Shown here piece by piece: positions 1 to 64,000 of a stretch of 64,000 bases of DNA. A model generated the notes under the pieces. That model was not told the origin of the DNA. It did not search any database and saw only the letters and a list, made by a program, of their open reading frames with translations. The position numbers were made by a program, and so were the translations under genes. Where the stretch lies: NCBI RefSeq assembly GCF_021568795.1, contig NZ_JAKGUE010000010.1, forward strand, positions 1-64,000. The letters run 5' to 3'. The stretch's first letter is position 1, and every line of letters begins with the position of its first letter. This DNA comes from Dethiosulfovibrio faecalis. GTDB lineage: Bacteria; Synergistota; Synergistia; Synergistales; Dethiosulfovibrionaceae.

Positions 1-321
1 ACCGTAGGGGCAATTTACGGCATCGACCAGGATAGACAACCTCTGCGCCGTCGTCACCGCCTCGACCGATACGCTACCCAGCAAGACGTTACGCCCCTGC
101 GAGTAGACGTCATAATCCGTGCCTGATGCCAATGCAGGCAACAGGTACAGGTCCAACGTTTTGTCGGCTGTGGGTGCCGTGGCAAACTGAAAATCTATCT
201 GGATCACGCCGCCTATGCTCCCTCTGAAATCCACCTCTTGAGAGAATGTGGCGGCGGCTGTATTAGCCACCGTCTCCGAGCTGGACACTACTACCGTCTG
301 GTTCTCCGTGATCTGGCTCAT
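1..321 (-). CDS. Phage tail-end protein of unknown function (3' end outside window)
   Basis: The reading frame opens at an ATG at 321 and stays open for 107 codons to the left edge, so only the N-terminal part is visible. The start is supported by an AGGAGG ribosome binding site, and the gene begins 12 bases after the fibre gene's stop. The visible protein starts MSQITENQTVVVSSSETVAN, is rich in Ser, Thr and Val, and looks beta-structured. No family is recognised. Its position after the fibre gene suggests a virion tail-tip or fibre accessory protein, which is inference only. Confidence 0.6.
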   Translation of the reverse strand, partial: MSQITENQTVVVSSSETVANTAAATFSQEVDFRGSIGGVIQIDFQFATAPTADKTLDLYLLPALASGTDYDVYSQGRNVLLGSVSVEAVTTAQRLSILVDAVNCPYG

Positions 322-333
322 GTTTTCGTCCTC

Positions 334-1719
334 CTACTTCTCGATGTGTAACTGCCAATGGGACAGTGCTATCGTTCCCGATCCACCCGTAACCTTGCCC
401 TCGATCTTTGCGGACATGATCGCCGAGGGAACTGACGGAAACGGACAATGTATCTCCACCACTCCGCTGAATGCGACCGCCTGCGTCACGCTCTCTGTGC
501 CTATGGTGATACGGATATCGGCTCCTGTAGCGGTCCCCAGGTCCACATCGGCCAGCAGGATCACCCCGCCACGACCGTCCACGTCCAGCCAGGTCGGCAG
601 GAACGTCGAGGTTCCGAGCTCTGCCCATGAGGTCGAGTTTGTGCTGTTGCCTGTACCAGACCCCACCAGTGGGGGCGCAAACTCATTAACAGGATCGGCC
701 ATGATCTTGAGCCGGTCTACCGTCACCGTTCCTGTCGTGGACAGAGCCTCGACGGTCAGATCCCAGGCCACGCCGTCGATCAGCGTCGAGGTGTCTAGCG
801 TCAGCTTGTTCGTGCCCACACCGGCAAACACCGACGTCTCCGCCGTGATCGTGGTCGTACCGTCGGATAGAGATAGCCTGACTTGGCCAGATCCAGAGCG
901 ACGCAGGAGTACCGATAGCTCAGGCATGTACCAGTCCGACCGCCCTACGATCTGTCCGGTGGCCAATACCTCATAGGCCGTAGCCGTCGTACTGGACGGG
1001 ATAGTCGTGTGGACCAGGGTGAGCATGACGGAGGAGCCGCCGGAGCCAAGTGCGTCCAGCTTAGTCTTGTCCTCTGCACTCATGAGCCCTTTGCCTGCCT
1101 GAGTGGCTACGGGAATCATCCCCGCCAACTGAATCACGGTCAGGTCCTCTGGATCACCAGCCCCAGCACTTACTCTACCCTTGACCGTCTGCGTCGCCAT
1201 GTCAGCCAACTTGGCATTGGAGACTTTGTTATCCCCTATCACCGTCACGCCATCTCCGGTGCTGGTAACATCACCTGAGTGGTCAGGATGGGCATACTTA
1301 TTGGCCTCTGCCTCTATGCCGTCCATCTTGACTTTGTCGGCGTAGGACATCAGCCCGTCCTCGGTTAGGGTCGCCACGTCGGTCTCTGCTTTTGCGTTCC
1401 AAGCCGTCTTTTCGTCGTCAGTCACAAACCGGTGGTCTGCATCCTCGGTAATCATGGTGGCTGGGTGATCGCTAGGGTGAACGTATTTGTTGGCATCTAT
1501 ATCTATGCCATCCAGCTTGATCTTATCCGTAGCGCTCATTAGCCCATCGTCGGTAACAGTGACAACATCAACCCCGGCCTGACTGCTCCAGGCCGTCCGC
1601 TCATCGTCTGTTATGAAGCGATGGTCTGCATCTTCCACAATCATCGTGGCTGGGTGAGTGAGAGGGTGAACGTAGCTACTCCCCCCGCCGCCCCCACCTC
1701 CCTTGCGTCTCAAAGGCAT
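334..1719 (-). CDS. Tail fibre-like protein with tandem 63-residue repeats
   Basis: 461 aa. After a basic start and a run of seven glycines (residues 7-13) come two near-identical 63-residue repeats (16-78 and 79-141), each with HPATMI, DADHRF and GLMS motifs. Two partial copies follow (from about 142, and again near GLMSAEDKTKLD). Repeats of this kind occur in phage tail fibres and receptor-binding proteins, where they form elongated shafts. The rest is Thr/Ser/Gly-rich and probably beta-structured. It overlaps the upstream gene at its start and belongs to the tail operon. A host-recognition role is inferred from repeats and position. Confidence 0.65.
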   Translation of the reverse strand: MPLRRKGGGGGGGSSYVHPLTHPATMIVEDADHRFITDDERTAWSSQAGVDVVTVTDDGLMSATDKIKLDGIDIDANKYVHPSDHPATMITEDADHRFVTDDEKTAWNAKAETDVATLTEDGLMSYADKVKMDGIEAEANKYAHPDHSGDVTSTGDGVTVIGDNKVSNAKLADMATQTVKGRVSAGAGDPEDLTVIQLAGMIPVATQAGKGLMSAEDKTKLDALGSGGSSVMLTLVHTTIPSSTTATAYEVLATGQIVGRSDWYMPELSVLLRRSGSGQVRLSLSDGTTTITAETSVFAGVGTNKLTLDTSTLIDGVAWDLTVEALSTTGTVTVDRLKIMADPVNEFAPPLVGSGTGNSTNSTSWAELGTSTFLPTWLDVDGRGGVILLADVDLGTATGADIRITIGTESVTQAVAFSGVVEIHCPFPSVPSAIMSAKIEGKVTGGSGTIALSHWQLHIEK

Positions 1720-2153
1720 TACTCTACCTCCTCTGCCAGCACCCTAAAAGTACCTCCGAGGGCACTGGACAGGGTGAGCTTTGGAGCCCTCCCCCAAGGG
1801 ATACGCCCCACATAGTCGGCGTGCTCGTCCAAGGGGATAGGATCGCCGCCCATGATAGAGACCGCTCCTACTCCAGCGATGGCGATTACTGACAGGTCGT
1901 ATAGGTCTCCAACCGGGGAGGGGATAACGATGTCCACCGGTACGCCTCCAGTTATGTCAACGTCCTGACTCACCAGCACCTGAGGGGCAGGGGCCGGATC
2001 ATCTGAGGTCTTAACCAGCCCGAGGGCCGCAGGCATAAAAAAAGGCACCGGCTTTTCTTCGCCAGGTGCCCAAAGCTTTGCTCCCCATGACACGGGATAG
2101 TCTTTGTCGTTTCTGTATGTAGGCATGGCAAGAACACAATCCTTTCCTATCAT
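1719..2153 (-). CDS. Hypothetical tail-region protein
   Basis: 144 aa, family not recognised. The first ATG at 2153 overlaps the stop of the preceding gene (ATGA arrangement), which favours translational coupling. A second start at 2126 (MPTYRNDKDYP) has AGGAAAGGA about 13 bases upstream and cannot be excluded. The protein is mainly Val, Pro and Gly rich with no membrane segment. It lies between two tail proteins in one tightly packed operon, so a minor virion protein is likely. Confidence 0.5.
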   Translation of the reverse strand: MIGKDCVLAMPTYRNDKDYPVSWGAKLWAPGEEKPVPFFMPAALGLVKTSDDPAPAPQVLVSQDVDITGGVPVDIVIPSPVGDLYDLSVIAIAGVGAVSIMGGDPIPLDEHADYVGRIPWGRAPKLTLSSALGGTFRVLAEEVE

Positions 2154-3736
2154 CTCAGCTTCTCTTCGTGTGCTGACTCCGCCTCTGCTCTGAGCTCGTC
2201 AAAATCAGCCGCCTTGACCGGGCCAACCCAGATCATTTTTTCTACCGCAGGGTCATGGTCCCAGTCCCGGTCTCTTCCGTAGGTAGTCCCCTCCAAAAAC
2301 ATCTTGGCCTGAGGAGGATATGTGGCCCCTACGGGTAACGACTCTTCTGGAATGTGCATATTTACTCCATAGTTGTGACCTCCCAGTTCAAAGATCGCCA
2401 TGTGTGGAGAGAATTTATTCTCTAGGTACGGTAAAACAGGATAGTAGTACGTGGTCTCCATAAAGGGGGCGAACCATCCCACATCACGCCCCGCCACAAG
2501 ATAACGACTGGTTGACGGACGCTCTATTATTAAAGTGAGGTCGTTCCCCTCGTAGGCCATCGGACCTATCATTTCCTCTTCACTGAAAAGAGTTCTATGG
2601 ACTCCATTGATACGGAACTCGCCGGGAATCACATAATTTAACCCCGAGAACTTAACACCAAACCATGCGGCAGTAGAAACTATCTTCTCGGGCGCCCATT
2701 GCGAAACCTCTTCTAAGGTCACTGGCAAGTATCCCCACGACGCCCTCTTCTCGTTCAAAAGCTCCACTAACCTCGGCAGTTGACTAGCATCCACGGAGAA
2801 CTCTGCCTTGTCTAGCCTTTTGTCCCATGCAGACCAACACTCCTCCGCAGTGTTGAACTGAACCCCGGGGGCCCATTCCGCAAAATTCATTTGCCATGTT
2901 CCTTTGTCCCAATACCACCATGGACAAAGCTCTGGGATTTGGGCATCGATTTTGATAGAGGTTCCACCGAACGCGCCTCCCCAAGCTATCTGTAGCGCCC
3001 CAATACGGAGGGACGACCCCCAAGGGATCTTTAATCGTACCTTCGACACACTCCACGAATCAGACTGGAGGACGTTGTTGAGCTTGCCCGTCTTCCACCA
3101 TCGAATGCCGTCCCGTTCTTCCACAAAGGGGTACAATGTTCGGAAACTTCTACCCTGTTGAGAGGAAAAGGGCCAAGGCGCGGCTGTATTGATGTAAAGG
3201 GGCTCCTCTAGGTCGTGGCTATCATAAACAAAGCTAAATGTCTTGGGATGAAAGGTGCTTTTACTATAGGTTCTATGATCGAACTCTAGGTCATGCGACC
3301 TAGACATGACTACCCAACACTGTGGTGTGTCTAAGAACTCCTCGCCCCAAGTCCCAGAAAAAACCGCGAAGAAAGAAGGGGGATAGACTCCGCTCCCCCA
3401 CCTATCCCAATGGGCTCTTACCATCAGAGAAACCGAGGCAGAAGAGGAGTAGAGAGAGTCGGCGCTCGCAGAGACGGTTTTGCTCTCCCACTCGATCTCC
3501 CCTTCTTCATCCCGAGAAAGAGAAGACAAAAAAGAGAGTTTGCCCTCCGGGAAGTTGCTTTTTTTCGTCATTCCCACGTGAACAGTCACGGGGTCTCTTG
3601 GCAAGTACTTTGATGGTTTAAAAGGGCCTCCAGTCGCCACAATAGGGAGAGGGCCTGATTGTCCAAACGCAAGCGCGTCTCTCCATTCGGGGAGATTGGG
3701 CCCTCTGGCTGAAATAACAGGGGATATAGTTGCCAT
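2150..3736 (-). CDS. Large hypothetical tail protein
   Basis: 528 aa with many Trp, Tyr and Phe residues and no signal peptide or membrane segment. It starts at an ATG that overlaps the stop of the preceding gene (TAATG), with GGAGGAGG upstream. I do not recognise a domain. Its size and place after the tape measure and hub-like proteins fit a tail-tip, baseplate or fibre-attachment component. That role is inferred from gene order only. Confidence 0.55.
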   Translation of the reverse strand: MATISPVISARGPNLPEWRDALAFGQSGPLPIVATGGPFKPSKYLPRDPVTVHVGMTKKSNFPEGKLSFLSSLSRDEEGEIEWESKTVSASADSLYSSSASVSLMVRAHWDRWGSGVYPPSFFAVFSGTWGEEFLDTPQCWVVMSRSHDLEFDHRTYSKSTFHPKTFSFVYDSHDLEEPLYINTAAPWPFSSQQGRSFRTLYPFVEERDGIRWWKTGKLNNVLQSDSWSVSKVRLKIPWGSSLRIGALQIAWGGAFGGTSIKIDAQIPELCPWWYWDKGTWQMNFAEWAPGVQFNTAEECWSAWDKRLDKAEFSVDASQLPRLVELLNEKRASWGYLPVTLEEVSQWAPEKIVSTAAWFGVKFSGLNYVIPGEFRINGVHRTLFSEEEMIGPMAYEGNDLTLIIERPSTSRYLVAGRDVGWFAPFMETTYYYPVLPYLENKFSPHMAIFELGGHNYGVNMHIPEESLPVGATYPPQAKMFLEGTTYGRDRDWDHDPAVEKMIWVGPVKAADFDELRAEAESAHEEKLR

Positions 3737-5991
3737 TAGCCGATCAGTCCTCCTCCGGGGTCCTCTGGTTCAGCAGAGCCCCCTACTTCTGTAGATAAAG
3801 CCCATCCATCCACGAGGGGGGAGACTAAGACCTTATGAGCCCCGGTCAATACAACCCCGCGCAGTACTGGGTGGCTCGGATCATCTATTTTTTCTATTGG
3901 GATTTCGACGGGGTCTCCTACTGGCGGGGGGTTCTCCCCTTCGGCGATGGCGTCATCGGGGACGTTATACCCTAGCCTAAACCCCGAGACGACAAGAACA
4001 TACCCCAAGATCTTGCTGGCTCCCCTTTTGACCTCCCAATCAAGATCAACTACCATGGGGTAACACTGGGGGTCGCCTCTCGGGGTTATGTTTAGCGGGC
4101 CTAGCTCCACTTCTAGAGAGGGATCTCGTGGGGTCCTTTCCACAGAGCCAAAACTGACCGCCGCCTCTTGAGGTCTTTCTAAGATCGTCCAAGTGATCTC
4201 CCTTCCTGACGGGCGAGCTAACAAAACGGTAGCGCCAACAGGGATATTATCGCGTCCGGAAGCAAGTCCCCGCTCGGCGCGAACTTTTCTCCCGCCCCCT
4301 AGATCTACCAGGTATCTCCCTTGGCTGATAAGCCCTGCCACCTTCCCCCTGTCGACGTTAGTCGTAGTCCGCCCATGTTTTTTGATTAGATCAATAACAG
4401 CCTCCGCTACCTTAGGAACTCCAAGTAGGGCTTTTTTTGTTTCTTCTAGCCGGGGTTCTGTTTCCAGTTCAACAAACATAGTGTTCTCTGGTAATCTTAC
4501 CTCTACGGCAGACACCCACCACTTCCGGTTACGCCAATGAACCTCGTACCCCGGGCAGGTGGAATAGTCTGGGGCCCCTTGCCCCATCGAAATTTCTAAC
4601 CGAGCCTTTCTGATCCGCGAACACTCCGCCAATTCCCCCCGAGCGTATCGCTTCAACGTCTCCATGTCCGCTATCCCTACCACTGAAATCTCTTTACGAA
4701 TTTCGCCAAGAGCGCTAATAGATTCACTGTCCTTTGCTGTCGCCTCTAAGTGTACCGAGTGTATCTTTTGTGGAGGCGCTTTTATCAGCGGTTCGACGGA
4801 TGCCCCCCCGACAGTAGCCCCTCCGTCAGGAACCCACCGCCACGCAATATCTTGGGCACGATTGACCACGTACCAGTCCCATTTCCAATGATCTGAAACA
4901 ACTCTTTCGTCTGGCAGGACTCCCTCTTTCACCGATCGATAGACACGAGTCCTTGTTTTTGAGACATTAACCATCGGTCGCTGTAGAGGGGACTTTGTTT
5001 TCTCTTCCTCTTGGATCGTCGTCGTTACCTCGGAATAACCAGCCAAGTTGACGCTCCCGCTAGTCTCCTCTATTCGTTTTTGAGACAACCCCCATTGCAG
5101 GACGTCATCTTCAGGATCATCCACCCACCAATCCCACCGAGACAGGACTACTCTTTTCGTGTAGCTGTACACGTTGTCGCTTGAGACGGAAAAAAGGATT
5201 TCGGTTTCTTCTCTCTCTTGCTTGTTCGGGTCTTCGTTGTCTGGAGAGAGGACAATTTTAGTGTACTTGGTGCAATATCCATAATCGTCGTACTCCCACC
5301 GCTCCGTCTGGTCGATCCCTGACTCCGAATCTTCTTCCTTCCGGAAAGTCATCTGATCCCCCGTGGCCTCCCACGAGATGGTAAGCCCCCCTAGCTCTTC
5401 CTCCCCTGAGGTGGAGGACAGCCCCTGCGTCTGTACCCACTCGTCATGTACAGAAACTGTAACTACATTTGCATACCCCCCGGGGTCGTCCTCGACTGTA
5501 GCAGACAGAACCCAGCCGTCGTCTATTTCGACTTGAGAATCAGAAGAGGGAAAAGCCCCCCACCCTGTCCCGTTAAAAAGCAGAACTCCACCAGAAGACA
5601 GCAAAACTATTCTCACAAGGTCTTTCCAATTTACCTCTGATTCGGGGGGGTATCCTCTCCCGAAGAAAACCCCCCCATAACTGACTGAGAACCCTGTCCG
5701 TTCCAACACGGAGAACATTGTATCAGCAAGATAAAACTCTTCAATTCCCCCGTCAGTCGGCCCGATCAAAACCTCTGCCAGTATAGCCGTTGCAGGGTCT
5801 GACACAGAGAGAGTGTAGATCCCCGTCGCTTCGTCAAAGGTTCTCCCTGATACATAGCAAGCATAAGGCAGGGTTATACTTGTCCCTACGGGGATATCTT
5901 CCAAAGTCGTAATTTCCCCCGAGATAATCCCGAATCGGTTCGCCCTTGCGTTCAAGGCCAAGCACTTTGACATATTCAGCTCGATTGCCAC
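3736..5991 (-). CDS. Putative tail-tip or baseplate hub protein
   Basis: 751 aa, beginning at a GTG with GGAGG about 10 bases upstream. The N-terminal half is beta-rich and acidic. The region around residues 430-620 runs from an Ala/Arg-rich helical stretch into a Gly-rich beta segment (LGGGRKVRAERG, IPVGATVLLARPSG), resembling the small barrel inserts of phage hub proteins. No family can be named with confidence. Its place two genes after the tape measure and its length match the hub or tail-associated protein of siphophages. It overlaps the preceding gene by 16 bases. Confidence 0.5.
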   Translation of the reverse strand: MAIELNMSKCLALNARANRFGIISGEITTLEDIPVGTSITLPYACYVSGRTFDEATGIYTLSVSDPATAILAEVLIGPTDGGIEEFYLADTMFSVLERTGFSVSYGGVFFGRGYPPESEVNWKDLVRIVLLSSGGVLLFNGTGWGAFPSSDSQVEIDDGWVLSATVEDDPGGYANVVTVSVHDEWVQTQGLSSTSGEEELGGLTISWEATGDQMTFRKEEDSESGIDQTERWEYDDYGYCTKYTKIVLSPDNEDPNKQEREETEILFSVSSDNVYSYTKRVVLSRWDWWVDDPEDDVLQWGLSQKRIEETSGSVNLAGYSEVTTTIQEEEKTKSPLQRPMVNVSKTRTRVYRSVKEGVLPDERVVSDHWKWDWYVVNRAQDIAWRWVPDGGATVGGASVEPLIKAPPQKIHSVHLEATAKDSESISALGEIRKEISVVGIADMETLKRYARGELAECSRIRKARLEISMGQGAPDYSTCPGYEVHWRNRKWWVSAVEVRLPENTMFVELETEPRLEETKKALLGVPKVAEAVIDLIKKHGRTTTNVDRGKVAGLISQGRYLVDLGGGRKVRAERGLASGRDNIPVGATVLLARPSGREITWTILERPQEAAVSFGSVERTPRDPSLEVELGPLNITPRGDPQCYPMVVDLDWEVKRGASKILGYVLVVSGFRLGYNVPDDAIAEGENPPPVGDPVEIPIEKIDDPSHPVLRGVVLTGAHKVLVSPLVDGWALSTEVGGSAEPEDPGGGLIG

Positions 5992-6323
5992 CGGCTCTCC
6001 ACCTCCTCCAAGGTGATCTCGTACTCTCCGATTAGCGCCGTCGGTTGGCTTATCTCAGAGATCCCCGTTATGTAGACATTCGCGCGTTCTCCATCCCTGT
6101 CGGTAAAGGATATAGGGGTTACCCCCTTGTTCAGGAGTAGGGGCATTATGTCTCCACAGGGGGCGACAACCCTCCATGTCCTTACAATTCGGGCCGTCCC
6201 TATCGCCAACAAAGTCCCGTCTAAAGCCCTTTTATAAGAGGTCAAAACCTTGGGGGTCATTGTGCAATTCCCCGGTGTGGGCTGGTACAGGGGGACAAGC
6301 TCGTCGAACTGTATCTCCTGCAT
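5976..6323 (-). CDS. Small tail protein downstream of tape measure
   Basis: 115 aa. The ATG at 6323 overlaps the tape-measure stop (TGATG) and has GGGGGAGG six bases upstream, so it is preferred over an in-frame GTG three bases earlier. The protein starts MQEIQFDELVPLYQPTPGNC and ends near LIGEYEITLEEVESRWQSS. No family is recognised. A short gene directly after the tape measure is often the distal tail or tail-tip adaptor protein, which is the likely role here. Confidence 0.5.
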   Translation of the reverse strand: MQEIQFDELVPLYQPTPGNCTMTPKVLTSYKRALDGTLLAIGTARIVRTWRVVAPCGDIMPLLLNKGVTPISFTDRDGERANVYITGISEISQPTALIGEYEITLEEVESRWQSS

Positions 6324-9300
6324 CACAAGCCTCCCCCTTTCTCGGCCAATTCTTGGGCAAGCGTCCCCGTCGTCCCGCTAGTAGCGGCTTGGGAAGAGCT
6401 GTTTTTTATCGACGACTGCATCCCCGCTATTTTTTTCTCTAATCTTGCAAAAGAGGCCGAGAGAGATCTATCTATCCCCTTTGCCATGGCGTTCCCCATT
6501 GCAGTTCCCAGTATCGTGCCAGAGGCTTCCAGCGCAGGGGCAGACTTTTGAAGAATCTGATTTATCCCCCTTACAATGGTTTCCCCCATAACTCCGGCAG
6601 AAACAGACAGACTTTTTGTGATTCCCGAAAGGGGAATTTCCATAGAGGACAACCCCCGGGATAACACTCCCTGGATCTCTCTCACGACCACGGTTGCCTC
6701 TGTTGAAAGAGTGGCCCCGACCGATTTTAGGTTTTTCATGGGCTCTCCTCCATCAAAACCTATTCCTACGGGAGAAGCGGGGCTCGCCGCCCCGTCTGCT
6801 TTTTTGGAGGATATGCTGTCAAAAAGATCTACCGACTGCCTCCGTATAGTTGCAAAAGTCTTATCAAAAACCTCGGTAACGGCTTTCCCGTTCTGCGTCC
6901 AGGAGGTAACAATTTCTTTCTCGTTCTCTTCGTTCATTTGTCGATATCCTGCCGAGACGAGCGCCTTTATCCTTTGGACCTCCTTGTCTATTTGAGCGAA
7001 ATCGCCCCCCTGGAAAAGTGTCTTTTTGCCGTCGATCCAGCTCTCTTCCTGCGACGTCTTAGCAATCCCCGAGAGTTCTGCTTCCCCTGCATCTTTCGCC
7101 GCTTTCAAAGCCTTTGAAATTTCTTCAAAGAGCTTTCCTCCTCCTCTTTTCCCTGCGTCGGTCAACGCCCGTACAAAGGCGTCTGCCAGATGCGGGTTTT
7201 TATTCTTGAGCTCCGATTCCAGATGGGAAGCCTCTTTTATCACCTGCTCCCGGAACGTCTCCATTGCGTTATCTCTTGGGGTCCCAAAGCTGGAAATAGC
7301 TTCTTCCGCTTGCTGTCGGGCGACCAGTATATTTTTATCCAGGTTTTTTAGAGCTTGTTTTAACGCCTCTCCATCTGTCATTTCCTCTAAGGGCGTTCCG
7401 ATTCCACCTCTGAGCTTGGATGAGACTGCCTTTATAAGGGCATCTCCTCCAGACATCCCCATCTTCTCCATAGCAGACACGAAAGCGGTAGCCATATACG
7501 GGCTACTTTCTTCGAACTGGTCTTTTATCCCAATGACCGTCTTCAAGAGCTCTTCTTTCATGACGGCCCCAGCCTCAGAAGACGATAGACCAAAGACCTC
7601 CATAGCCTTTTTCCCCTTGGCCTGGACCTCTTTGGACATCGCCCGGACCTTTTCCAAGGCGGCCCCCAGCTCGTCTACGCCGAGAGGAGAGAACCCCTTC
7701 TGTAGGGCGTCATTTCCTCTCCCCAGCTCCTCGCCCATCAGGTCCACCGCCTGGGCTACGACTTTCCTCGTCGACTCCGGCATATCTCCCAGCCCCTGGA
7801 GGACGTAGCTCTTTATGTCTTGCCCTGCTTTTCCGGCTTCCTGGGCCAGTTGCTTTATCTTGTCTCCATAGACCGCCATGACGTTCTCGATCGAGAACGT
7901 CCCAGCTTCGGCCTGTTCTTTCATCTTGTCTATGTTGCGCTGAGTCTCTTCTGCCGACTTTTTGGCTTCCTCTTTCGCCTTGATGGACGCATCCGCCATT
8001 TCCCGATAGTACGGGGGGAGTTTTGCCAGGGCCTCGGCGTTCCCTTTGACCGCCTCGGTATAATTACGGGCGTTTTCCTCCATCTGGTCGGCGCTCTCTT
8101 TTGCGTCCCAGGCTTCGTCTTGAGCTTTGGAGAAGTCATATAGCTTTTTTGTGAGTACCCCCACAGTGACTCCCAGCGCCGCAAACAAGCCGCCCAGAGG
8201 GGTGGTCATCAGGGGGATGATAGCCGCATTCAAAAGCCAGATAAGCTTTTCCCCCAACAGGGCAATGTTCCCGCAAACAGTAATAATTTTTCCCGTTGCC
8301 CAAAGTCCCGTGATGGCAAGGGCAAGGCCCTTGAAGTTGTTTATCAACCAGCCCCAGGGGATCATGTCTCCTAAATCCTTCAACGCCCCCACGAGCTTTG
8401 AGACTCCCTCGCCAAAGTTCTCGAACCCTTTGGAGATCTCTTCAACGTCCAGGCTGTTCAGTTTGTCTTTGAACTCATCGACCGATCCCATGCCGGAGCC
8501 GAGCCCGTCGAAGAACGCCTTTACCGAGTCGCCGAGGACTCCGGTCTCTTTCGCCCACGTGTTGAAGGAGTCTATGATCTCCTTCACGGTCCCGATAACG
8601 CCCTTGGCGTTTTCCTTCATGCCGTCAAAGGTAATCATCATCGTCTCGCTGAGGGCAGACTGGACCTCTTTCAGCTTGTTGTTCCAGCTCTCCATCTGCT
8701 TCGCCAGGAGCTCTTGAGTCGTGCCAGTCTTGCCCATCTGGGCCTCTAGGTCCTTGAGCTTATCGGCCATTCCCGCCAGAGTGAGCCCCGCCGTAGCCCC
8801 CTCTGTTCCGAAGATACGCGCGGCATCGGCGGCGTCCATGCCCGAGTCTTTCAGCTGTCTAAAAATCTCGTCCAGGGGGCGGAGCTTCCCTGTCGCCGTG
8901 TCGTATGCTTTCACTCCCAACCGACTTAGCACCTTGGCCGCTTCGTCTGTCGGGTCGATCAGTTTCAGCATGACTGACCGGAGGCTCGTCCCTATCTGGG
9001 ACCCGTCAAGCCCCGCGTCGGCAAGAGTGGACATGGCCGCCGCTGTAGTCTCCAAAGACAGCCCCAGCTTTGACGCCACGGGCCCGACGTATCTTAGCGC
9101 GCTCTGGAATTTCTCCATGGTCATCATGGATGATGATATGGAGTTGTTGAACACGTCGGTAACTCTCTCCGACTCCGACGCCTCTAGGCTGTAGCTCTTG
9201 AGTGCCATTACCACGGCGTTCGCCGACTCTCCCAGGTCGTAGTTCTGCGCAATGCTAAGGGATACGACGCTCTGGACCGAGTCCATGACCTGCCCGGCGT

Positions 9301-9691
9301 TGAACCCGGCAGAGGAGAGGGAATACATGGCAGACGCCGCGTCGGAGGCCGAAACAGGAAGGTCGGCCCCCAATTGCCTGGCCACGTCGGTCATGCTCTG
9401 GAGCTCCTCCGCAGTCGCGCCGGAGACCCCTTGCACCTTCAACATGGCTTCCTCGAAATCTCCACCGATGGAGAGAGAGGCGGCGGTCAACCCTGCAACG
9501 GTGGAGGACACAGCCGCGACTCCGGCGGTGAGCCCCTTCATGAGAGGGTCAAAAACCGTCCCCATGCTCTTGCCCATCCCAGAGATCTTTTTCCCCATGG
9601 ACCCGACGCTATCGGCGAGCCCGTCCAGGCTCTTGACTGCCCCGGATACTTCCGCACCTATCTTGATCCATATTTCTCCGCCACCCGGCAT
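6323..9691 (-). CDS. Phage tail tape measure protein (TP901 type)
   Basis: 1122 aa, the longest gene of the prophage. The N-terminal 350 residues show the TP901 tape-measure core: Gly/Ala/Ser-rich helices with GDFEEAMLKVQGVSGAT and ADAGLDGSQIGTSLRSVMLKL. The middle (about 450-515) is strongly hydrophobic, as usual for proteins that later enter the host membrane. The rest is long helical, coiled-coil-like sequence rich in Lys, Glu and Ala. The protein sets tail length and is packed inside the tail tube. GGAGGTGA precedes the ATG. Its position after the frameshifting chaperone genes is the conserved siphophage order. Confidence 0.93.
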   Translation of the reverse strand: MPGGGEIWIKIGAEVSGAVKSLDGLADSVGSMGKKISGMGKSMGTVFDPLMKGLTAGVAAVSSTVAGLTAASLSIGGDFEEAMLKVQGVSGATAEELQSMTDVARQLGADLPVSASDAASAMYSLSSAGFNAGQVMDSVQSVVSLSIAQNYDLGESANAVVMALKSYSLEASESERVTDVFNNSISSSMMTMEKFQSALRYVGPVASKLGLSLETTAAAMSTLADAGLDGSQIGTSLRSVMLKLIDPTDEAAKVLSRLGVKAYDTATGKLRPLDEIFRQLKDSGMDAADAARIFGTEGATAGLTLAGMADKLKDLEAQMGKTGTTQELLAKQMESWNNKLKEVQSALSETMMITFDGMKENAKGVIGTVKEIIDSFNTWAKETGVLGDSVKAFFDGLGSGMGSVDEFKDKLNSLDVEEISKGFENFGEGVSKLVGALKDLGDMIPWGWLINNFKGLALAITGLWATGKIITVCGNIALLGEKLIWLLNAAIIPLMTTPLGGLFAALGVTVGVLTKKLYDFSKAQDEAWDAKESADQMEENARNYTEAVKGNAEALAKLPPYYREMADASIKAKEEAKKSAEETQRNIDKMKEQAEAGTFSIENVMAVYGDKIKQLAQEAGKAGQDIKSYVLQGLGDMPESTRKVVAQAVDLMGEELGRGNDALQKGFSPLGVDELGAALEKVRAMSKEVQAKGKKAMEVFGLSSSEAGAVMKEELLKTVIGIKDQFEESSPYMATAFVSAMEKMGMSGGDALIKAVSSKLRGGIGTPLEEMTDGEALKQALKNLDKNILVARQQAEEAISSFGTPRDNAMETFREQVIKEASHLESELKNKNPHLADAFVRALTDAGKRGGGKLFEEISKALKAAKDAGEAELSGIAKTSQEESWIDGKKTLFQGGDFAQIDKEVQRIKALVSAGYRQMNEENEKEIVTSWTQNGKAVTEVFDKTFATIRRQSVDLFDSISSKKADGAASPASPVGIGFDGGEPMKNLKSVGATLSTEATVVVREIQGVLSRGLSSMEIPLSGITKSLSVSAGVMGETIVRGINQILQKSAPALEASGTILGTAMGNAMAKGIDRSLSASFARLEKKIAGMQSSIKNSSSQAATSGTTGTLAQELAEKGGGL

Positions 9692-9695
9692 ACCG

Positions 9696-10031
9696 TCACC
9701 TCCCGTCTCCTATCAATCCCATATCCACCAAGTCATCGGAGGACAGCCCCTCCCCTTGGGGCTCTTGTTCGTCCTCGTCCTCCTCTGACACCCCAGACAA
9801 TGCCAAGAGGACCCGTGGAGCCGCCGAAGCGTAGAGCCAAAATTTCCAGGCCCACCAGCGATTTAACGCCGTGTCCTCGTCGATATGGAACTTGGCCGAC
9901 AAAAACAACAGCATTTCCACGAGTCCTATGTCGTCTTCTATCCCTGCAACGAGGCGGGGAGCTTGTCCTTGAACCTCTCCGCCAGCTCCGTAAAATTTTT
10001 GAGGAGCCCCGGGATGTCGTTTGACTCCCAT
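9696..10031 (-). CDS. Tail assembly chaperone, T-like extension reached by -1 frameshift
   Basis: This frame overlaps the upstream chaperone gene and has no good ribosome binding site of its own. Its N-terminal residues up to QKF probably are not made. Reading through the slippery site at 9992-9998 would join residues 1-101 of the upstream protein to the stretch from YGAGGEVQG to the end here, giving about 199 aa. The extension is acidic at its C-terminus (EEDEDEQEP). This G/GT arrangement just before the tape measure is the conserved layout of long-tailed phages. The fusion is thought to hold the tape measure during tube assembly. Confidence 0.8.
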   Translation of the reverse strand: MGVKRHPGAPQKFYGAGGEVQGQAPRLVAGIEDDIGLVEMLLFLSAKFHIDEDTALNRWWAWKFWLYASAAPRVLLALSGVSEEDEDEQEPQGEGLSSDDLVDMGLIGDGR

Positions 10032-10294
10032 ATCAGCTCGATCATGTAGGGGATCTCCGCTTGAGGGAAGCTCTCCCAGCCATCAAAAGAGGGGAAGGAG
10101 GTCCGCAGGATAAAATCCAGGGCCTCCCCCCCCCTCTTCAATATCAGCATAGGCTTTCCGGTCTTCATCGCCTCCGGATCTATCAACCCCACCAGTTCCA
10201 TGAGATCGCCAAGACTGAGCCGCTTGAGCTCGTGGACCTCCCCGAAAATGTTCTGTTTGATAGCATCAGGCCGGAGGATCTCCCGTACCTTCAT
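9938..10294 (-). CDS. Tail assembly chaperone (G-like)
   Basis: 118 aa from the ATG at 10294, which has GGAGG nine bases upstream. A TTG nine bases earlier lies before that site and is less likely. The protein starts MKVREILRPDAIKQNIFGEV and is helical and acidic, typical of small tail chaperones. It lies directly after the tube protein and before the tape measure. Ribosomes that do not shift stop at the TAG at 9938; those that slip -1 at A AAT TTT continue into the next frame. Function is inferred from order, length and the frameshift layout rather than sequence family. Confidence 0.8.
   Translation of the reverse strand: MKVREILRPDAIKQNIFGEVHELKRLSLGDLMELVGLIDPEAMKTGKPMLILKRGGEALDFILRTSFPSFDGWESFPQAEIPYMIELIWESNDIPGLLKNFTELAERFKDKLPASLQG
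9953..9998 (-). promoter_or_regulatory. -1 ribosomal frameshift signal (slippery heptamer plus stem)
   Basis: On the minus strand the zero-frame codons read AAA AAT TTT ACG. The heptamer A AAT TTT (9992-9998) fits the X XXY YYZ rule. Slipping back one base leads straight into the downstream frame (TAC GGA GCT). Eight bases later GGCGG (9979-9983) can pair with CCGCC (9953-9957). GGAGC and GCTCC in the same segment could form an overlapping, pseudoknot-like pairing. The frames and pairing are read directly; that slippage occurs is inferred. Confidence 0.75.
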
Positions 10295-10296
10295 GC

Positions 10297-11070
10297 CTAC
10301 CAACCTCCATCAGGGGCGGCAGTGGCGTCAAGGTCCATCTGTACTCCCAGCTGTTGCCCTGCTGGTTTCGTGCTGTCCGCCAGGGCCGTCAAGGATACGT
10401 CGATGGGGCTGTCTTCCGACTCCTTGAAGGTAACGGAGAAGTTCCCGTCTACCTGACACTTCCAGAGCTTGATACAGCGGTATCGCCCGTCGGTCCTCTT
10501 GTGCCAGAACTCCACACGGAACGTCTTATCACTTGATCCGGAGCCGCCGAACCCGATCCCGGAGCCCTCAAAGGTCTCATAGTCGTACGTGACCTTTACG
10601 TCTTCCCCGTCCGTGACGGCGGTGGAGGAGCCCACCCTGTAGATCGTGCCAGCCAGACGGTCGATGTAATAGTCCGTCCCCTCGACCAAGGACGTGCTGT
10701 CATCGACGGTCACGACCGAGGTTATAGCCGAGATCCTGCCGTGGGCCAGGGCAGAATGGCTCCCCTCGAAAATGGAGACAACCTCGTCCGTAGCCGTGCC
10801 CGTCCCCGCGGCCTCCGTAACCTCCGAGTATTCGGGCATAAGTCGGCGTATCGTGTCCAGGTTCGCCTCCAACAGTGCGAACTTGCTCGTGTAGGTCTCC
10901 CCGGTCAGCACCTTTTTGACGGTCGTAGCCGGGAACCCGGACTTTTTCTCGAAATACTCCTTCCCGTGTTCAAACTGGAGATCTCCATCCAGCTGTCCCA
11001 CGTCGTAGCCATCTAGGTAGAGCCGCCCAGTCCCTATCAGGATATCGTTAGCGTTCTTTACGTTTGCCAT
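10297..11070 (-). CDS. Major tail tube protein
   Basis: 257 aa, beginning MANVKNANDILIGTGRLYLD, with AGAGGTGG before the ATG. The sequence is beta-rich with many short Gly/Thr/Asp turns and contains LYLDGYDVGQLDGDLQFEHG near the start, a pattern seen in siphophage major tail proteins. It sits between the tail terminator and the tail chaperones, exactly where the tube gene is expected, and is of normal length for the family. The tube polymer would surround the tape measure. Confidence 0.8.
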   Translation of the reverse strand: MANVKNANDILIGTGRLYLDGYDVGQLDGDLQFEHGKEYFEKKSGFPATTVKKVLTGETYTSKFALLEANLDTIRRLMPEYSEVTEAAGTGTATDEVVSIFEGSHSALAHGRISAITSVVTVDDSTSLVEGTDYYIDRLAGTIYRVGSSTAVTDGEDVKVTYDYETFEGSGIGFGGSGSSDKTFRVEFWHKRTDGRYRCIKLWKCQVDGNFSVTFKESEDSPIDVSLTALADSTKPAGQQLGVQMDLDATAAPDGGW

Positions 11071-11086
11071 CCAAAACCACCTCTTC

Positions 11087-11494
11087 CTATTGAGCTATCG
11101 AAACGGAGAAAGTCGCCGTCCAGAGACCGTCTCCGTCGTCCATCTCCAGACCCGCCAAGGTGACGCCCTGGAGCCTCATTCCCCTGTCTCCTCGTCCTGC
11201 CGCCTGGTATAAGGTCTCCCCAAAGAGATCCGCCACCGTACAGGCGTCTATTGCAGACAGAGAATCGAATAGCGGGAGGACCAGTATCACGGTTGCCTCG
11301 CAGGTGCCCCGTCCCCCGTTCAGGGGATACTCTCCCGCTGAGGGGACAACCACCACGCTAGGCGGGACCGCTTCCCTCGGGTTCGCCGTTATGACCAAGG
11401 ACTTCCCGCACTTGCCCTCCAGGTAGTCCCTGAGATCGTCCATTTTGGAGATCCCCGCAAGCAGGTACTCCAGAGCCTCTTTCATCATTTCCAC
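11087..11494 (-). CDS. Putative tail terminator / head-tail joining protein
   Basis: 135 aa. Both a GTG (11494) and an ATG six bases on follow the AAAGGAGG site, so the exact start is uncertain. The alpha/beta composition (a long N-terminal helix, then VVVVPSAGEY and a beta C-terminus) and length suit a tail-completion protein. The gene overlaps the end of the gpG-like gene by 10 bases and precedes the tube gene. The role is based on conserved gene order; no family motif is certain. Confidence 0.6.
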   Translation of the reverse strand: MEMMKEALEYLLAGISKMDDLRDYLEGKCGKSLVITANPREAVPPSVVVVPSAGEYPLNGGRGTCEATVILVLPLFDSLSAIDACTVADLFGETLYQAAGRGDRGMRLQGVTLAGLEMDDGDGLWTATFSVSIAQ

Positions 11495-11991
11495 GCCGCC
11501 TCCTTTACGTGGTGCAGGATAATGCCCCGTATTCTATCCATCCCGGAGTCGGATACCCCAAGGTATGGACGGGCGGGGATGTGCTTTCCCCCTGTTTGGT
11601 GGACCTTGGCATAGGAGAGGACCGACCCCACCATGGCCGAGCCGTTGCTGTGTTTCGTGGCGATGGAGGCCCGGAGCTTGCCGGTGTCCATGAGGATCTT
11701 GGCCCCGGACTTGGACCGCATAAACGCCTTGGACTGATACCCGTAGATCTTTTTGAGCTTCTTCCTGTATCCTCTCGTCCTGCGATACGCCCGGCTCTTG
11801 AGCGTCCCCTCCGACAGCTTCTGCCACGGCGTCCCGTCAGGGGCCCTCTGCTCTCTGAAACATCGCAGAGACTCCGACTTCATCACCTGAGCAACGGCCT
11901 TCCAGACCTTTTTTGTCGATGGGGCCTTGGCGATCTCCATAATGTCCTTCCGTACCGCATCCGCTCCGATGACCTCCATGGTTATCTTCAT
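11485..11991 (-). CDS. Phage virion morphogenesis protein (Mu gpG / P2 gpS family)
   Basis: 168 aa. Family features are visible in order: a Trp-Gln-Lys-Leu stretch (WQKLSEGTLKSR), ILMDTGKLRASI, YAKVHQTGG and PARPYLGVS. In Mu and P2 this family acts in tail completion and head-tail joining. The gene is basic in its middle part, consistent with the family. It lies between the gp36-like connector and the tail terminator in a packed operon. Confidence 0.85.
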   Translation of the reverse strand: MKITMEVIGADAVRKDIMEIAKAPSTKKVWKAVAQVMKSESLRCFREQRAPDGTPWQKLSEGTLKSRAYRRTRGYRKKLKKIYGYQSKAFMRSKSGAKILMDTGKLRASIATKHSNGSAMVGSVLSYAKVHQTGGKHIPARPYLGVSDSGMDRIRGIILHHVKEAAWK

Positions 11992-11995
11992 GCCG

Positions 11996-12400
11996 TCACC
12001 AATCCGACATAGCGTCGTCGGTGAAGACCTGCTCCGCCCCGCCCCCTCGGATCAGCCCTCGGGGAGCCTCCTCTTGCTCGCCGGGCAAGACGCCCGATAC
12101 CTGGAGATCCGTTAGCATTTCCTTGGCCGCCTTGTATTTGTCCTCCGAGAGTTCCTCTGTCTCGGAGAAATGCGCCGTGGCGAAATAAGCCGCCAGCTTA
12201 GCCGAAATGGTTACGACCACAGTCGGCGGCCTATCAAACGGCACGGTGAAGCTCCTGGATAGCCGGGCGTCGATATAGTCATCCGCCCTTCGTATATGCC
12301 CCTCCAGGTAGGAAGGCAACTCCTCGCCGAACTGCCTTTCCATCTGGGTGACGAGGGGGAGATATAGCTCCCCCCTCACGTCTGCCACCGTGCAATACAT
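11996..12400 (-). CDS. Head-tail connector, Mu gp36-like (DUF1320)
   Basis: 134 aa. The N-terminus MYCTVADVRGEL followed by an acidic helix with IRRADDYIDARLSRSF is typical of DUF1320/gp36 connectors, which bind below the portal. GGATAGGG precedes the ATG, and the gene starts five bases after the capsid gene's stop. The C-terminal tail is Gly- and acid-rich. Its place between capsid and gpG-like genes matches Mu-type head modules. Confidence 0.8.
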   Translation of the reverse strand: MYCTVADVRGELYLPLVTQMERQFGEELPSYLEGHIRRADDYIDARLSRSFTVPFDRPPTVVVTISAKLAAYFATAHFSETEELSEDKYKAAKEMLTDLQVSGVLPGEQEEAPRGLIRGGGAEQVFTDDAMSDW

Positions 12401-12404
12401 AACC

Positions 12405-13469
12405 CTATCCGCAGACCTTGATGACCATGATTCCCGTGTCGCAGGTCAGGACCGGCAAGGGGTGGGATTCCACGTACAGGCTCTTCGTCTTGCCGTCGGG
12501 AGAGACCTTGATCTTGCTGTATAGCTCCACCATCGCCAGGGGATTCTCCCCAAGGTCGAAGTCACTGACAGCCCCATAGTGCATTTCCCAGAGGGAAGGA
12601 TGGGTCAGAATGACGCAATCCTCCGGGATATAAGGGCTTGCCGGGGTAGCTCCGTCAGCCGGATAGGAGGCCGCATATTCGACCATCGTCCCGACTCCGG
12701 GGATCTGAGCGACCGGAGTAACGAGGTCCTCTTTGATGCCCTGGTTGATCTGGAGGAGCTGGACCCCTGCGCTCTTGAGCCAGCTCTTGACGTTGCTGTT
12801 GGCTCGGAAAGCATCAGCGGCGGCGGTCCCGGCAATGATTACCGTAGGGTTGACACCGTTCTGGGCCGCAAAGGTGCGCTGGAACTGCGGAAACTGTGTC
12901 AGAGGATCGCCAGCACTGGAGGAGGCGTCCCACTTCTCCGATACGGTGAACTTGTTCCCGGCAGGTACGCCGAAGTCCACCGAGAAGGAGCGTCCGGAGG
13001 AGGCACACGTATAATCGATCCCGCCAGTGCCGAGAGCCTGAGAGAACATCCACTCGATCCGCCTGGCGATAGACCTTTTTAGGTTCTTCTGTTTCTTGGC
13101 GATCATATCGTTAAACGCCGCGACTACGCCGTCACTGTTCCCAGACCCCAGGATGATGGGCGACTGTCCGGCCATGCGAAGCTTGGCCACGTCCGACGCC
13201 TTGATGGTATCCTCCAAAAAGATCTGAGGAGGGGTGACGGTGTAGGTCTTGTAGCTTTCCGCAAAGTCGACTTTGGTGGCGGGGTCTCCGTTGTTCCCCA
13301 TGGGGGCGAGATCCCTTCTGCCGTGTTCGACGTCAAACATAGCCGTCTCGGTAGGAGATTTCACCGAGACTCCCTTGCCGAGGATCTTTGATAGGTACAG
13401 ATTCTCCGGCTTGATCCTATTGATCGAGTGCGTGAGAGTTGCCGGGGTATAGAGCTCCAAAGGGTCCAT
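12405..13469 (-). CDS. Major capsid protein, lambda gpE family
   Basis: 354 aa, near the usual size. It begins with LELYTPATLTHSINRIKP and has the long acidic/aromatic middle and the C-terminal YSKIKVSPDGKTKSLYVESH that mark the lambda-E type capsid family (HK97 fold). It forms the icosahedral head. The start ATG has AGGAGG seven bases upstream. It follows the decoration protein and the I protease/scaffold gene, the standard order of head genes. Confidence 0.88.
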   Translation of the reverse strand: MDPLELYTPATLTHSINRIKPENLYLSKILGKGVSVKSPTETAMFDVEHGRRDLAPMGNNGDPATKVDFAESYKTYTVTPPQIFLEDTIKASDVAKLRMAGQSPIILGSGNSDGVVAAFNDMIAKKQKNLKRSIARRIEWMFSQALGTGGIDYTCASSGRSFSVDFGVPAGNKFTVSEKWDASSSAGDPLTQFPQFQRTFAAQNGVNPTVIIAGTAAADAFRANSNVKSWLKSAGVQLLQINQGIKEDLVTPVAQIPGVGTMVEYAASYPADGATPASPYIPEDCVILTHPSLWEMHYGAVSDFDLGENPLAMVELYSKIKVSPDGKTKSLYVESHPLPVLTCDTGIMVIKVCG

Positions 13470-13490
13470 AGGTATTCCTCCTTTATCTCT

Positions 13491-13916
13491 TTATCTCTTT
13501 ATCGTCCTGGGGATGAGCCCCGACCCAAGCAAGAGATTTTCAACCTTCGCCTGGACAGCGGCTTCAAGCTCCTCGAACGCCGTGGACTCCAAGAGGACCA
13601 GATCTTTAGCGATCTCTGCCCTCAAAACTACCTGCGCGCTTACTTCCGACGTAGCGGCGATCGTGACCGGTTCCTCCAGGAGAGCGAAAGTCTCCCCGGG
13701 GAAAGCCGCTATAGCCGTGTCGAGATCTGCCACCGCCAGGAGGGTATATTTTCCGTCCGACCCCTTGGCGAGGATGGCTCCCTTCTCGAAGGAGACCTCT
13801 GTCTCTCCCGCGTTGGCTACGATGCCAACCGCCCTTGTAGCCGCGTCCAGGGCCCCAACGATCAGGGCCTTGATCCTGGGGGATTCCCCTACTTTTCCGT
13901 AGTTCGGTACACCCAT
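13491..13916 (-). CDS. Head decoration protein (gpD-like)
   Basis: 141 aa from the ATG at 13916 (MGVPNYGKVG), chosen because GGAGGAGGA lies just upstream. A longer frame upstream lacks such a site. The sequence is Ala/Val/Thr rich with FEKGAILAKGSDGKYTLL, a beta-tulip-like pattern seen in lambda gpD-type head stabilising proteins. It starts where the protease/scaffold gene ends and precedes the capsid gene. The protein would bind the outside of the expanded head. Confidence 0.78.
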   Translation of the reverse strand: MGVPNYGKVGESPRIKALIVGALDAATRAVGIVANAGETEVSFEKGAILAKGSDGKYTLLAVADLDTAIAAFPGETFALLEEPVTIAATSEVSAQVVLRAEIAKDLVLLESTAFEELEAAVQAKVENLLLGSGLIPRTIKR

Positions 13917-13918
13917 GA

Positions 13919-14359
13919 TTATTCCTCCTCCTTCGGCCCGTTCGCGCAAGCCGCTATATTGTCTCCCAGCTCAATCGCTTTCGTAGCCTCGACCTTCGCC
14001 TCTGCCGCAGGGTCGCCCATGGCGGATAGGGAGATCTTCGGTACAGATCCCAGGACGTCGTTCAACAGGGTCTTGAGATCCGTCTGCTTGTCATCGGATA
14101 GCTTGATAACTTTGCTGTCGTCAGCCATCAGCACAGGACGGATCTTGTCCATGACGACCGGAGGAACGCCTTTCCCCACCCAGCCGTCGCAGAAAGCCTT
14201 TACATCTGCCTCGTGCTTTGCCTTCCGGAGCCTTTCCGCTTCCGCCTCCGAAGCGTCCGCCAGCTTTTTGCTCTCCTCCGCCTTATCGGACAGCTCCTTG
14301 TTCTTGGCCTCCAGCTCTGCCAGTTTCGCCTCTAGCTCTTTTATCTTCTCCGGGTCCAT
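13919..14359 (-). CDS. Nested scaffold protein (internal in-frame start)
   Basis: An ATG at 14359 (MDPEKIKELEAKLAELEAKN) lies in the frame of the I protease and is preceded by GAAAGGTGG about seven bases away. Translation from it would give a 146-aa protein made of the coiled coil plus the C-terminal tail. Mu (I/Z) and lambda (C/Nu3) make their head scaffolds the same way. The start context is seen; use of this start is inferred. Confidence 0.6.
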   Translation of the reverse strand: MDPEKIKELEAKLAELEAKNKELSDKAEESKKLADASEAEAERLRKAKHEADVKAFCDGWVGKGVPPVVMDKIRPVLMADDSKVIKLSDDKQTDLKTLLNDVLGSVPKISLSAMGDPAAEAKVEATKAIELGDNIAACANGPKEEE

Positions 14360-14884
14360 GTTTTTGCCACCTTTCTCGTTGTCGTCAGGGGCCGGAGCCG
14401 GGTCGTTCATCGGTTCCGTAGATTCCCCCTGCTCCCATGCTCCGCTGTCGCTCAAAAATAGGGGCTTCACTCCCGGATGTCCTGGTTGGTTCACCAGTGC
14501 GACACCGAGGAGAGCCGCCCCCACCTTCTTGCCCGTCTTCTTGTCCGTATAGTCCGGCGTATATTCGGCGCTCATGTACCGATATCGCCCGTTCCTGATC
14601 TCTTCTGCCGCTTTGTCGTCCACCTCCATCCGGAGGTACAAACCATCCGGTTTCGCTATAGCTTCCTTCACCACTCCGGGGCTCGGTGCTCCGTCGCCGT
14701 GTCCGATCTTGACAGGAGGAGGATACGAGGGGGCTTTCCCCATGTTTGCCGCCAAGCCTGTCACCAAGTCCGGTGTTATGTTGACCTCCCCATATCTCGG
14801 ATCGTGAAACTTCCCTATCGGCAAGGCGTTGTACAGCAACTCCTCCGACAGAGATATCGCCTGTGTCGTCAATAGTTCCGGCAT
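13919..14884 (-). CDS. Mu-like I protein: head maturation protease with scaffold region
   Basis: 321 aa from the ATG at 14884, which has AAGGAGG eight bases upstream. An in-frame ATG 27 bases earlier lacks one. Residues about 5-165 resemble the Mu I protease domain (PIGKFHDPRYGEVNITPDL, RYMSAEYTPDYTDKKTGK, GVALVNQPGHPG). From about residue 176 the protein is a Lys/Glu/Ala coiled coil, the scaffold part. It should cleave the scaffold during head maturation. A second start inside the gene would give the scaffold alone. Confidence 0.85.
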   Translation of the reverse strand: MPELLTTQAISLSEELLYNALPIGKFHDPRYGEVNITPDLVTGLAANMGKAPSYPPPVKIGHGDGAPSPGVVKEAIAKPDGLYLRMEVDDKAAEEIRNGRYRYMSAEYTPDYTDKKTGKKVGAALLGVALVNQPGHPGVKPLFLSDSGAWEQGESTEPMNDPAPAPDDNEKGGKNMDPEKIKELEAKLAELEAKNKELSDKAEESKKLADASEAEAERLRKAKHEADVKAFCDGWVGKGVPPVVMDKIRPVLMADDSKVIKLSDDKQTDLKTLLNDVLGSVPKISLSAMGDPAAEAKVEATKAIELGDNIAACANGPKEEE

Positions 14885-14909
14885 ATGCCGACCCTCCTTT
14901 TTTTTGCAC

Positions 14910-14949
14910 AAAAAAAGAGCCGCCTCTCAAAGAAGAGGAAACAGCTCTT
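14910..14949 (-). terminator. Rho-independent terminator after YjcQ-like gene
   Basis: On the minus strand AAGAGC pairs with GCTCTT and an inner CCTCT pairs with AGAGG, followed by a run of T (14910-14916). It sits between the YjcQ-like gene and the protease/scaffold gene. It could insulate the MuF/small-gene block from the head genes or be an attenuation point within the late operon. Confidence 0.7.
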
Positions 14950-14967
14950 GCGTAATAGATATTTTAT

Positions 14968-15351
14968 TTAGAATCCTGCGAGGATCTGCGTTATATAGCC
15001 GATGAGGAATTGTGAAGCAACGTTATCCACCAGCTTTTCTGTCACCTTGCGCAGCTTGTCATATCGGCGAGAAGATCTTTCTATCTCAAAAAGCCTTTCG
15101 ACGTATTCGATTCCAGCATTGGTTATCTTAACCTTAGAGGTTCGGACGACTACTGGGAACGCTTCCTCCCCCGCAAAAACCATAACAGCGTCCCTGATAT
15201 ACTCCTCATTCTCGAGTTTGCAGATCGCCACGTTAAAAACCTGAGAATCGATCCCAATAGACTCGGGGCTGATGTTCTCCATTTGAGGCAGGTCTTTTTG
15301 GTACTCTGCATATATCGCCGCCAGGACAAGCTCTTTCGTTTCAAGCTTCAT
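14968..15351 (-). CDS. YjcQ-like small phage protein (winged-helix-like)
   Basis: 127 aa. The first part (KLETKELVLAAIYAEYQKD) and the following segment with VAICKLENEEYI and KITNAGIEYVERLFE resemble YjcQ-type phage proteins with a winged-helix fold. It ends in a hydrophobic segment (LIGYITQILAGF). The gene is flanked by two terminator hairpins, so it can be expressed as its own unit. It sits just downstream of MuF and the 65-aa gene, a place where MuF phages carry immunity or accessory genes. A regulator is the other option. Confidence 0.5.
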   Translation of the reverse strand: MKLETKELVLAAIYAEYQKDLPQMENISPESIGIDSQVFNVAICKLENEEYIRDAVMVFAGEEAFPVVVRTSKVKITNAGIEYVERLFEIERSSRRYDKLRKVTEKLVDNVASQFLIGYITQILAGF

Positions 15352-15373
15352 TGCGACTCCTCCTCTTTAGAAC

Positions 15374-15403
15374 AAAAAAAGCCCCTCATGAAAGAGAGGC
15401 TTT
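15374..15403 (-). terminator. Rho-independent terminator after the small MuF-linked gene
   Basis: The minus strand reads AAAGCC, then CTC, a short loop, GAG, GGCTTT and a T run (15374-15380). It lies between the 65-aa gene and the YjcQ-like gene. Together with the hairpin at 14910 it brackets the YjcQ-like gene. Confidence 0.65.
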
Positions 15404-15408
15404 ATCAC

Positions 15409-15606
15409 TCAGTATGAAAAGGCGTCTATCTCCTTTTTAGAAAGAGAACTCGTAGCCCTCCCTTGACTTTCACACCATCGAGCAAGATCTCGAACTCGTA
15501 TGTGTGGAGCAGCCCCCCGAGAATCCATGGTTAAACGCCCATCGGCAAGTACTTTGTCCAAAGTACCATATTCTTTTATGTACTTGACAACTTTTGTGTC
15601 AATCAT
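15409..15606 (-). CDS. Small protein linked to the MuF GNAT-like domain
   Basis: 65 aa from the ATG at 15606, which has GGAGG seven bases upstream. It overlaps the last bases of the MuF gene, so the two are translationally coupled. It starts MIDTKVVKYIKEYGTLDKVL and contains a central RVRDLARWCESQG. There is no signal peptide or membrane segment. It is not a known family to me. Tight coupling to the variable C-terminal domain of MuF suggests a partner, possibly an immunity protein or regulator of that domain. Confidence 0.6.
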   Translation of the reverse strand: MIDTKVVKYIKEYGTLDKVLADGRLTMDSRGAAPHIRVRDLARWCESQGRATSSLSKKEIDAFSY

Positions 15607-17023
15607 CCTGGACCCTCCTTCCATGCATATACGTATCTATCAATTTTCTGGCAGAAGATTCGTCGATAAACATCCGAGTGGAGTTACCGAGCTGCTTCGC
15701 CCCCAGCTTATCACGATAATGATCGATAAGATTCGTCTTTGATTCAAACGCAACGAATCCCTCAAATCCTTTTTCTTCGCTCAGCTGAGCCGCTATCGCA
15801 AAAAGATGCGCTCCTACCCCTTCCATTTTACCATTTTTACCTATGTTGTGAGGTGCAGACTCAGCCAGATGCACATAAACGCACCCTCCGCTTGGCTGAG
15901 GTTCCAAAGAAACTAATCCCTGGATCTCATATTCACCTTCCAACGTGAGCTGAATAACCTCTCGGCCTTCACCAAGTTCCTTTTCCCAATTGAACTTCCA
16001 ACCTTTTTTCTTCAAAGCCTTCAGGTTAGAAGGGGTCGCCGGGGAGAACTCGGTTTCTACCTTTTTGCCTGTAGCTCTAAACAAAAGACACGACGTCAAG
16101 CTATCGATCACGATATCGATATTCTTCATACCAGTCATTTTACCATTAAAACTTAGCACGCTCCTAACTGCCTCTATATCTATCGGTCGCTGTGTGGAAT
16201 CCGGCAATCTATCTATCCTGGTGTCTTCCTCTATCCCATCCGGGAACTCCTCCGCCGTCAGGGGGAGGAGGACACTCCGACAATTGGGATGGAGAGGCGG
16301 CGTGTTGTGTGCAAGCCGTGGGTCATTTATGCGGAAGCGCATTCCTTCCCTGGCGTGGCATATCTCCGAGGTCCGGCTATCCAGTACCGCAGAAAACTCA
16401 AATCCAACCACGGCCTCCGAGTCTATCGCCGACCGGAGAGACCCCATGGAATAGGCCCTCATCGCCTCGGTCCTGGATATGCACTCCAGTCGACTTCGGG
16501 CGAACCTTGAAAGTTGGCGGTTGACTCTCCCCAGTTCCGTCGCAGTCAAACTATTCGTCACGCCTTCCCGCAAGGATCTGGAGATAACCTCTCGGACCTC
16601 TTCCAGGACGGCGTTCTCGTATACTCTCGCCAGCTCTGGAACATACCGGTCAAGCCAAGACAACGCCTCTTCCGGTAACACATCGTTCCAGTCGTCCGAC
16701 AGGGAGACAGTCTTCGTTATCTCCCGGATTGTTCTTTTGCTTTGTCTGTATCCGGCCTCTACCGCGTTACGCATCCCGGACATGAGAGCTTTCTCTATCT
16801 CTGGCCCGTTGTCCCCCATGGGGATGCCTCCGTCTTTACCTTCCTTGACTGCCTTATCTATCCAGGGCTTTACCGCCTTCCATGCTTTCGCCGTGACGTG
16901 CTTCCATAGCCTGGCATGGGTTCGCCCTGTCCGTCGGAGGGCCTTTACTCTGGCTTCGAGGGTGTCATTTCGCTCTCCTTGCTTCCAGCGAGAGAGTTGT
17001 TCCGCAAAAGTCTGGACCGCCAT
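15599..17023 (-). CDS. MuF-type minor head protein with C-terminal GNAT-like domain
   Basis: 474 aa. Residues about 80-260 form the phage MuF (SPP1 gp7) minor head domain: a helical region, then LECISRTEAMRAYSMG and the LHPNCRSVLLPL zinc-like motif at 244-255. MuF proteins ride in the virion near the portal and can enter the next host with DNA. After a linker, residues about 299-466 form a separate alpha/beta domain with GVGAHLFAIAAQL (402-414) and LIDHYRDKLGA (432-442), like the acetyl-CoA loop and the late YxKLGF helix of GNAT acetyltransferases. The activity and target of this domain are unknown. The gene overlaps the portal gene by 79 bases. Confidence 0.8.
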   Translation of the reverse strand: MAVQTFAEQLSRWKQGERNDTLEARVKALRRTGRTHARLWKHVTAKAWKAVKPWIDKAVKEGKDGGIPMGDNGPEIEKALMSGMRNAVEAGYRQSKRTIREITKTVSLSDDWNDVLPEEALSWLDRYVPELARVYENAVLEEVREVISRSLREGVTNSLTATELGRVNRQLSRFARSRLECISRTEAMRAYSMGSLRSAIDSEAVVGFEFSAVLDSRTSEICHAREGMRFRINDPRLAHNTPPLHPNCRSVLLPLTAEEFPDGIEEDTRIDRLPDSTQRPIDIEAVRSVLSFNGKMTGMKNIDIVIDSLTSCLLFRATGKKVETEFSPATPSNLKALKKKGWKFNWEKELGEGREVIQLTLEGEYEIQGLVSLEPQPSGGCVYVHLAESAPHNIGKNGKMEGVGAHLFAIAAQLSEEKGFEGFVAFESKTNLIDHYRDKLGAKQLGNSTRMFIDESSARKLIDTYMHGRRVQDD

Positions 17024-18195
17024 GGTACCGCCTCACCACCCTCCGGCTCTTCAGGGAAACCAAGACGCTCTCGCATCCATTCGGCATCCCCTTCATCAGG
17101 GTAGATGTATCCGCCGTTGACGGCGTTCAAGAACACCTCGGACATGATCTTCTTTTCGTCCGGAGTCCCAGAGTCCGATACATCCAGCTCACCGTAGCTT
17201 TCTTGAGGACCAAAGTTCCACTCGATGATCGGACGCCATAGTTGCTCTATCTCCACCTCTGCAAGCTCACGAGCAAGCCAGAGGCAAGCGTCGTTGAACA
17301 TCCGCCAGTGTATCGCCCCAAGAGAATAAGATCCTCCGCCCTCGCCGCCTTCCAGGAGGGAGGGGAGGAACATCGCTCGGTAGAGCATCTTGTTGCAGAA
17401 AGATAGCGCCTGCTCGTATCCTGTCCCCATCGTCGTACCGTTCCCTGAAGTTCCTCCGTTAAGCGTAGAAATCTCGTCTTCCAGCCCTATGGCAAAATGT
17501 GATTTTGAATGAGCCCCGCTAAGGATCTTGTCCATCTGCTCCGTATCCTCAGATTTTCCTACAAGCGCGGGCATTCCAAACCTTTCCAGAGCCACCGCCC
17601 AAAACTTCGGTATCGCTCGTTTGAAGGCATACCACCTCCAGCACCGTCGAAGCCGAGATCTTCCGTAGGGGGTACTCCCAGTCCCGTGGCGGTAGACAAC
17701 ACATTTTTCGACGGGGATATCCAAGTCCTTGCCCCCCGCCGACTGTCTGATCTTCGCTATTCTGATAGCGTTATCCTCCCCCTTGCCGAAGATAAATTTC
17801 AACGTCTGGGGATCGTATGACTGGAGGGACGATAAAGACAAAGCCCCGTTATTCTCAAAAAGAGAAAACTCGGATACGCCGAATCCGTATCCGAGCCCGT
17901 TTTCTAAAAGGCTTCGCCTGGCTTCCTCCAATGTCCCCCTGAGTGACATCTGGCAGTTATCTATCAGGTCTTTTATCTTTTCGTCGGGATGGGAGTAGCC
18001 CCGGATCTTGCCGACGATGGAATAACATAGGTATTCCATTCCGGTCCCTATGGTCTCGTCGTTCAGCATCTCCTTGTACTGAGATGCCTTGTAGTCGTTG
18101 TTCGCCACAGGCTGATCCATAGCGCTCATGAGTTGCATCGCCAGATCGGAATACCCGAACCCAAATACCTTGGATTTCTCTTTCACCTCTGCCAA
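16945..18195 (-). CDS. Portal protein (Mu gp29-like, DUF935)
   Basis: 416 aa. The sequence carries portal-family features: KASQYKEMLNDETIGTGMEY near the start, the GTGSTPYGRSRLRRCWRWYAFK block and a conserved acidic C-terminal part. It forms the dodecameric DNA channel at the head vertex. The start is a TTG with AGGAGG eight bases upstream; no ATG is better placed. It lies between terminase and MuF, as in Mu and PBSX-like head modules. Confidence 0.85.
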   Translation of the reverse strand: MAEVKEKSKVFGFGYSDLAMQLMSAMDQPVANNDYKASQYKEMLNDETIGTGMEYLCYSIVGKIRGYSHPDEKIKDLIDNCQMSLRGTLEEARRSLLENGLGYGFGVSEFSLFENNGALSLSSLQSYDPQTLKFIFGKGEDNAIRIAKIRQSAGGKDLDIPVEKCVVYRHGTGSTPYGRSRLRRCWRWYAFKRAIPKFWAVALERFGMPALVGKSEDTEQMDKILSGAHSKSHFAIGLEDEISTLNGGTSGNGTTMGTGYEQALSFCNKMLYRAMFLPSLLEGGEGGGSYSLGAIHWRMFNDACLWLARELAEVEIEQLWRPIIEWNFGPQESYGELDVSDSGTPDEKKIMSEVFLNAVNGGYIYPDEGDAEWMRERLGFPEEPEGGEAVPWRSRLLRNNSLAGSKESEMTPSKPE

Positions 18196-18210
18196 AAAGA
18201 CACCTCCTTT

Positions 18211-19497
18211 CTATCCGAAAAGGTTGGGAGCTATGCGAGAGCCACCGGAGCGAGGTTTACCTTTAGCCTTTCTCCTACGCAGGTCCTCGACGCTGTACCT
18301 TAAAGCCGCCATAGCGTCGTCGAAGAACTCCACCGGCTCGTCGGCATAAAGTCCGGTTCTTCCGTCCTTCCTCCATCTCCACGACTGGATCTCCTTCAAG
18401 GTCCAGCGACAATCGGGGTGTATGTGGATCTTCAGTCCCTTCAAATAATCTATCTGGGCCCTGACGCTCCCAGACTCCTTCTTTACGGCTAGTGCTTTAT
18501 ATCCAGCCTTCCGCCACATCTTGATCCGATCCGGCTCGGCTGAGTCACACCACATACGAAGATGCTTATCCAATCCCCTTTTGCGGGCTATCTCGATGAT
18601 CTCCGTCGTGTCGTGCTCGTAGACGTAGATCTCGTCGCAGATATAAAGCTCGCCGTCCCTGAACCCTACCGTCAGGATTGCATTGGCATGGTTGAAACCG
18701 AAGTCCTGAGAGTGGACCATAAAGTCGAAACGACCCTTGTCCCGACAGAAATCTTCCACTACGTAACGAGAGAGGATCAGGCCGCCAGTTTCGCCCCACT
18801 CGCCCAGCCCATACACCCGATAGCCGTCGGGATCTTGGACCTGACGGAGCTCCATGCGGCGGTGATACGCCTCATCGATGAATCGGTTGTCCAGATACGT
18901 AGAATGGTGGGTGAAGATATCCGGCGAGGTGATGTCGAAGTATTTCCGTTTGATCCAGTGAGAGGCACTCACCGGGTTAAAGGTGAAGGTGATCTGATAG
19001 TAGAGATTTGGATTATCCAGGAGACCCCTTAGACGGTCGTCCAGAATGTCCACGTCCGACTCCTCCAGCTCTGTTGCCTCCTCGATCCAGATCCAAGTGA
19101 GCTTACCTGTCGGAAAGGTAATGGACTTGACCTTCTCCCTCTGTCTGGCGTCGTTCATACCTCGGAAAATGATCCGGCTTCCGGTGATCCGGCAGGTCAT
19201 CTGGAGAGGGTTTGTGGTGGTGTCCCAGATCAGGTCTGCTTTATCTCCACAGGTGCGAGAGATCGCCCCAAGAAGCTCGGCATAGGTGGAGTCTTTGTTG
19301 GAGCCCTCCACCTTCCTGACCACCAACAGGTTCGCTCCCTTGTACCGAGGATCCATCAGTTTTAGGACGTAGTCCTGAGCTATATTGACGGATTTCCCCG
19401 ACCCGGCTGACCCCTTTAGGACCCGATATCGCTTCCGGCAGTTGTTTGCTACCCGAAAAATCGAATTGAACTCAATCGTTACCCTTTTCATCGCCAT
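18211..19497 (-). CDS. Terminase large subunit (PBSX type)
   Basis: 428 aa. A Walker A motif GSAGSGKS is at residues 29-36 and a Walker B-like LTWIWIEEATE follows about 100 residues later. The nuclease half has HSQDFGFNHANA, an acidic LRMWCDSAEPDRI and a final EPVEFFDDAMAALRY. The enzyme uses ATP to pump DNA into the head through the portal and cuts the concatemer. It overlaps the small subunit gene by 26 bases, so translation is coupled. Confidence 0.95.
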   Translation of the reverse strand: MAMKRVTIEFNSIFRVANNCRKRYRVLKGSAGSGKSVNIAQDYVLKLMDPRYKGANLLVVRKVEGSNKDSTYAELLGAISRTCGDKADLIWDTTTNPLQMTCRITGSRIIFRGMNDARQREKVKSITFPTGKLTWIWIEEATELEESDVDILDDRLRGLLDNPNLYYQITFTFNPVSASHWIKRKYFDITSPDIFTHHSTYLDNRFIDEAYHRRMELRQVQDPDGYRVYGLGEWGETGGLILSRYVVEDFCRDKGRFDFMVHSQDFGFNHANAILTVGFRDGELYICDEIYVYEHDTTEIIEIARKRGLDKHLRMWCDSAEPDRIKMWRKAGYKALAVKKESGSVRAQIDYLKGLKIHIHPDCRWTLKEIQSWRWRKDGRTGLYADEPVEFFDDAMAALRYSVEDLRRRKAKGKPRSGGSRIAPNLFG

Positions 19498-19867
19498 AGC
19501 TCACATAGATCTCCAGCCCCCCTTCCACGTCTATCTTGGACCGATCCACGAACATCCCCAGGTGCTTGCCGAGCAATTCCAGGGCTCGAATCCTGCCCAC
19601 GTGCGACGCACCCTTGCCCTTCAACTCAGCCTCCGCTTTGAGTCTGGTGAGGACATAATCCTGCGTAACCTCAACCCGCTCCCGACGCTCCGTCATCGCC
19701 TCTTGGATAGCCGCCTGGATATGGGGCAAGGTCAGCAGGTTTGCGCCTATCTTCCTGGCACTTCTCTCAGAGTAACCGGCCCGGATGGCCGCCGCCGTGG
19801 CGTTCAGGTCGACGAGATACTCAGAGACAAACGCTTTTTGTTTAGCAGTGAGCTTCTTCTTTGCCAC
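19472..19867 (-). CDS. Terminase small subunit
   Basis: 131 aa from a GTG at 19867, five bases after AGGAGGTGA; a GTG nine bases earlier falls inside that site. The N-terminal LTAKQKAFVSEYLVDLNATA and AAIRAGYSERSARKIGANLL form the helix-turn-helix of the Terminase_2 family, which recognises the packaging site. The C-terminus is acidic and would contact the large subunit. It is the first gene of the late packaging block on this strand. Confidence 0.92.
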   Translation of the reverse strand: MAKKKLTAKQKAFVSEYLVDLNATAAAIRAGYSERSARKIGANLLTLPHIQAAIQEAMTERRERVEVTQDYVLTRLKAEAELKGKGASHVGRIRALELLGKHLGMFVDRSKIDVEGGLEIYVSYGDEKGND

Positions 19868-19902
19868 GGCGGTCACCTCCTAAAAATTCTTCTGGAATCG
19901 AT

Positions 19903-19932
19903 TTGTTTTTTCCGCAACTACTCCCCTACAAT
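19903..19932 (+). promoter_or_regulatory. Promoter for the 147-aa plus-strand gene
   Basis: TTGTTT (19903-19908) and TACAAT (19927-19932) are separated by 18 bases and lie 30 bases before the ATG. This is a good sigma-70-type match that would let the gene be expressed in the lysogen, against the direction of the late operon. Confidence 0.55.
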
Positions 19933-19962
19933 ATGCCCATACCCTAATAAGGAGAGGATAAA

Positions 19963-20406
19963 ATGGACAAAGAGTCTTACAGGCAACCTCACGATCGCTG
20001 TCTAAGCAACACTAAGGAAGAATGCCTTCCAACATGCGAGCATGCAAAATTTCATGAACCCAAAGGATGTAAAATAAAAGACGCTACCAAATGGGAGTGC
20101 GACAATGATTACGAAACTGAGTCATCAATTATTTCTCAAGAACCTTCCTTAGGCGTTTCTAGCGAAGTAAAGGAAGAGGAAGAGAACAGAAAAAAAGAAG
20201 ATAAGCGTTTAAAAGAAAAACAAGATCAAGAAGGGGCCCAATATCAAGCGACAATCCAACAAAGCATCAGCGATGATCTAGTCAAAAAGAAGAAAAAGAC
20301 CGTGGAAGAAAGAAACGAAGAGGAAGAAGAGGAATCTCAAAAAAAACAAAAGGACGGCCTAGACGACGCGAATTTGCCAGAGAGAGACGAAGGCCCCTAC
20401 CTGTGA
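19963..20406 (+). CDS. Highly charged hypothetical protein, opposite to late operon
   Basis: 147 aa. The N-terminal 50 residues hold six cysteines (CLSNTKEECLPTCEH and on), followed by about 100 residues made almost entirely of Lys, Glu, Gln and Asp, likely disordered or coiled coil. It has AAGGAGAGG before the ATG and its own promoter. It is more A+T-rich than its neighbours and lies head-to-head with the terminase gene. This is the layout of a moron, a small cargo gene expressed independently of the lytic programme. No function can be assigned. Confidence 0.6.
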   Translation: MDKESYRQPHDRCLSNTKEECLPTCEHAKFHEPKGCKIKDATKWECDNDYETESSIISQEPSLGVSSEVKEEEENRKKEDKRLKEKQDQEGAQYQATIQQSISDDLVKKKKKTVEERNEEEEEESQKKQKDGLDDANLPERDEGPYL

Positions 20407-20418
20407 TTGGTAAGGGCC
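20392..20418. terminator. Hairpin between convergent genes (possible bidirectional terminator)
   Basis: GGCCCCTACC pairs with GGTAAGGGCC with one mismatch and a short loop that includes the stop codon of the plus-strand gene. There is no T run on either strand, so termination is uncertain. The rest of the stretch up to 20530 shows no gene. Confidence 0.3.
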
Positions 20419-20530
20419 ATCTATCGGGCAAGTCGGGCCTGCACTCCCGAGCTGACTTTCACGTTATCATCATACGCCGATATCATGCAATATCAACGCT
20501 CCTAGAGAGTACGTATGAAGCATTCTATAG

Positions 20531-21019
20531 TCACCATTTCATGGCGGCCTGAAACCCGCTGAGGGCGTCACGGGCTATCCTCCTCGGTATCTCTTTGCGC
20601 TTCCTGGACACCGTGTTCGGAGATAGCCCCACCCGGCGGGATACTTTCTGAAGGGAAGAGGCGTCGCTTATTCTGGACTCTCCACGAACAAAGCGACAAT
20701 GGAGACAAAACACCTTCCAGTCCTCGGCGAAGAACTCCTTTATCGCCCTGGCCGCTTCGGTGATGGACTCCCAACCAGTAGCGTCGATAAGCCGGTGGAT
20801 CTCATCCAGTTTTATGACCTCCGAGAGTATCCGATCAGTGTATGGATTTGTCCGAACCCGAACACCCAGATCATCAGGAGCAACACGAAGCATCTCCAGC
20901 CACTCATCGTCGGTCGGAGGAGGCACTACTCCCAGCAAAACATCAGCCGGTCGCGGATGTCTCTGGATCAACAGCTCTATTATTCCAGTCAGCCGTTCGA
21001 CCTGTCCCATACTGGTCAT
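20531..21019 (-). CDS. Putative late-gene regulator with C-terminal helix-turn-helix
   Basis: 162 aa. The N-terminal two thirds are helical and not recognised. The C-terminus (LQKVSRRVGLSPNTVSRKRKEI) reads as a helix-turn-helix. A protein of this size between the early genes and the terminase is often the activator of late transcription (ArpU/RinA-type position), which is the inferred role. GAGGAGG precedes the ATG, and a strong hairpin lies in the leader. Confidence 0.5.
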   Translation of the reverse strand: MTSMGQVERLTGIIELLIQRHPRPADVLLGVVPPPTDDEWLEMLRVAPDDLGVRVRTNPYTDRILSEVIKLDEIHRLIDATGWESITEAARAIKEFFAEDWKVFCLHCRFVRGESRISDASSLQKVSRRVGLSPNTVSRKRKEIPRRIARDALSGFQAAMKW

Positions 21020-21037
21020 CGCCTCCTCACAGATAAT

Positions 21038-21071
21038 GCCGCCGCTCGATCATCCCCGATCGCACGGCGGC
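21038..21071 (-). promoter_or_regulatory. Leader hairpin upstream of putative late regulator
   Basis: GCCGCCG (21038-21044) pairs with CGGCGGC (21065-21071) and CGATC with GATCG inside it. There is no T run, so it is not a simple terminator. It may shield or stabilise the messenger of the 162-aa gene. Confidence 0.35.
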
Positions 21072-21113
21072 TTTCGCCACCCCAGGCTAGTGTTACGCTA
21101 AATCACCTCGTTC

Positions 21114-21198
21114 ACTTGACATCTGACTACATCCGAATAGGCCTACTTGACATCGATCGTGTAAAGTAGCTCGTATGCTTTCGGGTTTTATGTCAAGT
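21114..21198. repeat. Three copies of ACTTGACAT in an intergenic region
   Basis: ACTTGACATC occurs at 21114-21123 and 21145-21154, and ACTTGACAT in reverse at 21190-21198. The stretch from 21020 to 21212 holds no gene. TTGACA is also a -35 element, but I find no convincing -10 partner at the right spacing. An operator or activator-site cluster is an equal possibility. Confidence 0.4.
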
Positions 21199-21212
21199 AA
21201 CGGGGCACCCAT

Positions 21213-22040
21213 CTACATCGCCTCCTCAAACAACCTGCCCTGCAACGCCACGCCTGGGCTCATCCAGATGCACTCGGTTCGCTCCACAGCCCGGTCTGCC
21301 ATTGTCCTCCGCTGATCCATCGTCCAGCCCTGATACAGATCCTCATAGAGAGGACAACGGTAGCCCGAGACGATCACATTACCCTGCAACCTATGGAGAG
21401 CCTCGGCCAATTCCACATGATCGTCGTCGGTCAGCTCATGGCGATAAGCCTTTGTCCCGTTGTCCGTCCTGGTACTGTGAGGATATGGAGGATCGATGTA
21501 AAACAAGACATCTGGACCGTCGTATCTATCCAGGATCTCTAAGGCTGGACGGCTCTCTATGACCACGCCTTTCAACCGGCTAACGACCTTCCGGATATGA
21601 GGGGGAATACTCACCCAGTCATGTGCCGGGTTCTTATCTCCGCTCCGTTTGGACCGAAACCCGTTGTTCTCGTAGAGGATGCAATATCCCTGCCCCATGA
21701 AGGAACGGACCAATAACCTCCTAGCCTTTTCTGCCGGGTCAGCTGCAGTCTCATGAGCCTCGTCGAACTCATCCCGTGCGAATGGCGTAAGCTCCACCTG
21801 CCGAATCAACTCCCTGGACATGTCGGACCTGAGGACTCGAAACAGGTTCACCACGTCGGCATCGAGGTCGTTCAATACCTCGCCGTGCTTCGCTCGGGGC
21901 TTCCGGAGGAGCACTGATCCGGCCCCTCCGAATGGTTCGACATAGACGTTGTGTCTCGGAAAATGGGAGATGATCCACGGGGCTAACCGCCATTTGCCAC
22001 CGGGATAGCGGAGGATGGGCCGGTCAGGGGGTGCGGTCAT
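21213..22040 (-). CDS. Dam-type DNA adenine methyltransferase (D12 class)
   Basis: 275 aa from the ATG at 22040, preceded by AAGGAGG nine bases away; a longer frame lacks such a site. The order of motifs is that of Dam enzymes: ILRYPGGKWRLAPWI at the start, EPFGGAGSVLLRK (AdoMet site), a helical target region and FYIDPPYPHS (catalytic DPPY). It transfers methyl groups to N6 of adenine. Phage copies can protect phage DNA from host restriction or mimic host marks. It overlaps the small gene upstream and belongs to the early/middle operon. Confidence 0.92.
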   Translation of the reverse strand: MTAPPDRPILRYPGGKWRLAPWIISHFPRHNVYVEPFGGAGSVLLRKPRAKHGEVLNDLDADVVNLFRVLRSDMSRELIRQVELTPFARDEFDEAHETAADPAEKARRLLVRSFMGQGYCILYENNGFRSKRSGDKNPAHDWVSIPPHIRKVVSRLKGVVIESRPALEILDRYDGPDVLFYIDPPYPHSTRTDNGTKAYRHELTDDDHVELAEALHRLQGNVIVSGYRCPLYEDLYQGWTMDQRRTMADRAVERTECIWMSPGVALQGRLFEEAM

Positions 22041-22266
22041 GGCGTAGGTCCTCCTTTTGGATAATCTGCCCCTCGTCATTGACTTTCAGCCCGGTCCATT
22101 CGGGAATGTGCTTGGCAAGATGTAGGTAACCATCGTTGTCAATCCCGAGGATCGGCATTATCTCCCCAGAACCATTTTCGAATCCGATCGTTATACCGTT
22201 CTTTTGATCTCTCATAACCATGTACAGGAAGTCGCCGTCTGGTGTTGGTCTCTCTATACCGGTCAT
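22024..22266 (-). CDS. Small phage protein, unknown
   Basis: 80 aa. It starts MTGIERPTPDGDFLYMVMRD and looks like a single beta-rich domain. The ATG overlaps the stop of the gene before it (ATGA) and its own 3' end overlaps the methylase start. Coupling on both sides supports that it is real; the function is not known. Confidence 0.6.
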   Translation of the reverse strand: MTGIERPTPDGDFLYMVMRDQKNGITIGFENGSGEIMPILGIDNDGYLHLAKHIPEWTGLKVNDEGQIIQKEDLRHDRTP

Positions 22267-22574
22267 TCCTCGCCCCTCGCTTTCTTGATGGCATCCTCTA
22301 TTTTGGAATACCCAGCTACGACAGGGGTCTCTATACGTGTGTCTATAATGCTTTTCGCTATCTCTAGCGCCTCCAGGAGCTCGGCTTTCTCCTTCTTGAG
22401 CCGTGCTATCTCGTCTCGCATCTCAAGAGCTGTAACGATGATCTGTGAATTCCCCTCGACAAACTGATCCGACGGCTGAAATGTGCAGATCCTGTGCCCT
22501 CCGCTTCCCTCAATCTTCGAGACATGGCCCTTTCTGTTTCTGTAAATTACCCACGGTCCCGGTGTGTGGCTCAT
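22263..22574 (-). CDS. Small phage protein with MSHTPGPW start
   Basis: 103 aa from the ATG at 22574, seven bases after GGAGG. The N-terminus MSHTPGPWVI with a following GGHRICTF is a common signature of small phage proteins of unknown function. A helical, Lys/Glu-rich segment (MRDEIARLKKEKAELLEALE) follows and may form a coiled coil. It is part of a row of coupled small genes. Confidence 0.65.
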   Translation of the reverse strand: MSHTPGPWVIYRNRKGHVSKIEGSGGHRICTFQPSDQFVEGNSQIIVTALEMRDEIARLKKEKAELLEALEIAKSIIDTRIETPVVAGYSKIEDAIKKARGEE

Positions 22575-22588
22575 CACGCCACCTCCAA

Positions 22589-22834
22589 TCACATAAAATC
22601 GCCGAGGTTGTCGTTGACGAAAACCAGGTTGACTGTCTTGGGGTGCCAGTCTGATTCTGGCTTTTTTGTCATTTCAAAGTTAGGCCACATAATCAGAGCG
22701 TACCCATTATGTGGGTCGTCCCCATTTTCATCTGGCGGATAGATACTATGCGCCTCCACCTCTGCATCTAGCCAACTCTCATCCTTGTCTATCAGTTTTT
22801 GGAGTCGCTCCATCAAGTCCCGTACTGTCTTCAT
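22589..22834 (-). CDS. Small phage protein, unknown
   Basis: 81 aa, from an ATG with GAGGTAG upstream. It contains a helical start (MKTVRDLMERLQKLIDKDES) and a beta part with YALIMWPNFEM, ending VNLVFVNDNLGDFM. No family is recognised. It sits in the coupled small-gene block. Confidence 0.55.
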   Translation of the reverse strand: MKTVRDLMERLQKLIDKDESWLDAEVEAHSIYPPDENGDDPHNGYALIMWPNFEMTKKPESDWHPKTVNLVFVNDNLGDFM

Positions 22835-22852
22835 CACGCTACCTCGCTTTCT

Positions 22853-23104
22853 CTAGTCATCCAGCTCAACATCCGCGCCGAGCTCTCCCCCGGCGATCCG
22901 CTTGAACACGATGATCGAGGACTCGTTGAAGCCATTTTTACGGTCCCATTTCCTGGTCTTCCTAGCGCACCTCATAGCCTCTTCCTCAGTATCGAAATCC
23001 CCGATAATCTCGCAGTCCAATTCAGCCTCATAGACGATGTATCGCCCGTATCCAGGCACTCGCCTCTTGCCCGAATGTCCACTTTTGTCTATCATTTTGC
23101 TCAT
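22853..23104 (-). CDS. Small phage protein, unknown
   Basis: 83 aa, basic at the N-terminus and acidic at the C-terminus. The ATG overlaps the stop of the preceding gene (ATGA) and has GGGGAG eight bases upstream. The middle has YIVYEAELDCEIIGDFDTEE, an alpha/beta pattern without known family. Confidence 0.55.
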   Translation of the reverse strand: MSKMIDKSGHSGKRRVPGYGRYIVYEAELDCEIIGDFDTEEEAMRCARKTRKWDRKNGFNESSIIVFKRIAGGELGADVELDD

Positions 23105-23274
23105 GAGAACAGCTCCCCCTGTCGCTCCTCGAGGACTCGCCGCTCGGCGGCTAACTGCTCCTCCAGGACGGCGATCTCTCGACGGAGTTCTGCACGTCTG
23201 GAATCCATATATTCCTTATCCAGTCTTTCTCTTAAGACGAATATAGAGTCTTTGAGACTGTTAATACTTGTCAT
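23101..23274 (-). CDS. Small coiled-coil protein, unknown
   Basis: 57 aa from the ATG at 23274 with AAGGAAGG eight bases upstream; a TTG 42 bases earlier is the alternative. The protein is nearly all helix, rich in Glu, Arg and Leu (LRREIAVLEEQLAAERRVLE), and likely a coiled coil. It is the first gene after the repeat array. Confidence 0.55.
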   Translation of the reverse strand: MTSINSLKDSIFVLRERLDKEYMDSRRAELRREIAVLEEQLAAERRVLEERQGELFS

Positions 23275-23340
23275 TTCAGCGACCTTCCTTCTCGTCTTCT
23301 GAATTATTTTTCCCAAGTGATCATGTCAGCCTCCGATACC

Positions 23341-23441
23341 GTGACCGTGACCGTGACAGCGTGACACCCCTAAAGGGGTGTTGTCACGCTTGTCACGCTA
23401 CAGGCCGTGACTTGTCACGCTCTTGTCACGCTTGTCACGCT
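23341..23441. repeat. Iteron-like cluster: TGTCACGCT repeats, candidate origin
   Basis: The 9-mer TGTCACGCT occurs five times (23382, 23391, 23413, 23424, 23433) and once inverted as AGCGTGACA (23358). Three GTGACC/GTGACA units lie just left of these (23341-23358). Counting the core, GTGAC or GTCAC appears ten times in about 100 bases. The inverted copy and the first direct copy flank a CCCCT/AGGGG stem. The array directly follows the primase-helicase gene and touches its stop codon. Iterons beside a replication gene suggest an origin; an operator array is the alternative. Confidence 0.65.
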
Positions 23442-25440
23442 ATATTTGACCTCTGTTTTCCTTCAAATACAGGACAATAGTTGAGACCTCAATTTCGTCG
23501 GTTGGCCTGTAAAAATCGTTAGATGCGATTAAAATTCCCTTTTTAACAAGCCCGTCTCTACCCCTCGAAAAGGCCTGTCTTTTTGCCGTTGAATTATCTT
23601 GAGGCGACCTCTCGTAATAAACCTCTCTCCACTCTTCAAGATGGACGCCGGAAAATCCCTTTGAGGTTAGTCTGCCTTTTTTATAGGCTGCTTCCCTATA
23701 GGTATTCATTGCGAAATTCAACGATTCAGGGAGCTTCTTTTTTGGTTCTATGTCCGTTTCTTCTTCTCTCGCCCTCAACACGACCGTAGTAACCTGATCG
23801 CCGTCCTCGTCTATCCAACCGGGTACATCGATCTCCTCTTGTTGCAGTTGGATCGGCTGTGCCAACTCGGTATCCTTGGACTTGGTCTGTTCCACGGTGA
23901 TAGCTCCACTACCCTTGTTACAGACGCTTATTTCGATGTCCTGGGCCCCTTTCCATGCGGAAGACCCCCTAGCCCTCTTTTGAGCTTCCTGGGCCACTCC
24001 CGTGTGGTGTACGAGCAACACGGAGCAATCGAACTCCCTCATCAGCCTCGAACAGGCATCCAGCATCGTCTTTGCGTCCTGGGCGGAATTCTCATCGCCC
24101 TGAAGGAATCTATGTAGCGTATCTATCACGATCAGGGATACCGGCATTCCAGTTTTGGAGATGTTTTCCACCGTCCGCCGATATCCCTCTGCGGTGTTGA
24201 GGTCGCAGCCGTCCCGACTAACCCATAAAGATAGCGTCTTGGGAGCTACTCCGAAGTAGGATAGCCAGCCGGCTATCCTCGCCTTGAGGCCGTAATGCCC
24301 TTCTCCTGCCAGATAGATCACCCCTCCATGTCTGACCCTGTTGTCTTGCCAATCATCTATGTCGGAGGCTATACGGAGAGCCATGTCGATGGCCACGAAG
24401 GTCTTTCCCGATCCGGAGGGACCGAACATCATCATGCAGGCGTTGGCCTGTACCCATCCCTTTATGAGCCATTTGATGGGAGCTGGCTTCTTTACGAACT
24501 CGGAAACGGGAATCAGCCAATCGGGCTTATCCGTTCCCTCGAGGAGCTCTTTCAGATCATGACCGGCCATGTGGTAATCGTTGGCATCCCCGAGTTCCGG
24601 AGGGATAATTACCGTCGCTCCCGATCTATCTGCCGCCTCTTTTGCGCATTTTTGCCCCGTCCCGGATTCGTCGTTGTCTCCGACAATCACCAGGGGGTTA
24701 TTCGGATATGTCTGTCGGATCGACTGAGCTACTGGGATGAGGTTATTGGCGTTATACCCTATGATTACCGAGGCTCCGGTCACCTCGTGGATCGTGGCCG
24801 CCGTGGCGTAGCCCTCGGCCATGTAGATTTTGGAACCTTCGCCGGGGATCATGAAGAAGCATCCTGAAACCTTGCCCCCCGGGTGGAACTGTTTGTTACC
24901 CTCTTTGTCAATGTACTGGAGAGAGACCATCTCGCCTGTGGAGTCGTAAACAGGGATGATCAAACGCCTATCCCCGTTCGTCATTTTCAAGCCGTGGTTC
25001 TTGACTCCCTTTCTGATCAAATAAGGGTGATTCTCGGTCGCATCGGAGGCACCTTCCCAAATCTTTTTGACCGTAGCCGCCGCCATAGCTTGAGACCTAG
25101 CAAGCTCCGCCTCTCTGATCTCTCTGGCTTTCCGGATGTTCTCTCTTATCGTTTGTTCTTCTTCAGGGGAGAGTTCACGAGATATTTCGGCTCTCCATGT
25201 ATAGCTATATTCTTCTTTCCAATCACCGAAAGCTCCCGCAGGAACTCCGTCTCCAAACAAGATGTACCATCCGCTTTTATCGTGTTTTTTGCCTGATCCA
25301 GTATGGAATCGGTTGATCTTGCCGTTCATCCTCACATCGGAAGGCGACGTAAGCCCCGCCCGTTCTACAGCTTGCCTGAATTGCTGCTCCGGAGGGTCGT
25401 TGTTGGTTCTCACCGGCTGCTGGAATGGGATAACGGCCAC
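23440..25440 (-). CDS. Phage primase-helicase (TOPRIM plus RepA-like AAA ATPase)
   Basis: 666 aa. The first 200 residues are an uncertain N-terminal primase part. A TOPRIM domain follows (about 204-290: IYMAEGYATAATIHE, then IVGDNDESGTG). A RecA-fold ATPase begins near 320 with Walker A GPSGSGKT (340-347), Walker B SLIVIDTLHRFL and SVLLVHHTG. The last 100 residues look like a winged helix. It would unwind DNA and make primers for phage replication. The start is GTG, six bases after AAGGAGGT. The iteron-like array lies at its 3' end. Confidence 0.88.
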   Translation of the reverse strand: MAVIPFQQPVRTNNDPPEQQFRQAVERAGLTSPSDVRMNGKINRFHTGSGKKHDKSGWYILFGDGVPAGAFGDWKEEYSYTWRAEISRELSPEEEQTIRENIRKAREIREAELARSQAMAAATVKKIWEGASDATENHPYLIRKGVKNHGLKMTNGDRRLIIPVYDSTGEMVSLQYIDKEGNKQFHPGGKVSGCFFMIPGEGSKIYMAEGYATAATIHEVTGASVIIGYNANNLIPVAQSIRQTYPNNPLVIVGDNDESGTGQKCAKEAADRSGATVIIPPELGDANDYHMAGHDLKELLEGTDKPDWLIPVSEFVKKPAPIKWLIKGWVQANACMMMFGPSGSGKTFVAIDMALRIASDIDDWQDNRVRHGGVIYLAGEGHYGLKARIAGWLSYFGVAPKTLSLWVSRDGCDLNTAEGYRRTVENISKTGMPVSLIVIDTLHRFLQGDENSAQDAKTMLDACSRLMREFDCSVLLVHHTGVAQEAQKRARGSSAWKGAQDIEISVCNKGSGAITVEQTKSKDTELAQPIQLQQEEIDVPGWIDEDGDQVTTVVLRAREEETDIEPKKKLPESLNFAMNTYREAAYKKGRLTSKGFSGVHLEEWREVYYERSPQDNSTAKRQAFSRGRDGLVKKGILIASNDFYRPTDEIEVSTIVLYLKENRGQI

Positions 25441-25850
25441 GCTCGCACCTCCTTCGCTCGGATCTCGGCCTCTTGAATGGCCTCGTCCATTCCTCGACAG
25501 ACGACGGCTTTATGTCCAGATTCGTTGAGGTATTCGAGCCAGTCTTTCTGTTCTGGGCTCAGGACACCTCCCTTCCTCCGCTTCATCTCTATCCAGAAAG
25601 CCCACTCGGGAATACATAGATCCGGCACTCCCTTCGAGACTCCTTCGGCTTTCAATCTCCCCGCCGTGGCCTTCCCTCTCGCTCCTCCGTTAGGCACCGC
25701 GAAGATTCGTACCGACGGAAATCTTCTCCGGAACCACTGGACGAAGTAACGCTGTTCGTCATGCTCCGACGGGATCACTCCAGGATCTTTCGACAACCCG
25801 GTCGTACTTGCCGTCTTTCTTGTAGCGTATAAACCTTGGCGGGGTGGCAT
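25410..25850 (-). CDS. VRR-NUC domain nuclease
   Basis: 146 aa. The core has the VRR-NUC signature: VPNGGARGKATAGRLKAEG, KGVPDLCIP and FWIEMKRRKGG, with the catalytic D and E-x-K in the last two. The family has the PD-(D/E)XK fold and often acts on branched DNA. The ATG at 25850 has a full GGAGGTGAT site, although it lies 92 bases inside the helicase gene. A GTG at 25778 is a weaker alternative. The end overlaps the primase-helicase gene. Confidence 0.88.
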   Translation of the reverse strand: MPPRQGLYATRKTASTTGLSKDPGVIPSEHDEQRYFVQWFRRRFPSVRIFAVPNGGARGKATAGRLKAEGVSKGVPDLCIPEWAFWIEMKRRKGGVLSPEQKDWLEYLNESGHKAVVCRGMDEAIQEAEIRAKEVRAWPLSHSSSR

Positions 25851-27351
25851 TCCCCATCACCTCCGCTAATTGTTCGATGTCCCAGGCCTGGGATATATCC
25901 GCCCCCGCCTGCTTTGCTATGCTTTGCAGGGTCCTGTTGGCCCGATGTCCTGCATATCCGCCGTGTAGGACGGTAAGATATTCGTCGATCTTGCTTATAT
26001 AGAGAGGCCCGTAGTATCTCGCCTTCAAAGTCTCTATTCCCGACTTGGCCATGTGGACCGACCATTCCCAGTCTTCTATCTGAAGCTCCTGCGGTTCTAT
26101 CCCCATGATGTCGTCTCCGTGTAGACTGACGGGGGGGGTCTTGATCTCCGGAAACGGAGCCCCGCAAGCTGGGCATATCTTTGCCGACAGATGGCAGAAT
26201 TCCTGGCATTGCTCGCAGACTTTCACCGGAGCCTCTCCCGTTCCATCGCCCTTCCGTCTCGGCGGTGCGACGCTCGTTATCGGTCCATGGGAGGATACGA
26301 CCCCGGCGAAGTCCAGTACCAGACAGTCACCGCCTTGAGGTTTTACCCTCATGCCCCTCCCTGCCATCTGGATATAAAGAGAGGGGCTTTTGGTCGGGCG
26401 GCACATGGCCAGAAGATCGATGCCCGGATGGTCGAAACCGGTGGTCAGTACCGAGTTATTGGTGACCGCCCTTATCTCTCCGGCCTTGAACCTTTGCAAA
26501 ATGATCGCCCGCTCGTCCTTTGGCGTGTTGCCCAGGATCGTTTCTGCGGTAACTCCGGCGGATCTCAACTCGTCTCTCATCGCTATGGCGTGATCCACTC
26601 CGGTGCAGAAAAAAAGCCATGACTTCCTATCCCGACCCCATTTCAGGACTTCCTGGACGATGTAGCCGTTGTCCGTTTCGTTGTTCACCGCTTTTTGCAG
26701 CTCCGATTCCACGTATTCGCCGCCTCGTGTGGCAACCCCTGCGGTCGAGAGGAGCGTATGGGTCAGTTTCGATCTGAGAGGGGCAAGGTGTCCTTGATTT
26801 ATCAATTCCTCGATGGTTACAGGTTCTATGAGTGTGGAAAAGAGAGCCGGTTCGTCGGTAATGAGACCGTGTCCAAGCCGGTAAGGCGTCGCCGTAAGAC
26901 CGATCACTCGCAGGCTGGGGTTGCTCTGGGTCAGGTCCTCTATGAGGCGGCGGTATCCCCCTTCCTTCTTGTGGGAGATGAGGTGGCACTCGTCGACGAT
27001 AACCATGTCGATATGTCCAAGCTGCTCCGCCTTGTTTCTGACCGACTGTATCCCTGCAACGGTGATGGATCGCCCCAGGTCTCTTTTGCCGAGCCCGGCC
27101 GAGTAGACCCCTAGTGGAGCCTCCGGCCAGGCGTTGAATATCTTGTCCGCGTCCTGCTCCAGGAGTTCTTTGACGTGGCTGAGTATGAGGATTCGAGTCT
27201 CCGGCCAGCCCTGCAAAGCATCGAGGCAAAGACCGGCTATGACGTGGCTTTTACCCGAGCCTGTAGGCATTACTACGCAGGGATTACCGTCGTTCGCTCT
27301 CATCCATTCGTACAGCAGGTCAAGAGCTCTCTGCTGGTAATCTCTTAGAAT
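25759..27351 (-). CDS. SF2 DNA helicase, probable AUU start
   Basis: 530 aa if translation begins at ATT (27351). Domain order: Q motif (LRDYQQRAL, only in this longer form), Walker A MPTGSGKS, DECH box (IVDECHLI), GLTATPYR, a second RecA lobe with LTTGFDHPG and QMAGRGMR, a four-Cys ribbon (CEQC..CPAC) and a C-terminal helical part. AGGAGGTG lies eight bases before the ATT, which overlaps the stop of the upstream gene. The next ATG (27303) would remove the Q motif and has no such site. This is a RecQ/RadD-like phage helicase for replication or recombination. Confidence 0.88.
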   Translation of the reverse strand: MLRDYQQRALDLLYEWMRANDGNPCVVMPTGSGKSHVIAGLCLDALQGWPETRILILSHVKELLEQDADKIFNAWPEAPLGVYSAGLGKRDLGRSITVAGIQSVRNKAEQLGHIDMVIVDECHLISHKKEGGYRRLIEDLTQSNPSLRVIGLTATPYRLGHGLITDEPALFSTLIEPVTIEELINQGHLAPLRSKLTHTLLSTAGVATRGGEYVESELQKAVNNETDNGYIVQEVLKWGRDRKSWLFFCTGVDHAIAMRDELRSAGVTAETILGNTPKDERAIILQRFKAGEIRAVTNNSVLTTGFDHPGIDLLAMCRPTKSPSLYIQMAGRGMRVKPQGGDCLVLDFAGVVSSHGPITSVAPPRRKGDGTGEAPVKVCEQCQEFCHLSAKICPACGAPFPEIKTPPVSLHGDDIMGIEPQELQIEDWEWSVHMAKSGIETLKARYYGPLYISKIDEYLTVLHGGYAGHRANRTLQSIAKQAGADISQAWDIEQLAEVMGNATPPRFIRYKKDGKYDRVVERSWSDPVGA

Positions 27352-28343
27352 GGCACGTCCACCTCCTCTATAGTCTGACTACCTTCCGCTATGCCTAGGA
27401 GTTCCTTGGAGCTGTAGACGTTGGCGTCCGGTTCGCCTACCGCATATTTGACGCCGTTGATAATGTAGTTTGCGCATAGTCCGTCCTCCGATCCGCCGAG
27501 CCATTCCCAAGGAACCAGATCCGGGTGGATCACGTGATAGGCGCACCCCTCTCTCTGGACATCAAGAGGGATCTCGCAATTCCCGCCTCTAGCGCAGGTC
27601 CACGTACCTTCCGGCGTCGGCGTAACGTGGGCACAGGTCCGACAGTTGACTTCCTTCGTCGTCTTGGAGCCAAAGCAAAAATCGTGGCAGGGACAGAATC
27701 GGCACTGGTACCACGATGGATCTGTGGACAAAGGTTCTGGCATCCGTTCCACCAAGGCGATTCTGTGTCCTCTGTCGACTAACATCTGAGCCGCCTGCTT
27801 GTCGTAATGGACCCGCTCGGTGTAGATCTCGTCGTTGTCCTTGCATACGGCGTAATACAGCCCTCTGTCGATCTTGGTCCCGTGCATGTAGAGCTGCATC
27901 TGACACCAATGCATCGGCTTGGCCGCCTGGAGGCCTTTCGATTGGAGCGTTTTGAAGCTCTTGGCCCCGTGGGTCTTGCACTCCAGGATATGGCGGCTCT
28001 TGAGGGCTTCCGGCACACCGGACTCGATGATTCCGTCGACTGAGCCGGAGACGTGAGATCCGAAGTCGACCCGACTTTGCTCTCCTCCGGTCGAGTGGAT
28101 TTTAAGGCCGATGGATTCCAGGTCTTTCACTATGACCGCTTCCTCCATCTGTCCCCGTCTGAAGAGGCGGAGGATTCGCCCGGGGAACTGTTCGATTACC
28201 GCCCATCGGAACGAGAGCCAGAGGAACCGATCGCAGGGATGTCCCAGGAGGGACGCCCCCAGATGGGGGCGCGGCCCTTCCCGGTGTTCCTGATGGTATT
28301 CGTCGATCAGCTCTGCTATGGACGGTCCTTTGGGGATCTCCAT
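27345..28343 (-). CDS. RecB/Cas4-like PD-(D/E)XK exonuclease
   Basis: 332 aa. The catalytic line reads GASLLGHPCDRFLWLSFR, GSVDGII (D), ILECKTHGAKSF (E-x-K) and WCQMQLYMH (Q motif), the order found in RecB-family nucleases. The C-terminal half has many cysteines (CRFCPCHDFC, CRTCAH, CARGGNC), possibly a zinc or Fe-S cluster. Together with the Sak4-like ATPase and DUF669 protein it would form a recombination module in which an exonuclease makes single strands. Confidence 0.82.
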   Translation of the reverse strand: MEIPKGPSIAELIDEYHQEHREGPRPHLGASLLGHPCDRFLWLSFRWAVIEQFPGRILRLFRRGQMEEAVIVKDLESIGLKIHSTGGEQSRVDFGSHVSGSVDGIIESGVPEALKSRHILECKTHGAKSFKTLQSKGLQAAKPMHWCQMQLYMHGTKIDRGLYYAVCKDNDEIYTERVHYDKQAAQMLVDRGHRIALVERMPEPLSTDPSWYQCRFCPCHDFCFGSKTTKEVNCRTCAHVTPTPEGTWTCARGGNCEIPLDVQREGCAYHVIHPDLVPWEWLGGSEDGLCANYIINGVKYAVGEPDANVYSSKELLGIAEGSQTIEEVDVPF

Positions 28344-28346
28344 GGT

Positions 28347-28886
28347 TTACGCTCTTACCCAGGGAGGCGTTACGTTGCCGGTTTCGCTAGGGGGCGGTGG
28401 CGTCGAAGCGGAGCGACTGAAGCCGTTAGCGACCGATCTGTTCGTCGGCTTGTTTGTCGGAGATCCCGTGGGGGAGCTTCCTACCGGCTTGTAGTCCTTG
28501 ACCACGTTCTTGGGACCAAATTCCTTGTCGTTTTTGACCTTGACCTTGATCTCCACATCGGCCCCGATCATCTGATCGGTGTCCTGGATGGTGGTTTCTC
28601 CGATAGCGACAGCTATCTTTTTCATGGTCGCTATCCCGATGTCCACCGCCGTTTGACTGGGATTCTGTACGTTGATGATGTCGAAGACCATCCGGCCTTG
28701 ATAAGACGGTCCGGTTATTTGAAGGGATACGTTGAGATATTTGCCAGTACCAGCCTTGGTATCTTTGACTTCGACTTTTGTGATTTTCGCGTTGTATGTC
28801 CCTGCTGGGATCGGGTCATAGTTGTCGATTTCTTCCAGCTTGACCGCCGATATCGCTCTGGTTGTTTCAGGGGCTAAGAGTGCCAT
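28347..28886 (-). CDS. DUF669 protein, probable ssDNA-binding protein
   Basis: 179 aa. The core (YDPIPAGTYNAKITKVEVKD, KYLNVSLQITG, GRMVFDIINVQNPSQ) is that of DUF669, found in phages in place of SSB. A Ser/Thr/Pro-rich tail leads to PPWVRA, so it may have an SSB-like C-terminal interaction tip, although that tip is not acidic. AGGAGG precedes the ATG. It lies between the exonuclease and the ATPase genes. Confidence 0.8.
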   Translation of the reverse strand: MALLAPETTRAISAVKLEEIDNYDPIPAGTYNAKITKVEVKDTKAGTGKYLNVSLQITGPSYQGRMVFDIINVQNPSQTAVDIGIATMKKIAVAIGETTIQDTDQMIGADVEIKVKVKNDKEFGPKNVVKDYKPVGSSPTGSPTNKPTNRSVANGFSRSASTPPPPSETGNVTPPWVRA

Positions 28887-28889
28887 GAT

Positions 28890-29291
28890 TTATACCTCCT
28901 TGATTTCTATAGATGGCTTCCCGGGCGTCGCTACAATCGCCTGAGCCAATACGTTGGTTACCTCGGGGCTTGCCTTATCCCATTCCCTCTTGTTGATATC
29001 CGGTTTCCATCGGAACAGCGTCGAAAGGTAGTCGAATAATCCCGCTTCCTGTGCGACCTTCTGGAGGGCATCGCCGTCCACTCGTCTGTTGATCTTGCCC
29101 TTCACCTTGATCGCAAATCGCCCCGCCTCCATGGAATGAGTTCCTTCAAAGTGTGAGCTGAGACCGGAAAGATCCCATATCTTCTGCTCGAGCTCATCCT
29201 TCCTTTGTTTGGCCTCTGCCATGTACGCCTTGATCTTCTCTATCTCCTCGGCCATAGATTCCAGAGTCTCGCCGTCGCCTCTCCAGTTCAT
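28890..29291 (-). CDS. Helical phage protein of recombination module, unknown
   Basis: 133 aa from the ATG at 29291, eight bases after GGAGG and overlapping the end of the ATPase gene. The first half is a coiled coil (EEIEKIKAYMAEAKQRKDEL). The second has KVKGKINRRVDGDALQKVAQ and ends in IEIKEV. I do not recognise a named family. It always sits inside the Sak4/DUF669 context here and may be an accessory to it. Confidence 0.65.
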   Translation of the reverse strand: MNWRGDGETLESMAEEIEKIKAYMAEAKQRKDELEQKIWDLSGLSSHFEGTHSMEAGRFAIKVKGKINRRVDGDALQKVAQEAGLFDYLSTLFRWKPDINKREWDKASPEVTNVLAQAIVATPGKPSIEIKEV

Positions 29292-29292
29292 T

Positions 29293-29967
29293 TCAATTGC
29301 CTCCGATCTTCTTGATGATTGCCCCAAGATCTGGGACTTCCCAGGGATCTAACCGACCGGATCGGTCTTTTGCCGTCCAGAGTCCGTCCGGCTCGCACAT
29401 CAGGGCTCTTTGGGATACTCCATCGGCGTCTTTCTCCACCCGTAGGGCGAGGACTTCGTCGAAGAAGTACGGAAGCTGCTGACCGGTCTTGTTACCGGGC
29501 ATCGAAGGGTAATACATGATGCGTCCCATCTCATCCTGGGCCTTCTCCATCTTTGCGGAGAAGTAGACGTGTTTCCCCGAGATATCCCGAAAGGCCCGAA
29601 TCAGGTCGGTCATCTGGTCTTGCATGGCCCCGTAGGCTTGCCTCGGATCTTTGGCCGTTTTTTTCTCTGCCGATAGGACGACTTCGGCTATTTCCGATAT
29701 GGAGTCCAGGGCGACCGAGGTAAATGTCTTGGCCTCGTCCGAACCTGTTACCCACTGGTAGGCATCACCCAGGTCTCCCATATTGGAGATCTCTATATAT
29801 GGGATCTCCGTCCCCTGAAGAGATAAAAGGCCACCTTCCGCCGACAGGATGATCGGGTTAGGCAGTGTCTTGATAAGGGAGGTTTTCCCCGCTCCGGCGG
29901 CACCGTAGACCAGAACTTTTACTCCGTTGGCGCTTAAACTACTGGTGCTTTTCAGGCTTATCGCCAT
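29293..29967 (-). CDS. Sak4-like RecA-fold ATPase (single-strand annealing/recombinase)
   Basis: 224 aa from the ATG at 29967, overlapping the previous stop (TAATG), with GGAGGAGGTG upstream. Walker A GAAGAGKTS is at residues 22-30, with a Walker B-like TSVALDSISEI further on and a central KHVYFSAKMEK. The size and motifs fit the Sak4 group of phage recombinases (AAA_24). It likely works with the DUF669 SSB-like protein and the exonuclease. Confidence 0.8.
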   Translation of the reverse strand: MAISLKSTSSLSANGVKVLVYGAAGAGKTSLIKTLPNPIILSAEGGLLSLQGTEIPYIEISNMGDLGDAYQWVTGSDEAKTFTSVALDSISEIAEVVLSAEKKTAKDPRQAYGAMQDQMTDLIRAFRDISGKHVYFSAKMEKAQDEMGRIMYYPSMPGNKTGQQLPYFFDEVLALRVEKDADGVSQRALMCEPDGLWTAKDRSGRLDPWEVPDLGAIIKKIGGN

Positions 29968-30464
29968 TACGACACCTCCTCCATGCATTCGTCTACGAGG
30001 TCCATGTCGTAGGCGTCCGATACCGAGATTTTCTCGCCGTTTAGGAAGGCACAGTGGAACGTCGCCTCTTCCAGAGGAATGTCCGGTATAGTCCTGCCCC
30101 GGGTTGAAAAGAGTTCGTCCAGCTGATCCACGGCAACGAAGACTTTTCCAGGCTCTTTGATGGACGCAACTCTGGCGTCTTCTATCTGAGCTACGACTTG
30201 GCTGTAGTGCAGTGTCCGTTCCTGCGTCTTGTATATGCTCGCGGCCCTTTGTTTTTCCGTCTTGGCTCCTTCGGCTCTGAGAGTCGCTTTCTCCAAGGCC
30301 GTCTGAGCTTTGGAGTAGGCTTCGTCTTTGTAGTCCAGAGGGAGCCCCTCCTCGGCAAAAACGTGTCCCTGCCCTTCATCGTCGAAGACCGCATCTACTG
30401 CCGTCGGTTGGTTGGGTACCGGCACCAATTTCATATTCGGGTTGTCGTCTGCAAAGGACGCCAT
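29967..30464 (-). CDS. Hypothetical phage protein, helical middle
   Basis: 165 aa. It has GGAGG upstream and starts MASFADDNPNMKLVPVPNQP. The middle (ALEKATLRAEGAKTEKQRAA) is a coiled coil and the C-terminus is acidic. It is coupled to the ATPase downstream. No family is recognised. Confidence 0.6.
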   Translation of the reverse strand: MASFADDNPNMKLVPVPNQPTAVDAVFDDEGQGHVFAEEGLPLDYKDEAYSKAQTALEKATLRAEGAKTEKQRAASIYKTQERTLHYSQVVAQIEDARVASIKEPGKVFVAVDQLDELFSTRGRTIPDIPLEEATFHCAFLNGEKISVSDAYDMDLVDECMEEVS

Positions 30465-30595
30465 TTGTCTGCCTCCATTCCTCTGTCCATCTCCTCGTAG
30501 ATATGGGATTCCCGTCTTTCGTCTCTGTCTATTTCATTCGCCATGTCCCTGTAGTAGTCGTAGGAGCTGTCATAGTTCCGTGGATCGAGGTACAT
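30431..30595 (-). CDS. Small acidic phage protein (54 aa)
   Basis: The ATG at 30595 has AGGAG nine bases upstream and lies two bases after the previous stop. The protein is MYLDPRNYDSSYDYYRDMAN and on, rich in Tyr, Asp, Arg and Glu. It overlaps the start of the next gene by 34 bases, whose ribosome binding site is inside it. Spacing and coupling support it; function unknown. Confidence 0.6.
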   Translation of the reverse strand: MYLDPRNYDSSYDYYRDMANEIDRDERRESHIYEEMDRGMEADKWRPLQTTTRI

Positions 30596-30597
30596 AC

Positions 30598-30810
30598 TCA
30601 CCGGCTCCTTTGTGTTAAAATGAGGTTCTGGTGCATCTTGCTTTGTCCCTCGCTCTCGGCGGCTACCGAAGCGGGGGATTTTTTGTATTCGTCGATCAAC
30701 CTCAACCGGTTCGTCTCGCCCCTTCTGGCAGACTCACGCTTCATTTCGTATGGCAAAAAACAAAGGTCTTCGAGCTCTTTGAGCTTCATGCTTCCCCAGG
30801 TTCCGTTCAT
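30598..30810 (-). CDS. Small phage protein (70 aa)
   Basis: The ATG at 30810 overlaps the stop of the 50-aa gene before it (ATGA) and has GGAGG seven bases upstream. The protein begins MNGTWGSMKLKELEDLCFLP and is basic. No family recognised. Confidence 0.6.
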   Translation of the reverse strand: MNGTWGSMKLKELEDLCFLPYEMKRESARRGETNRLRLIDEYKKSPASVAAESEGQSKMHQNLILTQRSR

Positions 30811-30959
30811 CTCCTTACCTCCCGGTACAGCCTCACCACCTGCCCCGGTGGCAGGACTTCTTTGATGGGGACCATTAGCCTGTTCATGTCGATCTCGTAC
30901 CACCTAGGACCGAATAGACGCCGCCTTATCACTCTGGCGAGTTTACTTACCCACCACAT
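30807..30959 (-). CDS. Small basic phage protein (50 aa)
   Basis: The frame starts MWWVSKLARVIRRRLFGPRW at an ATG with GGAGA six bases upstream and ends in an ATGA overlap with the next gene. A short, tryptophan- and arginine-rich protein of unknown role. The coupling on both sides makes it likely real. Confidence 0.6.
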   Translation of the reverse strand: MWWVSKLARVIRRRLFGPRWYEIDMNRLMVPIKEVLPPGQVVRLYREVRR

Positions 30960-31170
30960 CGGCTGTCTCCGCTATGGCTTGTAGAGATATCAGATCTCGT
31001 CTAGGGTCCCGCCGGTTTCCGTCCGCCAACGCCTCGCAAAGCTCCAAGATGGCTTCGTCCTTGCCTACGAGGCTACCGTTTTTGATAAGGACCTGCCCTG
31101 CACTCGTCTCAAATACCGCCGTTCCGCTTGCCTCGAATGCGCGCTTTGCCCTTTCTGTCTCTGTCATCAT
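30943..31170 (-). CDS. Small phage protein (75 aa)
   Basis: AAGGAGG lies upstream of the ATG. The protein has a helical start (TETERAKRAFEASG), a beta hairpin and a second helix (EAILELCEALADG). It overlaps both neighbours. No family recognised. Confidence 0.55.
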   Translation of the reverse strand: MMTETERAKRAFEASGTAVFETSAGQVLIKNGSLVGKDEAILELCEALADGNRRDPRRDLISLQAIAETADVVGK

Positions 31171-31534
31171 TACCTGAACCTCCTTCGTGATATGGTTGTC
31201 GAGTAGGAGAATTGAAATACTCCTTCACGTCCGCTGCCCTCCAACGGGTGATTGCGCCTTTTTCAAACGGAGGGGGAAACTTGCCTGCCTCCACACGTCT
31301 GTACAATGTCGAGATTGAGTAGGTGGTTATCTTGCTCACCTCTTCAGGAGTCAAAAGCATCGGCTGAACAGCGAAAGAAGCTATCCGTTTTTCCAAAGAC
31401 GCTATCGACTTTTCCAGAGAATCTAGGCGATCCGTTCCTACTCCTGATTTGACGGCATCAATCAGAATTGGCATCAGCATCTCTGCAACTCGTGCCGTTA
31501 TGGTCTCTTCCAAAGTCGCCGCCTGCGTGGGCAT
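31109..31534 (-). CDS. AlpA/excisionase-like DNA-binding protein
   Basis: 141 aa. After a helical N-terminus, residues about 57-108 read LLTPEEVSKITTYSISTLYR and on to the ARWRAADVKEYF type ending, the MerR-like winged helix of AlpA, Xis and related phage regulators. The C-terminal tail is Gly/Arg/Lys-rich. AGGAGG precedes the ATG. A role as excisionase or early regulator is inferred. Confidence 0.7.
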   Translation of the reverse strand: MPTQAATLEETITARVAEMLMPILIDAVKSGVGTDRLDSLEKSIASLEKRIASFAVQPMLLTPEEVSKITTYSISTLYRRVEAGKFPPPFEKGAITRWRAADVKEYFNSPTRQPYHEGGSGNDDRDRKGKARIRGKRNGGI

Positions 31535-31569
31535 TTAGACACCTCCTTATCAAACTCGTTTTTGATTGT

Positions 31570-31995
31570 TCAGCTTGCCGCCCACATGCGGCGTCCGCCT
31601 GATCCTCGTCGTGGAATCCATCCGAGCTGTCTTAACGCAAATCCTGTGCTCGTCCTGCCCGGCGGGACTATTCCGTAATATGAGCACCACTCGATCAGTC
31701 TTTCCCTTATCTCGGAGGAACTGACCAACCTTCCTATCGAGTTTTCTTCCATGAACGCCGTGACAATGTCGAGAGTCCTTTCACTCGTAATGCCTACGCC
31801 GGATTTCGGCCTGGTCTTGATCCTCTTAGGCAAGACGAGATGTCCCGTGATCAATCCCGCAACCTCGGCCACCAAGGAATCCATCGGTTCGGAAGAGATG
31901 TGGTCTTTGGTCAACTGGATGAGGTTAAGAAGCTCCCTGCATTGGTTCTTTTGCTTGAACATGTCCTGAGCCGCGAGGTCTAAGTCGTTGTTCAT
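31570..31995 (-). CDS. Hypothetical early phage protein, possible winged helix
   Basis: 141 aa from the ATG at 31995, which overlaps the preceding stop (TGATG). GGAGG is seven bases upstream. The C-terminal half (LVSSSEIRERLIEWCSYYGI, then LRQLGWIPRRG) looks like the winged helix of phage primase or regulator tails. No family is certain. Confidence 0.55.
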   Translation of the reverse strand: MNNDLDLAAQDMFKQKNQCRELLNLIQLTKDHISSEPMDSLVAEVAGLITGHLVLPKRIKTRPKSGVGITSERTLDIVTAFMEENSIGRLVSSSEIRERLIEWCSYYGIVPPGRTSTGFALRQLGWIPRRGSGGRRMWAAS

Positions 31996-32186
31996 CACTT
32001 CACCTCCTCCTCAAATCCGACATCGGCCAAAAGCCTGGCTACGGCCCTGTTTTCCTTCTGCATCGTCCTCAGATATTCCACCGTGCTTACGTCATCCGCT
32101 TTGCCATCTGCCAGATCCTCCAAATACCGCAGCACTTCTCCCGGCTCATTGCTCCTGAGATAGAGATTGGCGTGCAGCTCCACCAC
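31995..32186 (-). CDS. Small early phage protein (63 aa)
   Basis: It begins at a GTG with GGGGGA nine or ten bases upstream. The protein is acidic and helical (LRYLEDLADGKADDVSTVEY). It follows the Cro-like gene in the early operon and is coupled to the gene after it. Function unknown. Confidence 0.5.
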   Translation of the reverse strand: MVELHANLYLRSNEPGEVLRYLEDLADGKADDVSTVEYLRTMQKENRAVARLLADVGFEEEVK

Positions 32187-32230
32187 CTCGCAGAGTCCCC
32201 CTGCTAGAGACCTCCCTCCGGCCTCCGGGA

Positions 32231-32494
32231 TCAGGCGGATGTAACCTCCTCCTTCTCCCGGGGGTGGGGAGGGTTTGAGATTTCTGCCGCCTCAAGAGGC
32301 GTAAGTATCTCCATAAGGTCTAATGCGACAGCAATTTGCACCCGCGCCTTGTCAGAGATGCCTCTTTTCCCGTTTTCGATCTGAGAAATTTGATTTTGAC
32401 GGAGCCCTACCATCTCTCCCAGTGATTCTTGGGAAAGGTTCCTTTCTTTCCGTCGAGAAGCTATTAAGGCTCCCCTTCTTCCCTTTGCGTCCAC
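32231..32494 (-). CDS. Cro-like repressor (XRE helix-turn-helix)
   Basis: 87 aa. The GTG at 32494 is nine bases after GGAGG and is favoured over a TTG six bases earlier. Residues about 10-60 are an XRE-type helix-turn-helix (LSQESLGEMVGLRQNQISQI). It is the first gene of the leftward operon and lies opposite the CI-like gene, the usual Cro position. It would repress the repressor gene during lytic growth. Confidence 0.85.
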   Translation of the reverse strand: MDAKGRRGALIASRRKERNLSQESLGEMVGLRQNQISQIENGKRGISDKARVQIAVALDLMEILTPLEAAEISNPPHPREKEEVTSA

Positions 32495-32520
32495 AGACAA
32501 CCACCTCCCTTCTTGCCAAG

Positions 32521-32549
32521 AGAATATATCTCTTAAAGTGATATGTCAA
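32521..32549 (-). promoter_or_regulatory. Early leftward promoter
   Basis: The minus strand has TTGACA (32544-32549), a 17-base spacer and TATTCT (32521-32526). It drives the Cro-like gene and the early operon. The operator palindrome at 32526-32544 fills the spacer, so a bound repressor would block it. Confidence 0.8.
32526..32544. promoter_or_regulatory. Repressor operator palindrome
   Basis: ATATCTCTTAAAGTGATAT is a 19-base palindrome with one mismatch per arm pair (ATATCTCTT against AAGTGATAT) and lies between the -35 and -10 of the early promoter. Related half-sites ATATCTCTT (32577) and GAGATAT (32615) recur in the same region. Confidence 0.7.
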
Positions 32550-32559
32550 GCACATAATC

Positions 32560-32590
32560 CCTAAAAGAAGTACAAAATATCTCTTTTAGG
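32560..32590. promoter_or_regulatory. Inverted repeat in repressor/Cro intergenic region
   Basis: CCTAAAAGA (32560-32568) and TCTTTTAGG (32582-32590) are perfect 9-base arms with a 13-base centre that contains another ATATCTC half-site. It could be a second operator or a weak hairpin. Confidence 0.45.
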
Positions 32591-32604
32591 AGGTTCACTT
32601 ATAG

Positions 32605-32627
32605 ATCACAAAATGAGATATTGTGAT
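32605..32627. promoter_or_regulatory. Dyad just upstream of the repressor gene
   Basis: ATCACAAAAT and ATATTGTGAT are 10-base arms (one mismatch) around GAG, ending 15 bases before the repressor start. Position suits autoregulation of the repressor. I could not place a good promoter for that gene; a CATAAT at 32553 lacks a clear -35. Confidence 0.45.
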
Positions 32628-32641
32628 TGGGGGTGGGGCAA

Positions 32642-33388
32642 ATGGGATATTCAGAGATGGAGAAAAAACTTATCAGAGGAGATCGATTGAAATTTTTAAG
32701 GGAAAAGTTAGATCTGTCTCAAGGGGAACTGGGAGAGCTTGCGGGGATAGCACAAAATCACATCAGCTCTATTGAAACTGGCAAAAGAGGAGCTTCTGAT
32801 AAAACTAAGAAAAGATTGGCCGAAGCACTCAAAACAAATGTTTCTTATCTCATTGGCGAAACCGACGATCCAGCCCCACAGGACAGCCCACCAGGCGATA
32901 CCTTCCCGTTCAAAAAACTATTCGAGCGGGAGGAATGGAGACAATTTCCAGTACTGGAACCAACCGTCGTCGCTTGTGCGGGATACGGGAATGGGGGGAT
33001 GACTACGATTTACGCCGACGCGGAGGAATTTATCCCTCTGCCAGCGTCCATGGTGGGGACCATCTCGGTAGATCCGGGGAAGTACCCTTTTGCGCTTCGT
33101 ATTGAAGGAGACAGTATGGAAGATGCGGGGATAGTCGACGGGTCGTATGTGCTTGTCAACCCGGCAGAGGAGGTGTACGACGGAGATCCAGCACTTGTTA
33201 TCTTTGGAAGGAACAGTAATTGCGCCGTAAAGTGGGTTTATTTTCACAACGACGGAGGCGTAGAGTTACGATCCGCTTCGTTGAAGTACCCTCCGAGGGC
33301 CTTTTCTGTTGAGGACATTGAGGAAGGGCTATTCCATATTGTTGGGAAAGTGGTTTGGACCGGAGGGAAGCCTCGATCAGGGGCGTAG
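32642..33388 (+). CDS. CI/LexA-type phage repressor (HTH plus S24 peptidase)
   Basis: 248 aa from the ATG at 32642. Residues about 15-65 are an XRE helix-turn-helix (LSQGELGELAGIAQNHISSI). The C-terminal S24 domain has the Ala-Gly cleavage site (CAGYGNGG, A113-G114), the Ser nucleophile (EGDSM, S158) and the Lys (AVKWV, K197). It should keep the prophage silent and cut itself on RecA activation. The gene faces away from the Cro-like gene, with three dyads between. Confidence 0.92.
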   Translation: MGYSEMEKKLIRGDRLKFLREKLDLSQGELGELAGIAQNHISSIETGKRGASDKTKKRLAEALKTNVSYLIGETDDPAPQDSPPGDTFPFKKLFEREEWRQFPVLEPTVVACAGYGNGGMTTIYADAEEFIPLPASMVGTISVDPGKYPFALRIEGDSMEDAGIVDGSYVLVNPAEEVYDGDPALVIFGRNSNCAVKWVYFHNDGGVELRSASLKYPPRAFSVEDIEEGLFHIVGKVVWTGGKPRSGA

Positions 33389-33427
33389 CGAGGAAAAACA
33401 CAGAGCAAAAATTTCAACAAAAAGAAG

Positions 33428-34435
33428 GTGATTAAGCTGTGGTTTTTTAAAAAGAAAAGACCAGAAACAGTTTCGATAGATTTTCCTGACTGGGAAAAAG
33501 AAAAAAACCGCAGAGACACAAAACTGGACAAGTTAAAAGCTAACTTCAAAGAAGCTCAGAATACACAAGAAGCCATTGATTCTATTCGAAAAGCGGTCTT
33601 CGATTTTATCGAAAACCATAACCAATCACCTGTAGAAATGATTTCCCTCTTTGACGATTTAGATCTACCTATAGACATCACAAAGAGAGAGCTCGCAATA
33701 CGAAAAGAAATCAATCGACATTATAAACAAAGAGAAAACTATAAAGAAAAGGCGTTCTCTATATATCTGTCCTTACAACATATCGAACTCCTCTACTCGA
33801 ACCCCGCCAGAGAATGGAGTAACTTCATGGGGCTCGGGAAACTACAAACAAATCTAAAATCACTGGAATACATGGATGCCTTGATTAAAATCATGTCAGA
33901 AGGGAAACGGCTTTTCTGCAATAATAAGATAAGCACCAAACTATCAAATGACATTCAAAAAATGTTTAAATTATGGAATTCGTTAAAAATAAAACGCGAA
34001 GAATATAGACTAAACTTAGGACTCATCCCCCAAGAAAGAGATCTCGCGAAAAAACATTTTTTGATCCTTCCTGTTGTTGAATATTTAGATCGTCGTTATA
34101 AGTTCAACCCCCAAGTTAGAGATGAACTTGTTCATTGGTGCAAAGAAGATATCCCCACATACGAGCAAGTGATAAAAGAAACCAACATTATAGATGATTT
34201 CTCTGAAAATGATTGTTACAGCTTGTTGGATAATCCAAGTCTTTCCGAGCAAAAACTACGCAATTTTTCGATTGAAGATGTAAAAAAAATGGATGATTTT
34301 TTCGTTCCTAATCTTCCTTCGTTTGATATTTTATGGGGAATTTACGAAGACGAGAAGAATAACGACGGGCTATCTATGCTAAAAAACATTGGAGAAAAAA
34401 TTGGCTACGAGGAAATATTGACAGAAGAAGAATAG
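33428..34435 (+). CDS. Cargo gene: hypothetical 335-aa protein
   Basis: The start is uncertain: a GTG at 33428 lies within AAGAAGGTG, and a CTG nine bases on has better spacing. The protein is highly charged, helical and Lys/Asn-rich; the DNA is A+T-rich compared with the phage. No domain, signal peptide or membrane segment is clear. It is the first gene after the repressor on the same strand, the usual place for lysogen-expressed cargo. No function is assigned. Confidence 0.6.
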   Translation: MIKLWFFKKKRPETVSIDFPDWEKEKNRRDTKLDKLKANFKEAQNTQEAIDSIRKAVFDFIENHNQSPVEMISLFDDLDLPIDITKRELAIRKEINRHYKQRENYKEKAFSIYLSLQHIELLYSNPAREWSNFMGLGKLQTNLKSLEYMDALIKIMSEGKRLFCNNKISTKLSNDIQKMFKLWNSLKIKREEYRLNLGLIPQERDLAKKHFLILPVVEYLDRRYKFNPQVRDELVHWCKEDIPTYEQVIKETNIIDDFSENDCYSLLDNPSLSEQKLRNFSIEDVKKMDDFFVPNLPSFDILWGIYEDEKNNDGLSMLKNIGEKIGYEEILTEEE

Positions 34436-34489
34436 GTGGAACAGCATCGCCAGGGGTGGCGGTTTAGTAGGGAACAATAGGGGCAGGAG

Positions 34490-35245
34490 ATGAGTCTCAT
34501 GTTCATGTTATGGACTGCAATTTTTATTGTTTCTATGATAGCTATCCCAGTAGGGGCAATTATTGCCAAGAGATACATACAAAGCAAGCTACAGGAGTCT
34601 AAGAGGGCGCCGCTCAAAACCTATCAAGTATCTGAAAACATCAGTGTTCCAGAACTACTCCACATCGTCTATAAGGTCCGAGAGGCAAAAATAATCTCAG
34701 GCAAAAAATGCAAAGAGATCTCCCATATGATCACCAAAGAAGGGGCTACACCAGAAACCAGGGACTTGGTCCGCCAAATCCTTTATGGGAGAGATGATCA
34801 GGTCTCCTCTGGAGAGCTTCTTGGAAAAGAGCATATTTCTGTAGGAAGCAAAAGCGACTGGGCAATCGTGGCTGTGCTCATCCCACTCATGATAGCCGTG
34901 TCTTTTGCAACAGCAGACAAGCCCCAACCAGTCCAGGTGGAGCCTTCGGCAAGGGAGCAGCATAAGAAGCCATCCGTTCCCCAAAAAGACATAGGAGATG
35001 AAATAGGAGCCTTCATATGGTCTAAAACTTTCGTCAAAGACTACTTAAAAGCTCCATCTACTGCGGACTTTCCTTTCTTTGATAGAGAATCAACACAATT
35101 AAACGACTCCACTTGGGTAATAAAATCTTATGTCGACAGTCAAAACAGCTTCGGAGCAATAATCAGAACGCGCTATATCGCAACAATGCATTACAAAGGT
35201 AACGATCACTGGGAGCTGTTAGACATTCACTTTGTAGATCAATAA
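34490..35245 (+). CDS. Cargo gene: membrane protein with C-terminal globular domain
   Basis: 251 aa. A membrane helix is at about 4-26 and another at about 122-142 (WAIVAVLIPLMIAVSFA), with a charged segment between them. The C-terminal 85 residues form a globular domain (FVKDYLKAPSTADFPFFDRE, ending HWELLDIHFVDQ) seen on membrane proteins of unknown role. A+T-rich. It could be a superinfection-exclusion or defence accessory protein, but nothing in the sequence proves that. Confidence 0.6.
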   Translation: MSLMFMLWTAIFIVSMIAIPVGAIIAKRYIQSKLQESKRAPLKTYQVSENISVPELLHIVYKVREAKIISGKKCKEISHMITKEGATPETRDLVRQILYGRDDQVSSGELLGKEHISVGSKSDWAIVAVLIPLMIAVSFATADKPQPVQVEPSAREQHKKPSVPQKDIGDEIGAFIWSKTFVKDYLKAPSTADFPFFDRESTQLNDSTWVIKSYVDSQNSFGAIIRTRYIATMHYKGNDHWELLDIHFVDQ

Positions 35246-35358
35246 TTTTGGATATTAACCTCAGAACCACTTCACGCCTCTTCCTCTAAGGCGTCCTTCG
35301 AGAAGAGGAAAGTGTCAGCTTGGATGAGACAGAAAGTAGATCGGAGGAGAGGTAGGCA

Positions 35359-36060
35359 ATGGGATACGAAGAAACCGTGGAAGGGATACTCGACAGCTAC
35401 TCTAAAAAGAAAGACAAGAAATGGTTCTGTAACTGCAAATGCGAAGATCAGTGGATTTCTGTAGAGGAGAAAAATGAGGGCTACGAGCTTACACCCAATG
35501 ATAGACCAAGCCAGGAATCCGATGATCCGTGCTTCATCCTAATCCTCGAGTCGCCACACAGGAGAGAGTTTAAAACTTACGATAAAAAAAATAAAAAGCT
35601 TAAGACACTTAAGACACCCAAGCCAGCCAATGGGAAAACAGGCCGTAACATACAAGATCACTTCATAGATAGCATGGCAATACAAATGGATGGCAAGAAA
35701 AAATGCTACATATACCTACTCAATGCTATCCAATACCAATGCTCACTAGGACTAACACAAAACCAAGAGAACAAAAAAATAAAACTTGATATTTTTAATA
35801 AAACATGGGGAAATGAGGGAATGGAGAATTTTAAAGAAAGACTAAAAGGCGTATATGGTACCATCCCCGACAACAGACCTACATATATCGTAAATGCTTG
35901 CACTAATTTAGGCAAACTAAAAGAAGACATAACAACAAGAGCTAGTGAAGTTACAGAGAAAAAAATCTTTCAAAGGTGCCACCCTTCTTCGGGTTACTTT
36001 ATTGTAGAAGCTAGGGCCTATCGTCAGGCATTGAATGAACTTAGGCCCGCCTATGACTAA
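35359..36060 (+). CDS. Cargo gene: possible uracil-DNA-glycosylase-like protein
   Basis: 233 aa, A+T-rich, with GGAGGAGAGG before the ATG. After a Cys-containing start (WFCNCKCEDQW) there is CFILILESPHRREF, then a long charged insert, a segment YIVNACTNLGKL, and CHPSSGYF near the end. A strand ending in a Ser-Pro-His loop together with a late His-Pro-Ser loop is reminiscent of the two active-site loops of uracil-DNA glycosylases. This is a weak analogy and no function is established. The 113 bases before it hold a CTTCCTCT/AGAGGAAAG hairpin but no gene. Confidence 0.5.
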   Translation: MGYEETVEGILDSYSKKKDKKWFCNCKCEDQWISVEEKNEGYELTPNDRPSQESDDPCFILILESPHRREFKTYDKKNKKLKTLKTPKPANGKTGRNIQDHFIDSMAIQMDGKKKCYIYLLNAIQYQCSLGLTQNQENKKIKLDIFNKTWGNEGMENFKERLKGVYGTIPDNRPTYIVNACTNLGKLKEDITTRASEVTEKKIFQRCHPSSGYFIVEARAYRQALNELRPAYD

Positions 36061-37132
36061 ACTCCATTCAACCCTATTCGCCATCCTAGCATCTATCCTC
36101 CTTCTCGCCACCCCCTCCTTCGCTCTCTCTATCGGCACTTTCAACATAGAGTACTTCAACGTCTCCGGGAAGAAGGCCTATTCCCCCACCGACTGCGCCG
36201 CTCTGGCGAAGACAATCCGGGGATCCGGTGCCGACGTCCTCGCTCTTCAGGAGATCGAGGGCAACACCACCATGAGGTACTTCGTCACCAAGTTCATGCC
36301 GGGATGGGCTTACGCCGGAAATGATACGGGAGGCAGGCAGGATCTCTACTTCCTTTGGAACAAGAAGGTGATCAAACTCCTGGACGGTCCGCATGTTTAC
36401 GGTGCCAACGCATCCTTCCGCTTCGAAGGCAAGAGTTACAAGCTGAACGACCGACCGAACCTGGTGGCCACGTTCCTGGATACCTGGGACAACACCCGCT
36501 TTACCCTGGTGAACGTCCACCTGAAGAGCCAGAGTACCAGAGGGAAGGACGACAAGGCCACAGCCCAGAGATACAACGACACCAAGAGACGAACCCAGAT
36601 CGAAGGGATAAACAAGCTGGTCTCGTCGCTGAAGGGCCCCGTGTTCGTCCTTGGGGACTATAACACCGACTCCCCCACCGGAACTGCCTTTCCTCTCGTC
36701 GGGCTCCACAGCGGCCATTACAGCTACGATAACCGAAAAAGCAACCTGGACTATATCGGCTATATGGGCATCCAAAAGACGGGCTCCTGGAAGCTCTACG
36801 AGGTGGAGAGCTCCATAGCCTCCAGATCCACCAGAAGATCTCAGTATCCCGACCACGATATAGTCGTCCTGTCGTTGGACGGCGACGGCCCCCATGCCGT
36901 ATCGGGTGGCATAGCGGCCCCTCAGGTAGTCAAGCAGAAGAAGGTAATAGCCTCGGACTCGCCTAATGATTCGGGAGCTTCGGGAGACACGATTGTCTAT
37001 ATCACCAAGACGGGAAAGAAGTACCATGCGGATGGATGTTCATACCTAAAGAAGAGCAAGATACCGATCACGCTGAAGGAAGCGAAGGCCAAGGGATATA
37101 CGCCATGCTCCAAGTGCCATCCGCCGAAATAA
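36053..37132 (+). CDS. Secreted endonuclease/exonuclease/phosphatase-family nuclease
   Basis: 359 aa from the ATG at 36053, which overlaps the upstream stop. A signal peptide (MTKLHSTLFAILASILLLAT and on, cleaved after SFA) is followed by an EEP domain: GTFNIEYF, LALQEIEG, RPNLVATF, LVNVHLKSQ, VLGDYNTD and PDHDIVVLSL. The C-terminal 45 residues have KKYHADGCSYLKKSKIPI and PCSKCHPPK, a small Cys/His domain found on exported nucleases. Its base composition is richer in G+C than its neighbours, so it likely came separately. It would cut DNA or phospho-esters outside the cytoplasm. Confidence 0.82.
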   Translation: MTKLHSTLFAILASILLLATPSFALSIGTFNIEYFNVSGKKAYSPTDCAALAKTIRGSGADVLALQEIEGNTTMRYFVTKFMPGWAYAGNDTGGRQDLYFLWNKKVIKLLDGPHVYGANASFRFEGKSYKLNDRPNLVATFLDTWDNTRFTLVNVHLKSQSTRGKDDKATAQRYNDTKRRTQIEGINKLVSSLKGPVFVLGDYNTDSPTGTAFPLVGLHSGHYSYDNRKSNLDYIGYMGIQKTGSWKLYEVESSIASRSTRRSQYPDHDIVVLSLDGDGPHAVSGGIAAPQVVKQKKVIASDSPNDSGASGDTIVYITKTGKKYHADGCSYLKKSKIPITLKEAKAKGYTPCSKCHPPK

Positions 37133-37232
37133 GGATAAAGGAACTGAAGGCTTCCGCCGTGCGCACCGGTGACTGGGGGAGCGGGGGGGAGTAGTATAAA
37201 CTTTTGATTTTACATAAAGGGGCTCGTACGCA

Positions 37233-37670
37233 ATGCAGACAAGCAATATTATTTCAACCGTTGCTTTGGTCATGTCAGGAATATCCTTATATTTTTCCTA
37301 TCGGTCATATAAACTAAATAACGAAAAGGAACTTAGAATCCTAGCGTCATCTCAAAAAGCAAATATACGCGGGGAAATAATATCAGAATATTCACAATCG
37401 GGTTCAAAAAATTACAAGGCCCTGATTTGGAATGACGGGAAAGCTACTGCAAGAGAAATAACCGTCGACGATATAAAAGAAAAGGGAAGTCTCCTAACCC
37501 AAAAGGAAATCAATGATGCCTTCCCAGTAGAGAGCCTCGAACCTGATGGACAGGTTCGCATGCCAGTATGTGTTTTTTTAGGATCAACACTAAAACAAAA
37601 AATCACGATAAGATGGTCTGATGATTTTAAAGAAAAAAACGAAAAAAACATATACCTGCGAGTGCAATAA
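37233..37670 (+). CDS. Cargo gene: membrane-anchored protein paired with SLATT gene
   Basis: 145 aa. One N-terminal membrane helix (about 5-27, STVALVMSGISLYFSYRSYK) then a beta-rich globular domain of about 110 residues (YKALIWNDGKATAREITVDD) on the far side or in the cytoplasm. A+T-rich. The SLATT gene starts 22 bases after its stop, so the two form one transcript. The family is not known to me; a partner or regulator of the SLATT protein is a reasonable guess. Confidence 0.6.
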   Translation: MQTSNIISTVALVMSGISLYFSYRSYKLNNEKELRILASSQKANIRGEIISEYSQSGSKNYKALIWNDGKATAREITVDDIKEKGSLLTQKEINDAFPVESLEPDGQVRMPVCVFLGSTLKQKITIRWSDDFKEKNEKNIYLRVQ

Positions 37671-37692
37671 CCAGGGGAAGAGGGAAATACTC

Positions 37693-38226
37693 ATGGGAAA
37701 AAAGACGCCTAAAAAAGAACACGCAAATCCAAGGGTTTTATCTCGTACTATCATTAGAGAAGAGGTCCCTAGATTGACTCAAAAGGAATACATCCACGAA
37801 CGCTTGAAAGATCAAATAAACTGGTATGGCTCCAAAAGCGAGTGGAACAAAAAGTGGTACGTAAGACTGAAAAAATGCGAGCTTGCCATGGCCGCAACTA
37901 TCCCTGTGATAGTCTCGTTCATGGATGGGCCGCTGTGTCTAAAGCTCATCATAGCTATTCTCGGAGCATGTCTCGTCGGGATAGGCGGACTTCACGGGCT
38001 CCAGAACTACCACGAAAACTGGATAGAGTACAGGAGTACCAGCGAGGTATTAAAGCATGAGCTTTACTTTTATCAAACGAAGACAGGACCGTATAAAGAC
38101 GAAGATGACCCCTTCCCCCTGTTGGTGCACAGGACGGAAGAGATCATCTCTCACGAGAATATCAACTGGAACAACCTATGCGGACAATCAAAAAAAGAGG
38201 GGAAGAGCCCTACGATGGGCCGTTGA
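37693..38226 (+). CDS. SLATT/DUF4231 membrane protein (candidate pore effector)
   Basis: 177 aa from the ATG at 37693, with GAGGG eight bases upstream. It shows the DUF4231 pattern: YIHERLKDQINWYGSKSEWN, NKKWYVRLKK, a first membrane helix (ELAMAATIPVIVSFM), a second (LKLIIAILGACLVGIGGLHG), and NWIEYRSTSEVLKHELYFY with TKTGPY after it. SLATT proteins have been predicted to be membrane effectors that respond to nucleotide signals in conflict systems. A TIR gene lies 240 bases downstream. The 3' end overlaps the convergent gene by 17 bases. Confidence 0.82.
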   Translation: MGKKTPKKEHANPRVLSRTIIREEVPRLTQKEYIHERLKDQINWYGSKSEWNKKWYVRLKKCELAMAATIPVIVSFMDGPLCLKLIIAILGACLVGIGGLHGLQNYHENWIEYRSTSEVLKHELYFYQTKTGPYKDEDDPFPLLVHRTEEIISHENINWNNLCGQSKKEGKSPTMGR

Positions 38227-38413
38227 CTTCTCGATAAGACCTGACAAAAACATCTGGTTTACAGGGGTACTGCTCCCCTCGTAAGCCGGTGATAATCCAG
38301 TCCCCAATGGAGGCGTGAAGTGGTCCTTCTAGGGTGTCTATGACCATCTCTTTGTCGGTTTGATAAGCCCTTATTCGTACCGGTAGTTTTTCGAACCAAC
38401 GCATTTCCTGCAT
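38210..38413 (-). CDS. Small common phage protein within cargo region
   Basis: 67 aa from the ATG at 38413 (seven bases after GAGGT). The body (RIRAYQTDKEMVIDTLEGPL and GDWIITGLRGEQYPCKPDVF) matches a widespread phage protein that usually ends with this GDWI..G..GE.YPCKPDIF pattern. Function unknown. It is convergent with the SLATT gene and divergent from the TIR gene, so it separates the two. Confidence 0.7.
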   Translation of the reverse strand: MQEMRWFEKLPVRIRAYQTDKEMVIDTLEGPLHASIGDWIITGLRGEQYPCKPDVFVRSYREVNGPS

Positions 38414-38464
38414 TTCAAACACCTCTATTCGATTCGATCTTAAAAAACGAAAGGAGCTACAGCA

Positions 38465-38887
38465 ATGCCAAGTTTGCGCAATTATAACATCTTCATCAGT
38501 CATGCTTGGAGATATTCTGAGCGCTACGAAAAGCTGTCTAACATGCTGAACGAAGCCAAATATCTAAGGACAATCGACTATTCGGTCCCACAGTGGAAGC
38601 CAGTTATAGACCCAGAACACCCCTGTAATAAATCCGATCTAAAAAATGCGCTGACAGAGCAAATAAGTCACGCCAGCGTAGTAATCGTCATAGCGGGGAT
38701 GTGGGCCAGTTACAGCGAGTGGATACAGTACGAAATAGACGAGGCCCAACGTATGTGGAAACCAATACTCGGCATAAAACCCCGGGGACAAGAGCGTATT
38801 CCGAGCGCCATCACCCAAAACGCCGATGAAATGGTCGGTTGGAACACCGAAACAATAGTCAACGCCATCCGGCGGTTAGCAAGATAG
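38465..38887 (+). CDS. TIR-like protein of the ThsB (MTH538/DUF1863) type
   Basis: 140 aa, a lone domain. It starts with beta strand NIFISHAWRYS, then LKNALTEQISHASVVIVIAG and WIQYEIDEAQRMWKPILGIK, and ends NADEMVGWNTETIVNAIRRL. This is the domain used by Thoeris ThsB proteins, which sense phage and make a cyclic ADP-ribose-type signal. A Glu in SEWIQYE (E85 or E90) is the likely catalytic residue. AAAGGAG lies eight bases before the ATG. No ThsA (SIR2/SLOG or macro) gene is nearby; the SLATT gene is the only effector-like candidate. Confidence 0.85.
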   Translation: MPSLRNYNIFISHAWRYSERYEKLSNMLNEAKYLRTIDYSVPQWKPVIDPEHPCNKSDLKNALTEQISHASVVIVIAGMWASYSEWIQYEIDEAQRMWKPILGIKPRGQERIPSAITQNADEMVGWNTETIVNAIRRLAR

Positions 38888-38890
38888 CAC

Positions 38891-38919
38891 AAAGGGCCAG
38901 AGCATCCAGCTCCGGCCCT
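38891..38919. terminator. Hairpin between convergent TIR and NYN genes
   Basis: AAGGGCC and GAGC pair with GCTC and GGCCCTT, followed on the plus strand by TAAATTATTT. It lies where the TIR and NYN genes face each other and could end both transcripts. Confidence 0.55.
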
Positions 38920-38939
38920 TAAATTATTTACTAATTTAT

Positions 38940-39614
38940 TCATACCCATGAGGATGGACAAGAAAAAGTGGACCCTGCTACAGAAAAGACCTTTGGGAAA
39001 AGAGCTTTTTTTAAATGTTGTTCTTTTATTCGCATATGCCTGAACTTATTTCCAACACAAACCTTTTCTAAATGTTTGGCTCGTGCCCCGGGAGGAAAAA
39101 GAACTGATATTTCCACGGCAGGTTTCAATGTCTTTATGGCTTGCAGCGCTGGCACAAAATCGTTATCTCCGCTGATCAAAAAGACAGAATCACACTCGTC
39201 GTTTATACAGGCCTTGAGCATATCAATCGCTATATTGACATCAGTTAATTTTTCTTCATAAGTGACAAAACTCTTGTTGCAAAGTCCATTTTTTTTACCT
39301 TGAGAACAGGTAGCTTGACAAGGAACCCTACTCCTCTTGGTTTTTTTTAAAAAAGATCCCAATATAACCTTAACTCCAGTTGCCTTCAGAAGATTAATAT
39401 ATACCTTGTGACGGTCCATCTTCCCTTGATCCCATTTTGCATAAGCTGAAAAATAGTGGACTTCTTTTAAATCTTCGGTCTTATTCAAGAACTGAGTAGA
39501 AAGATTAGTTAGGTTAAGCCATTTGTAGCAAGAGGAGGACCCATTTCTTGCTACAAGGGTATTTATTGAGTGATACAAATTGAATCCGTCGACAAAAGTA
39601 ATCACTCTACGCAT
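38940..39614 (-). CDS. NYN-domain (PIN-like) ribonuclease
   Basis: 224 aa from the ATG at 39614 (MRRVITFVDGFNLYHS), eight bases after TAGGAGGG. The three acidic blocks of NYN/LabA-type RNases are present: FVDGFNLYH, TDVNIAIDML and LISGDNDFVPAL. A Cys-rich insert (CQATCSQGKKNGLC) may bind zinc. NYN RNases occur in toxin and defence settings. The gene is A+T-rich, lies between TIR and integrase, and its leader has a promoter, two hairpins and a T run that meets the ribosome binding site. Confidence 0.85.
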   Translation of the reverse strand: MRRVITFVDGFNLYHSINTLVARNGSSSCYKWLNLTNLSTQFLNKTEDLKEVHYFSAYAKWDQGKMDRHKVYINLLKATGVKVILGSFLKKTKRSRVPCQATCSQGKKNGLCNKSFVTYEEKLTDVNIAIDMLKACINDECDSVFLISGDNDFVPALQAIKTLKPAVEISVLFPPGARAKHLEKVCVGNKFRHMRIKEQHLKKALFPKVFSVAGSTFSCPSSWV

Positions 39615-39629
39615 CAAACACGCCCTCCT

Positions 39630-39659
39630 AAAAAAAATCCCGTAGCCTCGGCTACGGGA
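39630..39659 (-). terminator. Terminator/attenuator abutting the NYN ribosome binding site
   Basis: On the minus strand CCCGTAGCC, GA, GGCTACGGG are followed by ATTTTTTTT, which runs straight into AGGAGGG of the NYN gene. It can end integrase transcripts and would also stop transcripts from the promoter at 39705 unless it is bypassed. Confidence 0.8.
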
Positions 39660-39661
39660 GG

Positions 39662-39689
39662 CCATGCTGGTCAAGAAGAACCAACATGG
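39662..39689 (-). promoter_or_regulatory. Leader hairpin upstream of the attenuator
   Basis: CCATGTTGGT pairs with ACCAGCATGG (one G-U pair), giving a 10-base stem just before the terminator hairpin. The two stems together form a structured leader of about 70 nt. Confidence 0.55.
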
Positions 39690-39704
39690 GGCTTATTTGC
39701 TTAT

Positions 39705-39732
39705 ATTATACATAGCTTCCCCGTTTACGCAA
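39705..39732 (-). promoter_or_regulatory. Promoter of NYN leader RNA
   Basis: TATAAT (39705-39710) is a perfect -10, with TTGCGT (39727-39732) 16 bases upstream as -35. The start would be near 39698, so the RNA passes through both hairpins before reaching the NYN gene. The promoter overlaps the integrase 3' end region. Confidence 0.65.
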
Positions 39733-39736
39733 CCCC

Positions 39737-40864
39737 CTAGAATCTCACCCCATCCAACCAATCCGCCCACCACTGCATCATCTCCCTGCGCTTGTCCAGG
39801 TATTCGGCGTGGTTGTAGGCCGCACGCACCGTATTCTTCTCCACGTGGGCCAGCTGCCTTTCGATCACGTCCGGCGGCCATCCGTTTTCGTTTAGGATGG
39901 TGCTGGCCATGGCCCTGAAACCGTGGCCGGTAACTTCTTTTTTTTCGTATCCCATGCGTCTAAGAGCGGCGTTTACGGTTCCGTCGCTCATAGGACGCTC
40001 AGACGTGCGTATGGACGGAAAGACATACTTACCCCCTCCGGAGAAAAGACGGACCCTCTCCAGCGAATCTACCGCCTGTAATGACAACGGTACGAGATGG
40101 GAGCGACGCATCTTCATCTTTTCCGCAGGAATCCGCCACAGATCTCCGTCGATCTCGGACCACTCCATCTTTCTAAGCTCTCCCGGACGAACGAAGGTAT
40201 ATATACCGACAAGGAGTGCATGGCGCACCACAACGGACGAGAGATCCCCAACCGCCCTGACAAGTCCTCTTATTCCCTGCGGGTCTATTATGGCCGCCCT
40301 GTGAGTTACCTGTGGTGGCATCAAGGCTCCTCGGAGGTCGGCTGAGATATCTCGATCGCACCGACCGGTGGCCACACCGTAGCGCATCACCTGCCCGACA
40401 AGCTGGTGGACCCTGTGCGCCGTTTCGTGCAGCCCTTCTGCCTCGATCTTCCGTAGTACGGTAAGCAACGCCGGAGCAGAGATGGACCGTACATCGTTGC
40501 CGCCGATATAGGGAAACAGAAAAGTATCCATCCGGTACGAGAGATCCCTGATGTATTTGGGAACGCAGGTGGGCTTTTTTCTTTTCTCCAGCCATTCCTC
40601 GGCAAGGTCCTTGAAGGTGACCGTACCACCGGCAAGAGGACCGGAAGACTTTATATCGTCCCTAAGCTGCCTGGCTTGTGCAAGGCTCACGGCTGGGTAT
40701 TCGCCCAGGGATTTCTTTTTCTCCTTGCCGTCCTCCCAGCATCGCAATCGCCAGAATCTGCGCCCAGAGGGCCTTATCTCGATGTAGAGCCCTCTCTCGT
40801 CTTTGATCATGTACGGTTTTTCCTTTACCTTGGCTTTTCGTATGGCCGCATCGGTTAACGCCAT
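39737..40864 (-). CDS. Phage tyrosine integrase (P4 type)
   Basis: 375 aa. The N-terminal 100 residues are the DUF4102 DNA-binding arm (ALTDAAIRKAKVKEKPYMIK). The catalytic domain has R226 (TFVRPGELRKMEW), H314-x-x-R317 (GHGFRAMAST), H340 (QLAHVEKN) and Y350 (AYNHAEY). It recombines phage and host att sites. It sits next to tRNA-Gln, and four repeats between them look like arm-type sites. Confidence 0.95.
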   Translation of the reverse strand: MALTDAAIRKAKVKEKPYMIKDERGLYIEIRPSGRRFWRLRCWEDGKEKKKSLGEYPAVSLAQARQLRDDIKSSGPLAGGTVTFKDLAEEWLEKRKKPTCVPKYIRDLSYRMDTFLFPYIGGNDVRSISAPALLTVLRKIEAEGLHETAHRVHQLVGQVMRYGVATGRCDRDISADLRGALMPPQVTHRAAIIDPQGIRGLVRAVGDLSSVVVRHALLVGIYTFVRPGELRKMEWSEIDGDLWRIPAEKMKMRRSHLVPLSLQAVDSLERVRLFSGGGKYVFPSIRTSERPMSDGTVNAALRRMGYEKKEVTGHGFRAMASTILNENGWPPDVIERQLAHVEKNTVRAAYNHAEYLDKRREMMQWWADWLDGVRF

Positions 40865-40885
40865 GAGCCCGCCTCCTATCAGGGG

Positions 40886-40957
40886 TTGTACGGTGAAACC
40901 GTATTATCGGCAACGTTGTACGTTAGATTGCACGGTTTGGTTCTGCGCTTGTACGGT
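40886..40957. repeat. TTGTACGGT repeats, candidate integrase arm sites
   Basis: TTGTACGGT (40886), TTGTACGTT (40916), TTGCACGGT (40928) and TTGTACGGT (40949) lie in the same direction between the integrase start and the tRNA. This 70-base stretch holds no gene. Direct repeats here fit integrase arm-type binding sites or operators of the integrase promoter. Confidence 0.55.
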
Positions 40958-40990
40958 TCCCTATGATTTTCCCTGACGTAAGTATAGCAA

Positions 40991-41016
40991 AAAAGCCCGC
41001 TGTTTAGCGGGCTTTT
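40991..41016 (-). terminator. Terminator downstream of tRNA-Gln
   Basis: AAAAGCCCGCT, GTTT, AGCGGGCTTTT is a strong hairpin with T runs on both strands, and longest on the minus strand. It ends tRNA-Gln transcription and isolates the integrase. Confidence 0.8.
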
Positions 41017-41058
41017 GAGTCTCTATGGCGTTCTATGATTCTTGATGAAATTAGGCAT

Positions 41059-41100
41059 TGGCTGCCCCGCCTGGATTCGAACCAGGATCGACGGAACCAA
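41059..41100. other. Probable prophage attachment site in tRNA 3' half
   Basis: Phage genes end and host genes begin here, and the integrase is next to the tRNA 3' end. P4-type integrases use tRNA 3' ends. The exact core cannot be fixed because the other prophage end is outside the window. Confidence 0.5.
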
Positions 41101-41132
41101 AATCCGTTGTGCTGCCTTTGCACCACGGGGCA
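41059..41132 (-). tRNA. tRNA-Gln (UUG)
   Basis: 74 bases including an encoded CCA. The acceptor TGCCCCG pairs with CGGGGCA. The anticodon stem ACGGA/TCCGT holds a TTTTGGT loop with anticodon TTG. The T arm contains GGTTCGAATCC. Its 3' end faces the prophage integrase, the usual orientation for a tRNA attachment site. Confidence 0.95.
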
Positions 41133-41170
41133 AAAAACACATCGCAAGGGGTATTATAGGGTAGAAACGG

Positions 41171-42466
41171 CTAAATTTCCACCGTCTCTCTCATCTTCTC
41201 TATCTCCTCGATCAGAGGAGCCTCCACGTCGGACTTCAAATCGAGTTTTACAAGTCGACCATCTCTCACTACCTGGGAGGCTCCTACGAAAAGATGAACC
41301 GTATTTCCGTCTCTATCGTCCACCCTGAAATCGCATAGACGGCCCGGCCTGAGAGGTCCGATCTTTCTATCTCCGAAGGCAAAGGCCCCCTTCCCGATCT
41401 CATCGATCACGGGACGTGAGACAACCCCATCGTATCGATTCCTAAGGAAGGATCTCTCTTTCTCCAACGACAGATCGTCGTTGCTGGCCTCTCCATCGGT
41501 TCCGAGAAACAGGGGAATAGAGGAATCGACCAGGCCTGGAAGGTCGGGAAAACCGACTCCCACTCTATCGTTCATCCTGGGATTCAATACTGCGGAAAGC
41601 CCTCTATCGGCCATCAAGGCCCTCTCCGTTTCGTCCACCCAACAACAATCGGACACAATCATTTTATCCAGACCAGGGACCTTGCCGGAACTCACCAGAG
41701 AATCCAGGAACTCAACAGGACGACATCCGTAATTATTTAGAGATATGTCGACATCTCCCTTGTCCTCCGATAGGTGAAACTGAACGGGACGATCCAACTC
41801 GTAGCCGATACGAAGGGCGGTCACGATAGCGTCCTCGGTGGAACCGTGCATGCTGTGAATTGCCGGTGCGACCACGACATCGGATCCCTCAAGCTCCATA
41901 AGCTCCCTGAGAGATCTCTCTCCGTCCTCAACGGTCTCGTAATACCCCTCTTGGGACCTTCTCTTTCCCTCATAGGCACCCTTGGAAATAACATCGTAGG
42001 TCATCCTGCCGAAGATAAGCCTGATCCCGACGTCCCTTGCCGCCGCTATGACTTCTCTATCGTACAGGTTTCCCCTGCCGTTATGCAGGTAAAAGGAGGC
42101 CATGACCGTAGACGTACCATAAAGGGCCATTCTGGAAAAAGCCCTTCGGCATGCCAGTCGAACCTGCCTGGGCGTGAGAAAGGGACTGTAACGGTAGATG
42201 GTGTTACGACACCAGGTTCCCAGATCCCAGGTGGGATCGACCATATCGACATATATGGACTGTTCCGGATGAGAGTGAGCGTTGAACTGTCCCTGCCGAA
42301 TCACGGCATCGGACTGAAAGACCCTTACTGGCACCGACCCGGAAACGGTCAACTCTCCCCATCCTACCGCCTCTATCCTGTCTCCATTGGCCAATACGTA
42401 GCCACGATCGATACGTCCATCAAGCTCTAGAGAACCTACAAAAAGTCGTCTATTGTTCAAAATCAT
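41171..42466 (-). CDS. Amidohydrolase (ATZ/TRZ, SsnA-like)
   Basis: 431 aa from the ATG at 42466 (MILNNRRLFVG), which has GGAGATGGGGG upstream; longer frames start inside the Ppx gene. The TIM-barrel metal motifs are present: NAHSHPE (HxH), AIHSMHG, QFHLSEDKGD and LGTDGEASNDD. The family deaminates or hydrolyses purine-like or triazine-type substrates with one metal ion. The substrate cannot be told here. It is last in the leftward Ppk1-CHAD-Ppx run. Confidence 0.85.
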   Translation of the reverse strand: MILNNRRLFVGSLELDGRIDRGYVLANGDRIEAVGWGELTVSGSVPVRVFQSDAVIRQGQFNAHSHPEQSIYVDMVDPTWDLGTWCRNTIYRYSPFLTPRQVRLACRRAFSRMALYGTSTVMASFYLHNGRGNLYDREVIAAARDVGIRLIFGRMTYDVISKGAYEGKRRSQEGYYETVEDGERSLRELMELEGSDVVVAPAIHSMHGSTEDAIVTALRIGYELDRPVQFHLSEDKGDVDISLNNYGCRPVEFLDSLVSSGKVPGLDKMIVSDCCWVDETERALMADRGLSAVLNPRMNDRVGVGFPDLPGLVDSSIPLFLGTDGEASNDDLSLEKERSFLRNRYDGVVSRPVIDEIGKGAFAFGDRKIGPLRPGRLCDFRVDDRDGNTVHLFVGASQVVRDGRLVKLDLKSDVEAPLIEEIEKMRETVEI

Positions 42467-42495
42467 TCCCCCATCTCCATCAGAAGATAGGTACA

Positions 42496-44058
42496 TTATA
42501 CCGCTAGAAGGGAAAAAGTTCTCCCGAAAATTTTCTTGAAATCCGTCATATCCCTCTCGACGGCCCATCTCTCCAGTTCCCACTCCTCCGGTTCTCTCAG
42601 ACTCAAGGATAGACGAATCCTCTTGCCCTCGTTCTCAAATATGGCCCCTTCGATGATAGACCGATGGCTTCTGTCCATGCTCTCGGCCATCCTCAAAAAA
42701 ACGCCGCATTTTCTTACTACCGCGATTCCCCAGCCATCGAGACCGGAGATCATTGGGTCGCTTTTTTTGGGCCTCTTTCCTCTGTGGTAGTTGACCAAAG
42801 ACGACATAATCTGAAGCTCCATGTCGGTAAAACCCAGCAACTGCGCGTTTCTAACGATATATGCGCCGTGGTGATGGTGATCGCTGAAGGAAAGGAACAT
42901 GCCTATATCGTGCAGCAAGGAGGCATAATACAGGAGTTCCCTGGCACCGATCCCTAAATCGTGGAGCCCCAATTTCCCGGAACTGTCGAACAGATCCAAG
43001 GCTAGTTTGGAAATATGCCTTCCGTGTCGTTCGTCAAACCCACACGAGCGCCCCAATCGGAGTACACTCTCCTCCCTGATGGAAAGTCCCTCGATCAGAC
43101 CGTGTTTCACTAGATAATCCTCGAGCATGCCGTTTCTAAGGCTCCTGTCGGTCACGGTAACCCTGTCTAGGCTAAGCTCCTCCATAACGGTTTCCATGAT
43201 GGCCGCACCGGTTATTATTATGTCCTTTCTTCGGCTGGACACTCCCTTTACCTTTTCCCTCTCGTCGGCGGACATAGGACATAAAACTCGAGAAACCTTT
43301 CTCAACGCGTCCAGGGACAGCACAGGACCGTCCACGGGAACGTCTATCAAGTCGGGAAAAAGCCCGGAGGCGATTTCCTGTAAATGTCTGGCCGTTCCGG
43401 ACGACGCGAAGACTCTCTTGAACTGAGACGATCTTATGTGTTTGAGAGAACGGACTCCCCGCCCCCTTACGTAGCGCTTCATGTCCCTGTAGAGCTCTCT
43501 CGAGACAGGGCCAACATAGTCAGAGGGGAAAAAATCGTTGTAAAGCCTTATAGTTCCGGCCTTTAGGGAATCCAGAAAGGAAAAATCATTCTGCCCCCCC
43601 AGGATAAGCTCGGTGCTTCCTCCACCGATATCTATGAAGAGAGCTTCGTCATTACCCAGATGGTAGCCTCTGGCCACTCCCAGATGTATAAGTCTGGCCT
43701 CCTCCAGCCCTGATATAATTTTCAGATCGAGACCAGCTTCTTTTTTAACCCTGTTGATAAAGACATCGGCGTTTTCCGCGTCCCTCGTGGCCGAGGTGGC
43801 TACGGCCATAACGTCCGAGACTCCCAGGCTCCGGGCCAACTGAGTGAAACGGCTCAACACCAGGATCGCTCTGTCCATAGCATCTGAGGTCAACATATTC
43901 GTCTTGAACTCGCCCTCGCCGAGACGGACCGATTCTTTCTGGTCCGACAGCACGTGAAAGACTCCGTCGTTACGCAAAGAGACGACCAAGACCCTGGCGG
44001 AGTTTGTCCCTAGATCTATAAAAGCGGCTCTCCTGTCGCTTCCCTCTCCCGGCCCCAT
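42496..44058 (-). CDS. ppx: Exopolyphosphatase / pppGpp phosphohydrolase with HD domain (Ppx/GppA)
   Basis: 520 aa. The ASKHA ATPase core begins at AAFIDLGTNSARVLVVSL, with VMAVATSATRDAEN and FIDIGGGSTELILGG. The C-terminal part is an HD hydrolase-like domain (LLHDIGMFLSFSDHHHHGAY, VNYHRGKRPKK). It removes phosphates from polyphosphate ends and may act on pppGpp. AGGAGG precedes the ATG. It lies next to CHAD and Ppk1 in one operon. Confidence 0.9.
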   Translation of the reverse strand: MGPGEGSDRRAAFIDLGTNSARVLVVSLRNDGVFHVLSDQKESVRLGEGEFKTNMLTSDAMDRAILVLSRFTQLARSLGVSDVMAVATSATRDAENADVFINRVKKEAGLDLKIISGLEEARLIHLGVARGYHLGNDEALFIDIGGGSTELILGGQNDFSFLDSLKAGTIRLYNDFFPSDYVGPVSRELYRDMKRYVRGRGVRSLKHIRSSQFKRVFASSGTARHLQEIASGLFPDLIDVPVDGPVLSLDALRKVSRVLCPMSADEREKVKGVSSRRKDIIITGAAIMETVMEELSLDRVTVTDRSLRNGMLEDYLVKHGLIEGLSIREESVLRLGRSCGFDERHGRHISKLALDLFDSSGKLGLHDLGIGARELLYYASLLHDIGMFLSFSDHHHHGAYIVRNAQLLGFTDMELQIMSSLVNYHRGKRPKKSDPMISGLDGWGIAVVRKCGVFLRMAESMDRSHRSIIEGAIFENEGKRIRLSLSLREPEEWELERWAVERDMTDFKKIFGRTFSLLAV

Positions 44059-44073
44059 CGAACCACCTCCTCC

Positions 44074-45021
44074 TTAGATTTCGTCTCCTACCAAAACGTT
44101 CCAAAACCGGTCTTCCGAAAGTCCTTGCCACCATTCCATAAAAACGACCTTCTCGGAGGAAAAACGGTCTATCAACGAATTCCGAAAGGCGTTCACGTCC
44201 GATTCGATCTTGCGAAATCCCCTGACGTGGCCGAAATAAACCCTGGTCCTCTCCTTTTCCTCCTCCAAAAAGACCGGCAGCCACTCGATCCAGAGATCCA
44301 GATCGTGGATAAGCCCAAGTCTATCCTGCATCTCCTTCAGGATAGAGATGGACTTTTTGAAGCCTCCCCCTGTGGCAGGATCGTATATCTCCATGGTGTA
44401 GCGAAGTCTTTTGCCGTCTTTTCTCAGGCGATGCCAGGAATCTCGATTGTATCCGCTCCGCACGAAGGCATCGTGACCGACGACCCTCAACGTCCTGTCC
44501 TCCAGAGCCGAGTCTATCCACTCCCTGGGGAAATCGTCTTCGCTGCCGTCGTCCAGGTAGCTTTTACCCATCAAAGGCCTCAGGCGTTCGCTCACATCAT
44601 TCCAGAGGCTCCACCGAAGGGAACTTTCGGCTATACCCAGTAAAAAAGGATTCAAGGCCTCTCTCCTCTGCCTCAGTCTGAGAGAAAGCCTATCGCCCCC
44701 TACTGTTCCATCATAGCCGCATTTCCCCTGGTCGGATAGAAACTCCATCCTCACGTCCAGGTCCCTGGCCTCTCCCAAGCCTCTGCCGAGATCCCTGATT
44801 CTCCTTCTCCATCCCTTGATATCCGATTCGGAGAACAGACCGTCCATTAGCTCCAATACCGATCGAATCCTTCTGGTAGCCACCCTGGCCTTATGGAGCC
44901 ACTCTACATCGGCATCTCCTGATATAAGCTTTCCCGAGCTTTTCCTCAAAACCTCCATGTGGGTCAGCAGGATTCTGCCGCAGTACGAGTCGTGTCTCTC
45001 ACGCTCTTTCACGTCACTCAT
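44074..45021 (-). CDS. CHAD domain protein
   Basis: 315 aa. The helical CHAD domain is clear (EWLHKARVATRRIRSVLELM, HRLRKDGKRLRYTMEIYDP) with many conserved His, Lys and Arg that bind polyphosphate. CHAD proteins associate with polyphosphate granules. The ATG overlaps the end of ppk1, so it is coupled to it, and ppx follows. Confidence 0.9.
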   Translation of the reverse strand: MSDVKERERHDSYCGRILLTHMEVLRKSSGKLISGDADVEWLHKARVATRRIRSVLELMDGLFSESDIKGWRRRIRDLGRGLGEARDLDVRMEFLSDQGKCGYDGTVGGDRLSLRLRQRREALNPFLLGIAESSLRWSLWNDVSERLRPLMGKSYLDDGSEDDFPREWIDSALEDRTLRVVGHDAFVRSGYNRDSWHRLRKDGKRLRYTMEIYDPATGGGFKKSISILKEMQDRLGLIHDLDLWIEWLPVFLEEEKERTRVYFGHVRGFRKIESDVNAFRNSLIDRFSSEKVVFMEWWQGLSEDRFWNVLVGDEI

Positions 45022-47140
45022 CCTCCAAAACGGGATTCCAACCCTCTCGATGATCCATCATCCACCTCTGAGAATCGAAGGCATATCCCCCGTCCGAACA
45101 GGAAACCTTGACGTAACTTCCGTCGGGAAGGAGCTCCCAGGCGTTGGCCGTGTCCTCCAGATGTCTCATCAATAGATCGTCCACAAGAGATCGACGGAGA
45201 TTCGGATCCTCTATGGGCGTAAGAACCTCAACCCTTCTGTCCAGATTTCTGGGCATTACATCGGCACTTCCCATAAAAAGCTCGTCGTCCCCTCCGTTTC
45301 GGAAATAGAACATCCTAGCGTGTTCGAGAAACCGCCCCACCAGGGATGTAACCCTGATGTTCTCGCTGATACCGGGCAACCCGGGCCTAAGACAGCATAT
45401 CCCCCTCACCTGGAGATCCACCTTGACCCCTGCGATGGAGGCGTTGTAAAGGGCCCTGATGCTCTTAGGATCTACCAGTTGATTCATCTTAAAGGCGATA
45501 TACCCGTCTCCGTCGCTCTTCTGTCTCTCTATCTCCCTGTATATCCTGCTGATGATCCCCTTTCTGGTCGTCATAGGGGAGACCAGGATCTTCCTGTAAT
45601 CCTGCTGGTGGGAGAAGCCGGTCATGGCGTTGAAAAGCTCCGTGACATCGGCGCATATGGCAGAACGAGAGGTAAAAAAGCCCAGATCGGCGTATACCTT
45701 GGCGGTCCCAGGATTGTAGTTGCCCGTACCTATATGGACGTAACGACGAAGCCTGTTCTGTTCCCTTCTTATGACCAGACATAGCTTGGCGTGAATCTTA
45801 AAACCCAGCAGACCGTAGACGACGTGTACACCGGCGTCCTCAAGCGCTTTAGCCCACACTATGTTCTGCTCCTCGTCGAACCGGGCCTTTAGCTCCACAA
45901 CGACCGTCACCTGTTTACCGTTACGACGGGCCTCCATCAGAGCCGCCACGATAGGGGAGTTGGATCCGGTCCGATAGAGGGTCTGCTTTATCGCCAACAC
46001 GTTCGGGTCCGAAGCGGCACGCCTTATGAAATCCAGGACGGGGGAGAAGCTATCGTAGGGGTGATAGAATACCAAGTCCCTTTTCTTTATCTGAGGAAGT
46101 AACGGCTCCACTCCCGATAGAGGATAGGGAAGCCTAGGGCGAAAGGGCTCGTCCTTCAAGTCAGGCCTATCCAATCCGGCCAACTGCATTATACGGGACA
46201 TCCCCATCTGTCTCTTACATCGGAATATCTGCCACTTCTCGAGATGGAGCCGTCCCATCAGGAAATGGCGCATCTCCTTTGGCATATCGGAAGAGATCTC
46301 GAGCCTCACTACGTTGGCGAAATGACGTCGTTCGACCCCTTCCACCACGGCCTCCATGAGATCGCCTGCATCGTCCTCGGCGATCTCTATATCGGCGTTT
46401 CTGGTGATACGGAACAGATGGGCCTCCAAAACACGGTATCCGGGGAAAAGCGTGTCTATGTGGGCTTTTACCAGCTCCTCTATCCAGAGGGACTCTCCGC
46501 CGCTCCTGAACGTGAGCCCCAACTTACGGTAGACGGAGAACTCGCTGCCGGTAAGAACCGCGACGAATGGCTTAAAACTATCAGGGACCTTTACCCTGGC
46601 AAAGTGAATTGCCTCGCCGGGGTCCTGAAGCATAACAAGAAAATTAAGACTCAAATTGGAGATCTTGGGAAAGGGCCTTCCGGGATCTATGGCCATAGGG
46701 GTTATAACCGGGAAGATCTCCTTTATGAAGTACCTTCTCAGACCTTCTTTGACGTCCTCGGAGATCTCGGCGTAATTTTTTATCGGAATTCCCTTTTCCA
46801 GCAGCTCGGCCTTCAGATTATCCCAACAGCTGTCCGCCCGATCCAACAGATAGGATAGCCTGGAACGTATCGCCATCAGCTGATCAGCCGGGGACATCCC
46901 ATCCACCGAGAGCTCCTTGACCCCTTCTCTGTATTGCTGCACCAATCCGGACACTCGGACCATGAAAAACTCGTCCATATTGTTGTGAAAGATGGACAGA
47001 AACTTGACCCTTTCCAGAAGAGGGTTATCTCTGTCCATGGCCTCTACCAGGACCTTCTCATCGAAATCTATCCAGTTGAGCTCTCTGTTGATGTATAGAC
47101 CGGAATTGTGTAAATCGGGCAGATTTTTCGAATCGGACAT
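45014..47140 (-). CDS. ppk1: Polyphosphate kinase 1
   Basis: 708 aa, the usual length. The N-terminal domain has INRELNWIDFDEKVLVEAMD. The catalytic half has HPYDSFSPVLDFIRRAA, LAIKQTLYRTGSNSPIV, ELKARFDEEQNIVWAKALED and the catalytic-His region GFKIHAKLCLVIRRE. The C-terminus has GSADVMPRNLDRRVEVL. It makes polyphosphate from ATP. GGGAGGG lies before the ATG. It is divergent from the PPK2-type gene and first in the ppk1-CHAD-ppx run. Confidence 0.96.
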   Translation of the reverse strand: MSDSKNLPDLHNSGLYINRELNWIDFDEKVLVEAMDRDNPLLERVKFLSIFHNNMDEFFMVRVSGLVQQYREGVKELSVDGMSPADQLMAIRSRLSYLLDRADSCWDNLKAELLEKGIPIKNYAEISEDVKEGLRRYFIKEIFPVITPMAIDPGRPFPKISNLSLNFLVMLQDPGEAIHFARVKVPDSFKPFVAVLTGSEFSVYRKLGLTFRSGGESLWIEELVKAHIDTLFPGYRVLEAHLFRITRNADIEIAEDDAGDLMEAVVEGVERRHFANVVRLEISSDMPKEMRHFLMGRLHLEKWQIFRCKRQMGMSRIMQLAGLDRPDLKDEPFRPRLPYPLSGVEPLLPQIKKRDLVFYHPYDSFSPVLDFIRRAASDPNVLAIKQTLYRTGSNSPIVAALMEARRNGKQVTVVVELKARFDEEQNIVWAKALEDAGVHVVYGLLGFKIHAKLCLVIRREQNRLRRYVHIGTGNYNPGTAKVYADLGFFTSRSAICADVTELFNAMTGFSHQQDYRKILVSPMTTRKGIISRIYREIERQKSDGDGYIAFKMNQLVDPKSIRALYNASIAGVKVDLQVRGICCLRPGLPGISENIRVTSLVGRFLEHARMFYFRNGGDDELFMGSADVMPRNLDRRVEVLTPIEDPNLRRSLVDDLLMRHLEDTANAWELLPDGSYVKVSCSDGGYAFDSQRWMMDHREGWNPVLEDE

Positions 47141-47246
47141 GTGTACCCTCCCTCTCTCGTCAAAAGGACGATAAAAAAAGCTATAATGAAAATATCGCTA
47201 TAAATAGAACTAGGCGATCGAGCTCTCTGTGTCAAGAGCTGGGACC

Positions 47247-47275
47247 TTAAAACAGTCTACAGCCACATCGATAAT
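47247..47275 (+). promoter_or_regulatory. Candidate promoter of the PPK2-type gene
   Basis: TTAAAA (47247) and GATAAT (47270-47275) are 17 bases apart, 45 bases before the start codon. Match is moderate. The rest of the 180-base gap to ppk1 shows no gene. Confidence 0.4.
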
Positions 47276-47319
47276 CTCAGAGTTACAGAGAGGTAAAAAC
47301 GAAGGAGGTGCCCTGTATT

Positions 47320-48843
47320 ATGTTGGACAAAATGGATCTTTCCAGAAAGCTGAATAAAGAGGATTTCTCAGACACGAAAGACGACCTCACCAAGAGGCTG
47401 GGAGAGCTCCAGAGAAGACAGAGAGATGCCGATATCCCGGTAATGGTGGTTTTCGAGGGATGGGAGGGATCCGGCAAAGGGGCACTCATGAACGAACTCA
47501 TATTGCCCCTGGACCCTAGAGGCTTTTCTGTATATAACGTCACGGACACGATAGTATCCGATAGATTCTACCCCCCTATGTACCACTTCTGGAAGATGCA
47601 GCCTCCGGGAGGGAGGATGGCCATCTACAACCGCTCGTGGTACAGAGAGGCGATGGACTCGTGGCGGTTGAACGAAAAGGACAGATCGGAACTTATAGCA
47701 GAGAAAATGGAGGAGATAAGATCCTTCGAAAGCCAGATCGTAAACGGCGGAACCCTGCTGATAAAGCTGTTTCTCCATATAGACAGATCCGAACAGAAGA
47801 AAAGGCTTAAACGGCTGAAGAAAAACGATCTGGCCCAGGAGGTCCGGGACAAAGAGGGTCTCAACGCCTACAAAGACTACGACCAGATCATGCCTGTGAT
47901 GGAGACCATCATAAGAGAGAGTGACCGAGCCTACGCTCCATGGACGATAGTGGAGGCACATGACAGACGATTCGCTACGGCTAAGGTCCTGTCCACCGTA
48001 GCCCGGGCGCTAGAGGAGCACCTGAACAGGGAGAACCCCGTCCCCGTTCACCCAGAGCGGACCGAGGCCAGCGACCTGGAGGAGAAAATCGACACCCCGA
48101 CGGTTCTATCTAAGGTCGACCTCTCTCTGGACATCTCTAAAAAGGAATACTCTAAAAAACTCTCGTCCCTTCAAGAGAGGGTAAGAGAGATGGAATACGC
48201 CCTATATCGGGAAAGACGACCTATGATAGTGGCGTTCGAGGGATGGGACGCAGCGGGAAAAGGGGGCTGCATAAAGAGACTCACCCAGAAGATGGACCCC
48301 AGAGGCTATCAGGTAATACCGGTAGGCGCTCCCAACGACCTGGAGAAAAAACACCACTATCTATGGCGGTTTTGGGAGGCTTTTCCCAAAGCCGGTCACG
48401 TGGCCATATTCGATAGAACCTGGTACGGCAGGGTCCTGGTGGAGAGGATCGAGGGGTTCTGCTCCCCTATAGACTGGAAGAGGGCCTACAGCGAGATAAA
48501 CGAGATGGAGAAACAATGGCACGATTTCGGAGCGGTGATCGTGAAATTCTGGCTTCAGATAGACAAAGAGGAACAGCTGAATCGTTTCCAGGCGAGAGAA
48601 GAGGACGAGGACAAACAGTGGAAGATAACGGAAGAGGACTGGAGAAATAGGGAAAAATGGGATCAATACGAGAAAGCAGTAGAGGAGATGCTGTGGCGCA
48701 CCAGCACCACCTACGCCCCCTGGACTATCGTCGAGGCCAACTCGAAATTACACGCCAGGATAAAGGTCCTCCAGACCGTTCTCGACGCCGGACTAGAGAC
48801 ATTAGGACCGAAGGCCCTGTCGAAAAAGACAGAATCGAGATAA
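47320..48843 (+). CDS. Two-domain PPK2-type kinase (polyphosphate:AMP phosphotransferase-like)
   Basis: 507 aa from the ATG at 47320, which is nine bases after GGAGGTG; a GTG 12 bases earlier falls inside this site. It has two PPK2 domains with P-loops FEGWEGSGKGALM and FEGWDAAGKGGCIKRL. Lid residues NRSWYREAM and DRTWYGRVLVER follow the respective P-loops. Two-domain PPK2 proteins phosphorylate AMP from polyphosphate. It is divergent from ppk1, so synthesis and use of polyphosphate are side by side. Confidence 0.92.
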   Translation: MLDKMDLSRKLNKEDFSDTKDDLTKRLGELQRRQRDADIPVMVVFEGWEGSGKGALMNELILPLDPRGFSVYNVTDTIVSDRFYPPMYHFWKMQPPGGRMAIYNRSWYREAMDSWRLNEKDRSELIAEKMEEIRSFESQIVNGGTLLIKLFLHIDRSEQKKRLKRLKKNDLAQEVRDKEGLNAYKDYDQIMPVMETIIRESDRAYAPWTIVEAHDRRFATAKVLSTVARALEEHLNRENPVPVHPERTEASDLEEKIDTPTVLSKVDLSLDISKKEYSKKLSSLQERVREMEYALYRERRPMIVAFEGWDAAGKGGCIKRLTQKMDPRGYQVIPVGAPNDLEKKHHYLWRFWEAFPKAGHVAIFDRTWYGRVLVERIEGFCSPIDWKRAYSEINEMEKQWHDFGAVIVKFWLQIDKEEQLNRFQAREEDEDKQWKITEEDWRNREKWDQYEKAVEEMLWRTSTTYAPWTIVEANSKLHARIKVLQTVLDAGLETLGPKALSKKTESR

Positions 48844-48889
48844 CATCCATCCGAACCTCATCGAGGACAAGACAAAGGAGGTAACCCAG

Positions 48890-49477
48890 TTGAGAAAAAT
48901 GATCATATCCATAACCCTGCTGATATTCGTTCTGATAGCGACTTCCGCCCAGGCGGCGGAGTACTCGGCCACCATGGTCACGAAGAGTTCGGAAGGGACC
49001 TTCAAAGCCAAGATCTTCGTCAAGGGGAAATGGCACCGGCACGAACAACCGGAGGCGGTGATCCTTTTCGACGAGGAAACAGGCAAGACCTACTCCATAG
49101 TACCGGCAGAGAAAATCTACATCGAGATGGGAGAGGACGAGGAAAGCGAGGAGAGCCAATCGATTCTCAACTCCCCAGAGGATCTGAAAATGGAGGTAGG
49201 ACAGACCATGTCCGACGAGGACGGAAAGATAGAGAGGCTTCCATCGGAGACCGTCGGAAAGTATAGATGCGACGTATACAGACATACTCCCCAGGAGGAG
49301 GATTTCGGACCTTCCACCATATGGTTCTCACCCAAACTCAAGACCGCCGTCAAGGCCGTGTCGGAGACGCCTATGGGGACGATCACAATGGAATACGTCG
49401 ATATAAAGGAAGGACCTCAGGACGAAAAACTGTTTACTATACCCGAGGGTTACAGTAAAATGGAGCTCAATTTCTGA
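48890..49477 (+). CDS. Exported protein, DUF4412-like
   Basis: 195 aa from a TTG with AGGAGGT seven bases upstream; an ATG nine bases on is the other choice. A signal peptide (MIISITLLIFVLIATSAQAA) leads to a beta-rich domain with acidic loops (EMGEDEESEESQ) and YRCDVYRHTP, ending KLFTIPEGYSKMELNF, the pattern of DUF4412 periplasmic proteins. Role unknown. It follows the PPK2-type gene by 46 bases. Confidence 0.7.
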   Translation: MRKMIISITLLIFVLIATSAQAAEYSATMVTKSSEGTFKAKIFVKGKWHRHEQPEAVILFDEETGKTYSIVPAEKIYIEMGEDEESEESQSILNSPEDLKMEVGQTMSDEDGKIERLPSETVGKYRCDVYRHTPQEEDFGPSTIWFSPKLKTAVKAVSETPMGTITMEYVDIKEGPQDEKLFTIPEGYSKMELNF

Positions 49478-49486
49478 GATAACCGG

Positions 49487-49512
49487 ACCGGAGCCTAAGG
49501 CTCCGGTTTTTT
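49487..49512 (+). terminator. Rho-independent terminator after the exported-protein gene
   Basis: ACCGGAGCC, TAA, GGCTCCGGT followed by TTTTTT. It ends the PPK2-type plus exported-protein transcript. Confidence 0.85.
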
Positions 49513-49620
49513 ATCGAAGCATTTCAGACCAGGTACTATGAATAGGCGCTTTTTATCGTATAATGATAACTCCCTGCAGGCCAAGAGGTTAGAGACAAGA
49601 GTAAAAAAGGAGGAATCATC

Positions 49621-50646
49621 GTGGAGAGAAGAGAAGCCGCGATAGCTCATGTAAGTTACCATTTGCCGGAAAGAAGGCTGACGAACCGGGATCTGGTGGA
49701 GGAATTCGGTACCTGGACGGAACACAAGATAAAGAGCAAGACCGGCATAGACGAAAGGCCCATAGCCGGAGAAGACGAGACGGCGTCGGTCCTCGGGGCC
49801 GCCGCCGCGGAGAGGCTTTTCCAGGAATCGGGCATACCTAGGGAATCGGTGGACATGCTCCTTCTCTGCACCGAGACGCCGGATTACATAATGCCCTCCA
49901 CCGCCTGCATCGTCCACGATAAGCTGGGTCTAAGGAAGGACTGCGGCGCCCTGGATTACAACCTGGGATGCTCCGGCTACGTCTACGGACTCTACATGGC
50001 CTCGTCCATGGTCAAATCGGGTATGGCCGAAAAGGTGCTCCTTATCACCGGAGACGTCCTTACCAGATATGTCCATCCCGGAGACAAGAGCACCAGGACG
50101 ATCTTCGGAGACGGCTTTACTGCCACCCTGGTGTCCTCCGAACCGGAAAAAGTTCCCGGAACAATAGGCAGCTTCGTCCTCGGAACCGACGGAGCAGGAC
50201 ACGGCAACCTTATAATTCCAGCCGGAGGAACGGTCTCTCCCTGTTGCGAAGAGACCAAAGAGCTGCACACGAACCGATACGGAAACTCCAGGACCAAGGA
50301 AAACCTGTACATGAACGGACCGGAGGTTTTCGCCTTCGCTGTCAGGGAGGTTCCACCGGTGATAGAGAGGTGTCTCTCGGACAACGGGCTCACCATGGAA
50401 AAAATCGACTTATTCGTCTTCCATCAGGCGACCCAGATGATGTTGGAGAAACTGCGAGAGATAATGGAGATACCGGAGGAACGGTTCGTCGTGGACATGG
50501 AGGAGACGGGAAATACCGTCAGCTCGTCGATACCCCTAGCCTTGAAAAGAGCGCAGGATTCAGGGAGGTTGAAAAAAGGCGACACCGTCCTCGTCTGCGG
50601 TTTCGGAGTAGGCTACTCCTGGGGAGCCACGGTTATCCAAATGTAA
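49621..50646 (+). CDS. 3-oxoacyl-ACP synthase III-like enzyme (FabH family)
   Basis: 341 aa from a GTG with AGGAGG seven bases upstream. The triad is intact: C117 (YNLGCSGYVYG), H268 (FHQATQMM) and N298 (ETGNTVSSS). The closing GFGVGYSWGATVIQM is family-typical. It condenses acyl groups with malonyl-ACP. It stands alone, not beside other fab genes, so a special acyl starter or side pathway is possible. Confidence 0.88.
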   Translation: MERREAAIAHVSYHLPERRLTNRDLVEEFGTWTEHKIKSKTGIDERPIAGEDETASVLGAAAAERLFQESGIPRESVDMLLLCTETPDYIMPSTACIVHDKLGLRKDCGALDYNLGCSGYVYGLYMASSMVKSGMAEKVLLITGDVLTRYVHPGDKSTRTIFGDGFTATLVSSEPEKVPGTIGSFVLGTDGAGHGNLIIPAGGTVSPCCEETKELHTNRYGNSRTKENLYMNGPEVFAFAVREVPPVIERCLSDNGLTMEKIDLFVFHQATQMMLEKLREIMEIPEERFVVDMEETGNTVSSSIPLALKRAQDSGRLKKGDTVLVCGFGVGYSWGATVIQM

Positions 50647-50647
50647 C

Positions 50648-50691
50648 AGATAAACGAGGCGTGGTTCCTCGGAACCACGCCTCGTTTATCT
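50648..50691. terminator. Perfect 21-bp bidirectional terminator
   Basis: Arms 50648-50668 and 50671-50691 are perfectly complementary around a TC centre. It lies between convergent FabH-like and DUF1846 genes and even contains the DUF1846 stop codon. It likely ends both transcripts. Confidence 0.75.
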
Positions 50692-52200
50692 ATCGAAAAG
50701 ACAGCGAGAGGCAAAACAGGGATCGCTGGTGAGGTTCACCCCCAATTTACGGAAAGCGACCTCGTCTCCTGGCAAGGGAATATGGGAGAGGTGAACCTCG
50801 CAATTCTCCAATTCCCTGAGTTTCTCCACCGCCTCGGCCGCGACAGGATTGGTGGCCGCACAGATGCTGAGGGCGATCATCGTCTCCTCCAGATCCAGCC
50901 CCAACATCTTGTCACCCAGAATATCCTTCTTGAGGTGCCCCAGAGAACCTATGACGTTTATAGAGAGAAGGTCGATCCCGTCGGGAATGCCGGCCAGTAT
51001 CTTCACCGCGTTTATCACTAGGCTGGACGCGGCGTGAAACAGATGGGAGTTCTTTCCAGTCACGATCGTGCCGTCCGAGAGCTCCATGGCCGCACCGGAA
51101 AACACCCCGTCGGCTCCCTTCCCCTTGGCCTTTGCGTCCCGAGCTGCATTCCTGGCGGGGACCACCACCGAACGATCCTCCGGCTTCACCCCTAGTTCCT
51201 CCATCAGGATGGAGACCTTCTGCACTGCCGCCTTTTCAACGGCCCCGGACTGGTAGTCGCAGGAGTAATGAAAATATCGGCGTATTACCTCCTGGGTCGC
51301 CGCCGCTCGAACCGCATCGTCGTCGTCTATGCCGAAGAAAATCTGGTTGACCCCCATGTCGGTAGGAGAACGATAGCGGGAGCGTTCTCCGGTTATCTTC
51401 TCCAGTATATGCCTGAGAAGGGGGAAGGCGTCGAGATCTCTGTTGTAGTTTACCGTCCTCTCGTCGTATTCCTCCAGATGAAAATGATCGATCAGGTTCA
51501 CGTCTCCAATGTCGGCAGTAGCGGCCTCGTAGGCCACGTTGACGGGATGCTTCAAAGGCATATTCCAGACGGGAAAGGTCTCGAACTTGGCGTAACCAGC
51601 CCTGACACCCCTTCCGTGCTCGTGATACAACTGGGAAAGGCAGGTAGCCAGCTTTCCGCTTCCCGGCCCGGGAGCGGTGACCACCACAACCGGCTTCTCC
51701 GTCTCGATATAGGGGTTGGCCCCGTACCCCTCGGGGCTCACTATGGTATCCACGTCGGTAGGATATCCCTTTGTGGACCTATGGACGTACACCTTGACCC
51801 CTCTGTGTTCAAGCTTATTTCTGAACATGACTGCCGCAGGCTGATCGTCGAAACGGGTTATCACGACGGCGCCTATCGATATATCCCTCTCGGTGAGGTC
51901 GTCTATTATCTTGAGAACGTCCATGTCGTAGGTGATGCCGAAATCGGCCCTCATCTTCTTTCTCTCGATATCCCCGGCGTATATACATATCACGACCTCG
52001 AGCTTATCTCTGAACCTCTCAAGGAGCTTCATCTTCACGTTCGGTTCAAAACCGGGCAGAACCCTGGCGGCGTGATAGTCGAACATGAGTTTCCCCCCGA
52101 ACTCTATGTAAAGCTTGTTGTCGAACTCCTCCATTCGACGTAGGATCGCGTCCGTCTGCCGCCTGAGATATTTCTCCGAGTCGAATCCGTACCTGACCAT
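50686..52200 (-). CDS. DUF1846 family protein
   Basis: 504 aa, full length for DUF1846 (MVRYGFDSEKYLRRQTDAIL, TAPGPGSGKLATCLSQLYHE, then GMNQ-like GVNQIFFGIDDD). The TAPGPGSGK loop resembles a nucleotide-binding P-loop. Known homologues are widespread in anaerobes; the biochemical role is not established. It is single, with no operon partner close by. Confidence 0.9.
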   Translation of the reverse strand: MVRYGFDSEKYLRRQTDAILRRMEEFDNKLYIEFGGKLMFDYHAARVLPGFEPNVKMKLLERFRDKLEVVICIYAGDIERKKMRADFGITYDMDVLKIIDDLTERDISIGAVVITRFDDQPAAVMFRNKLEHRGVKVYVHRSTKGYPTDVDTIVSPEGYGANPYIETEKPVVVVTAPGPGSGKLATCLSQLYHEHGRGVRAGYAKFETFPVWNMPLKHPVNVAYEAATADIGDVNLIDHFHLEEYDERTVNYNRDLDAFPLLRHILEKITGERSRYRSPTDMGVNQIFFGIDDDDAVRAAATQEVIRRYFHYSCDYQSGAVEKAAVQKVSILMEELGVKPEDRSVVVPARNAARDAKAKGKGADGVFSGAAMELSDGTIVTGKNSHLFHAASSLVINAVKILAGIPDGIDLLSINVIGSLGHLKKDILGDKMLGLDLEETMIALSICAATNPVAAEAVEKLRELENCEVHLSHIPLPGDEVAFRKLGVNLTSDPCFASRCLFDR

Positions 52201-52273
52201 AAAGAGCCCCCCAAGGTCCTTAAAATAGCGCCTAGCTCCTACGCTTTTCGTCTATCGTTACGACACAACCAAC

Positions 52274-52306
52274 GAAAGAGGACAGACGAAAACGCCTGTC
52301 CCCTTT
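52274..52306 (-). terminator. Possible terminator of the binding-protein gene
   Basis: AAAG, GGACAG, CG around AAAA with CG, CTGTCC, CTTT, with two mismatches, and a weak T run on the minus strand. It lies downstream of the glycine-betaine-type binding protein. Confidence 0.4.
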
Positions 52307-52332
52307 ATATTTCCCCATCCCTCAGTATATAT

Positions 52333-53358
52333 CTAGAGTTTCTCCTTTTTCAAGGCCGCCTCCACTTTTTCTATCCTGGAATCGTTGGCGATGGGGAACC
52401 AGTTCTTCCACTGATCGGGGTAGTTTTTCAAGAACCAGATAGCCCCTTTTTCTATGGAGGTGTCGTTTTCCTCCACATAGGCCAAAGCCGCGTTTGTCTG
52501 ACCTAGAGTAGACTCGTAATTGGCAAGTATAGTGACTGCCTGAGGGCATTTCTCGATCAAAGCTGTGCTGACCCCTATGTGTACCTTAGAGGGGGGGAAA
52601 GCACAATCGTAGGTCTTCTCGTCCCATTTTACATGCTCGTAGGCAGGCTCCTCCAACATGGTCATATCCAACATCCCCATGAGAGGAGTGGGCTCCCAGT
52701 AGTAGGCGAAAACCGGCTCGCCCTTCTCGTAGGCCGAGAATATGGCGGTAGCCAGAGCGGCGGAGGAACCGGCACTGAAGTTCTCGTAGTATTCGTCAAG
52801 TCCATAGGCCTCCAGCTTGACCGTGTTCACCGTATAGGTAACCCATCCGGTCGGACCGTTGTAGAAACGTCCCTTGCCCTTTTCTCCTCCAGCCTTAGGA
52901 GCAAAAAGATCCTTGTATTTCTTCAGGTCCTCGACGGTCTTAAGTTCAGGGGCCATCGGCTCTATCCCTCTCTCGGGATCCCCTTCGACGACATAGGTAG
53001 GCACATACCATCCCTGAACGGCGTCGGGATAGGTGGTCCCGAGGTCGAGAACCTTGCCTTCGTTCAACAACTTCTCCCAAGATTCCTTTATGTTGTCGGA
53101 CCAGATCTCGGTGGTAGCGTCGATGTCGCCTCTGGACATGCCCATCAGAATAGGCATGGTCTCGGCGAACTCGTACTCGACCTTCACACCAAGAGCGTGT
53201 TCCAGGACGAAACCAACGATCCTGTTATGAAGCTGAACGCTGTCCCAGCTGAAATCCCCCATCTTGATGGTGGGGGCCTTTGCCGCCATGGCGGGAAGGG
53301 ACATGAAACACATAAGGGCCACTAGAAAACCTATCACGTAACGATTACGATATGGCAT
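52333..53358 (-). CDS. ABC-type glycine betaine/proline substrate-binding protein (OpuAC type)
   Basis: 341 aa. A signal peptide (about 1-25, ending PAMA) leads to an OpuAC-type binding domain: IKMGDFSWDSVQLHNRIVGF, ALGVKVEYEFAETMPI, then GWYVPTYVVEG and the YYWEPTPLMGM pocket region with aromatic residues. It binds betaine-like compounds outside the cell. No permease or ATPase gene is adjacent, so it is an orphan binding protein here. Confidence 0.9.
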   Translation of the reverse strand: MPYRNRYVIGFLVALMCFMSLPAMAAKAPTIKMGDFSWDSVQLHNRIVGFVLEHALGVKVEYEFAETMPILMGMSRGDIDATTEIWSDNIKESWEKLLNEGKVLDLGTTYPDAVQGWYVPTYVVEGDPERGIEPMAPELKTVEDLKKYKDLFAPKAGGEKGKGRFYNGPTGWVTYTVNTVKLEAYGLDEYYENFSAGSSAALATAIFSAYEKGEPVFAYYWEPTPLMGMLDMTMLEEPAYEHVKWDEKTYDCAFPPSKVHIGVSTALIEKCPQAVTILANYESTLGQTNAALAYVEENDTSIEKGAIWFLKNYPDQWKNWFPIANDSRIEKVEAALKKEKL

Positions 53359-53439
53359 TGCATACCTCCTTTGGGGCTATGGCCGCCTAGACGACCTTCG
53401 TAAATACCGATTGAAAAACATTAAGGGAAAAGGGAATTG

Positions 53440-53469
53440 ATTATAGAGATGATAAGTAAACTCTGTTTA
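53440..53469 (-). promoter_or_regulatory. Promoter of the binding-protein gene
   Basis: TATAAT (53440-53445) with TAAACA (53464-53469) 18 bases upstream, about 80 bases before the start codon. Confidence 0.5.
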
Positions 53470-53494
53470 TTGTACCATCGAGACGGTGAGAGGT

Positions 53495-53533
53495 CAAAAA
53501 GAGGCGTCCCGTCAGGACAACGGGGCGCCTCTT
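53495..53533 (-). terminator. Terminator of the serA-serC-DUF1015 operon
   Basis: On the minus strand AAGAGGCG and CCCCGT pair with ACGGGA and CGCCTCTT, followed by TTTTT, just past the DUF1015 stop. Confidence 0.85.
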
Positions 53534-53539
53534 CTCAAG

Positions 53540-54814
53540 TCAATCCAGGGTAAGTCTCCTGGTCTCCAGGTAATACCTTTTTTCCGGGGCTTCCCCTATG
53601 GAAAACGTTTTTCTGGGATAGGGTCCAACGTTGCGAATTCTGTCGAAGAAGCTCTTCTTGTCCACGTCGGGCAACAGTATCCCGAGGTTGCCATCCACTT
53701 TTGAAAGCTGGGACACCACGTCCTCACCGTGAATGTAGTCTAGAGCGACGTCATCACGACCTTCAAGATAGTCGTCCAAAAAAGCCTGGACGTGCTCCAC
53801 CGTCAACTCCGGGCCAGCCTTGACGAAAGAGAGATTTCCCTCGGTCGTTCCGTAGGAGATCCCTATCCTGTGATCGTCTCCATCTCTTCCGGTAAAAGGA
53901 GCACCAGCCTGAAATCTTCCGTCCAAGGCTTTAGCCATCTCCTCCACGAAGCGCTCCGGGTTCAGGCCGAAGAGGACTCTGTGGATCGGATGAAACGGCA
54001 GCCCTTCGTCGTGGACGTTCTCCACCTCCACGAGAGCCCAACGGGACGGGTGGTCCATAGGGGCTCCAGCGGCCTTGTTTTCCTCCCAGATGCCTTTTGC
54101 AGCAGCCAGAGAGTGGTTTCCGTCTCCGACGGCGAAAAGCAATCCCTTCGATACGAGTCCTTCCAACGCCTCGGCTATTGAGTTTTCCATCTCGCTAGGC
54201 ACCCTCCAGCCGGAGATGTGCCCGCCGTTTTGGATCAGCTCAAAATCGTAAACCTTCTCCATGTCGTCCCGACGACTATACAGGGTTTCTATCAACGTCC
54301 CCTTCGGGTCGTCCACCAACAGAAGGATGTGAGGCATGTCCATGACAGCACCTCTCCTGATGTCCATTCTGGGAGGGATCCTCTCCAAGACGGTGCCCTC
54401 GGTCGGGCGAATCATGGCCTCCGCTCCTTTGTCGAAGCTGTAGTTCTCCAGATCGACCGCCATGATCAGGCCCTTTCGGGACGAGACATAGGGAGTGGAT
54501 CGATCGACCAGGATGAAGCTCTCGCCCGCTTTGGCCAGAACTCCTCTGTCCAGATAGCCCTTCATAGTATCGTTTATGGCGGAGATTCGGTCCTCGATCC
54601 TTCCCTCCTCGAGATAGGCCTCCGGCAGAATCATCCTGAGAGCCGAGGGAGAGTCACCTACCAGTTTCTCCGTCTGTCTCCAATAGTCCGGCTCGGAGGT
54701 GAACTGGTCGCAGGCCACCACGGACCAGGTCTCGAGGGATACGCCGTCGCCGGGAAGATATACCTTCGGAACGGCGACGCCCAGGGCAGACAGTCTGTCT
54801 CTGGCATCGGCCAT
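53540..54814 (-). CDS. DUF1015 family protein
   Basis: 424 aa, the normal length. The conserved core has KGLLFAVGDGNHSLAAAKGI, WALVEVENVHDEGLPFHPIH and LDYIHGEDVV. The GDGNH and HPIH sequences suggest metal or nucleotide binding. It follows serC by six bases, in one operon with serA. Homologues often stand next to serine genes, so a link to serine metabolism is likely but unproven. Confidence 0.9.
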   Translation of the reverse strand: MADARDRLSALGVAVPKVYLPGDGVSLETWSVVACDQFTSEPDYWRQTEKLVGDSPSALRMILPEAYLEEGRIEDRISAINDTMKGYLDRGVLAKAGESFILVDRSTPYVSSRKGLIMAVDLENYSFDKGAEAMIRPTEGTVLERIPPRMDIRRGAVMDMPHILLLVDDPKGTLIETLYSRRDDMEKVYDFELIQNGGHISGWRVPSEMENSIAEALEGLVSKGLLFAVGDGNHSLAAAKGIWEENKAAGAPMDHPSRWALVEVENVHDEGLPFHPIHRVLFGLNPERFVEEMAKALDGRFQAGAPFTGRDGDDHRIGISYGTTEGNLSFVKAGPELTVEHVQAFLDDYLEGRDDVALDYIHGEDVVSQLSKVDGNLGILLPDVDKKSFFDRIRNVGPYPRKTFSIGEAPEKRYYLETRRLTLD

Positions 54815-54820
54815 AGTAAC

Positions 54821-55906
54821 TTACCTCTTCTCCTTCATGAAGGCCTTCATGAACTCGGCCAGTTCCCCGGCGCCCTCGACGGTCATGGAGTTGTAAAGCG
54901 AGGCCCTGCAGCCTCCGACGCTTCTGTGTCCCTTGAGCCCCATCATACCCTTCGACGTGGCCTCGGCGACAAATGCCTTCTCCAGATCCTCCGAGGAAAG
55001 ACGGAACACGACGTTCATCTCGGAGCGGTATCTCTGGTCCACAGGGCAACGGTAAAATCCGTCGCTGCCGTCTATTACGTCGTACACGAGGGCAGCCTTG
55101 TCTCGATTGTGCTTGGCCATGGCCTCTATGCCGCCCATGCGCTTCATCCTTTCCAGGACCAGCTTCATAGCCCAGATGGAAAAGACCGGCGGGGTGTTAT
55201 AAAGGGAGTCCTTGCCGGCGTGGATCCTGTAATCCAAATAGACAGGAAGGCCGTCGGCGCAACGCTCCAGCAGGTCATCTCTTACAATCACGACGGTAAC
55301 ACCGGCGGGGCCGAGGTTCTTCTGGGCTCCGGCGTATATCAGACCGAACTTCTCCACCGGAACGGGATGGCTCATTATATCGCTGGACATATCGCAAAAC
55401 AGGGGAACGTCTCCCGTATCGGGCCAATCCTTCCACTGGACCCCTCCTATCGTCTCGTTGGAGGTGATGTAGACATAGGACGATCCGTCCGACGGCTTGA
55501 TATCTCCGGCATCGGGCAAAGAGACATATCCCTCGGATTTGCCGTCAAAGAGGACGTTTACCGAACCGATCTTCTTGGCGTCGTCGTAGGCCTTTTTCGA
55601 CCATGAACCGGATACGACGAAATCGCAATGGCCATCTTTAGGAAGGAAGTTCATCGGTATCATCCCGAACTGAAGTGTAGCCCCGCCTCCCAGAAGAAGA
55701 ACCTTGTAGTTCTCCGGAACTTCGAAAAGCTCCCTTATAAGCGAGATGGCTCCCATGTGGACCTCGTCGTAGGTGGTGCTTCTGTGGCTGGTCTCTATGA
55801 GAGAGAGGCCCGAGTCGCCGTACTCCACCATGTTCTTCTGTATCTCCTCGAACACCTCCAGAGGAAGTACCGACGGTCCGGCGTAGAAGTTCAGTTTTCT
55901 GGTCAT
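54821..55906 (-). CDS. serC: Phosphoserine aminotransferase
   Basis: 361 aa, full length. Conserved blocks are NFYAGPSVLPLEVFEEIQKN, LSLIETSHRS, LLGGGATLQF, TSNETIGGVQW, FCDMSSDIMSHPVPV and the PLP lysine K196 in YAGAQKNLGPAG. It converts 3-phosphohydroxypyruvate with glutamate to phosphoserine. It lies one base after serA and before DUF1015. Confidence 0.97.
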   Translation of the reverse strand: MTRKLNFYAGPSVLPLEVFEEIQKNMVEYGDSGLSLIETSHRSTTYDEVHMGAISLIRELFEVPENYKVLLLGGGATLQFGMIPMNFLPKDGHCDFVVSGSWSKKAYDDAKKIGSVNVLFDGKSEGYVSLPDAGDIKPSDGSSYVYITSNETIGGVQWKDWPDTGDVPLFCDMSSDIMSHPVPVEKFGLIYAGAQKNLGPAGVTVVIVRDDLLERCADGLPVYLDYRIHAGKDSLYNTPPVFSIWAMKLVLERMKRMGGIEAMAKHNRDKAALVYDVIDGSDGFYRCPVDQRYRSEMNVVFRLSSEDLEKAFVAEATSKGMMGLKGHRSVGGCRASLYNSMTVEGAGELAEFMKAFMKEKR

Positions 55907-55907
55907 A

Positions 55908-56810
55908 TTACAGGACTCCTTTCTCCAGGTTCTCCTGGATTATGCTCTCAACCTCATCGCCGATGCGAAGAAGGTTTTCCGAGGTGCTGGCTCCTATGTG
56001 GGGGGCCATGAGAACCCTGGGCGCCTTCAATAAGGGATAGTCCTCGGCGGGAGGATCGCTGGGCCACACGTCGGTGCAGTAGGCTCCCAGCTTGCCGCTC
56101 TCAAGGGCGGCAGCGACGGCGGCAGCGTCCACGCACAGGCCCCGTCCGGTGTTCACCAAAATCGCACCGTCCTTCATGGCTTCGATGACATCCGAGTTTA
56201 TCAAACCTCTGGTATCGTCGGTCAAAGGCAGATGGAGGGATATGTAGTCCCCTTTCGAAACCGCCTCCTTGACATCCGATAGGATCTTGACATCCAGGCC
56301 AGATAGTACTTTTTTGGAAGAATCGAAGGGATAGTAAGCGAAGACCTCCATGCCAAAGGCAGCAGCTCTTTTGCCTACCTCCATGGCTATGTTGCCCAAA
56401 CCGAAAAGGGTGAGCTTCTTGCCGTAAAGTTCGGTTCTCTTGAGCTTCTTCTTCTCCCAGGCGCCGGAAGACATGGATTCGTGGGCCTCGACGAGACGGT
56501 TGGGAACCGCCAGCATCATGGCGAAGGCCAGTTCCGCCACAGCGACGGACGATGCCTTGGGAGTGTTTCTCACCGAGATGCCTTTGGAGGCGGCGAACTC
56601 CTTGTCTATGTTGTCGGTGCCGACCCCACCCCTTATTATCAGCTTTAGGTTGGAGGCCTTCTCGATATAGTCCCTGGTACATTTGGTCTTGCTCCTAACC
56701 AAGACGACATCTGCCTCGGGAAGCCTGCCTGTATCGTCGGTGACCTCGCCAAAACGAGACAGACGATCGGGAAGGGATGGATCGAACGCGTCGGAAATAA
56801 GTATCAACAT
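55908..56810 (-). CDS. serA: D-3-phosphoglycerate dehydrogenase, short form
   Basis: 300 aa from the ATG at 56810, eight bases after GAGGAG; a GTG nine bases earlier is less suitable. The D-2-hydroxyacid dehydrogenase fold is clear: IIRGGVGTDNID, NAD site LFGLGNIAMEVGKRAA, LHLPLTDDTRGLI, LVNTGRGLCVD and the catalytic His in LMAPHIGAST. The C-terminal ACT domain of long SerA is absent, so serine feedback is probably lacking. First gene of the serine operon. Confidence 0.92.
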   Translation of the reverse strand: MLILISDAFDPSLPDRLSRFGEVTDDTGRLPEADVVLVRSKTKCTRDYIEKASNLKLIIRGGVGTDNIDKEFAASKGISVRNTPKASSVAVAELAFAMMLAVPNRLVEAHESMSSGAWEKKKLKRTELYGKKLTLFGLGNIAMEVGKRAAAFGMEVFAYYPFDSSKKVLSGLDVKILSDVKEAVSKGDYISLHLPLTDDTRGLINSDVIEAMKDGAILVNTGRGLCVDAAAVAAALESGKLGAYCTDVWPSDPPAEDYPLLKAPRVLMAPHIGASTSENLLRIGDEVESIIQENLEKGVL

Positions 56811-56861
56811 AGCTATCACTCCTCGTGCCAGGATAAAAAGAAAGATTTGGTAATTCTACAA

Positions 56862-56914
56862 AAGAAAGGAGCCTTTTTGCAAGTGGAAATTTCCACATCG
56901 CAAAAAAGACTCCT
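56862..56914 (-). terminator. Large hairpin terminator after the GGDEF-EAL gene
   Basis: On the minus strand AGGAGTC, TTTTTTGC and GTGGAAA pair with TTTCCAC, GCAAAAA and GGCTCCT, followed by TTCTTTT. It separates the signalling operon from serA. Confidence 0.7.
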
Positions 56915-56960
56915 GTCGAATTTATCGTCTATTGCCCTACTTTATCGATTTGAGAGGCCC

Positions 56961-58718
56961 TTACGATCTAATAGGCCCGCCCGAAAGCAGGATATCGAAT
57001 CGATCATGGGGAATCGGAGGGCTGAAAAGATATCCCTGTAAAACATCGCATCCGATAGCCCCGAGGATCCTCATCTGCTCTGCCGTCTCGACCCCCTCGG
57101 CTACCACCTCCTTGCCCAGAGAGTGGGCCAGGGTAACCACAGCCTCGGCTATAGCCAGATCTCCCTTGTCATCGGGGATACCGGAGACGAAAGACCTGTC
57201 GATCTTCAGACGGCGGACGGGAAAACTCTTCAGGTAGGCCATAGAGGAATAGCCTGTACCGAAGTCGTCTATGGATATGCCGATCCCCCTTCTGACCAGA
57301 TTATTCATGACCTCCACCGCCCGATCCTCTGACTTGACGAACACGTTTTCTGTAAGCTCCATATCCAACGAGCCACAGGGGAAACCGGTCTCCTGAAGGA
57401 TCTGCTCCACCTTGCTGACAAGTGCGGGGTCACTGAATTGGCGAGCAGACAGGTTGACCGACAGGCGCAGTTTTGGAAATAGCTCCAGCCAATTCAAGGA
57501 CTGAGAACAGGCTCTTCGTAAAACCCACTCTCCAAGGGGAATGATTATCCCCAGCTGCTCCGCCACAGGGATAAACTCGTCTGGCATGACGAACCTTCCA
57601 AGTCGACTGGATCGCCAACGAAGAAGGGCCTCCATTCCGTTGATATCCCCTGTCCTGGCGTTCACGGTAGGCTGATAATAGACCTCGAACTCGTCCAGAT
57701 CGATGGCCTCTCTGATGTGAGCCCCTACATGGAAATAGCTCTGAGCCTCCTGGGATAGAGACTGGGAGAAAAGACGGAACGACCCCTTGCCGGAGATCTT
57801 GGCGGCCTGAAGGGCGACGCCTGCGTTGGTGAGGAGATCGTCATCATCGTCTCCGTCGTCCGGGAATATCACGACCCCGCAGCTCATGGAGAGATCGACC
57901 CTCTGCCCTCCCATAGAAATCGGCTCGGAGAGAATCTTACCCAGATCCTCCGCCGTCTTGAAAACCGCCGAACGATCCACTATACCGGGGAGGATCAAGG
58001 CGAATTCATCGCCCCCTATTCTGGCAACGGTTCCTCCATCGTTCTCGAAATCCTTCAGCCTGTTCCCAACGGCAACGAGGACCTCGTTTCCTACGGAGTG
58101 TCCCAAGGAACCGTTTATATAGCTGAAATCGTCGAGATCGCACAGAAACAGTCCCAGCATAGTACCATTATGACGGGTCATCGACACGGCCATATCGAGC
58201 CTGTCCAGAAAAAGGACCCTGTTGGGCAAGCCGGTCAGACCGTCCATCTGTCTTTCAAGACGAAGGGAATCGGAGATGCTGCGCAATTCGTCGTTCTGCG
58301 AGTTGACCAGTTTCTCCAGCCTTAGGCGATACTCGCGGTTCTCCCTTTTAAGAGAGGCCTTGGCCAAAGCCTGATCCACAGCGTGACGGAGCATCTCCAC
58401 GTCCGTTACAGGTTTCATCAGATAATCCCATGTTCCCAGTCGGATAGCCTTCGCCACGTCGGCCACGTCTCCATCGCCGGAGACCATTATCACAGGAAGG
58501 TCGGGAAAACGGGGAACCACTCGCTCCAAAACGTCCAATCCGGAGATCCCCGGCATCATTATGTCGAGCAACATAAGATCGGGGACATCGGTCTCCAAGG
58601 CTTCCAAAGCATCCTCCCCCGAGGAATGTCTCACCACTACGTGACCGAAATCCTCTAGGCACAGAGCCAGACTCTCCCTCACGGAGACATTATCGTCCAC
58701 TACCATGATCGACGCCAT
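56961..58718 (-). CDS. Response regulator with GGDEF and EAL domains
   Basis: 585 aa. Residues 1-120 are a receiver (D52 in LLDIMMPGISG, K in YLMKPV). A GGDEF domain has an intact GGDEF motif (VARIGGDEFAL) near 245. An EAL domain follows with GMEALLRWRS, DFGTGYSSMAYLK and EGVETAEQ. Both cyclic-di-GMP synthesis and breakdown look possible. It is phosphorylated probably by the kinase two genes upstream. It overlaps the preceding regulator by 29 bases. Confidence 0.93.
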   Translation of the reverse strand: MASIMVVDDNVSVRESLALCLEDFGHVVVRHSSGEDALEALETDVPDLMLLDIMMPGISGLDVLERVVPRFPDLPVIMVSGDGDVADVAKAIRLGTWDYLMKPVTDVEMLRHAVDQALAKASLKRENREYRLRLEKLVNSQNDELRSISDSLRLERQMDGLTGLPNRVLFLDRLDMAVSMTRHNGTMLGLFLCDLDDFSYINGSLGHSVGNEVLVAVGNRLKDFENDGGTVARIGGDEFALILPGIVDRSAVFKTAEDLGKILSEPISMGGQRVDLSMSCGVVIFPDDGDDDDDLLTNAGVALQAAKISGKGSFRLFSQSLSQEAQSYFHVGAHIREAIDLDEFEVYYQPTVNARTGDINGMEALLRWRSSRLGRFVMPDEFIPVAEQLGIIIPLGEWVLRRACSQSLNWLELFPKLRLSVNLSARQFSDPALVSKVEQILQETGFPCGSLDMELTENVFVKSEDRAVEVMNNLVRRGIGISIDDFGTGYSSMAYLKSFPVRRLKIDRSFVSGIPDDKGDLAIAEAVVTLAHSLGKEVVAEGVETAEQMRILGAIGCDVLQGYLFSPPIPHDRFDILLSGGPIRS

Positions 58719-59088
58719 GATTTGACACCTCCTGGGAAAGGGCCTGTATCTCGTCCAACAATACGGTCAGGTCGACTAGAGGTTTCCTGAACACCGGGAC
58801 ATCCTCCAGCTCGACATATCGGGAGCCGGGGTCGAAATCGGGAGAACCGGTATAAATCACGCAGGGAAGATCCGGGTAAAGCTCCCTCATGTGAAGAATC
58901 AGCCGATCCCCCGACATGGCGGGAAGCCTAAGGTCGACCACGGCCACGTCCACCCGGTTAGATCTAATCCATTCGTACGCACCTTCCCCGGAGTTGAAGG
59001 AGAAAACCTCATAGCCGCAATCCTCCAAGAAAGCCACTAAAGTAGCGCAAACGCTCAGATCGTCGTCCACCACCATAACACGAGTCAA
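58690..59088 (-). CDS. Single-domain response regulator
   Basis: 132 aa, a lone receiver with DDD at 8-10, phospho-acceptor D52 (VVDLRLPAMSG) and the K in FRKPL. No output domain. It overlaps the kinase gene by 4 bases and the GGDEF-EAL gene, so it likely relays phosphate between them. Confidence 0.9.
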   Translation of the reverse strand: MTRVMVVDDDLSVCATLVAFLEDCGYEVFSFNSGEGAYEWIRSNRVDVAVVDLRLPAMSGDRLILHMRELYPDLPCVIYTGSPDFDPGSRYVELEDVPVFRKPLVDLTVLLDEIQALSQEVSNHGVDHGSGR

Positions 59089-60416
59089 ACTCGCTCATCC
59101 CCTCCTGCAGGAAGATCCACCATAAATCTACACCCTCCACCGTCGAGCCTCTCCAAGGACATCGCTCCATCGTGGTTCTCAACCACTATGAAATAAGACA
59201 CCGATAGCCCCAGGCCGGTTCCCTCCCCGACTTTTTTTGTGGTGAAAAAGGGCTCAAACACCCTTCTGGCAACCTCGTCGGAAACGCCCGGCCCGTTGTC
59301 CTGAACCACGAGCCTTACGTAGTCCCCTTTGTCGAGGACAGAGAGATAGAGTTTCGGTCTCTCCACATGGGCCTCCCACATCGCCTGAGAGGCGTTTTTC
59401 ATCAGGTTCAGCAGAACCTGTTGAATCTGCCCGGGCTCGCATCTGACCTCGGGAAGATCGTCGTCGTATTCTTTAAAGATCTCGATCCCCCTGAAATCGA
59501 ATTTTTTCTTCAGGTCATAGTCGTTTTTAGCCAATTCCAGGGTTCGATCCATCAGAGACGGAAGATCGCAGGGAAGATGGTCCTTCCCTTTTCTGGCGAA
59601 ACTGAGCATCTCCTTGACTATCCCTGCGGCCCTTTCGCTGGATTCCTGTATGGCATCCAACATATCCGGTATCTTTCTGGAGTCCAGATAGCGCCGCAGT
59701 CCCTCCATGTCGATGCCCGATTCGGCAGCGGCTTTTTCGTTCGCCGGCATGGAGGATAGCAACCTGTTTCTTAAGACGGCGGCGCTCTGAAGTATCCCGG
59801 CCAGAGGGTTGTTTATCTCGTGTGCCATACCGGCTGCCAGCCCCCCGACCGAAAGCATCTTCTCCGATTGTATCATCATCTCTTCCAGACGAACCTGCTC
59901 CGTGACGTCGTCGATTCGAATAACCGCACCCTGTAATCCGTTGGCTATAAGGGGATAGACCGTTATGTCCTCTAAACGCCCCTCTCCCTCGGAAGAGGAC
60001 GAAACCTTCTTCATAAATCTAGGCTCCCTGTCCGACAAGGACTGCCTTATGCTGTCCAATTGAGTCTCCAACTCGGGAAAGACCGATACCAGAGATCGGC
60101 CTAAAGCGTTCGGCTCCTCCACTCCGGTCAGTATTTCCGCCCCTCTGTTCCACTGGGTCACGTTGAAGTCGGGGTCGACCGCCACCAAAACCGAGGGCAT
60201 AGAGTCTATGACGTTCTCCAGATAAGCACGAAGTCGCCTCAGCTCGTCCTCCGCGAGACGACGCTCCTCTATCTCCCTCTCCAGCTCTCTGACCTTTCTC
60301 TGCAGCTCGGGATAATAGCTCTTTCTGCCGGACACGCCTCCCAAACCCACGATCTTCAACCGAAGGTCGGCGTCCTCCCGTCCGTTTTCTCCTCGGCCCT
60401 CAAAGCGCTCTGACAT
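59085..60416 (-). CDS. PAS-domain sensor histidine kinase
   Basis: 443 aa, no membrane segment, so cytoplasmic. A coiled coil (about 38-65) leads to a PAS domain (about 66-175). The phospho-His is H199 (GMAHEINNPLAGILQ). The ATPase has N box NLMKNASQAMW, G1 VQDNGPGVSD and G2 GEGTGLGLSVSYF. GGAGG precedes the ATG, inside the end of the dehydrogenase gene. Partner regulators follow directly. Confidence 0.94.
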   Translation of the reverse strand: MSERFEGRGENGREDADLRLKIVGLGGVSGRKSYYPELQRKVRELEREIEERRLAEDELRRLRAYLENVIDSMPSVLVAVDPDFNVTQWNRGAEILTGVEEPNALGRSLVSVFPELETQLDSIRQSLSDREPRFMKKVSSSSEGEGRLEDITVYPLIANGLQGAVIRIDDVTEQVRLEEMMIQSEKMLSVGGLAAGMAHEINNPLAGILQSAAVLRNRLLSSMPANEKAAAESGIDMEGLRRYLDSRKIPDMLDAIQESSERAAGIVKEMLSFARKGKDHLPCDLPSLMDRTLELAKNDYDLKKKFDFRGIEIFKEYDDDLPEVRCEPGQIQQVLLNLMKNASQAMWEAHVERPKLYLSVLDKGDYVRLVVQDNGPGVSDEVARRVFEPFFTTKKVGEGTGLGLSVSYFIVVENHDGAMSLERLDGGGCRFMVDLPAGGDERV

Positions 60417-61551
60417 ACAGTTCCTCCAGATCCTCTCTCTCTAGCCTGACCGGGTTGGTCACCATACAGGGGTCGTCGAAGGCATATGAAGCCAACAGGG
60501 GAATCTGATCCTCCGTCACGCCTCTGGCCCTTAGACCACCGGATATCCCGGAGGATTCCCTAAGGTCGTTAATGGCCCTAACCAATCTAACCCGGACCTC
60601 GTCGTCGGAGAGACCGTCCACCGGAATCGATATCCTCCGGGCCAACTCTCTATACCTGGAGGGAGCGCCGTGGAAATTACGGTCCACCACGGTGGACAGC
60701 AACAAGGCGTTGCACTCTCCGTGGGGCAGGTCCAGATAACCGCCCAATGCGTGAGCCATGGCGTGAACCGCTCCCAAGCTGGCGTTGGAGAAGGCCAGAC
60801 CTGCTTCCAGACTGGCCATCATTATCTCCCGTCGATCCGAGTCCTCCTCCAGCGCCTTGAACAGATTCTGAGATATGAGTTCGACGGCGGAAAGAGCGTA
60901 GAGATCGGATATAGCCGAACTGCCGGTCGACACATAAGCCTCGAAAGCATGAGTCAATGCGTCCAAGGTGGTACAGGCAGTGAGATAACAGTCCATGGTT
61001 GAAAGGGTGTGATAGTCCACCAGAGCCATGTCGGGAACGATAGCCTTGCTTATTATCGCTACCTTTACCCCTCTGTTCTCGTCGTTTACTATCGCAAACT
61101 GAGAGACATCGGCGGAACTGCCTCCGGTGGTTGGGATACAGATCAGAGGAGGCATGGGCACGGCTACCTTGTCTATCCCCTTAAAATCGAGGATATGTCC
61201 GCCGTTGGACACCACTATCCCGATACCCTTTGCGCTGTCCATGGGACTTCCACCGCCTACCGCGACCAAACCGTCGCACTCACCTTCGATGTATGAGTCC
61301 ACGCCTTTCATGATCTGAGTCGATCTCGGATTGGAGTTTATGTCGGAAAAAATCCGCCACTCGACGCCCTCCCTATCGAGGGATTCCCAGGCTCTTCGAA
61401 CCCAATCAGTGGACAGTACCCCCTGATCGGTCACCAACAGGACCCTGTTCAAACCGAGGTTGGCGGCACATGATCCGACCAGATCCACCGCCCCCGGACC
61501 GAATACCACCTCCGGCATAACGAACCTTCTGAGCTCGTCGAAACGTTCCAT
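60400..61551 (-). CDS. Iron-containing alcohol dehydrogenase
   Basis: 383 aa. The NAD-binding GGGSPMDSAKGIGI, IPTTGGSSADVSQF, the metal-binding D and H residues (CTTLDALTHAFEAYV, VHAMAHALGGYLDLPHGECN) and C-terminal FDDPCMVTNPVRL mark the Fe-ADH family. Substrate not evident. It overlaps the kinase gene by 17 bases, so the sensor may respond to its substrate or product. Confidence 0.92.
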   Translation of the reverse strand: MERFDELRRFVMPEVVFGPGAVDLVGSCAANLGLNRVLLVTDQGVLSTDWVRRAWESLDREGVEWRIFSDINSNPRSTQIMKGVDSYIEGECDGLVAVGGGSPMDSAKGIGIVVSNGGHILDFKGIDKVAVPMPPLICIPTTGGSSADVSQFAIVNDENRGVKVAIISKAIVPDMALVDYHTLSTMDCYLTACTTLDALTHAFEAYVSTGSSAISDLYALSAVELISQNLFKALEEDSDRREIMMASLEAGLAFSNASLGAVHAMAHALGGYLDLPHGECNALLLSTVVDRNFHGAPSRYRELARRISIPVDGLSDDEVRVRLVRAINDLRESSGISGGLRARGVTEDQIPLLASYAFDDPCMVTNPVRLEREDLEELYVRAL

Positions 61552-61597
61552 ATATCCCCCCCCCTTTATAGTACTGTACCCTATTTTCCATCTATTT

Positions 61598-61637
61598 GAA
61601 AAGGGGGCGACGAGCGGATAATCCGCCCGTCGCCCCC
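61598..61637 (-). terminator. Terminator after the DUF5320 gene
   Basis: GGGGGCGAC pairs with GTCGCCCCC and GCGGAT with ATCCGC, with a TTTT run on the minus strand. It lies between the DUF5320 gene and the alcohol dehydrogenase gene. Confidence 0.8.
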
Positions 61638-61661
61638 TCTTGCGACACAGATCTATTCAGG

Positions 61662-61916
61662 TTACTCTTCGCCTTTTTCCTCGATTAGCCGGTCTATCTT
61701 CTCCTCCAAAAGAGCGATTCTGCGAGACATATCGCCCTCCTGGTTCCCGACGACTCCGGGATCGATAAAACCGAAACAACGCCCGAAGCCTCTCCCGAAA
61801 CCACGTCCTCGGCCAAAACCCGCACCGCGACCTGCGACTCCGGAGACGCAACCTCCCAGACCCCTTCCGGTTCCGGGACCTCCTCCGAGAGGACCAGTGG
61901 CATCTCTACCAGGCAT
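61662..61916 (-). CDS. DUF5320 glycine-rich protein
   Basis: 84 aa. It starts MPGRDATGPLGGGPGTGRGL with a Gly/Arg/Phe-rich middle and a C-terminal coiled coil (RRIALLEEKIDRLIEEKGEE), as in DUF5320. AGGAGGT lies six bases before the ATG. The family often stands near iron- or molybdenum-cofactor genes in anaerobes; role unknown. A Fur-type box precedes it. Confidence 0.8.
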   Translation of the reverse strand: MPGRDATGPLGGGPGTGRGLGGCVSGVAGRGAGFGRGRGFGRGFGRCFGFIDPGVVGNQEGDMSRRIALLEEKIDRLIEEKGEE

Positions 61917-61929
61917 ATCGACACCTCCT

Positions 61930-61948
61930 AAAAATGATTTTCATTATC
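61930..61948 (-). promoter_or_regulatory. Fur box upstream of DUF5320
   Basis: GATAATGAAAATCATTTTT matches the 19-base Fur consensus at 16 positions by my count. It lies just downstream of the -10, so bound Fur would block transcription. Confidence 0.65.
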
Positions 61949-61977
61949 ATCTTAGTAGTCTTATCTCTCCCTGTCAA
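61949..61977 (-). promoter_or_regulatory. Promoter of the DUF5320 gene
   Basis: TTGACA (61972-61977), 17-base spacer, TAAGAT (61949-61954). The Fur-like box abuts the -10. Confidence 0.7.
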
Positions 61978-61991
61978 GTCCCACCGAGAGA

Positions 61992-63386
61992 CTAGAAGGA
62001 CAAAAGCCAAAGTATCGATAGACCGGAGAGAATCGCGGCGGCCAGATAGAACCTAAGCCTTCCGCAATGGAGTTTTCTCATAAAAGAAAGAGAGTCTAAA
62101 CACAGAGAACTTAAACGTGGAAGAAAGTCCTCTACATCGGGGAAATGTCCGTCTCCAGGGGAAAATACCCCGGGGAAAGTGGCGAAGATGGCAGAACCTA
62201 CGATTATCGGACATGACGCCGACAGCGCTTTTTCCAACGTCCACAACGAGGGGCTGTCTGCCGGAAAAAACGGGAGCCAACGATGGAAGAAGCCTACTCC
62301 CAAAGTGGCGACCGCCATCGCGACCATGACCTTGAACCTTCTCGAACTCGGTTTCCCCACCAAAGGAGCCCGAGACACCCCGGAACGGGCGGTACGAAGG
62401 TAACCGTATATGCCGAACTTACAGAAGGACAGGACTGTCCCAACCCCGGCTATCTGTAGAGACCACATTACCGCAGGATAGTCGCCCAAGGAAAGCTTTA
62501 TAAGGGATTTAGACACATATCCGCTGGTCCCGGGAAATCCGGCTATGGAAGTAGCCCCCACCAGGAACAGAGCGAATAAAAGCGGAACCTCCCTCGCAGC
62601 CGTCCCGAGGTAGCGGAGATCTCTGGTCCCGTAGGAGTCCTCCAGTCCTCCGGCAGTGAGGAAGAGCAACCCCTTGAAAAGGCAATGGGACACCAGATGG
62701 GCCATGGCGGCGGCTCGGCCCAGAGCCGTACCGCTGCCGATGGCGGCCACTATAAAACCCAACTGACTCATGGTGTGATAGGCCAAAAGCCTCTTTCCGT
62801 CGTGCTGCATGAGGGCCTGAAAGACCCCATAGAGGGCCATGACGGCACCGATACATAAAAGAGAAACCGAAGGCCCCTCTGCAGCTCGGAGAAGACCGTA
62901 GATCCCCATCTTGACCACGTAGCCGGAAAGGACGGCGCTGACCTCGGCGGAGGCTCTACCGTGGGCGATCGGAAGCCAAAAATGAAGTATCGGGAGGGCG
63001 GCCTTGAAACCGAGCGCCAACACGAACAGAGGAAACAGGCCGCTGGGGACCGGTCCCATCGGAAGTATCGGCCCTCCTGCCGAACCTATTGCCACAGCCA
63101 GCAACAACAGAGCCCCGCCGATAAGCTGTGAATATAGATATATCCAGGCGGCCGGTCTGTCCTTCTTCCCGATCATGGCGGCCAGGGCAAATGACGAAAG
63201 CTCCATGAAAAAGATAAAGACCAACCAATCGGAGGCAACCGCTGAGAGGCAGGCAAAGAGACAGAAACACCAAGGGGCCCACCTCTGAGCTGGGGTCTTC
63301 CAGTTACCGTAGGCATAGGAACAGCCGGTCATGAACAAAGCCAGGACTATCATTACGGACGAAAGGGGATCGACACTAAACGACAT
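61992..63386 (-). CDS. MrpD/NuoM-like proton-translocating subunit
   Basis: 464 aa from the ATG at 63386 (GGGGAG nine bases upstream; a GTG six bases earlier is possible). It has about 13 membrane segments and the antiporter-like motifs: FFMELSSFALAAM (conserved Glu), GFKAALPILHFWLPIAHGRA (Lys and His), KRLLAYHTMSQLGFIV, and HLVSHCLFKGLLFLTAGGL. It belongs to the complex I/Mrp antiporter membrane family. It follows a related gene by 20 bases, so the two are parts of one larger membrane complex. Confidence 0.88.
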   Translation of the reverse strand: MSFSVDPLSSVMIVLALFMTGCSYAYGNWKTPAQRWAPWCFCLFACLSAVASDWLVFIFFMELSSFALAAMIGKKDRPAAWIYLYSQLIGGALLLLAVAIGSAGGPILPMGPVPSGLFPLFVLALGFKAALPILHFWLPIAHGRASAEVSAVLSGYVVKMGIYGLLRAAEGPSVSLLCIGAVMALYGVFQALMQHDGKRLLAYHTMSQLGFIVAAIGSGTALGRAAAMAHLVSHCLFKGLLFLTAGGLEDSYGTRDLRYLGTAAREVPLLFALFLVGATSIAGFPGTSGYVSKSLIKLSLGDYPAVMWSLQIAGVGTVLSFCKFGIYGYLRTARSGVSRAPLVGKPSSRRFKVMVAMAVATLGVGFFHRWLPFFPADSPSLWTLEKALSASCPIIVGSAIFATFPGVFSPGDGHFPDVEDFLPRLSSLCLDSLSFMRKLHCGRLRFYLAAAILSGLSILWLLSF

Positions 63387-63405
63387 ATACACCAGCTCCC
63401 CGTCC

Positions 63406-64000
63406 TCAGATTCCCATAGCTACCATCAAAAAGACGGCCACGACCGCGAGATAGAAAAGATACCTCGTCAGGTTGCCCGAATGGGCCTCTAAGATGCGAT
63501 TAGCTATCGTCATAGAAAGACTTCTCAAAAGAGGAAGAAGGTCGTCTACGTCCAGGGGACTATATGCCGGGACGAAAGGCCGGGGAACAAGGCAGAATAA
63601 CACGACGGCGATCACAAGGGACTTTAACGGATAAAGGGAGAGCTCCGCCGATCCGAAGGGGGGGAACACACCTACTGCCAAGATGGCGACGCAGAACAGG
63701 GAGAGAGCACCGACGACGCCTTTTTCCGGAGAAACGGACGGAGGTGTTGGAAAATTCCTCTTGAAGGGGCGGAGAAAAGCATAGTACCCCAGTTTACACA
63801 AAGACAGGACCGTTCCCAATCCGGCGAGGAAAAGGCACGCCTCTACGAAAGGGGACCCTTCCACCCCAGCCTTGACCATGGATTTCCCCCATCCCCCGGC
63901 GGTCAAAGGAGCCCCCGCCAGGGAAAGGGCTCCTACCGCGAAAAACGGGAAAAGCCAAGGAAGATCCTTCATGCCCCGCCCAAGCTCCGCCAGATCCCTG
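63406..64000 (-). CDS. MrpD/NuoM-like subunit, 5' part outside window
   Basis: The frame is open to the right edge (it reads RDLAELGRGMKDLPWLFPFF there), so the start is missing and about 197 residues are seen. The visible part is the C-terminal third of an antiporter-like subunit: AVGALSLAGAPLTAGGWGKS and GLGTVLSLCKLGYYAFLRPF. The latter closely resembles GVGTVLSFCKFGIYGYLRTA in the next gene, so the two are paralogues or sister subunits. Confidence 0.85.
   Translation of the reverse strand, partial: RDLAELGRGMKDLPWLFPFFAVGALSLAGAPLTAGGWGKSMVKAGVEGSPFVEACLFLAGLGTVLSLCKLGYYAFLRPFKRNFPTPPSVSPEKGVVGALSLFCVAILAVGVFPPFGSAELSLYPLKSLVIAVVLFCLVPRPFVPAYSPLDVDDLLPLLRSLSMTIANRILEAHSGNLTRYLFYLAVVAVFLMVAMGI

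What the first reader, a model, noticed from the sequence alone, without database searches (positions are those of the whole stretch)
15409..17023. MuF head protein fused to a GNAT-like domain with a coupled small gene
Seen: MuF domain (to about residue 260), linker, then a domain with GVGAHLFA and HYRDKLGA motifs, and a 65-aa gene coupled at its 3' end. Known: some temperate-phage MuF proteins carry polymorphic toxin domains with immunity genes next door. Inference: this domain could be an effector delivered with the virion and the 65-aa protein (or the YjcQ-like protein after it) its partner. The domain begins near an internal MTGMKNIDIV, as if a free-standing protein had been joined on.
Basis: partly seen in the sequence, partly recalled or inferred. 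Interest (0 to 1): 0.65.

Follow-up and report, generated by a model that had tools for sequence, protein, structure and literature searches.

The report
Phage head protein carrying swappable toxin
A prophage head protein ends in an acetyltransferase-type domain that, together with the small gene overlapping it, has been swapped in as one cassette where sister phages carry an RNA-cutting or ADP-ribosylating toxin, so it is very probably a new kind of phage-delivered bacterial toxin with its own antidote.

Summary
The minus-strand gene 17023-15599 encodes a MuF head protein (Pfam MuF, residues 142-252). Its C-terminal ~170 residues are predicted with high confidence to have a GNAT fold (pLDDT 88; the listed PDB matches are GNATs; best TM-scores to the toxin AtaT). 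A 65-aa gene with a strong ribosome-binding site overlaps its 3' end. In two same-genus genomes the MuF gene is ~70% identical up to residue ~290, then carries the known toxin Ntox50 plus an unrelated ~72-aa gene. DNA similarity to the closer one stops at 16155 and resumes at 15351: the swapped piece is the GNAT domain plus the 65-aa gene. Fusobacterium phages show a second swap, with an ADP-ribosyltransferase toxin. The YjcQ neighbour is constant flank, not the partner. The domain has no Pfam, NCBIfam or PHROG family, yet 344 stretches in species genomes and 44 viral loci encode relatives. Many are free-standing two-gene modules; others are grafted onto at least three head-protein families. 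In 130 of 147 loci a small-gene profile matches directly downstream. Toxicity, target and delivery are untested.

The parts
15599..17023 (-). MuF head protein with C-terminal GNAT-fold domain, 474 aa
16268..16600 (-). MuF domain (PF04233), residues 142-252
   Evidence: Pfam E 4e-17
15352..16154 (-). swapped cassette: interval without similarity to the syntenic Ntox50-carrying locus of a same-genus genome
   Evidence: blastn blocks end at 16155 and resume at 15351
15620..16120 (-). GNAT-fold domain, conserved core residues 302-468 (acyl-CoA loop GVG at residues 402-404, conserved Tyr436)
   Evidence: AlphaFold2 pLDDT 88; Foldseek to GNATs; 91-sequence alignment
15409..15606 (-). 65-aa partner (immunity/antitoxin candidate), overlapping the MuF stop by 8 nt
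   Evidence: profile built without it matches at E 2e-9; the family lies directly after the domain in 130 of 147 loci
15614..15619 (-). AGGAGG ribosome-binding site of the 65-aa gene, within the last MuF codons
   Evidence: read from sequence

Best explanation
This is a MuF-type phage polymorphic toxin. Its swappable C-terminal cassette is an unnamed GNAT-fold acyltransferase domain plus its cognate ~65-aa immunity/antitoxin gene. Shown here: the fold (predicted), the cassette boundaries, replacement by known toxins in orthologous genes, near-constant pairing with one small-gene family, and the same pair as free-standing modules. Inferred: the MuF part places a few copies in the virion head; the GNAT domain enters the next cell with the DNA and acylates a host component (most likely charged tRNA or a translation-linked protein, as other GNAT toxins do), which slows competitors or favours lysogeny; the 65-aa protein, translated by coupling, keeps the domain inactive in the producing lysogen.
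For: Two natural swaps in orthologous MuF genes: against Ntox50 plus a 72-aa gene in the same genus and against an ADP-ribosyltransferase plus a 93-aa gene in Fusobacterium phages. GNAT fold with conserved acyl-CoA loop. Small gene always adjacent, never elsewhere in the loci. At least 14 changes between free and fused state on the tree; carriers include MuF, Phage_min_cap2, VG15. MuF toxins are typically followed by a small ORF (PMC5576092) and one class was shown toxic and neutralised by its downstream gene (PMC12226406).
Against: No toxicity, binding or enzymatic data. TM-scores to GNATs are moderate (0.4-0.6) and catalytic residues were placed by topology only. Seventeen of 147 loci lack a profile-level small gene, though most of these have some small ORF there. 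A few small-gene relatives occur without the domain. The partner model is low confidence.
Confidence: 0.78

Rival explanations
1. The domain is a virion-delivered helper rather than a toxin: an acyltransferase that modifies host proteins or disarms a defence early in infection, as T4 Alt and the RimI-like GNATs of polyvalent proteins are thought to do. The small protein is a chaperone or regulator.
For: GNATs in phage polyvalent proteins are predicted protein modifiers (PMC5512222). The virion location fits.
Against: The slot is filled by Ntox50 or an ADP-ribosyltransferase toxin in orthologs, each with its own unrelated small gene. The pair also lives free-standing in ordinary chromosomal surroundings, where a phage helper makes little sense.
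Confidence: 0.13
2. The cassette is mainly an intracellular toxin-antitoxin (addiction) module of the prophage that happens to ride on the head gene; it is not delivered.
For: The same two genes exist free-standing on plasmids and chromosomes.
Against: Repeated in-frame grafting onto at least three head-protein families, always at the C-terminus after the head domain, points to selection for the virion link.
Confidence: 0.07
3. The domain is a structural part of the head protein without effector role.
For: MuF proteins are head components and many have C-terminal extensions of unknown role (PMC5576092).
Against: Replaced by Ntox50 in orthologs whose other head genes are conserved; found free-standing without any head gene; the small gene moves with it.
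Confidence: 0.02

Closest known systems
MuF polymorphic toxins of temperate phages (PMC5576092; Apk2 of a Streptococcus pneumoniae prophage, PMC12226406)
   Same: MuF N-terminus in the head gene cluster of a temperate phage, variable C-terminal domain, small gene directly downstream, orthologs carrying a known toxin domain (Ntox50).
   Different: The C-terminal domain is a GNAT fold; the surveys read here name nucleases, peptidases, ADP-ribosyltransferases and RelA-like domains but no acetyltransferase.
GNAT toxins of type II toxin-antitoxin systems (AtaT, TacT, KacT)
   Same: GNAT fold, best TM-scores among listed hits to AtaT; a two-gene module with a small partner when free-standing.
   Different: No Pfam-level similarity; partner is not DUF1778 or DUF4065; the toxin gene comes first; often fused to phage head proteins.
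GNAT domains of polyvalent proteins (PMC5512222)
   Same: GNAT domain in proteins thought to be injected by phages or conjugative elements; solo versions exist.
   Different: Those two families are described beside ADP-ribosyltransferase domains in gammaproteobacterial phages or in T4SS elements, not on MuF proteins and not with a dedicated downstream small gene.

Membership tests
MuF polymorphic toxin | MuF domain in a head-gene context | tested here: met
   PF04233 E 4e-17; syntenic with terminase, portal and capsid genes shared with sister prophages
MuF polymorphic toxin | C-terminal domain varies among close relatives and is replaced by known toxin domains | tested here: met
   Ntox50 in G003 and G004; ADP-ribosyltransferase in Fusobacterium phages
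MuF polymorphic toxin | small immunity-like gene directly downstream that changes with the toxin domain | tested here: met
MuF polymorphic toxin | C-terminal domain is toxic and neutralised by the downstream product | not testable with these tools
   needs expression assays
GNAT type II TA (AtaT/TacT family) | GNAT fold | tested here: met
GNAT type II TA (AtaT/TacT family) | DUF1778 (or DUF4065) antitoxin as partner | tested here: not met
   none of 63 partner proteins matches either family in Pfam
GNAT type II TA (AtaT/TacT family) | antitoxin gene precedes the toxin gene | tested here: not met
   small gene follows the domain
GNAT type II TA (AtaT/TacT family) | acetylates aminoacyl-tRNA | not testable with these tools
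   needs LC-MS of tRNA after expression

The most novel reading that the evidence does not exclude
The module is a new, very widespread toxin-antitoxin family (GNAT toxin gene first, non-RHH antitoxin second) that phages have repeatedly captured and mounted on at least three unrelated head-protein families, turning an intracellular pair into a virion-delivered toxin with immunity.
Probability: 0.6. Interest if true: 0.72.

Novelty: new variant of a known kind. Interest (0 to 1): 0.62.

Why it matters
It would add an acyltransferase class to phage-delivered polymorphic toxins and give names to two protein families that Pfam, NCBIfam and PHROGs do not hold although they occur in hundreds of species. 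The natural swaps (GNAT against Ntox50 or ADP-ribosyltransferase on closely similar head proteins) supply matched phages for testing directly whether MuF toxins are injected and what they do, an open question in the field.

Tried and rejected
YjcQ as partner: rejected, it is constant flank (86.6% identical) beside Ntox50 in G003 and absent in G004. Structural constancy of the domain: rejected. Direct sequence link to Pfam GNATs or PDB chains: none; the weak phmmer hits (E 0.34) and profile hits (E about 0.5) are noise. RHH reading of the 65-aa protein: one short sub-threshold hit, not shared by the other 62 members. PADLOC defence system: no hit. Single-protein scans of viral contigs with the domain or with the window's MuF N-terminus: nothing. 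A 12-sequence alignment was too diverse for pattern search. Mirror-tree test among MuF-fused copies: too noisy to separate cassette from carrier. The small-protein model is too uncertain (pTM 0.42) for a fold search. A search of Lachnospiraceae genomes for the small gene was not possible.

Full report
What is there. The minus-strand ORF 17023-15599 (474 aa) lies between a portal-like ORF (18195-16945) and further head genes. Pfam places MuF at residues 142-252 (E 4e-17); PHROGs and NCBIfam agree on a head-morphogenesis or minor-capsid protein. Residues from about 296 on match nothing in Pfam, PHROGs, NCBIfam or PDB sequences. The 65-aa ORF 15606-15409 overlaps the MuF stop by 8 nt and has AGGAGG 7 nt before its ATG, inside the last MuF codons, so translational coupling is likely. 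The prophage appears temperate: an integrase-like ORF lies beside a tRNA-Gln gene and there is a repressor-like HTH ORF (read by eye).

The domain is GNAT-type. With 91 relatives aligned, AlphaFold2 gives mean pLDDT 88 and pTM 0.84; only residues 1-15 and 174-179 of the 179 are poor. The 50 best Foldseek matches in the PDB are GNAT-type acyltransferases (E down to 2e-5, probability 1.00), among them Gcn5, Rv0998, PaiA, AtaT, TacT and KacT. The highest TM-scores among those shown are to AtaT, 6ajm_B, 0.58/0.64. In 91 sequences W47, G74, P96, N98, G107, G109, H111-A114, A147 and Y170 are invariant; D12, T15, C17, E93, V108, K134 and Y141 are at least 90% conserved (add 295 for residue numbers in the full protein). 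G107-V-G109 sits at the start of helix 108-122, where GNATs hold the acyl-CoA pyrophosphate. E93 and Y141 sit where GNATs usually keep the catalytic Glu and the general-acid Tyr; that is inference from topology, as no residue superposition was available.

It occupies a toxin slot. Two genomes of the same genus carry the same MuF gene (71% and 69% identical over residues 1-279). Their C-termini are Ntox50 (PF15542, E 9e-7 and 9e-10, above the curated cutoff), each followed by an unrelated 72- or 71-aa gene. Against the closer one, DNA similarity runs from 19585 to 16155 at 81.5%, vanishes, and resumes at 15351 at 72.7%: the interval without similarity holds the GNAT domain and the 65-aa gene and no other gene. 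YjcQ (15351-14968) is the first conserved gene after the gap in G003 and is missing in G004, so it is not the partner. An independent case lies in Fusobacterium: phage phiPaco and close kin carry MuF-GNAT plus an overlapping 58-aa gene, while phages with MuF N-termini 92-98% identical to phiPaco's carry an ADP-ribosyltransferase (PF03496, best E 7e-25) plus an overlapping 93- or 94-aa gene. Other MuF genes in the window's order end in domains with HExxH motifs (L153, L154, by eye).

The pair is a mobile two-gene module. Tblastn found free-standing copies on plasmids of Paenibacillus, Treponema, Streptococcus and others, with a small gene directly after most of them. The degenerate motif GVG[AG]HLFA[IE] led to 344 confirmed relatives in GTDB species genomes, and with a second motif to 44 in viral contigs. 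Record titles span Bacillota, Spirochaetota, Fibrobacterota, Bacteroidota and Synergistota, besides Fusobacterium phages. Of 147 loci with the domain (near-copies included), 145 have an ORF of 35 aa or more starting within -40 to +60 nt of the stop. In the other two the domain lies at the end of the contig. A small-gene profile built without the window's protein finds 130 of them. Apart from the window's own copy, all hits among 21,949 six-frame segments lie directly after the domain, and the window's 65-aa protein is recovered at E 2e-9. The small protein's conserved C-terminal part reads roughly YxxRAxxxYCKxxGxxxxxLTxxExxxF. Flanks of 18 free-standing copies are mostly ordinary chromosomal genes.

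Grafting has happened many times. Among 28 fused proteins, Pfam finds Phage_Mu_F in 15, Phage_min_cap2 in 9, VG15 in 3 and a portal domain in 1. On the domain tree (74 sequences) the free and fused states need at least 14 changes, 5 of them forced by well-supported branches. In 19 of 28 fusions a short [STGNDE][GSD]I[IMVL] peptide sits at the junction, against 0.08 expected per 58 residues; the Fusobacterium ADP-ribosyltransferase versions have it as well.

How it probably works. Established for the kind: MuF toxins belong to temperate phages; [quoted passage not shown] PMC5576092); and the Apk2 domain of a MuF toxin is toxic in E. coli and blocked by its downstream gene product (PMC12226406). 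GNAT toxins of TA systems acetylate aminoacyl-tRNA (PMC9177977). By inference, the GNAT domain here is a virion-carried toxin that acylates a translation-linked target, and the 65-aa protein protects the lysogen. Target, delivery and toxicity are untested.

Novelty. Neither the 2017 MuF survey (no GNAT or acetyltransferase in its main text), nor the polyvalent-protein survey (two other GNAT contexts), nor the held part of the 2012 polymorphic-toxin survey describes a MuF-GNAT toxin; supplements could not be read. Further searches of the held library found none. It is a new toxin type with a new partner family within a known kind. On present evidence it is not a member of the AtaT/TacT TA family: partner and gene order differ.

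Noticed in passing
junctions of fused proteins, e.g. L106, L110, L130, L139; Fusobacterium L163-L166: A short [STGNDE][GSD]I[IMVL] peptide (often SGII or NGIM) marks the joint between head protein and C-terminal domain in 19 of 28 fusions across unrelated head families, and also before other toxin domains: possibly a processing site or recombination scar.
   Followed up: partly
L181 1470-1712 and L182 2619-2822 (reverse-complement coordinates of two G147 contigs): Relatives of the small partner gene without an adjacent GNAT gene: possible orphan immunity genes.
   Followed up: partly
L020 2810-5075 and L022 2690-4945: Distant relatives of the domain on alphaproteobacterial plasmids form an RHH - GNAT - HTH - ImmA/IrrE cluster directly beside a CBASS operon.
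   Followed up: no
L026, frame of 665 aa: The domain at the C-terminus of a long protein without a recognisable head domain in a Bacillota MAG: another carrier type.
   Followed up: no
L153 1045-3024 and L154: MuF proteins in the window's order with HExxH-bearing C-termini (metallopeptidase-like by eye), further evidence that this slot varies.
   Followed up: no
window 16085-16120 (residues 302-313): The N-terminal segment IDxLTPCL, with a near-invariant Cys, is among the most conserved parts of the domain family yet starts in a low-confidence stretch of the model: it may bind the partner or the target.
   Followed up: no

What the first reader, a model, noticed from the sequence alone, without database searches (positions are those of the whole stretch)
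37233..38887. Phage-borne TIR plus SLATT pair: candidate Thoeris-like system without ThsA
Seen: a ThsB-type TIR protein (38465-38887) and a DUF4231/SLATT two-helix membrane protein (37693-38226) in the A+T-rich cargo block between repressor and integrase. No SIR2, SLOG, macro or caspase effector is nearby. Known: ThsB TIR proteins make cyclic ADP-ribose-type signals, and SLATT proteins have been predicted as nucleotide-activated membrane effectors. Inference: here SLATT replaces ThsA, so infection would lead to membrane damage. The two genes are separated by a convergent small phage gene, so joint function is not certain.
Basis: partly seen in the sequence, partly recalled or inferred. Interest (0 to 1): 0.75.

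Follow-up and report, generated by a model that had tools for sequence, protein, structure and literature searches.

The report
Prophage TIR–SLATT defence cassette, three genes
A virus dormant in a bacterial chromosome carries a recurrent set of three genes, an infection-sensing TIR enzyme, a membrane protein it probably switches on, and a small viral protein that accompanies the pair in other viruses, which looks like a built-in defence against rival viruses.

Summary
In detail: a SLATT/DUF4231 protein (37693-38226) and a ThsB-type TIR (38465-38887) lie in a prophage between repressor and integrase. The pair recurs. Of 34 viral loci found by SLATT alone, 34 have a ThsB-type TIR within 1 kb and none further out; of 54 bacterial/archaeal loci, 22 do. 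The window's split order (SLATT, small gene on the other strand, TIR) is found in 20 of 81 SLATT clusters, the window's included. Near-identical SLATTs pair with two TIR classes. I read it as Thoeris-like: TIR makes an ADP-ribose signal, SLATT permeabilises the membrane; no step is shown biochemically. TIR+SLATT in Firmicutes phages is already published as a prediction (Iyer 2022). Not found in print: the third gene. The small "phage gene" thought to separate the pair is in 34/34 viral and 17/22 genome TIR-SLATT loci and antisense in all 93 loci that have it. Among its 80 closest viral relatives it lies near an integrase in 24/32 with the pair, 2/48 without. I propose a prophage-side inhibitor. 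The genome has no SIR2_2 domain; the SLOG search was uninformative. Real; new variant of a known kind.

The parts
37693..38226 (+). SLATT_1/DUF4231 two-helix membrane protein, proposed effector
   Evidence: NF033634 119.6 bits, PF14015 3e-21; hydropathy marks residues 64-105 as membrane; AlphaFold2 mean pLDDT 90.8, helices 30-74, 81-104, 106-128, 140-168; R37, Q41, Y113, R114, E118, L120, Y134, E149, E155, W159 invariant in 62 aligned sequences
38210..38413 (-). small phage protein (67 aa, phrog_419), regular third member of the phage cassettes, antisense to SLATT and TIR; proposed inhibitor
   Evidence: phrog_419 1.9e-16; 43-52% identical to the gene beside SLATT in 8 Firmicutes phage or plasmid loci; AlphaFold2 mean pLDDT 92.9, five strands and a helix
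38465..38887 (+). ThsB-type TIR protein, proposed sensor and signal-making NAD+ enzyme
   Evidence: PF08937 3e-14, PADLOC ThsB 7.5e-19, WxxxE motif intact
37233..37670 (+). 145-aa protein (phrog_6723) 22 bp upstream of SLATT, possibly co-transcribed; no recurrence with SLATT found
   Evidence: not among the neighbour families shown for 54 cassette clusters
39737..40864 (-). tyrosine integrase of the prophage
   Evidence: PF00589 6e-25, PF22022 2e-29
41059..41132 (-). tRNA-Gln beside the integrase, likely attachment site (inference)
   Evidence: an attachment repeat was not found, the other prophage end lies off the contig
32627..33388 (+). repressor-like protein (HTH plus LexA-type C terminus, by eye)
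   Evidence: ORF; assigned from the sequence, no family search run on it

Best explanation
A prophage-borne, Thoeris-like abortive-infection cassette. The ThsB-type TIR detects an incoming phage and makes an ADP-ribose-type signal from NAD+; the SLATT protein binds that signal through its conserved cytosolic helices, assembles and permeabilises the membrane, so the infected cell stops before the rival phage spreads. The small antisense gene belongs to the phage form of the system; my leading guess is that it restrains TIR or SLATT during the carrier prophage's own lytic cycle. Shown here by comparison: domain identity, intact TIR motif, recurrent linkage, exchange of TIR classes on one SLATT, constancy of the small gene in phage loci. 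Inferred: signal, ligand, pore, protection, inhibition.
For: Linkage: 34/34 viral SLATT loci have TIR within 1 kb and none beyond; 22/54 genome loci, with 2 TIR places beyond. Several gene orders and TIR classes: of 81 SLATT clusters at 90% identity, 20 SLATT>small<TIR> (window among them), 15 and 11 SLATT>TIR>small<, 1 TIR>SLATT>small<, 3 TIR>SLATT>, 4 SLATT>TIR> without small, 27 without TIR; 17 arrangement changes on the SLATT tree. TIR exchange: the SLATTs of Javan235 and Javan199 share 128/142 residues, their TIRs only 24/72 in the best local match. TIRs of the window's class stand directly before SLATT in contigs of Archaeoglobus, a Bathymodiolus symbiont and Candidatus Thiobius, and beside SLATT_3-SLATT_1 proteins in 4 of 8 plasmid regions opened. 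The TIRs scanned from five classes or loci (window, L050, Staphylococcus X2, Javan235, Natronomonas) match ThsB_TIR PF08937 over its cut-off. In known Thoeris types the TIR's nucleotide activates an effector of the same operon (passage in PMC12847820).
Against: 31 of 53 scored genome SLATT loci have no TIR within 1 kb by my HMMs, so SLATT also works in other settings; in 17 of these loci I scanned one or two neighbours, and 3 have a more distant TIR_2 protein next to SLATT or two genes away (L167, L172, L198). In the window, TIR and SLATT are on one strand but not one operon; in 3 of the 4 plasmid cases they are on opposite strands. The window's TIR class also pairs with caspases, so TIR class does not fix the effector. 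SLATT has no sequence match in the PDB and no clear fold match, so no ligand site can be read off. No activity was measured.
Confidence: 0.72

Rival explanations
1. The TIR acts alone by draining NAD+, and SLATT is a separate defence or stress gene that happens to sit near it.
For: Some TIRs defend by NAD+ depletion (recalled); SLATT occurs without TIR in 31 of 53 scored genome loci; on three of four plasmids the two genes are on opposite strands.
Against: TIR is concentrated within 1 kb of SLATT; overlapping reading frames in both orders, SLATT-TIR in Staphylococcus phage X2 and TIR-SLATT in an Archaeoglobus contig; exchange of TIR on a near-constant SLATT.
Confidence: 0.1
2. The small gene has no role in the system: it is a common phage gene carried along at the same spot.
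For: The family is common in phages: 768 of 50,697 phage records hold a match, and 48 of the 80 best viral small-gene loci lack SLATT. On a 65-column tree the SLATT-linked copies are clustered (16 changes against a shuffled mean of 33) but not shown to be one clade.
Against: Present in 34/34 viral and 17/22 genome TIR-SLATT loci picked by SLATT alone, in hosts of many genera. Among the 80 best small-gene loci it lies within 3 kb of an integrase in 24 of 32 with the pair and 2 of 48 without (that HMM was built from integrases of cassette phages); the Pfam check agrees: PF00589 in 22 of 62 long ORFs within 3 kb with the pair, 3 of 107 without, where terminase, portal, helicase and methylase genes lead.
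Confidence: 0.35
3. The small gene product is the trigger or a needed subunit of the system rather than its inhibitor.
For: Constant presence in phage cassettes; related proteins are widespread in phages, which would suit a sensed phage protein.
Against: Seven TIR-SLATT loci, none with a detected integrase, lack it, so it is not needed everywhere; as an antisense gene in the lytic direction it would set off the system in its own carrier (inference).
Confidence: 0.15
4. The partner of this TIR is another nearby gene (the NYN/HEC-09 protein or the 145-aa protein), not SLATT.
For: The NYN gene 38940-39674 is a candidate defence gene (HEC-09, 1.7e-45) and lies next to the TIR.
Against: My single-sequence HMMs of both proteins hit none of the viral loci, and neither is among the neighbour families shown for 54 cassette clusters.
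Confidence: 0.05

Closest known systems
TIR + 2TM SLATT gene neighbourhood of Firmicutes phages (Iyer et al. 2022, PMC9503650; passages read)
   Same: TIR beside SLATT in temperate phages (Javan281, SN10 named there); predicted ADP-ribose-controlled membrane effector; limitation of superinfection suggested
   Different: The passages I read name an HTH factor or a zincin-like peptidase as occasional neighbours, but not a conserved small antisense gene, the split order seen here, exchange of TIR classes or the plasmid and archaeal cases; figures are not held, so Figure 5g could show more
GTPase-centred conflict systems with SLATT (eLife 2020, PMC7159879; passages read)
   Same: A SLATT gene occurs on several occasions with nucleotide-related effectors, the TIR domain among those named; SLATT predicted as a nucleotide-responsive pore
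   Different: Large multi-gene GTPase systems, not a small phage cassette
Type II Thoeris (TM-macro ThsA; PMC11204291 passages; PMC12847820 passage)
   Same: TIR product activates a membrane effector that perturbs the membrane
   Different: ThsA there has a macro domain that binds the nucleotide; here a SLATT protein without a macro domain match
Type IV Thoeris (TIR plus caspase-like protease, N7-cADPR; passage in PMC12847820)
   Same: The window's TIR class includes TIRs directly before caspases in Thiolapillus (40.9% identity) and Salmonella (40-41%); that these two are type IV is my inference
   Different: No caspase Pfam match among the ten ORFs scanned around the window TIR
Phage sponge proteins Acb4, Tad1, Tad2 (PMC11722364, abstract and passages)
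   Same: Phage proteins of immune evasion; the proposed role of the small gene would be like theirs
   Different: Acb4 is Pfam PF13876; the small gene matches phrog_419 and, weakly in the phage X2 copy, PF14083, with no clear PDB fold match

Membership tests
Thoeris | ThsB-type TIR with intact NADase glutamate | tested here: met
   PF08937 over cut-off; W86 and E90 invariant in 23
Thoeris | ThsA effector with SIR2-SLOG, TM-macro or caspase domain next to the TIR | tested here: not met
   No such Pfam domain in the ten ORFs scanned from 33428 to 40864; SIR2_2 absent from the genome; the STALD search rang nowhere, controls included, so uninformative
Thoeris | TIR makes a nucleotide signal that activates the partner | not testable with these tools
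   Needs biochemistry
Thoeris | Protection against phage | not testable with these tools
   Needs phage challenge
Phage TIR-SLATT neighbourhood (Iyer 2022) | SLATT and TIR neighbours in a temperate phage | tested here: met
   recurrence in 34 of 34 viral SLATT loci
CBASS-type or other SLATT systems | Nucleotidyltransferase (SMODS) or SLOG partner nearby | tested here: not met
   No such Pfam match among the ten ORFs scanned from 33428 to 40864
Acb4 sponge family (PF13876), for the small gene | PF13876 match | tested here: not met
   No PF13876 match at E 0.01 for the window or phage X2 small protein
PGDYG family (PF14083), for the small gene | Match over the curated cut-off of 27 bits | tested here: not met
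   Phage X2 copy 25.7 bits, window copy none at E 0.01; 15.7 bits with the longer ORF

The most novel reading that the evidence does not exclude
Phage TIR-SLATT is a three-gene module in which the antisense small barrel protein is a lytic-phase self-exemption factor (a signal sponge or direct TIR/SLATT inhibitor), so that the prophage can carry a suicide system without being killed by it on induction; the same family in other phages would then be an unrecognised counter-defence against TIR systems.
Probability: 0.27. Interest if true: 0.85.

Novelty: new variant of a known kind. Interest (0 to 1): 0.63.

Why it matters
Staphylococcal Thoeris is set off by prophage induction as well as by infection (PMC12578639, passages), so a prophage that carries a TIR suicide system may need a way to spare itself; a conserved antisense phage gene is a direct candidate. 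Near-identical SLATTs with two TIR classes give a natural test of whether different TIRs make the same signal. If SLATT is the receptor, it would be a further Thoeris-like effector class and give a ligand to an orphan membrane family. PADLOC 2.0.0 returned no match for this SLATT or for the small gene's ORF, so of the ten proteins scanned it would list only the TIR and the NYN gene.

Tried and rejected
Rejected: the small gene as an unrelated phage gene that splits the pair. The small gene as an Acb4 homologue: PF13876 not matched. A recurrent partner for the small gene outside SLATT loci: the largest shared neighbour family is in 4 of 48 loci. The 145-aa upstream protein and the NYN gene as regular members: no hit of their single-sequence HMMs in viral loci, not among the families shown. 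Attachment repeat for the prophage: only one 18-base repeat, at 41193 and 29233, which does not look like one. Consensus promoters: none in 37000-39700, where shuffles give 4.5 on average.

Led nowhere: PDB searches with SLATT (by sequence, by fold) and with the small protein (best Foldseek E 0.34, best VIA Z 2.9) gave no clear match, which does not show that the folds are new. A single-protein SLATT scan of viral contigs found none; a single-protein TIR scan found one locus (L037), in which my HMMs see no SLATT and no small gene. The small-gene tree is unresolved. The organism was not identified.

Limits of the counts: TIR detection used HMMs that I built from one to four proteins per class (plus one HMM of all of them together), so the TIR-negative loci are an upper bound. 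The scans demand a conserved peptide pattern. Several contigs appear twice, once from each viral scan, and phage records may recur among the viral contigs; the 99 loci are not de-duplicated. Tables that include loci fetched by the small gene are biased towards it; figures from SLATT-fetched loci alone are 34/34 and 17/22. The integrase HMM came from six cassette-bearing loci, window included; I therefore ran a Pfam check, which agrees. L217 (SLATT fragment with small gene, no TIR seen) was dropped from the cassette tables, hence 53 of 54. L047 counts as SLATT-TIR although its TIR ORF is a 47-aa fragment; the TIRs of L051 (same contig as L102) and L097 are broken into frames or pieces yet count as present.

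What 'type III' Thoeris contains could not be established: one paper names it without describing its effector (passage). If it is a SLATT-type effector, the novelty falls to 'new member of a known kind'.

Full report
What is there. The window holds a prophage that runs from the contig start (window position 1) to an integrase at 39737-40864 and a tRNA-Gln at 41059-41132. The long ORFs from 31998 down to 1 lie mostly on the minus strand; the repressor-like ORF and the cargo block lie on the plus strand. In that block are a SLATT_1/DUF4231 protein (37693-38226) and a ThsB-type TIR protein (38465-38887). Between them, on the minus strand, is a 67-aa gene (38210-38413). All three have ribosome-site-like sequences before their starts, read directly from the sequence. 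The genome holds one PF08937 and one SLATT_1 match, both here. None of the six searched relatives of the same genus has PF08937, and no other of the 149 genomes searched has SLATT_1 over its cut-off, so the cassette most likely came with the prophage.

Is the pair more than chance? I searched viral contigs with a SLATT alignment only. 34 loci came back; all 34 have a TIR gene within 1 kb of SLATT and none has one further out, in 378,535 bases. The same kind of search of bacterial and archaeal genomes gave 54 loci; 22 have TIR within 1 kb, against 2 TIR places in the remaining 728,561 bases. With TIR places spread evenly these outcomes have probabilities near 1e-28 and 4e-18 (related loci are not independent, so these are rough). 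The TIRs I scanned (window, L050, phage X2, Javan235, Natronomonas, and L193 and L201) match ThsB_TIR PF08937 over its cut-off. Against this, 31 of 53 scored genome loci have SLATT without TIR by my HMMs. In 17 of these I scanned one or two neighbours; 3 have a more distant TIR_2 protein next door or two genes away, the other 14 gave no TIR among the neighbours scanned.

Arrangements. The commonest is SLATT>TIR>small< with a Staphylococcus-type or a Streptococcus-type TIR; the window's is SLATT>small<TIR>; one locus has TIR>SLATT>small<. After clustering SLATTs at 90% identity there are 81 clusters: 15, 11, 20 (window among them) and 1 of these, 7 with TIR but no small gene and 27 without TIR. 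The window SLATT belongs with four others of its own arrangement (support 97). The tree needs 17 changes of arrangement. The clearest case of exchange is Streptococcus phage Javan235 against Javan199: SLATT 128 of 142 residues identical, TIR 24 of 72 in the best local match. An effector that stays while its TIR is exchanged suggests that the classes make a compatible signal or that SLATT accepts several; this is inference.

The TIR side. The window's class also occurs directly before SLATT in contigs of Archaeoglobus, a Bathymodiolus symbiont and Candidatus Thiobius. I opened 8 plasmid regions with this TIR class, chosen from 60 listed of 106 records. Four have a DUF4231 protein beside the TIR (Rhizobium, Enterobacter, Vibrio, E. 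coli); these are SLATT_3-SLATT_1 proteins, the second domain cut short in Vibrio; the gene is on the TIR's strand in Rhizobium and on the opposite strand in the other three. One has a caspase (Thiolapillus). Synechococcus and Natronorubrum have a short protein, membrane-like by eye, overlapping the TIR, with no NCBIfam match. The Helicobacter one is unclear. A Salmonella relative, from the phage collection, is followed by a caspase. So one TIR class serves several effector kinds.

The third gene. Among loci chosen by SLATT alone it is present in 34 of 34 viral and 17 of 22 genome TIR-SLATT loci. It is antisense to SLATT and TIR in all 93 loci that have it, window included. In 8 annotated records with a repressor or repressor-like regulator nearby, the small gene is on the opposite strand to that regulator, and in 6 of them it shares the strand of the annotated antirepressor or excisionase; in the window too it shares the strand of most long phage ORFs. 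That is the lytic direction. In SLATT-fetched TIR-SLATT loci an integrase is seen in 42 of 51 with the small gene and 0 of 5 without; in all 99 loci other than the window, duplicates included, 74 of 92 against 0 of 7; on clusters 33 of 47 against 0 of 7, Fisher p 0.0007. The last two tables include loci fetched by the small gene.

Is it only a common phage gene? The family is common: 768 of 50,697 phage records. A scan by the small gene kept the best 80 of at least 567 viral loci; 32 have SLATT and the same 32 have TIR. Within those 80 it lies within 3 kb of an integrase in 24 of the 32 with the pair and 2 of the 48 without, although the latter loci are longer (median 11,092 against 8,305 bases). 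Because that integrase HMM came from cassette phages, I repeated the test with Pfam: of long ORFs (250 aa or more) within 3 kb, PF00589 Phage_integrase matches 22 of 62 with the pair and 3 of 107 without; without the pair the neighbours are terminase, portal, helicase, methylase and the like. So this gene family sits in the integration region mainly when the pair is there. Against a special role: its 65-column tree does not set the SLATT-linked copies apart as one clade. The model is a confident five-strand fold with one helix, with no clear solved match.

Mechanism. I propose: TIR senses infection, makes an ADP-ribose-type signal, SLATT opens the membrane. SLATT's predicted helices are 30-74, 81-104, 106-128 and 140-168; the membrane part is about residues 64-105, and the ten residues invariant in 62 sequences all lie outside it, which suits a cytosolic sensing part and a membrane hairpin. 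For the small gene I propose restraint of the system during the carrier's own lytic cycle. Staphylococcal Thoeris is set off by prophage induction through the major head protein (PMC12578639, passages), so self-triggering is a plausible problem for a prophage with such a system. Nothing here shows inhibition.

Known or new. TIR plus SLATT in Firmicutes phages, and its reading as a membrane effector that could limit superinfection, is in Iyer et al. 2022 (PMC9503650, passages read); SLATT in the company of TIR and other effectors is also in an eLife 2020 paper (PMC7159879, passages). Searches for DUF4231 with TIR (0 papers), SLATT with Thoeris (4 papers, passages of two read), SLATT with 'TIR domain' and phage (6 papers, passages of three read), TIR with 2TM and SLATT (2 papers, passages of both read), and TIR-SLATT, PGDYG, DUF4231 and related words (10 papers, listing seen, only PMC9503650 read) showed me no experiment on the pair and no mention of the small gene with it. 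The library lacks many subscription papers, and I did not read the type IV Thoeris paper, which I know only through a passage in PMC12847820. I therefore call it a new variant of a known kind: the membership test for Thoeris as published fails on the effector, while the working resemblance is strong.

Noticed in passing
window 38940-39674 (-): NYN-domain protein matching PADLOC candidate defence model HEC-09 (1.7e-45), between the TIR and the integrase; NYN relatives also occur in Chlorobiaceae SLATT loci L181, L196, L198, L202.
   Followed up: partly
window 36035-37132 (+): Endonuclease/exonuclease/phosphatase-fold protein (PF03372 over cut-off; ExeM/NucH-like match below cut-off) in the prophage cargo block, with a signal-peptide-like start and a cysteine-containing tail by eye; an ORF next to SLATT in L051 matches its HMM.
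   Followed up: partly
window 33428-36060 (+): Three cargo ORFs of 335, 251 and 233 aa without a significant Pfam, PADLOC or NCBIfam match.
   Followed up: no
L172 7277-9991 and L167 8324-9940: Directly upstream of SLATT: one protein with caspase, methyltransferase and TIR_2 domains, and one with STAND NTPase and TIR_2.
   Followed up: no
L220 2911-3429 and L219 2889-3500: Short protein, membrane-like by eye, overlapping the end of a window-class TIR gene in a Synechococcus and a haloarchaeal plasmid; no NCBIfam match; possibly another effector kind.
   Followed up: partly
L218, L223, L225: Protein annotated TRAFs-binding (TPR-S by Pfam in L225) next to the TIR-SLATT pair on Rhizobium, Vibrio and E. 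coli plasmids; L223 and L225 carry a second TIR gene.
   Followed up: no
L047 3983-5844: Haloarchaeal SLATT with only a 47-aa TIR remnant, next to a SAVED-domain gene, with type III-A CRISPR genes further on.
   Followed up: no
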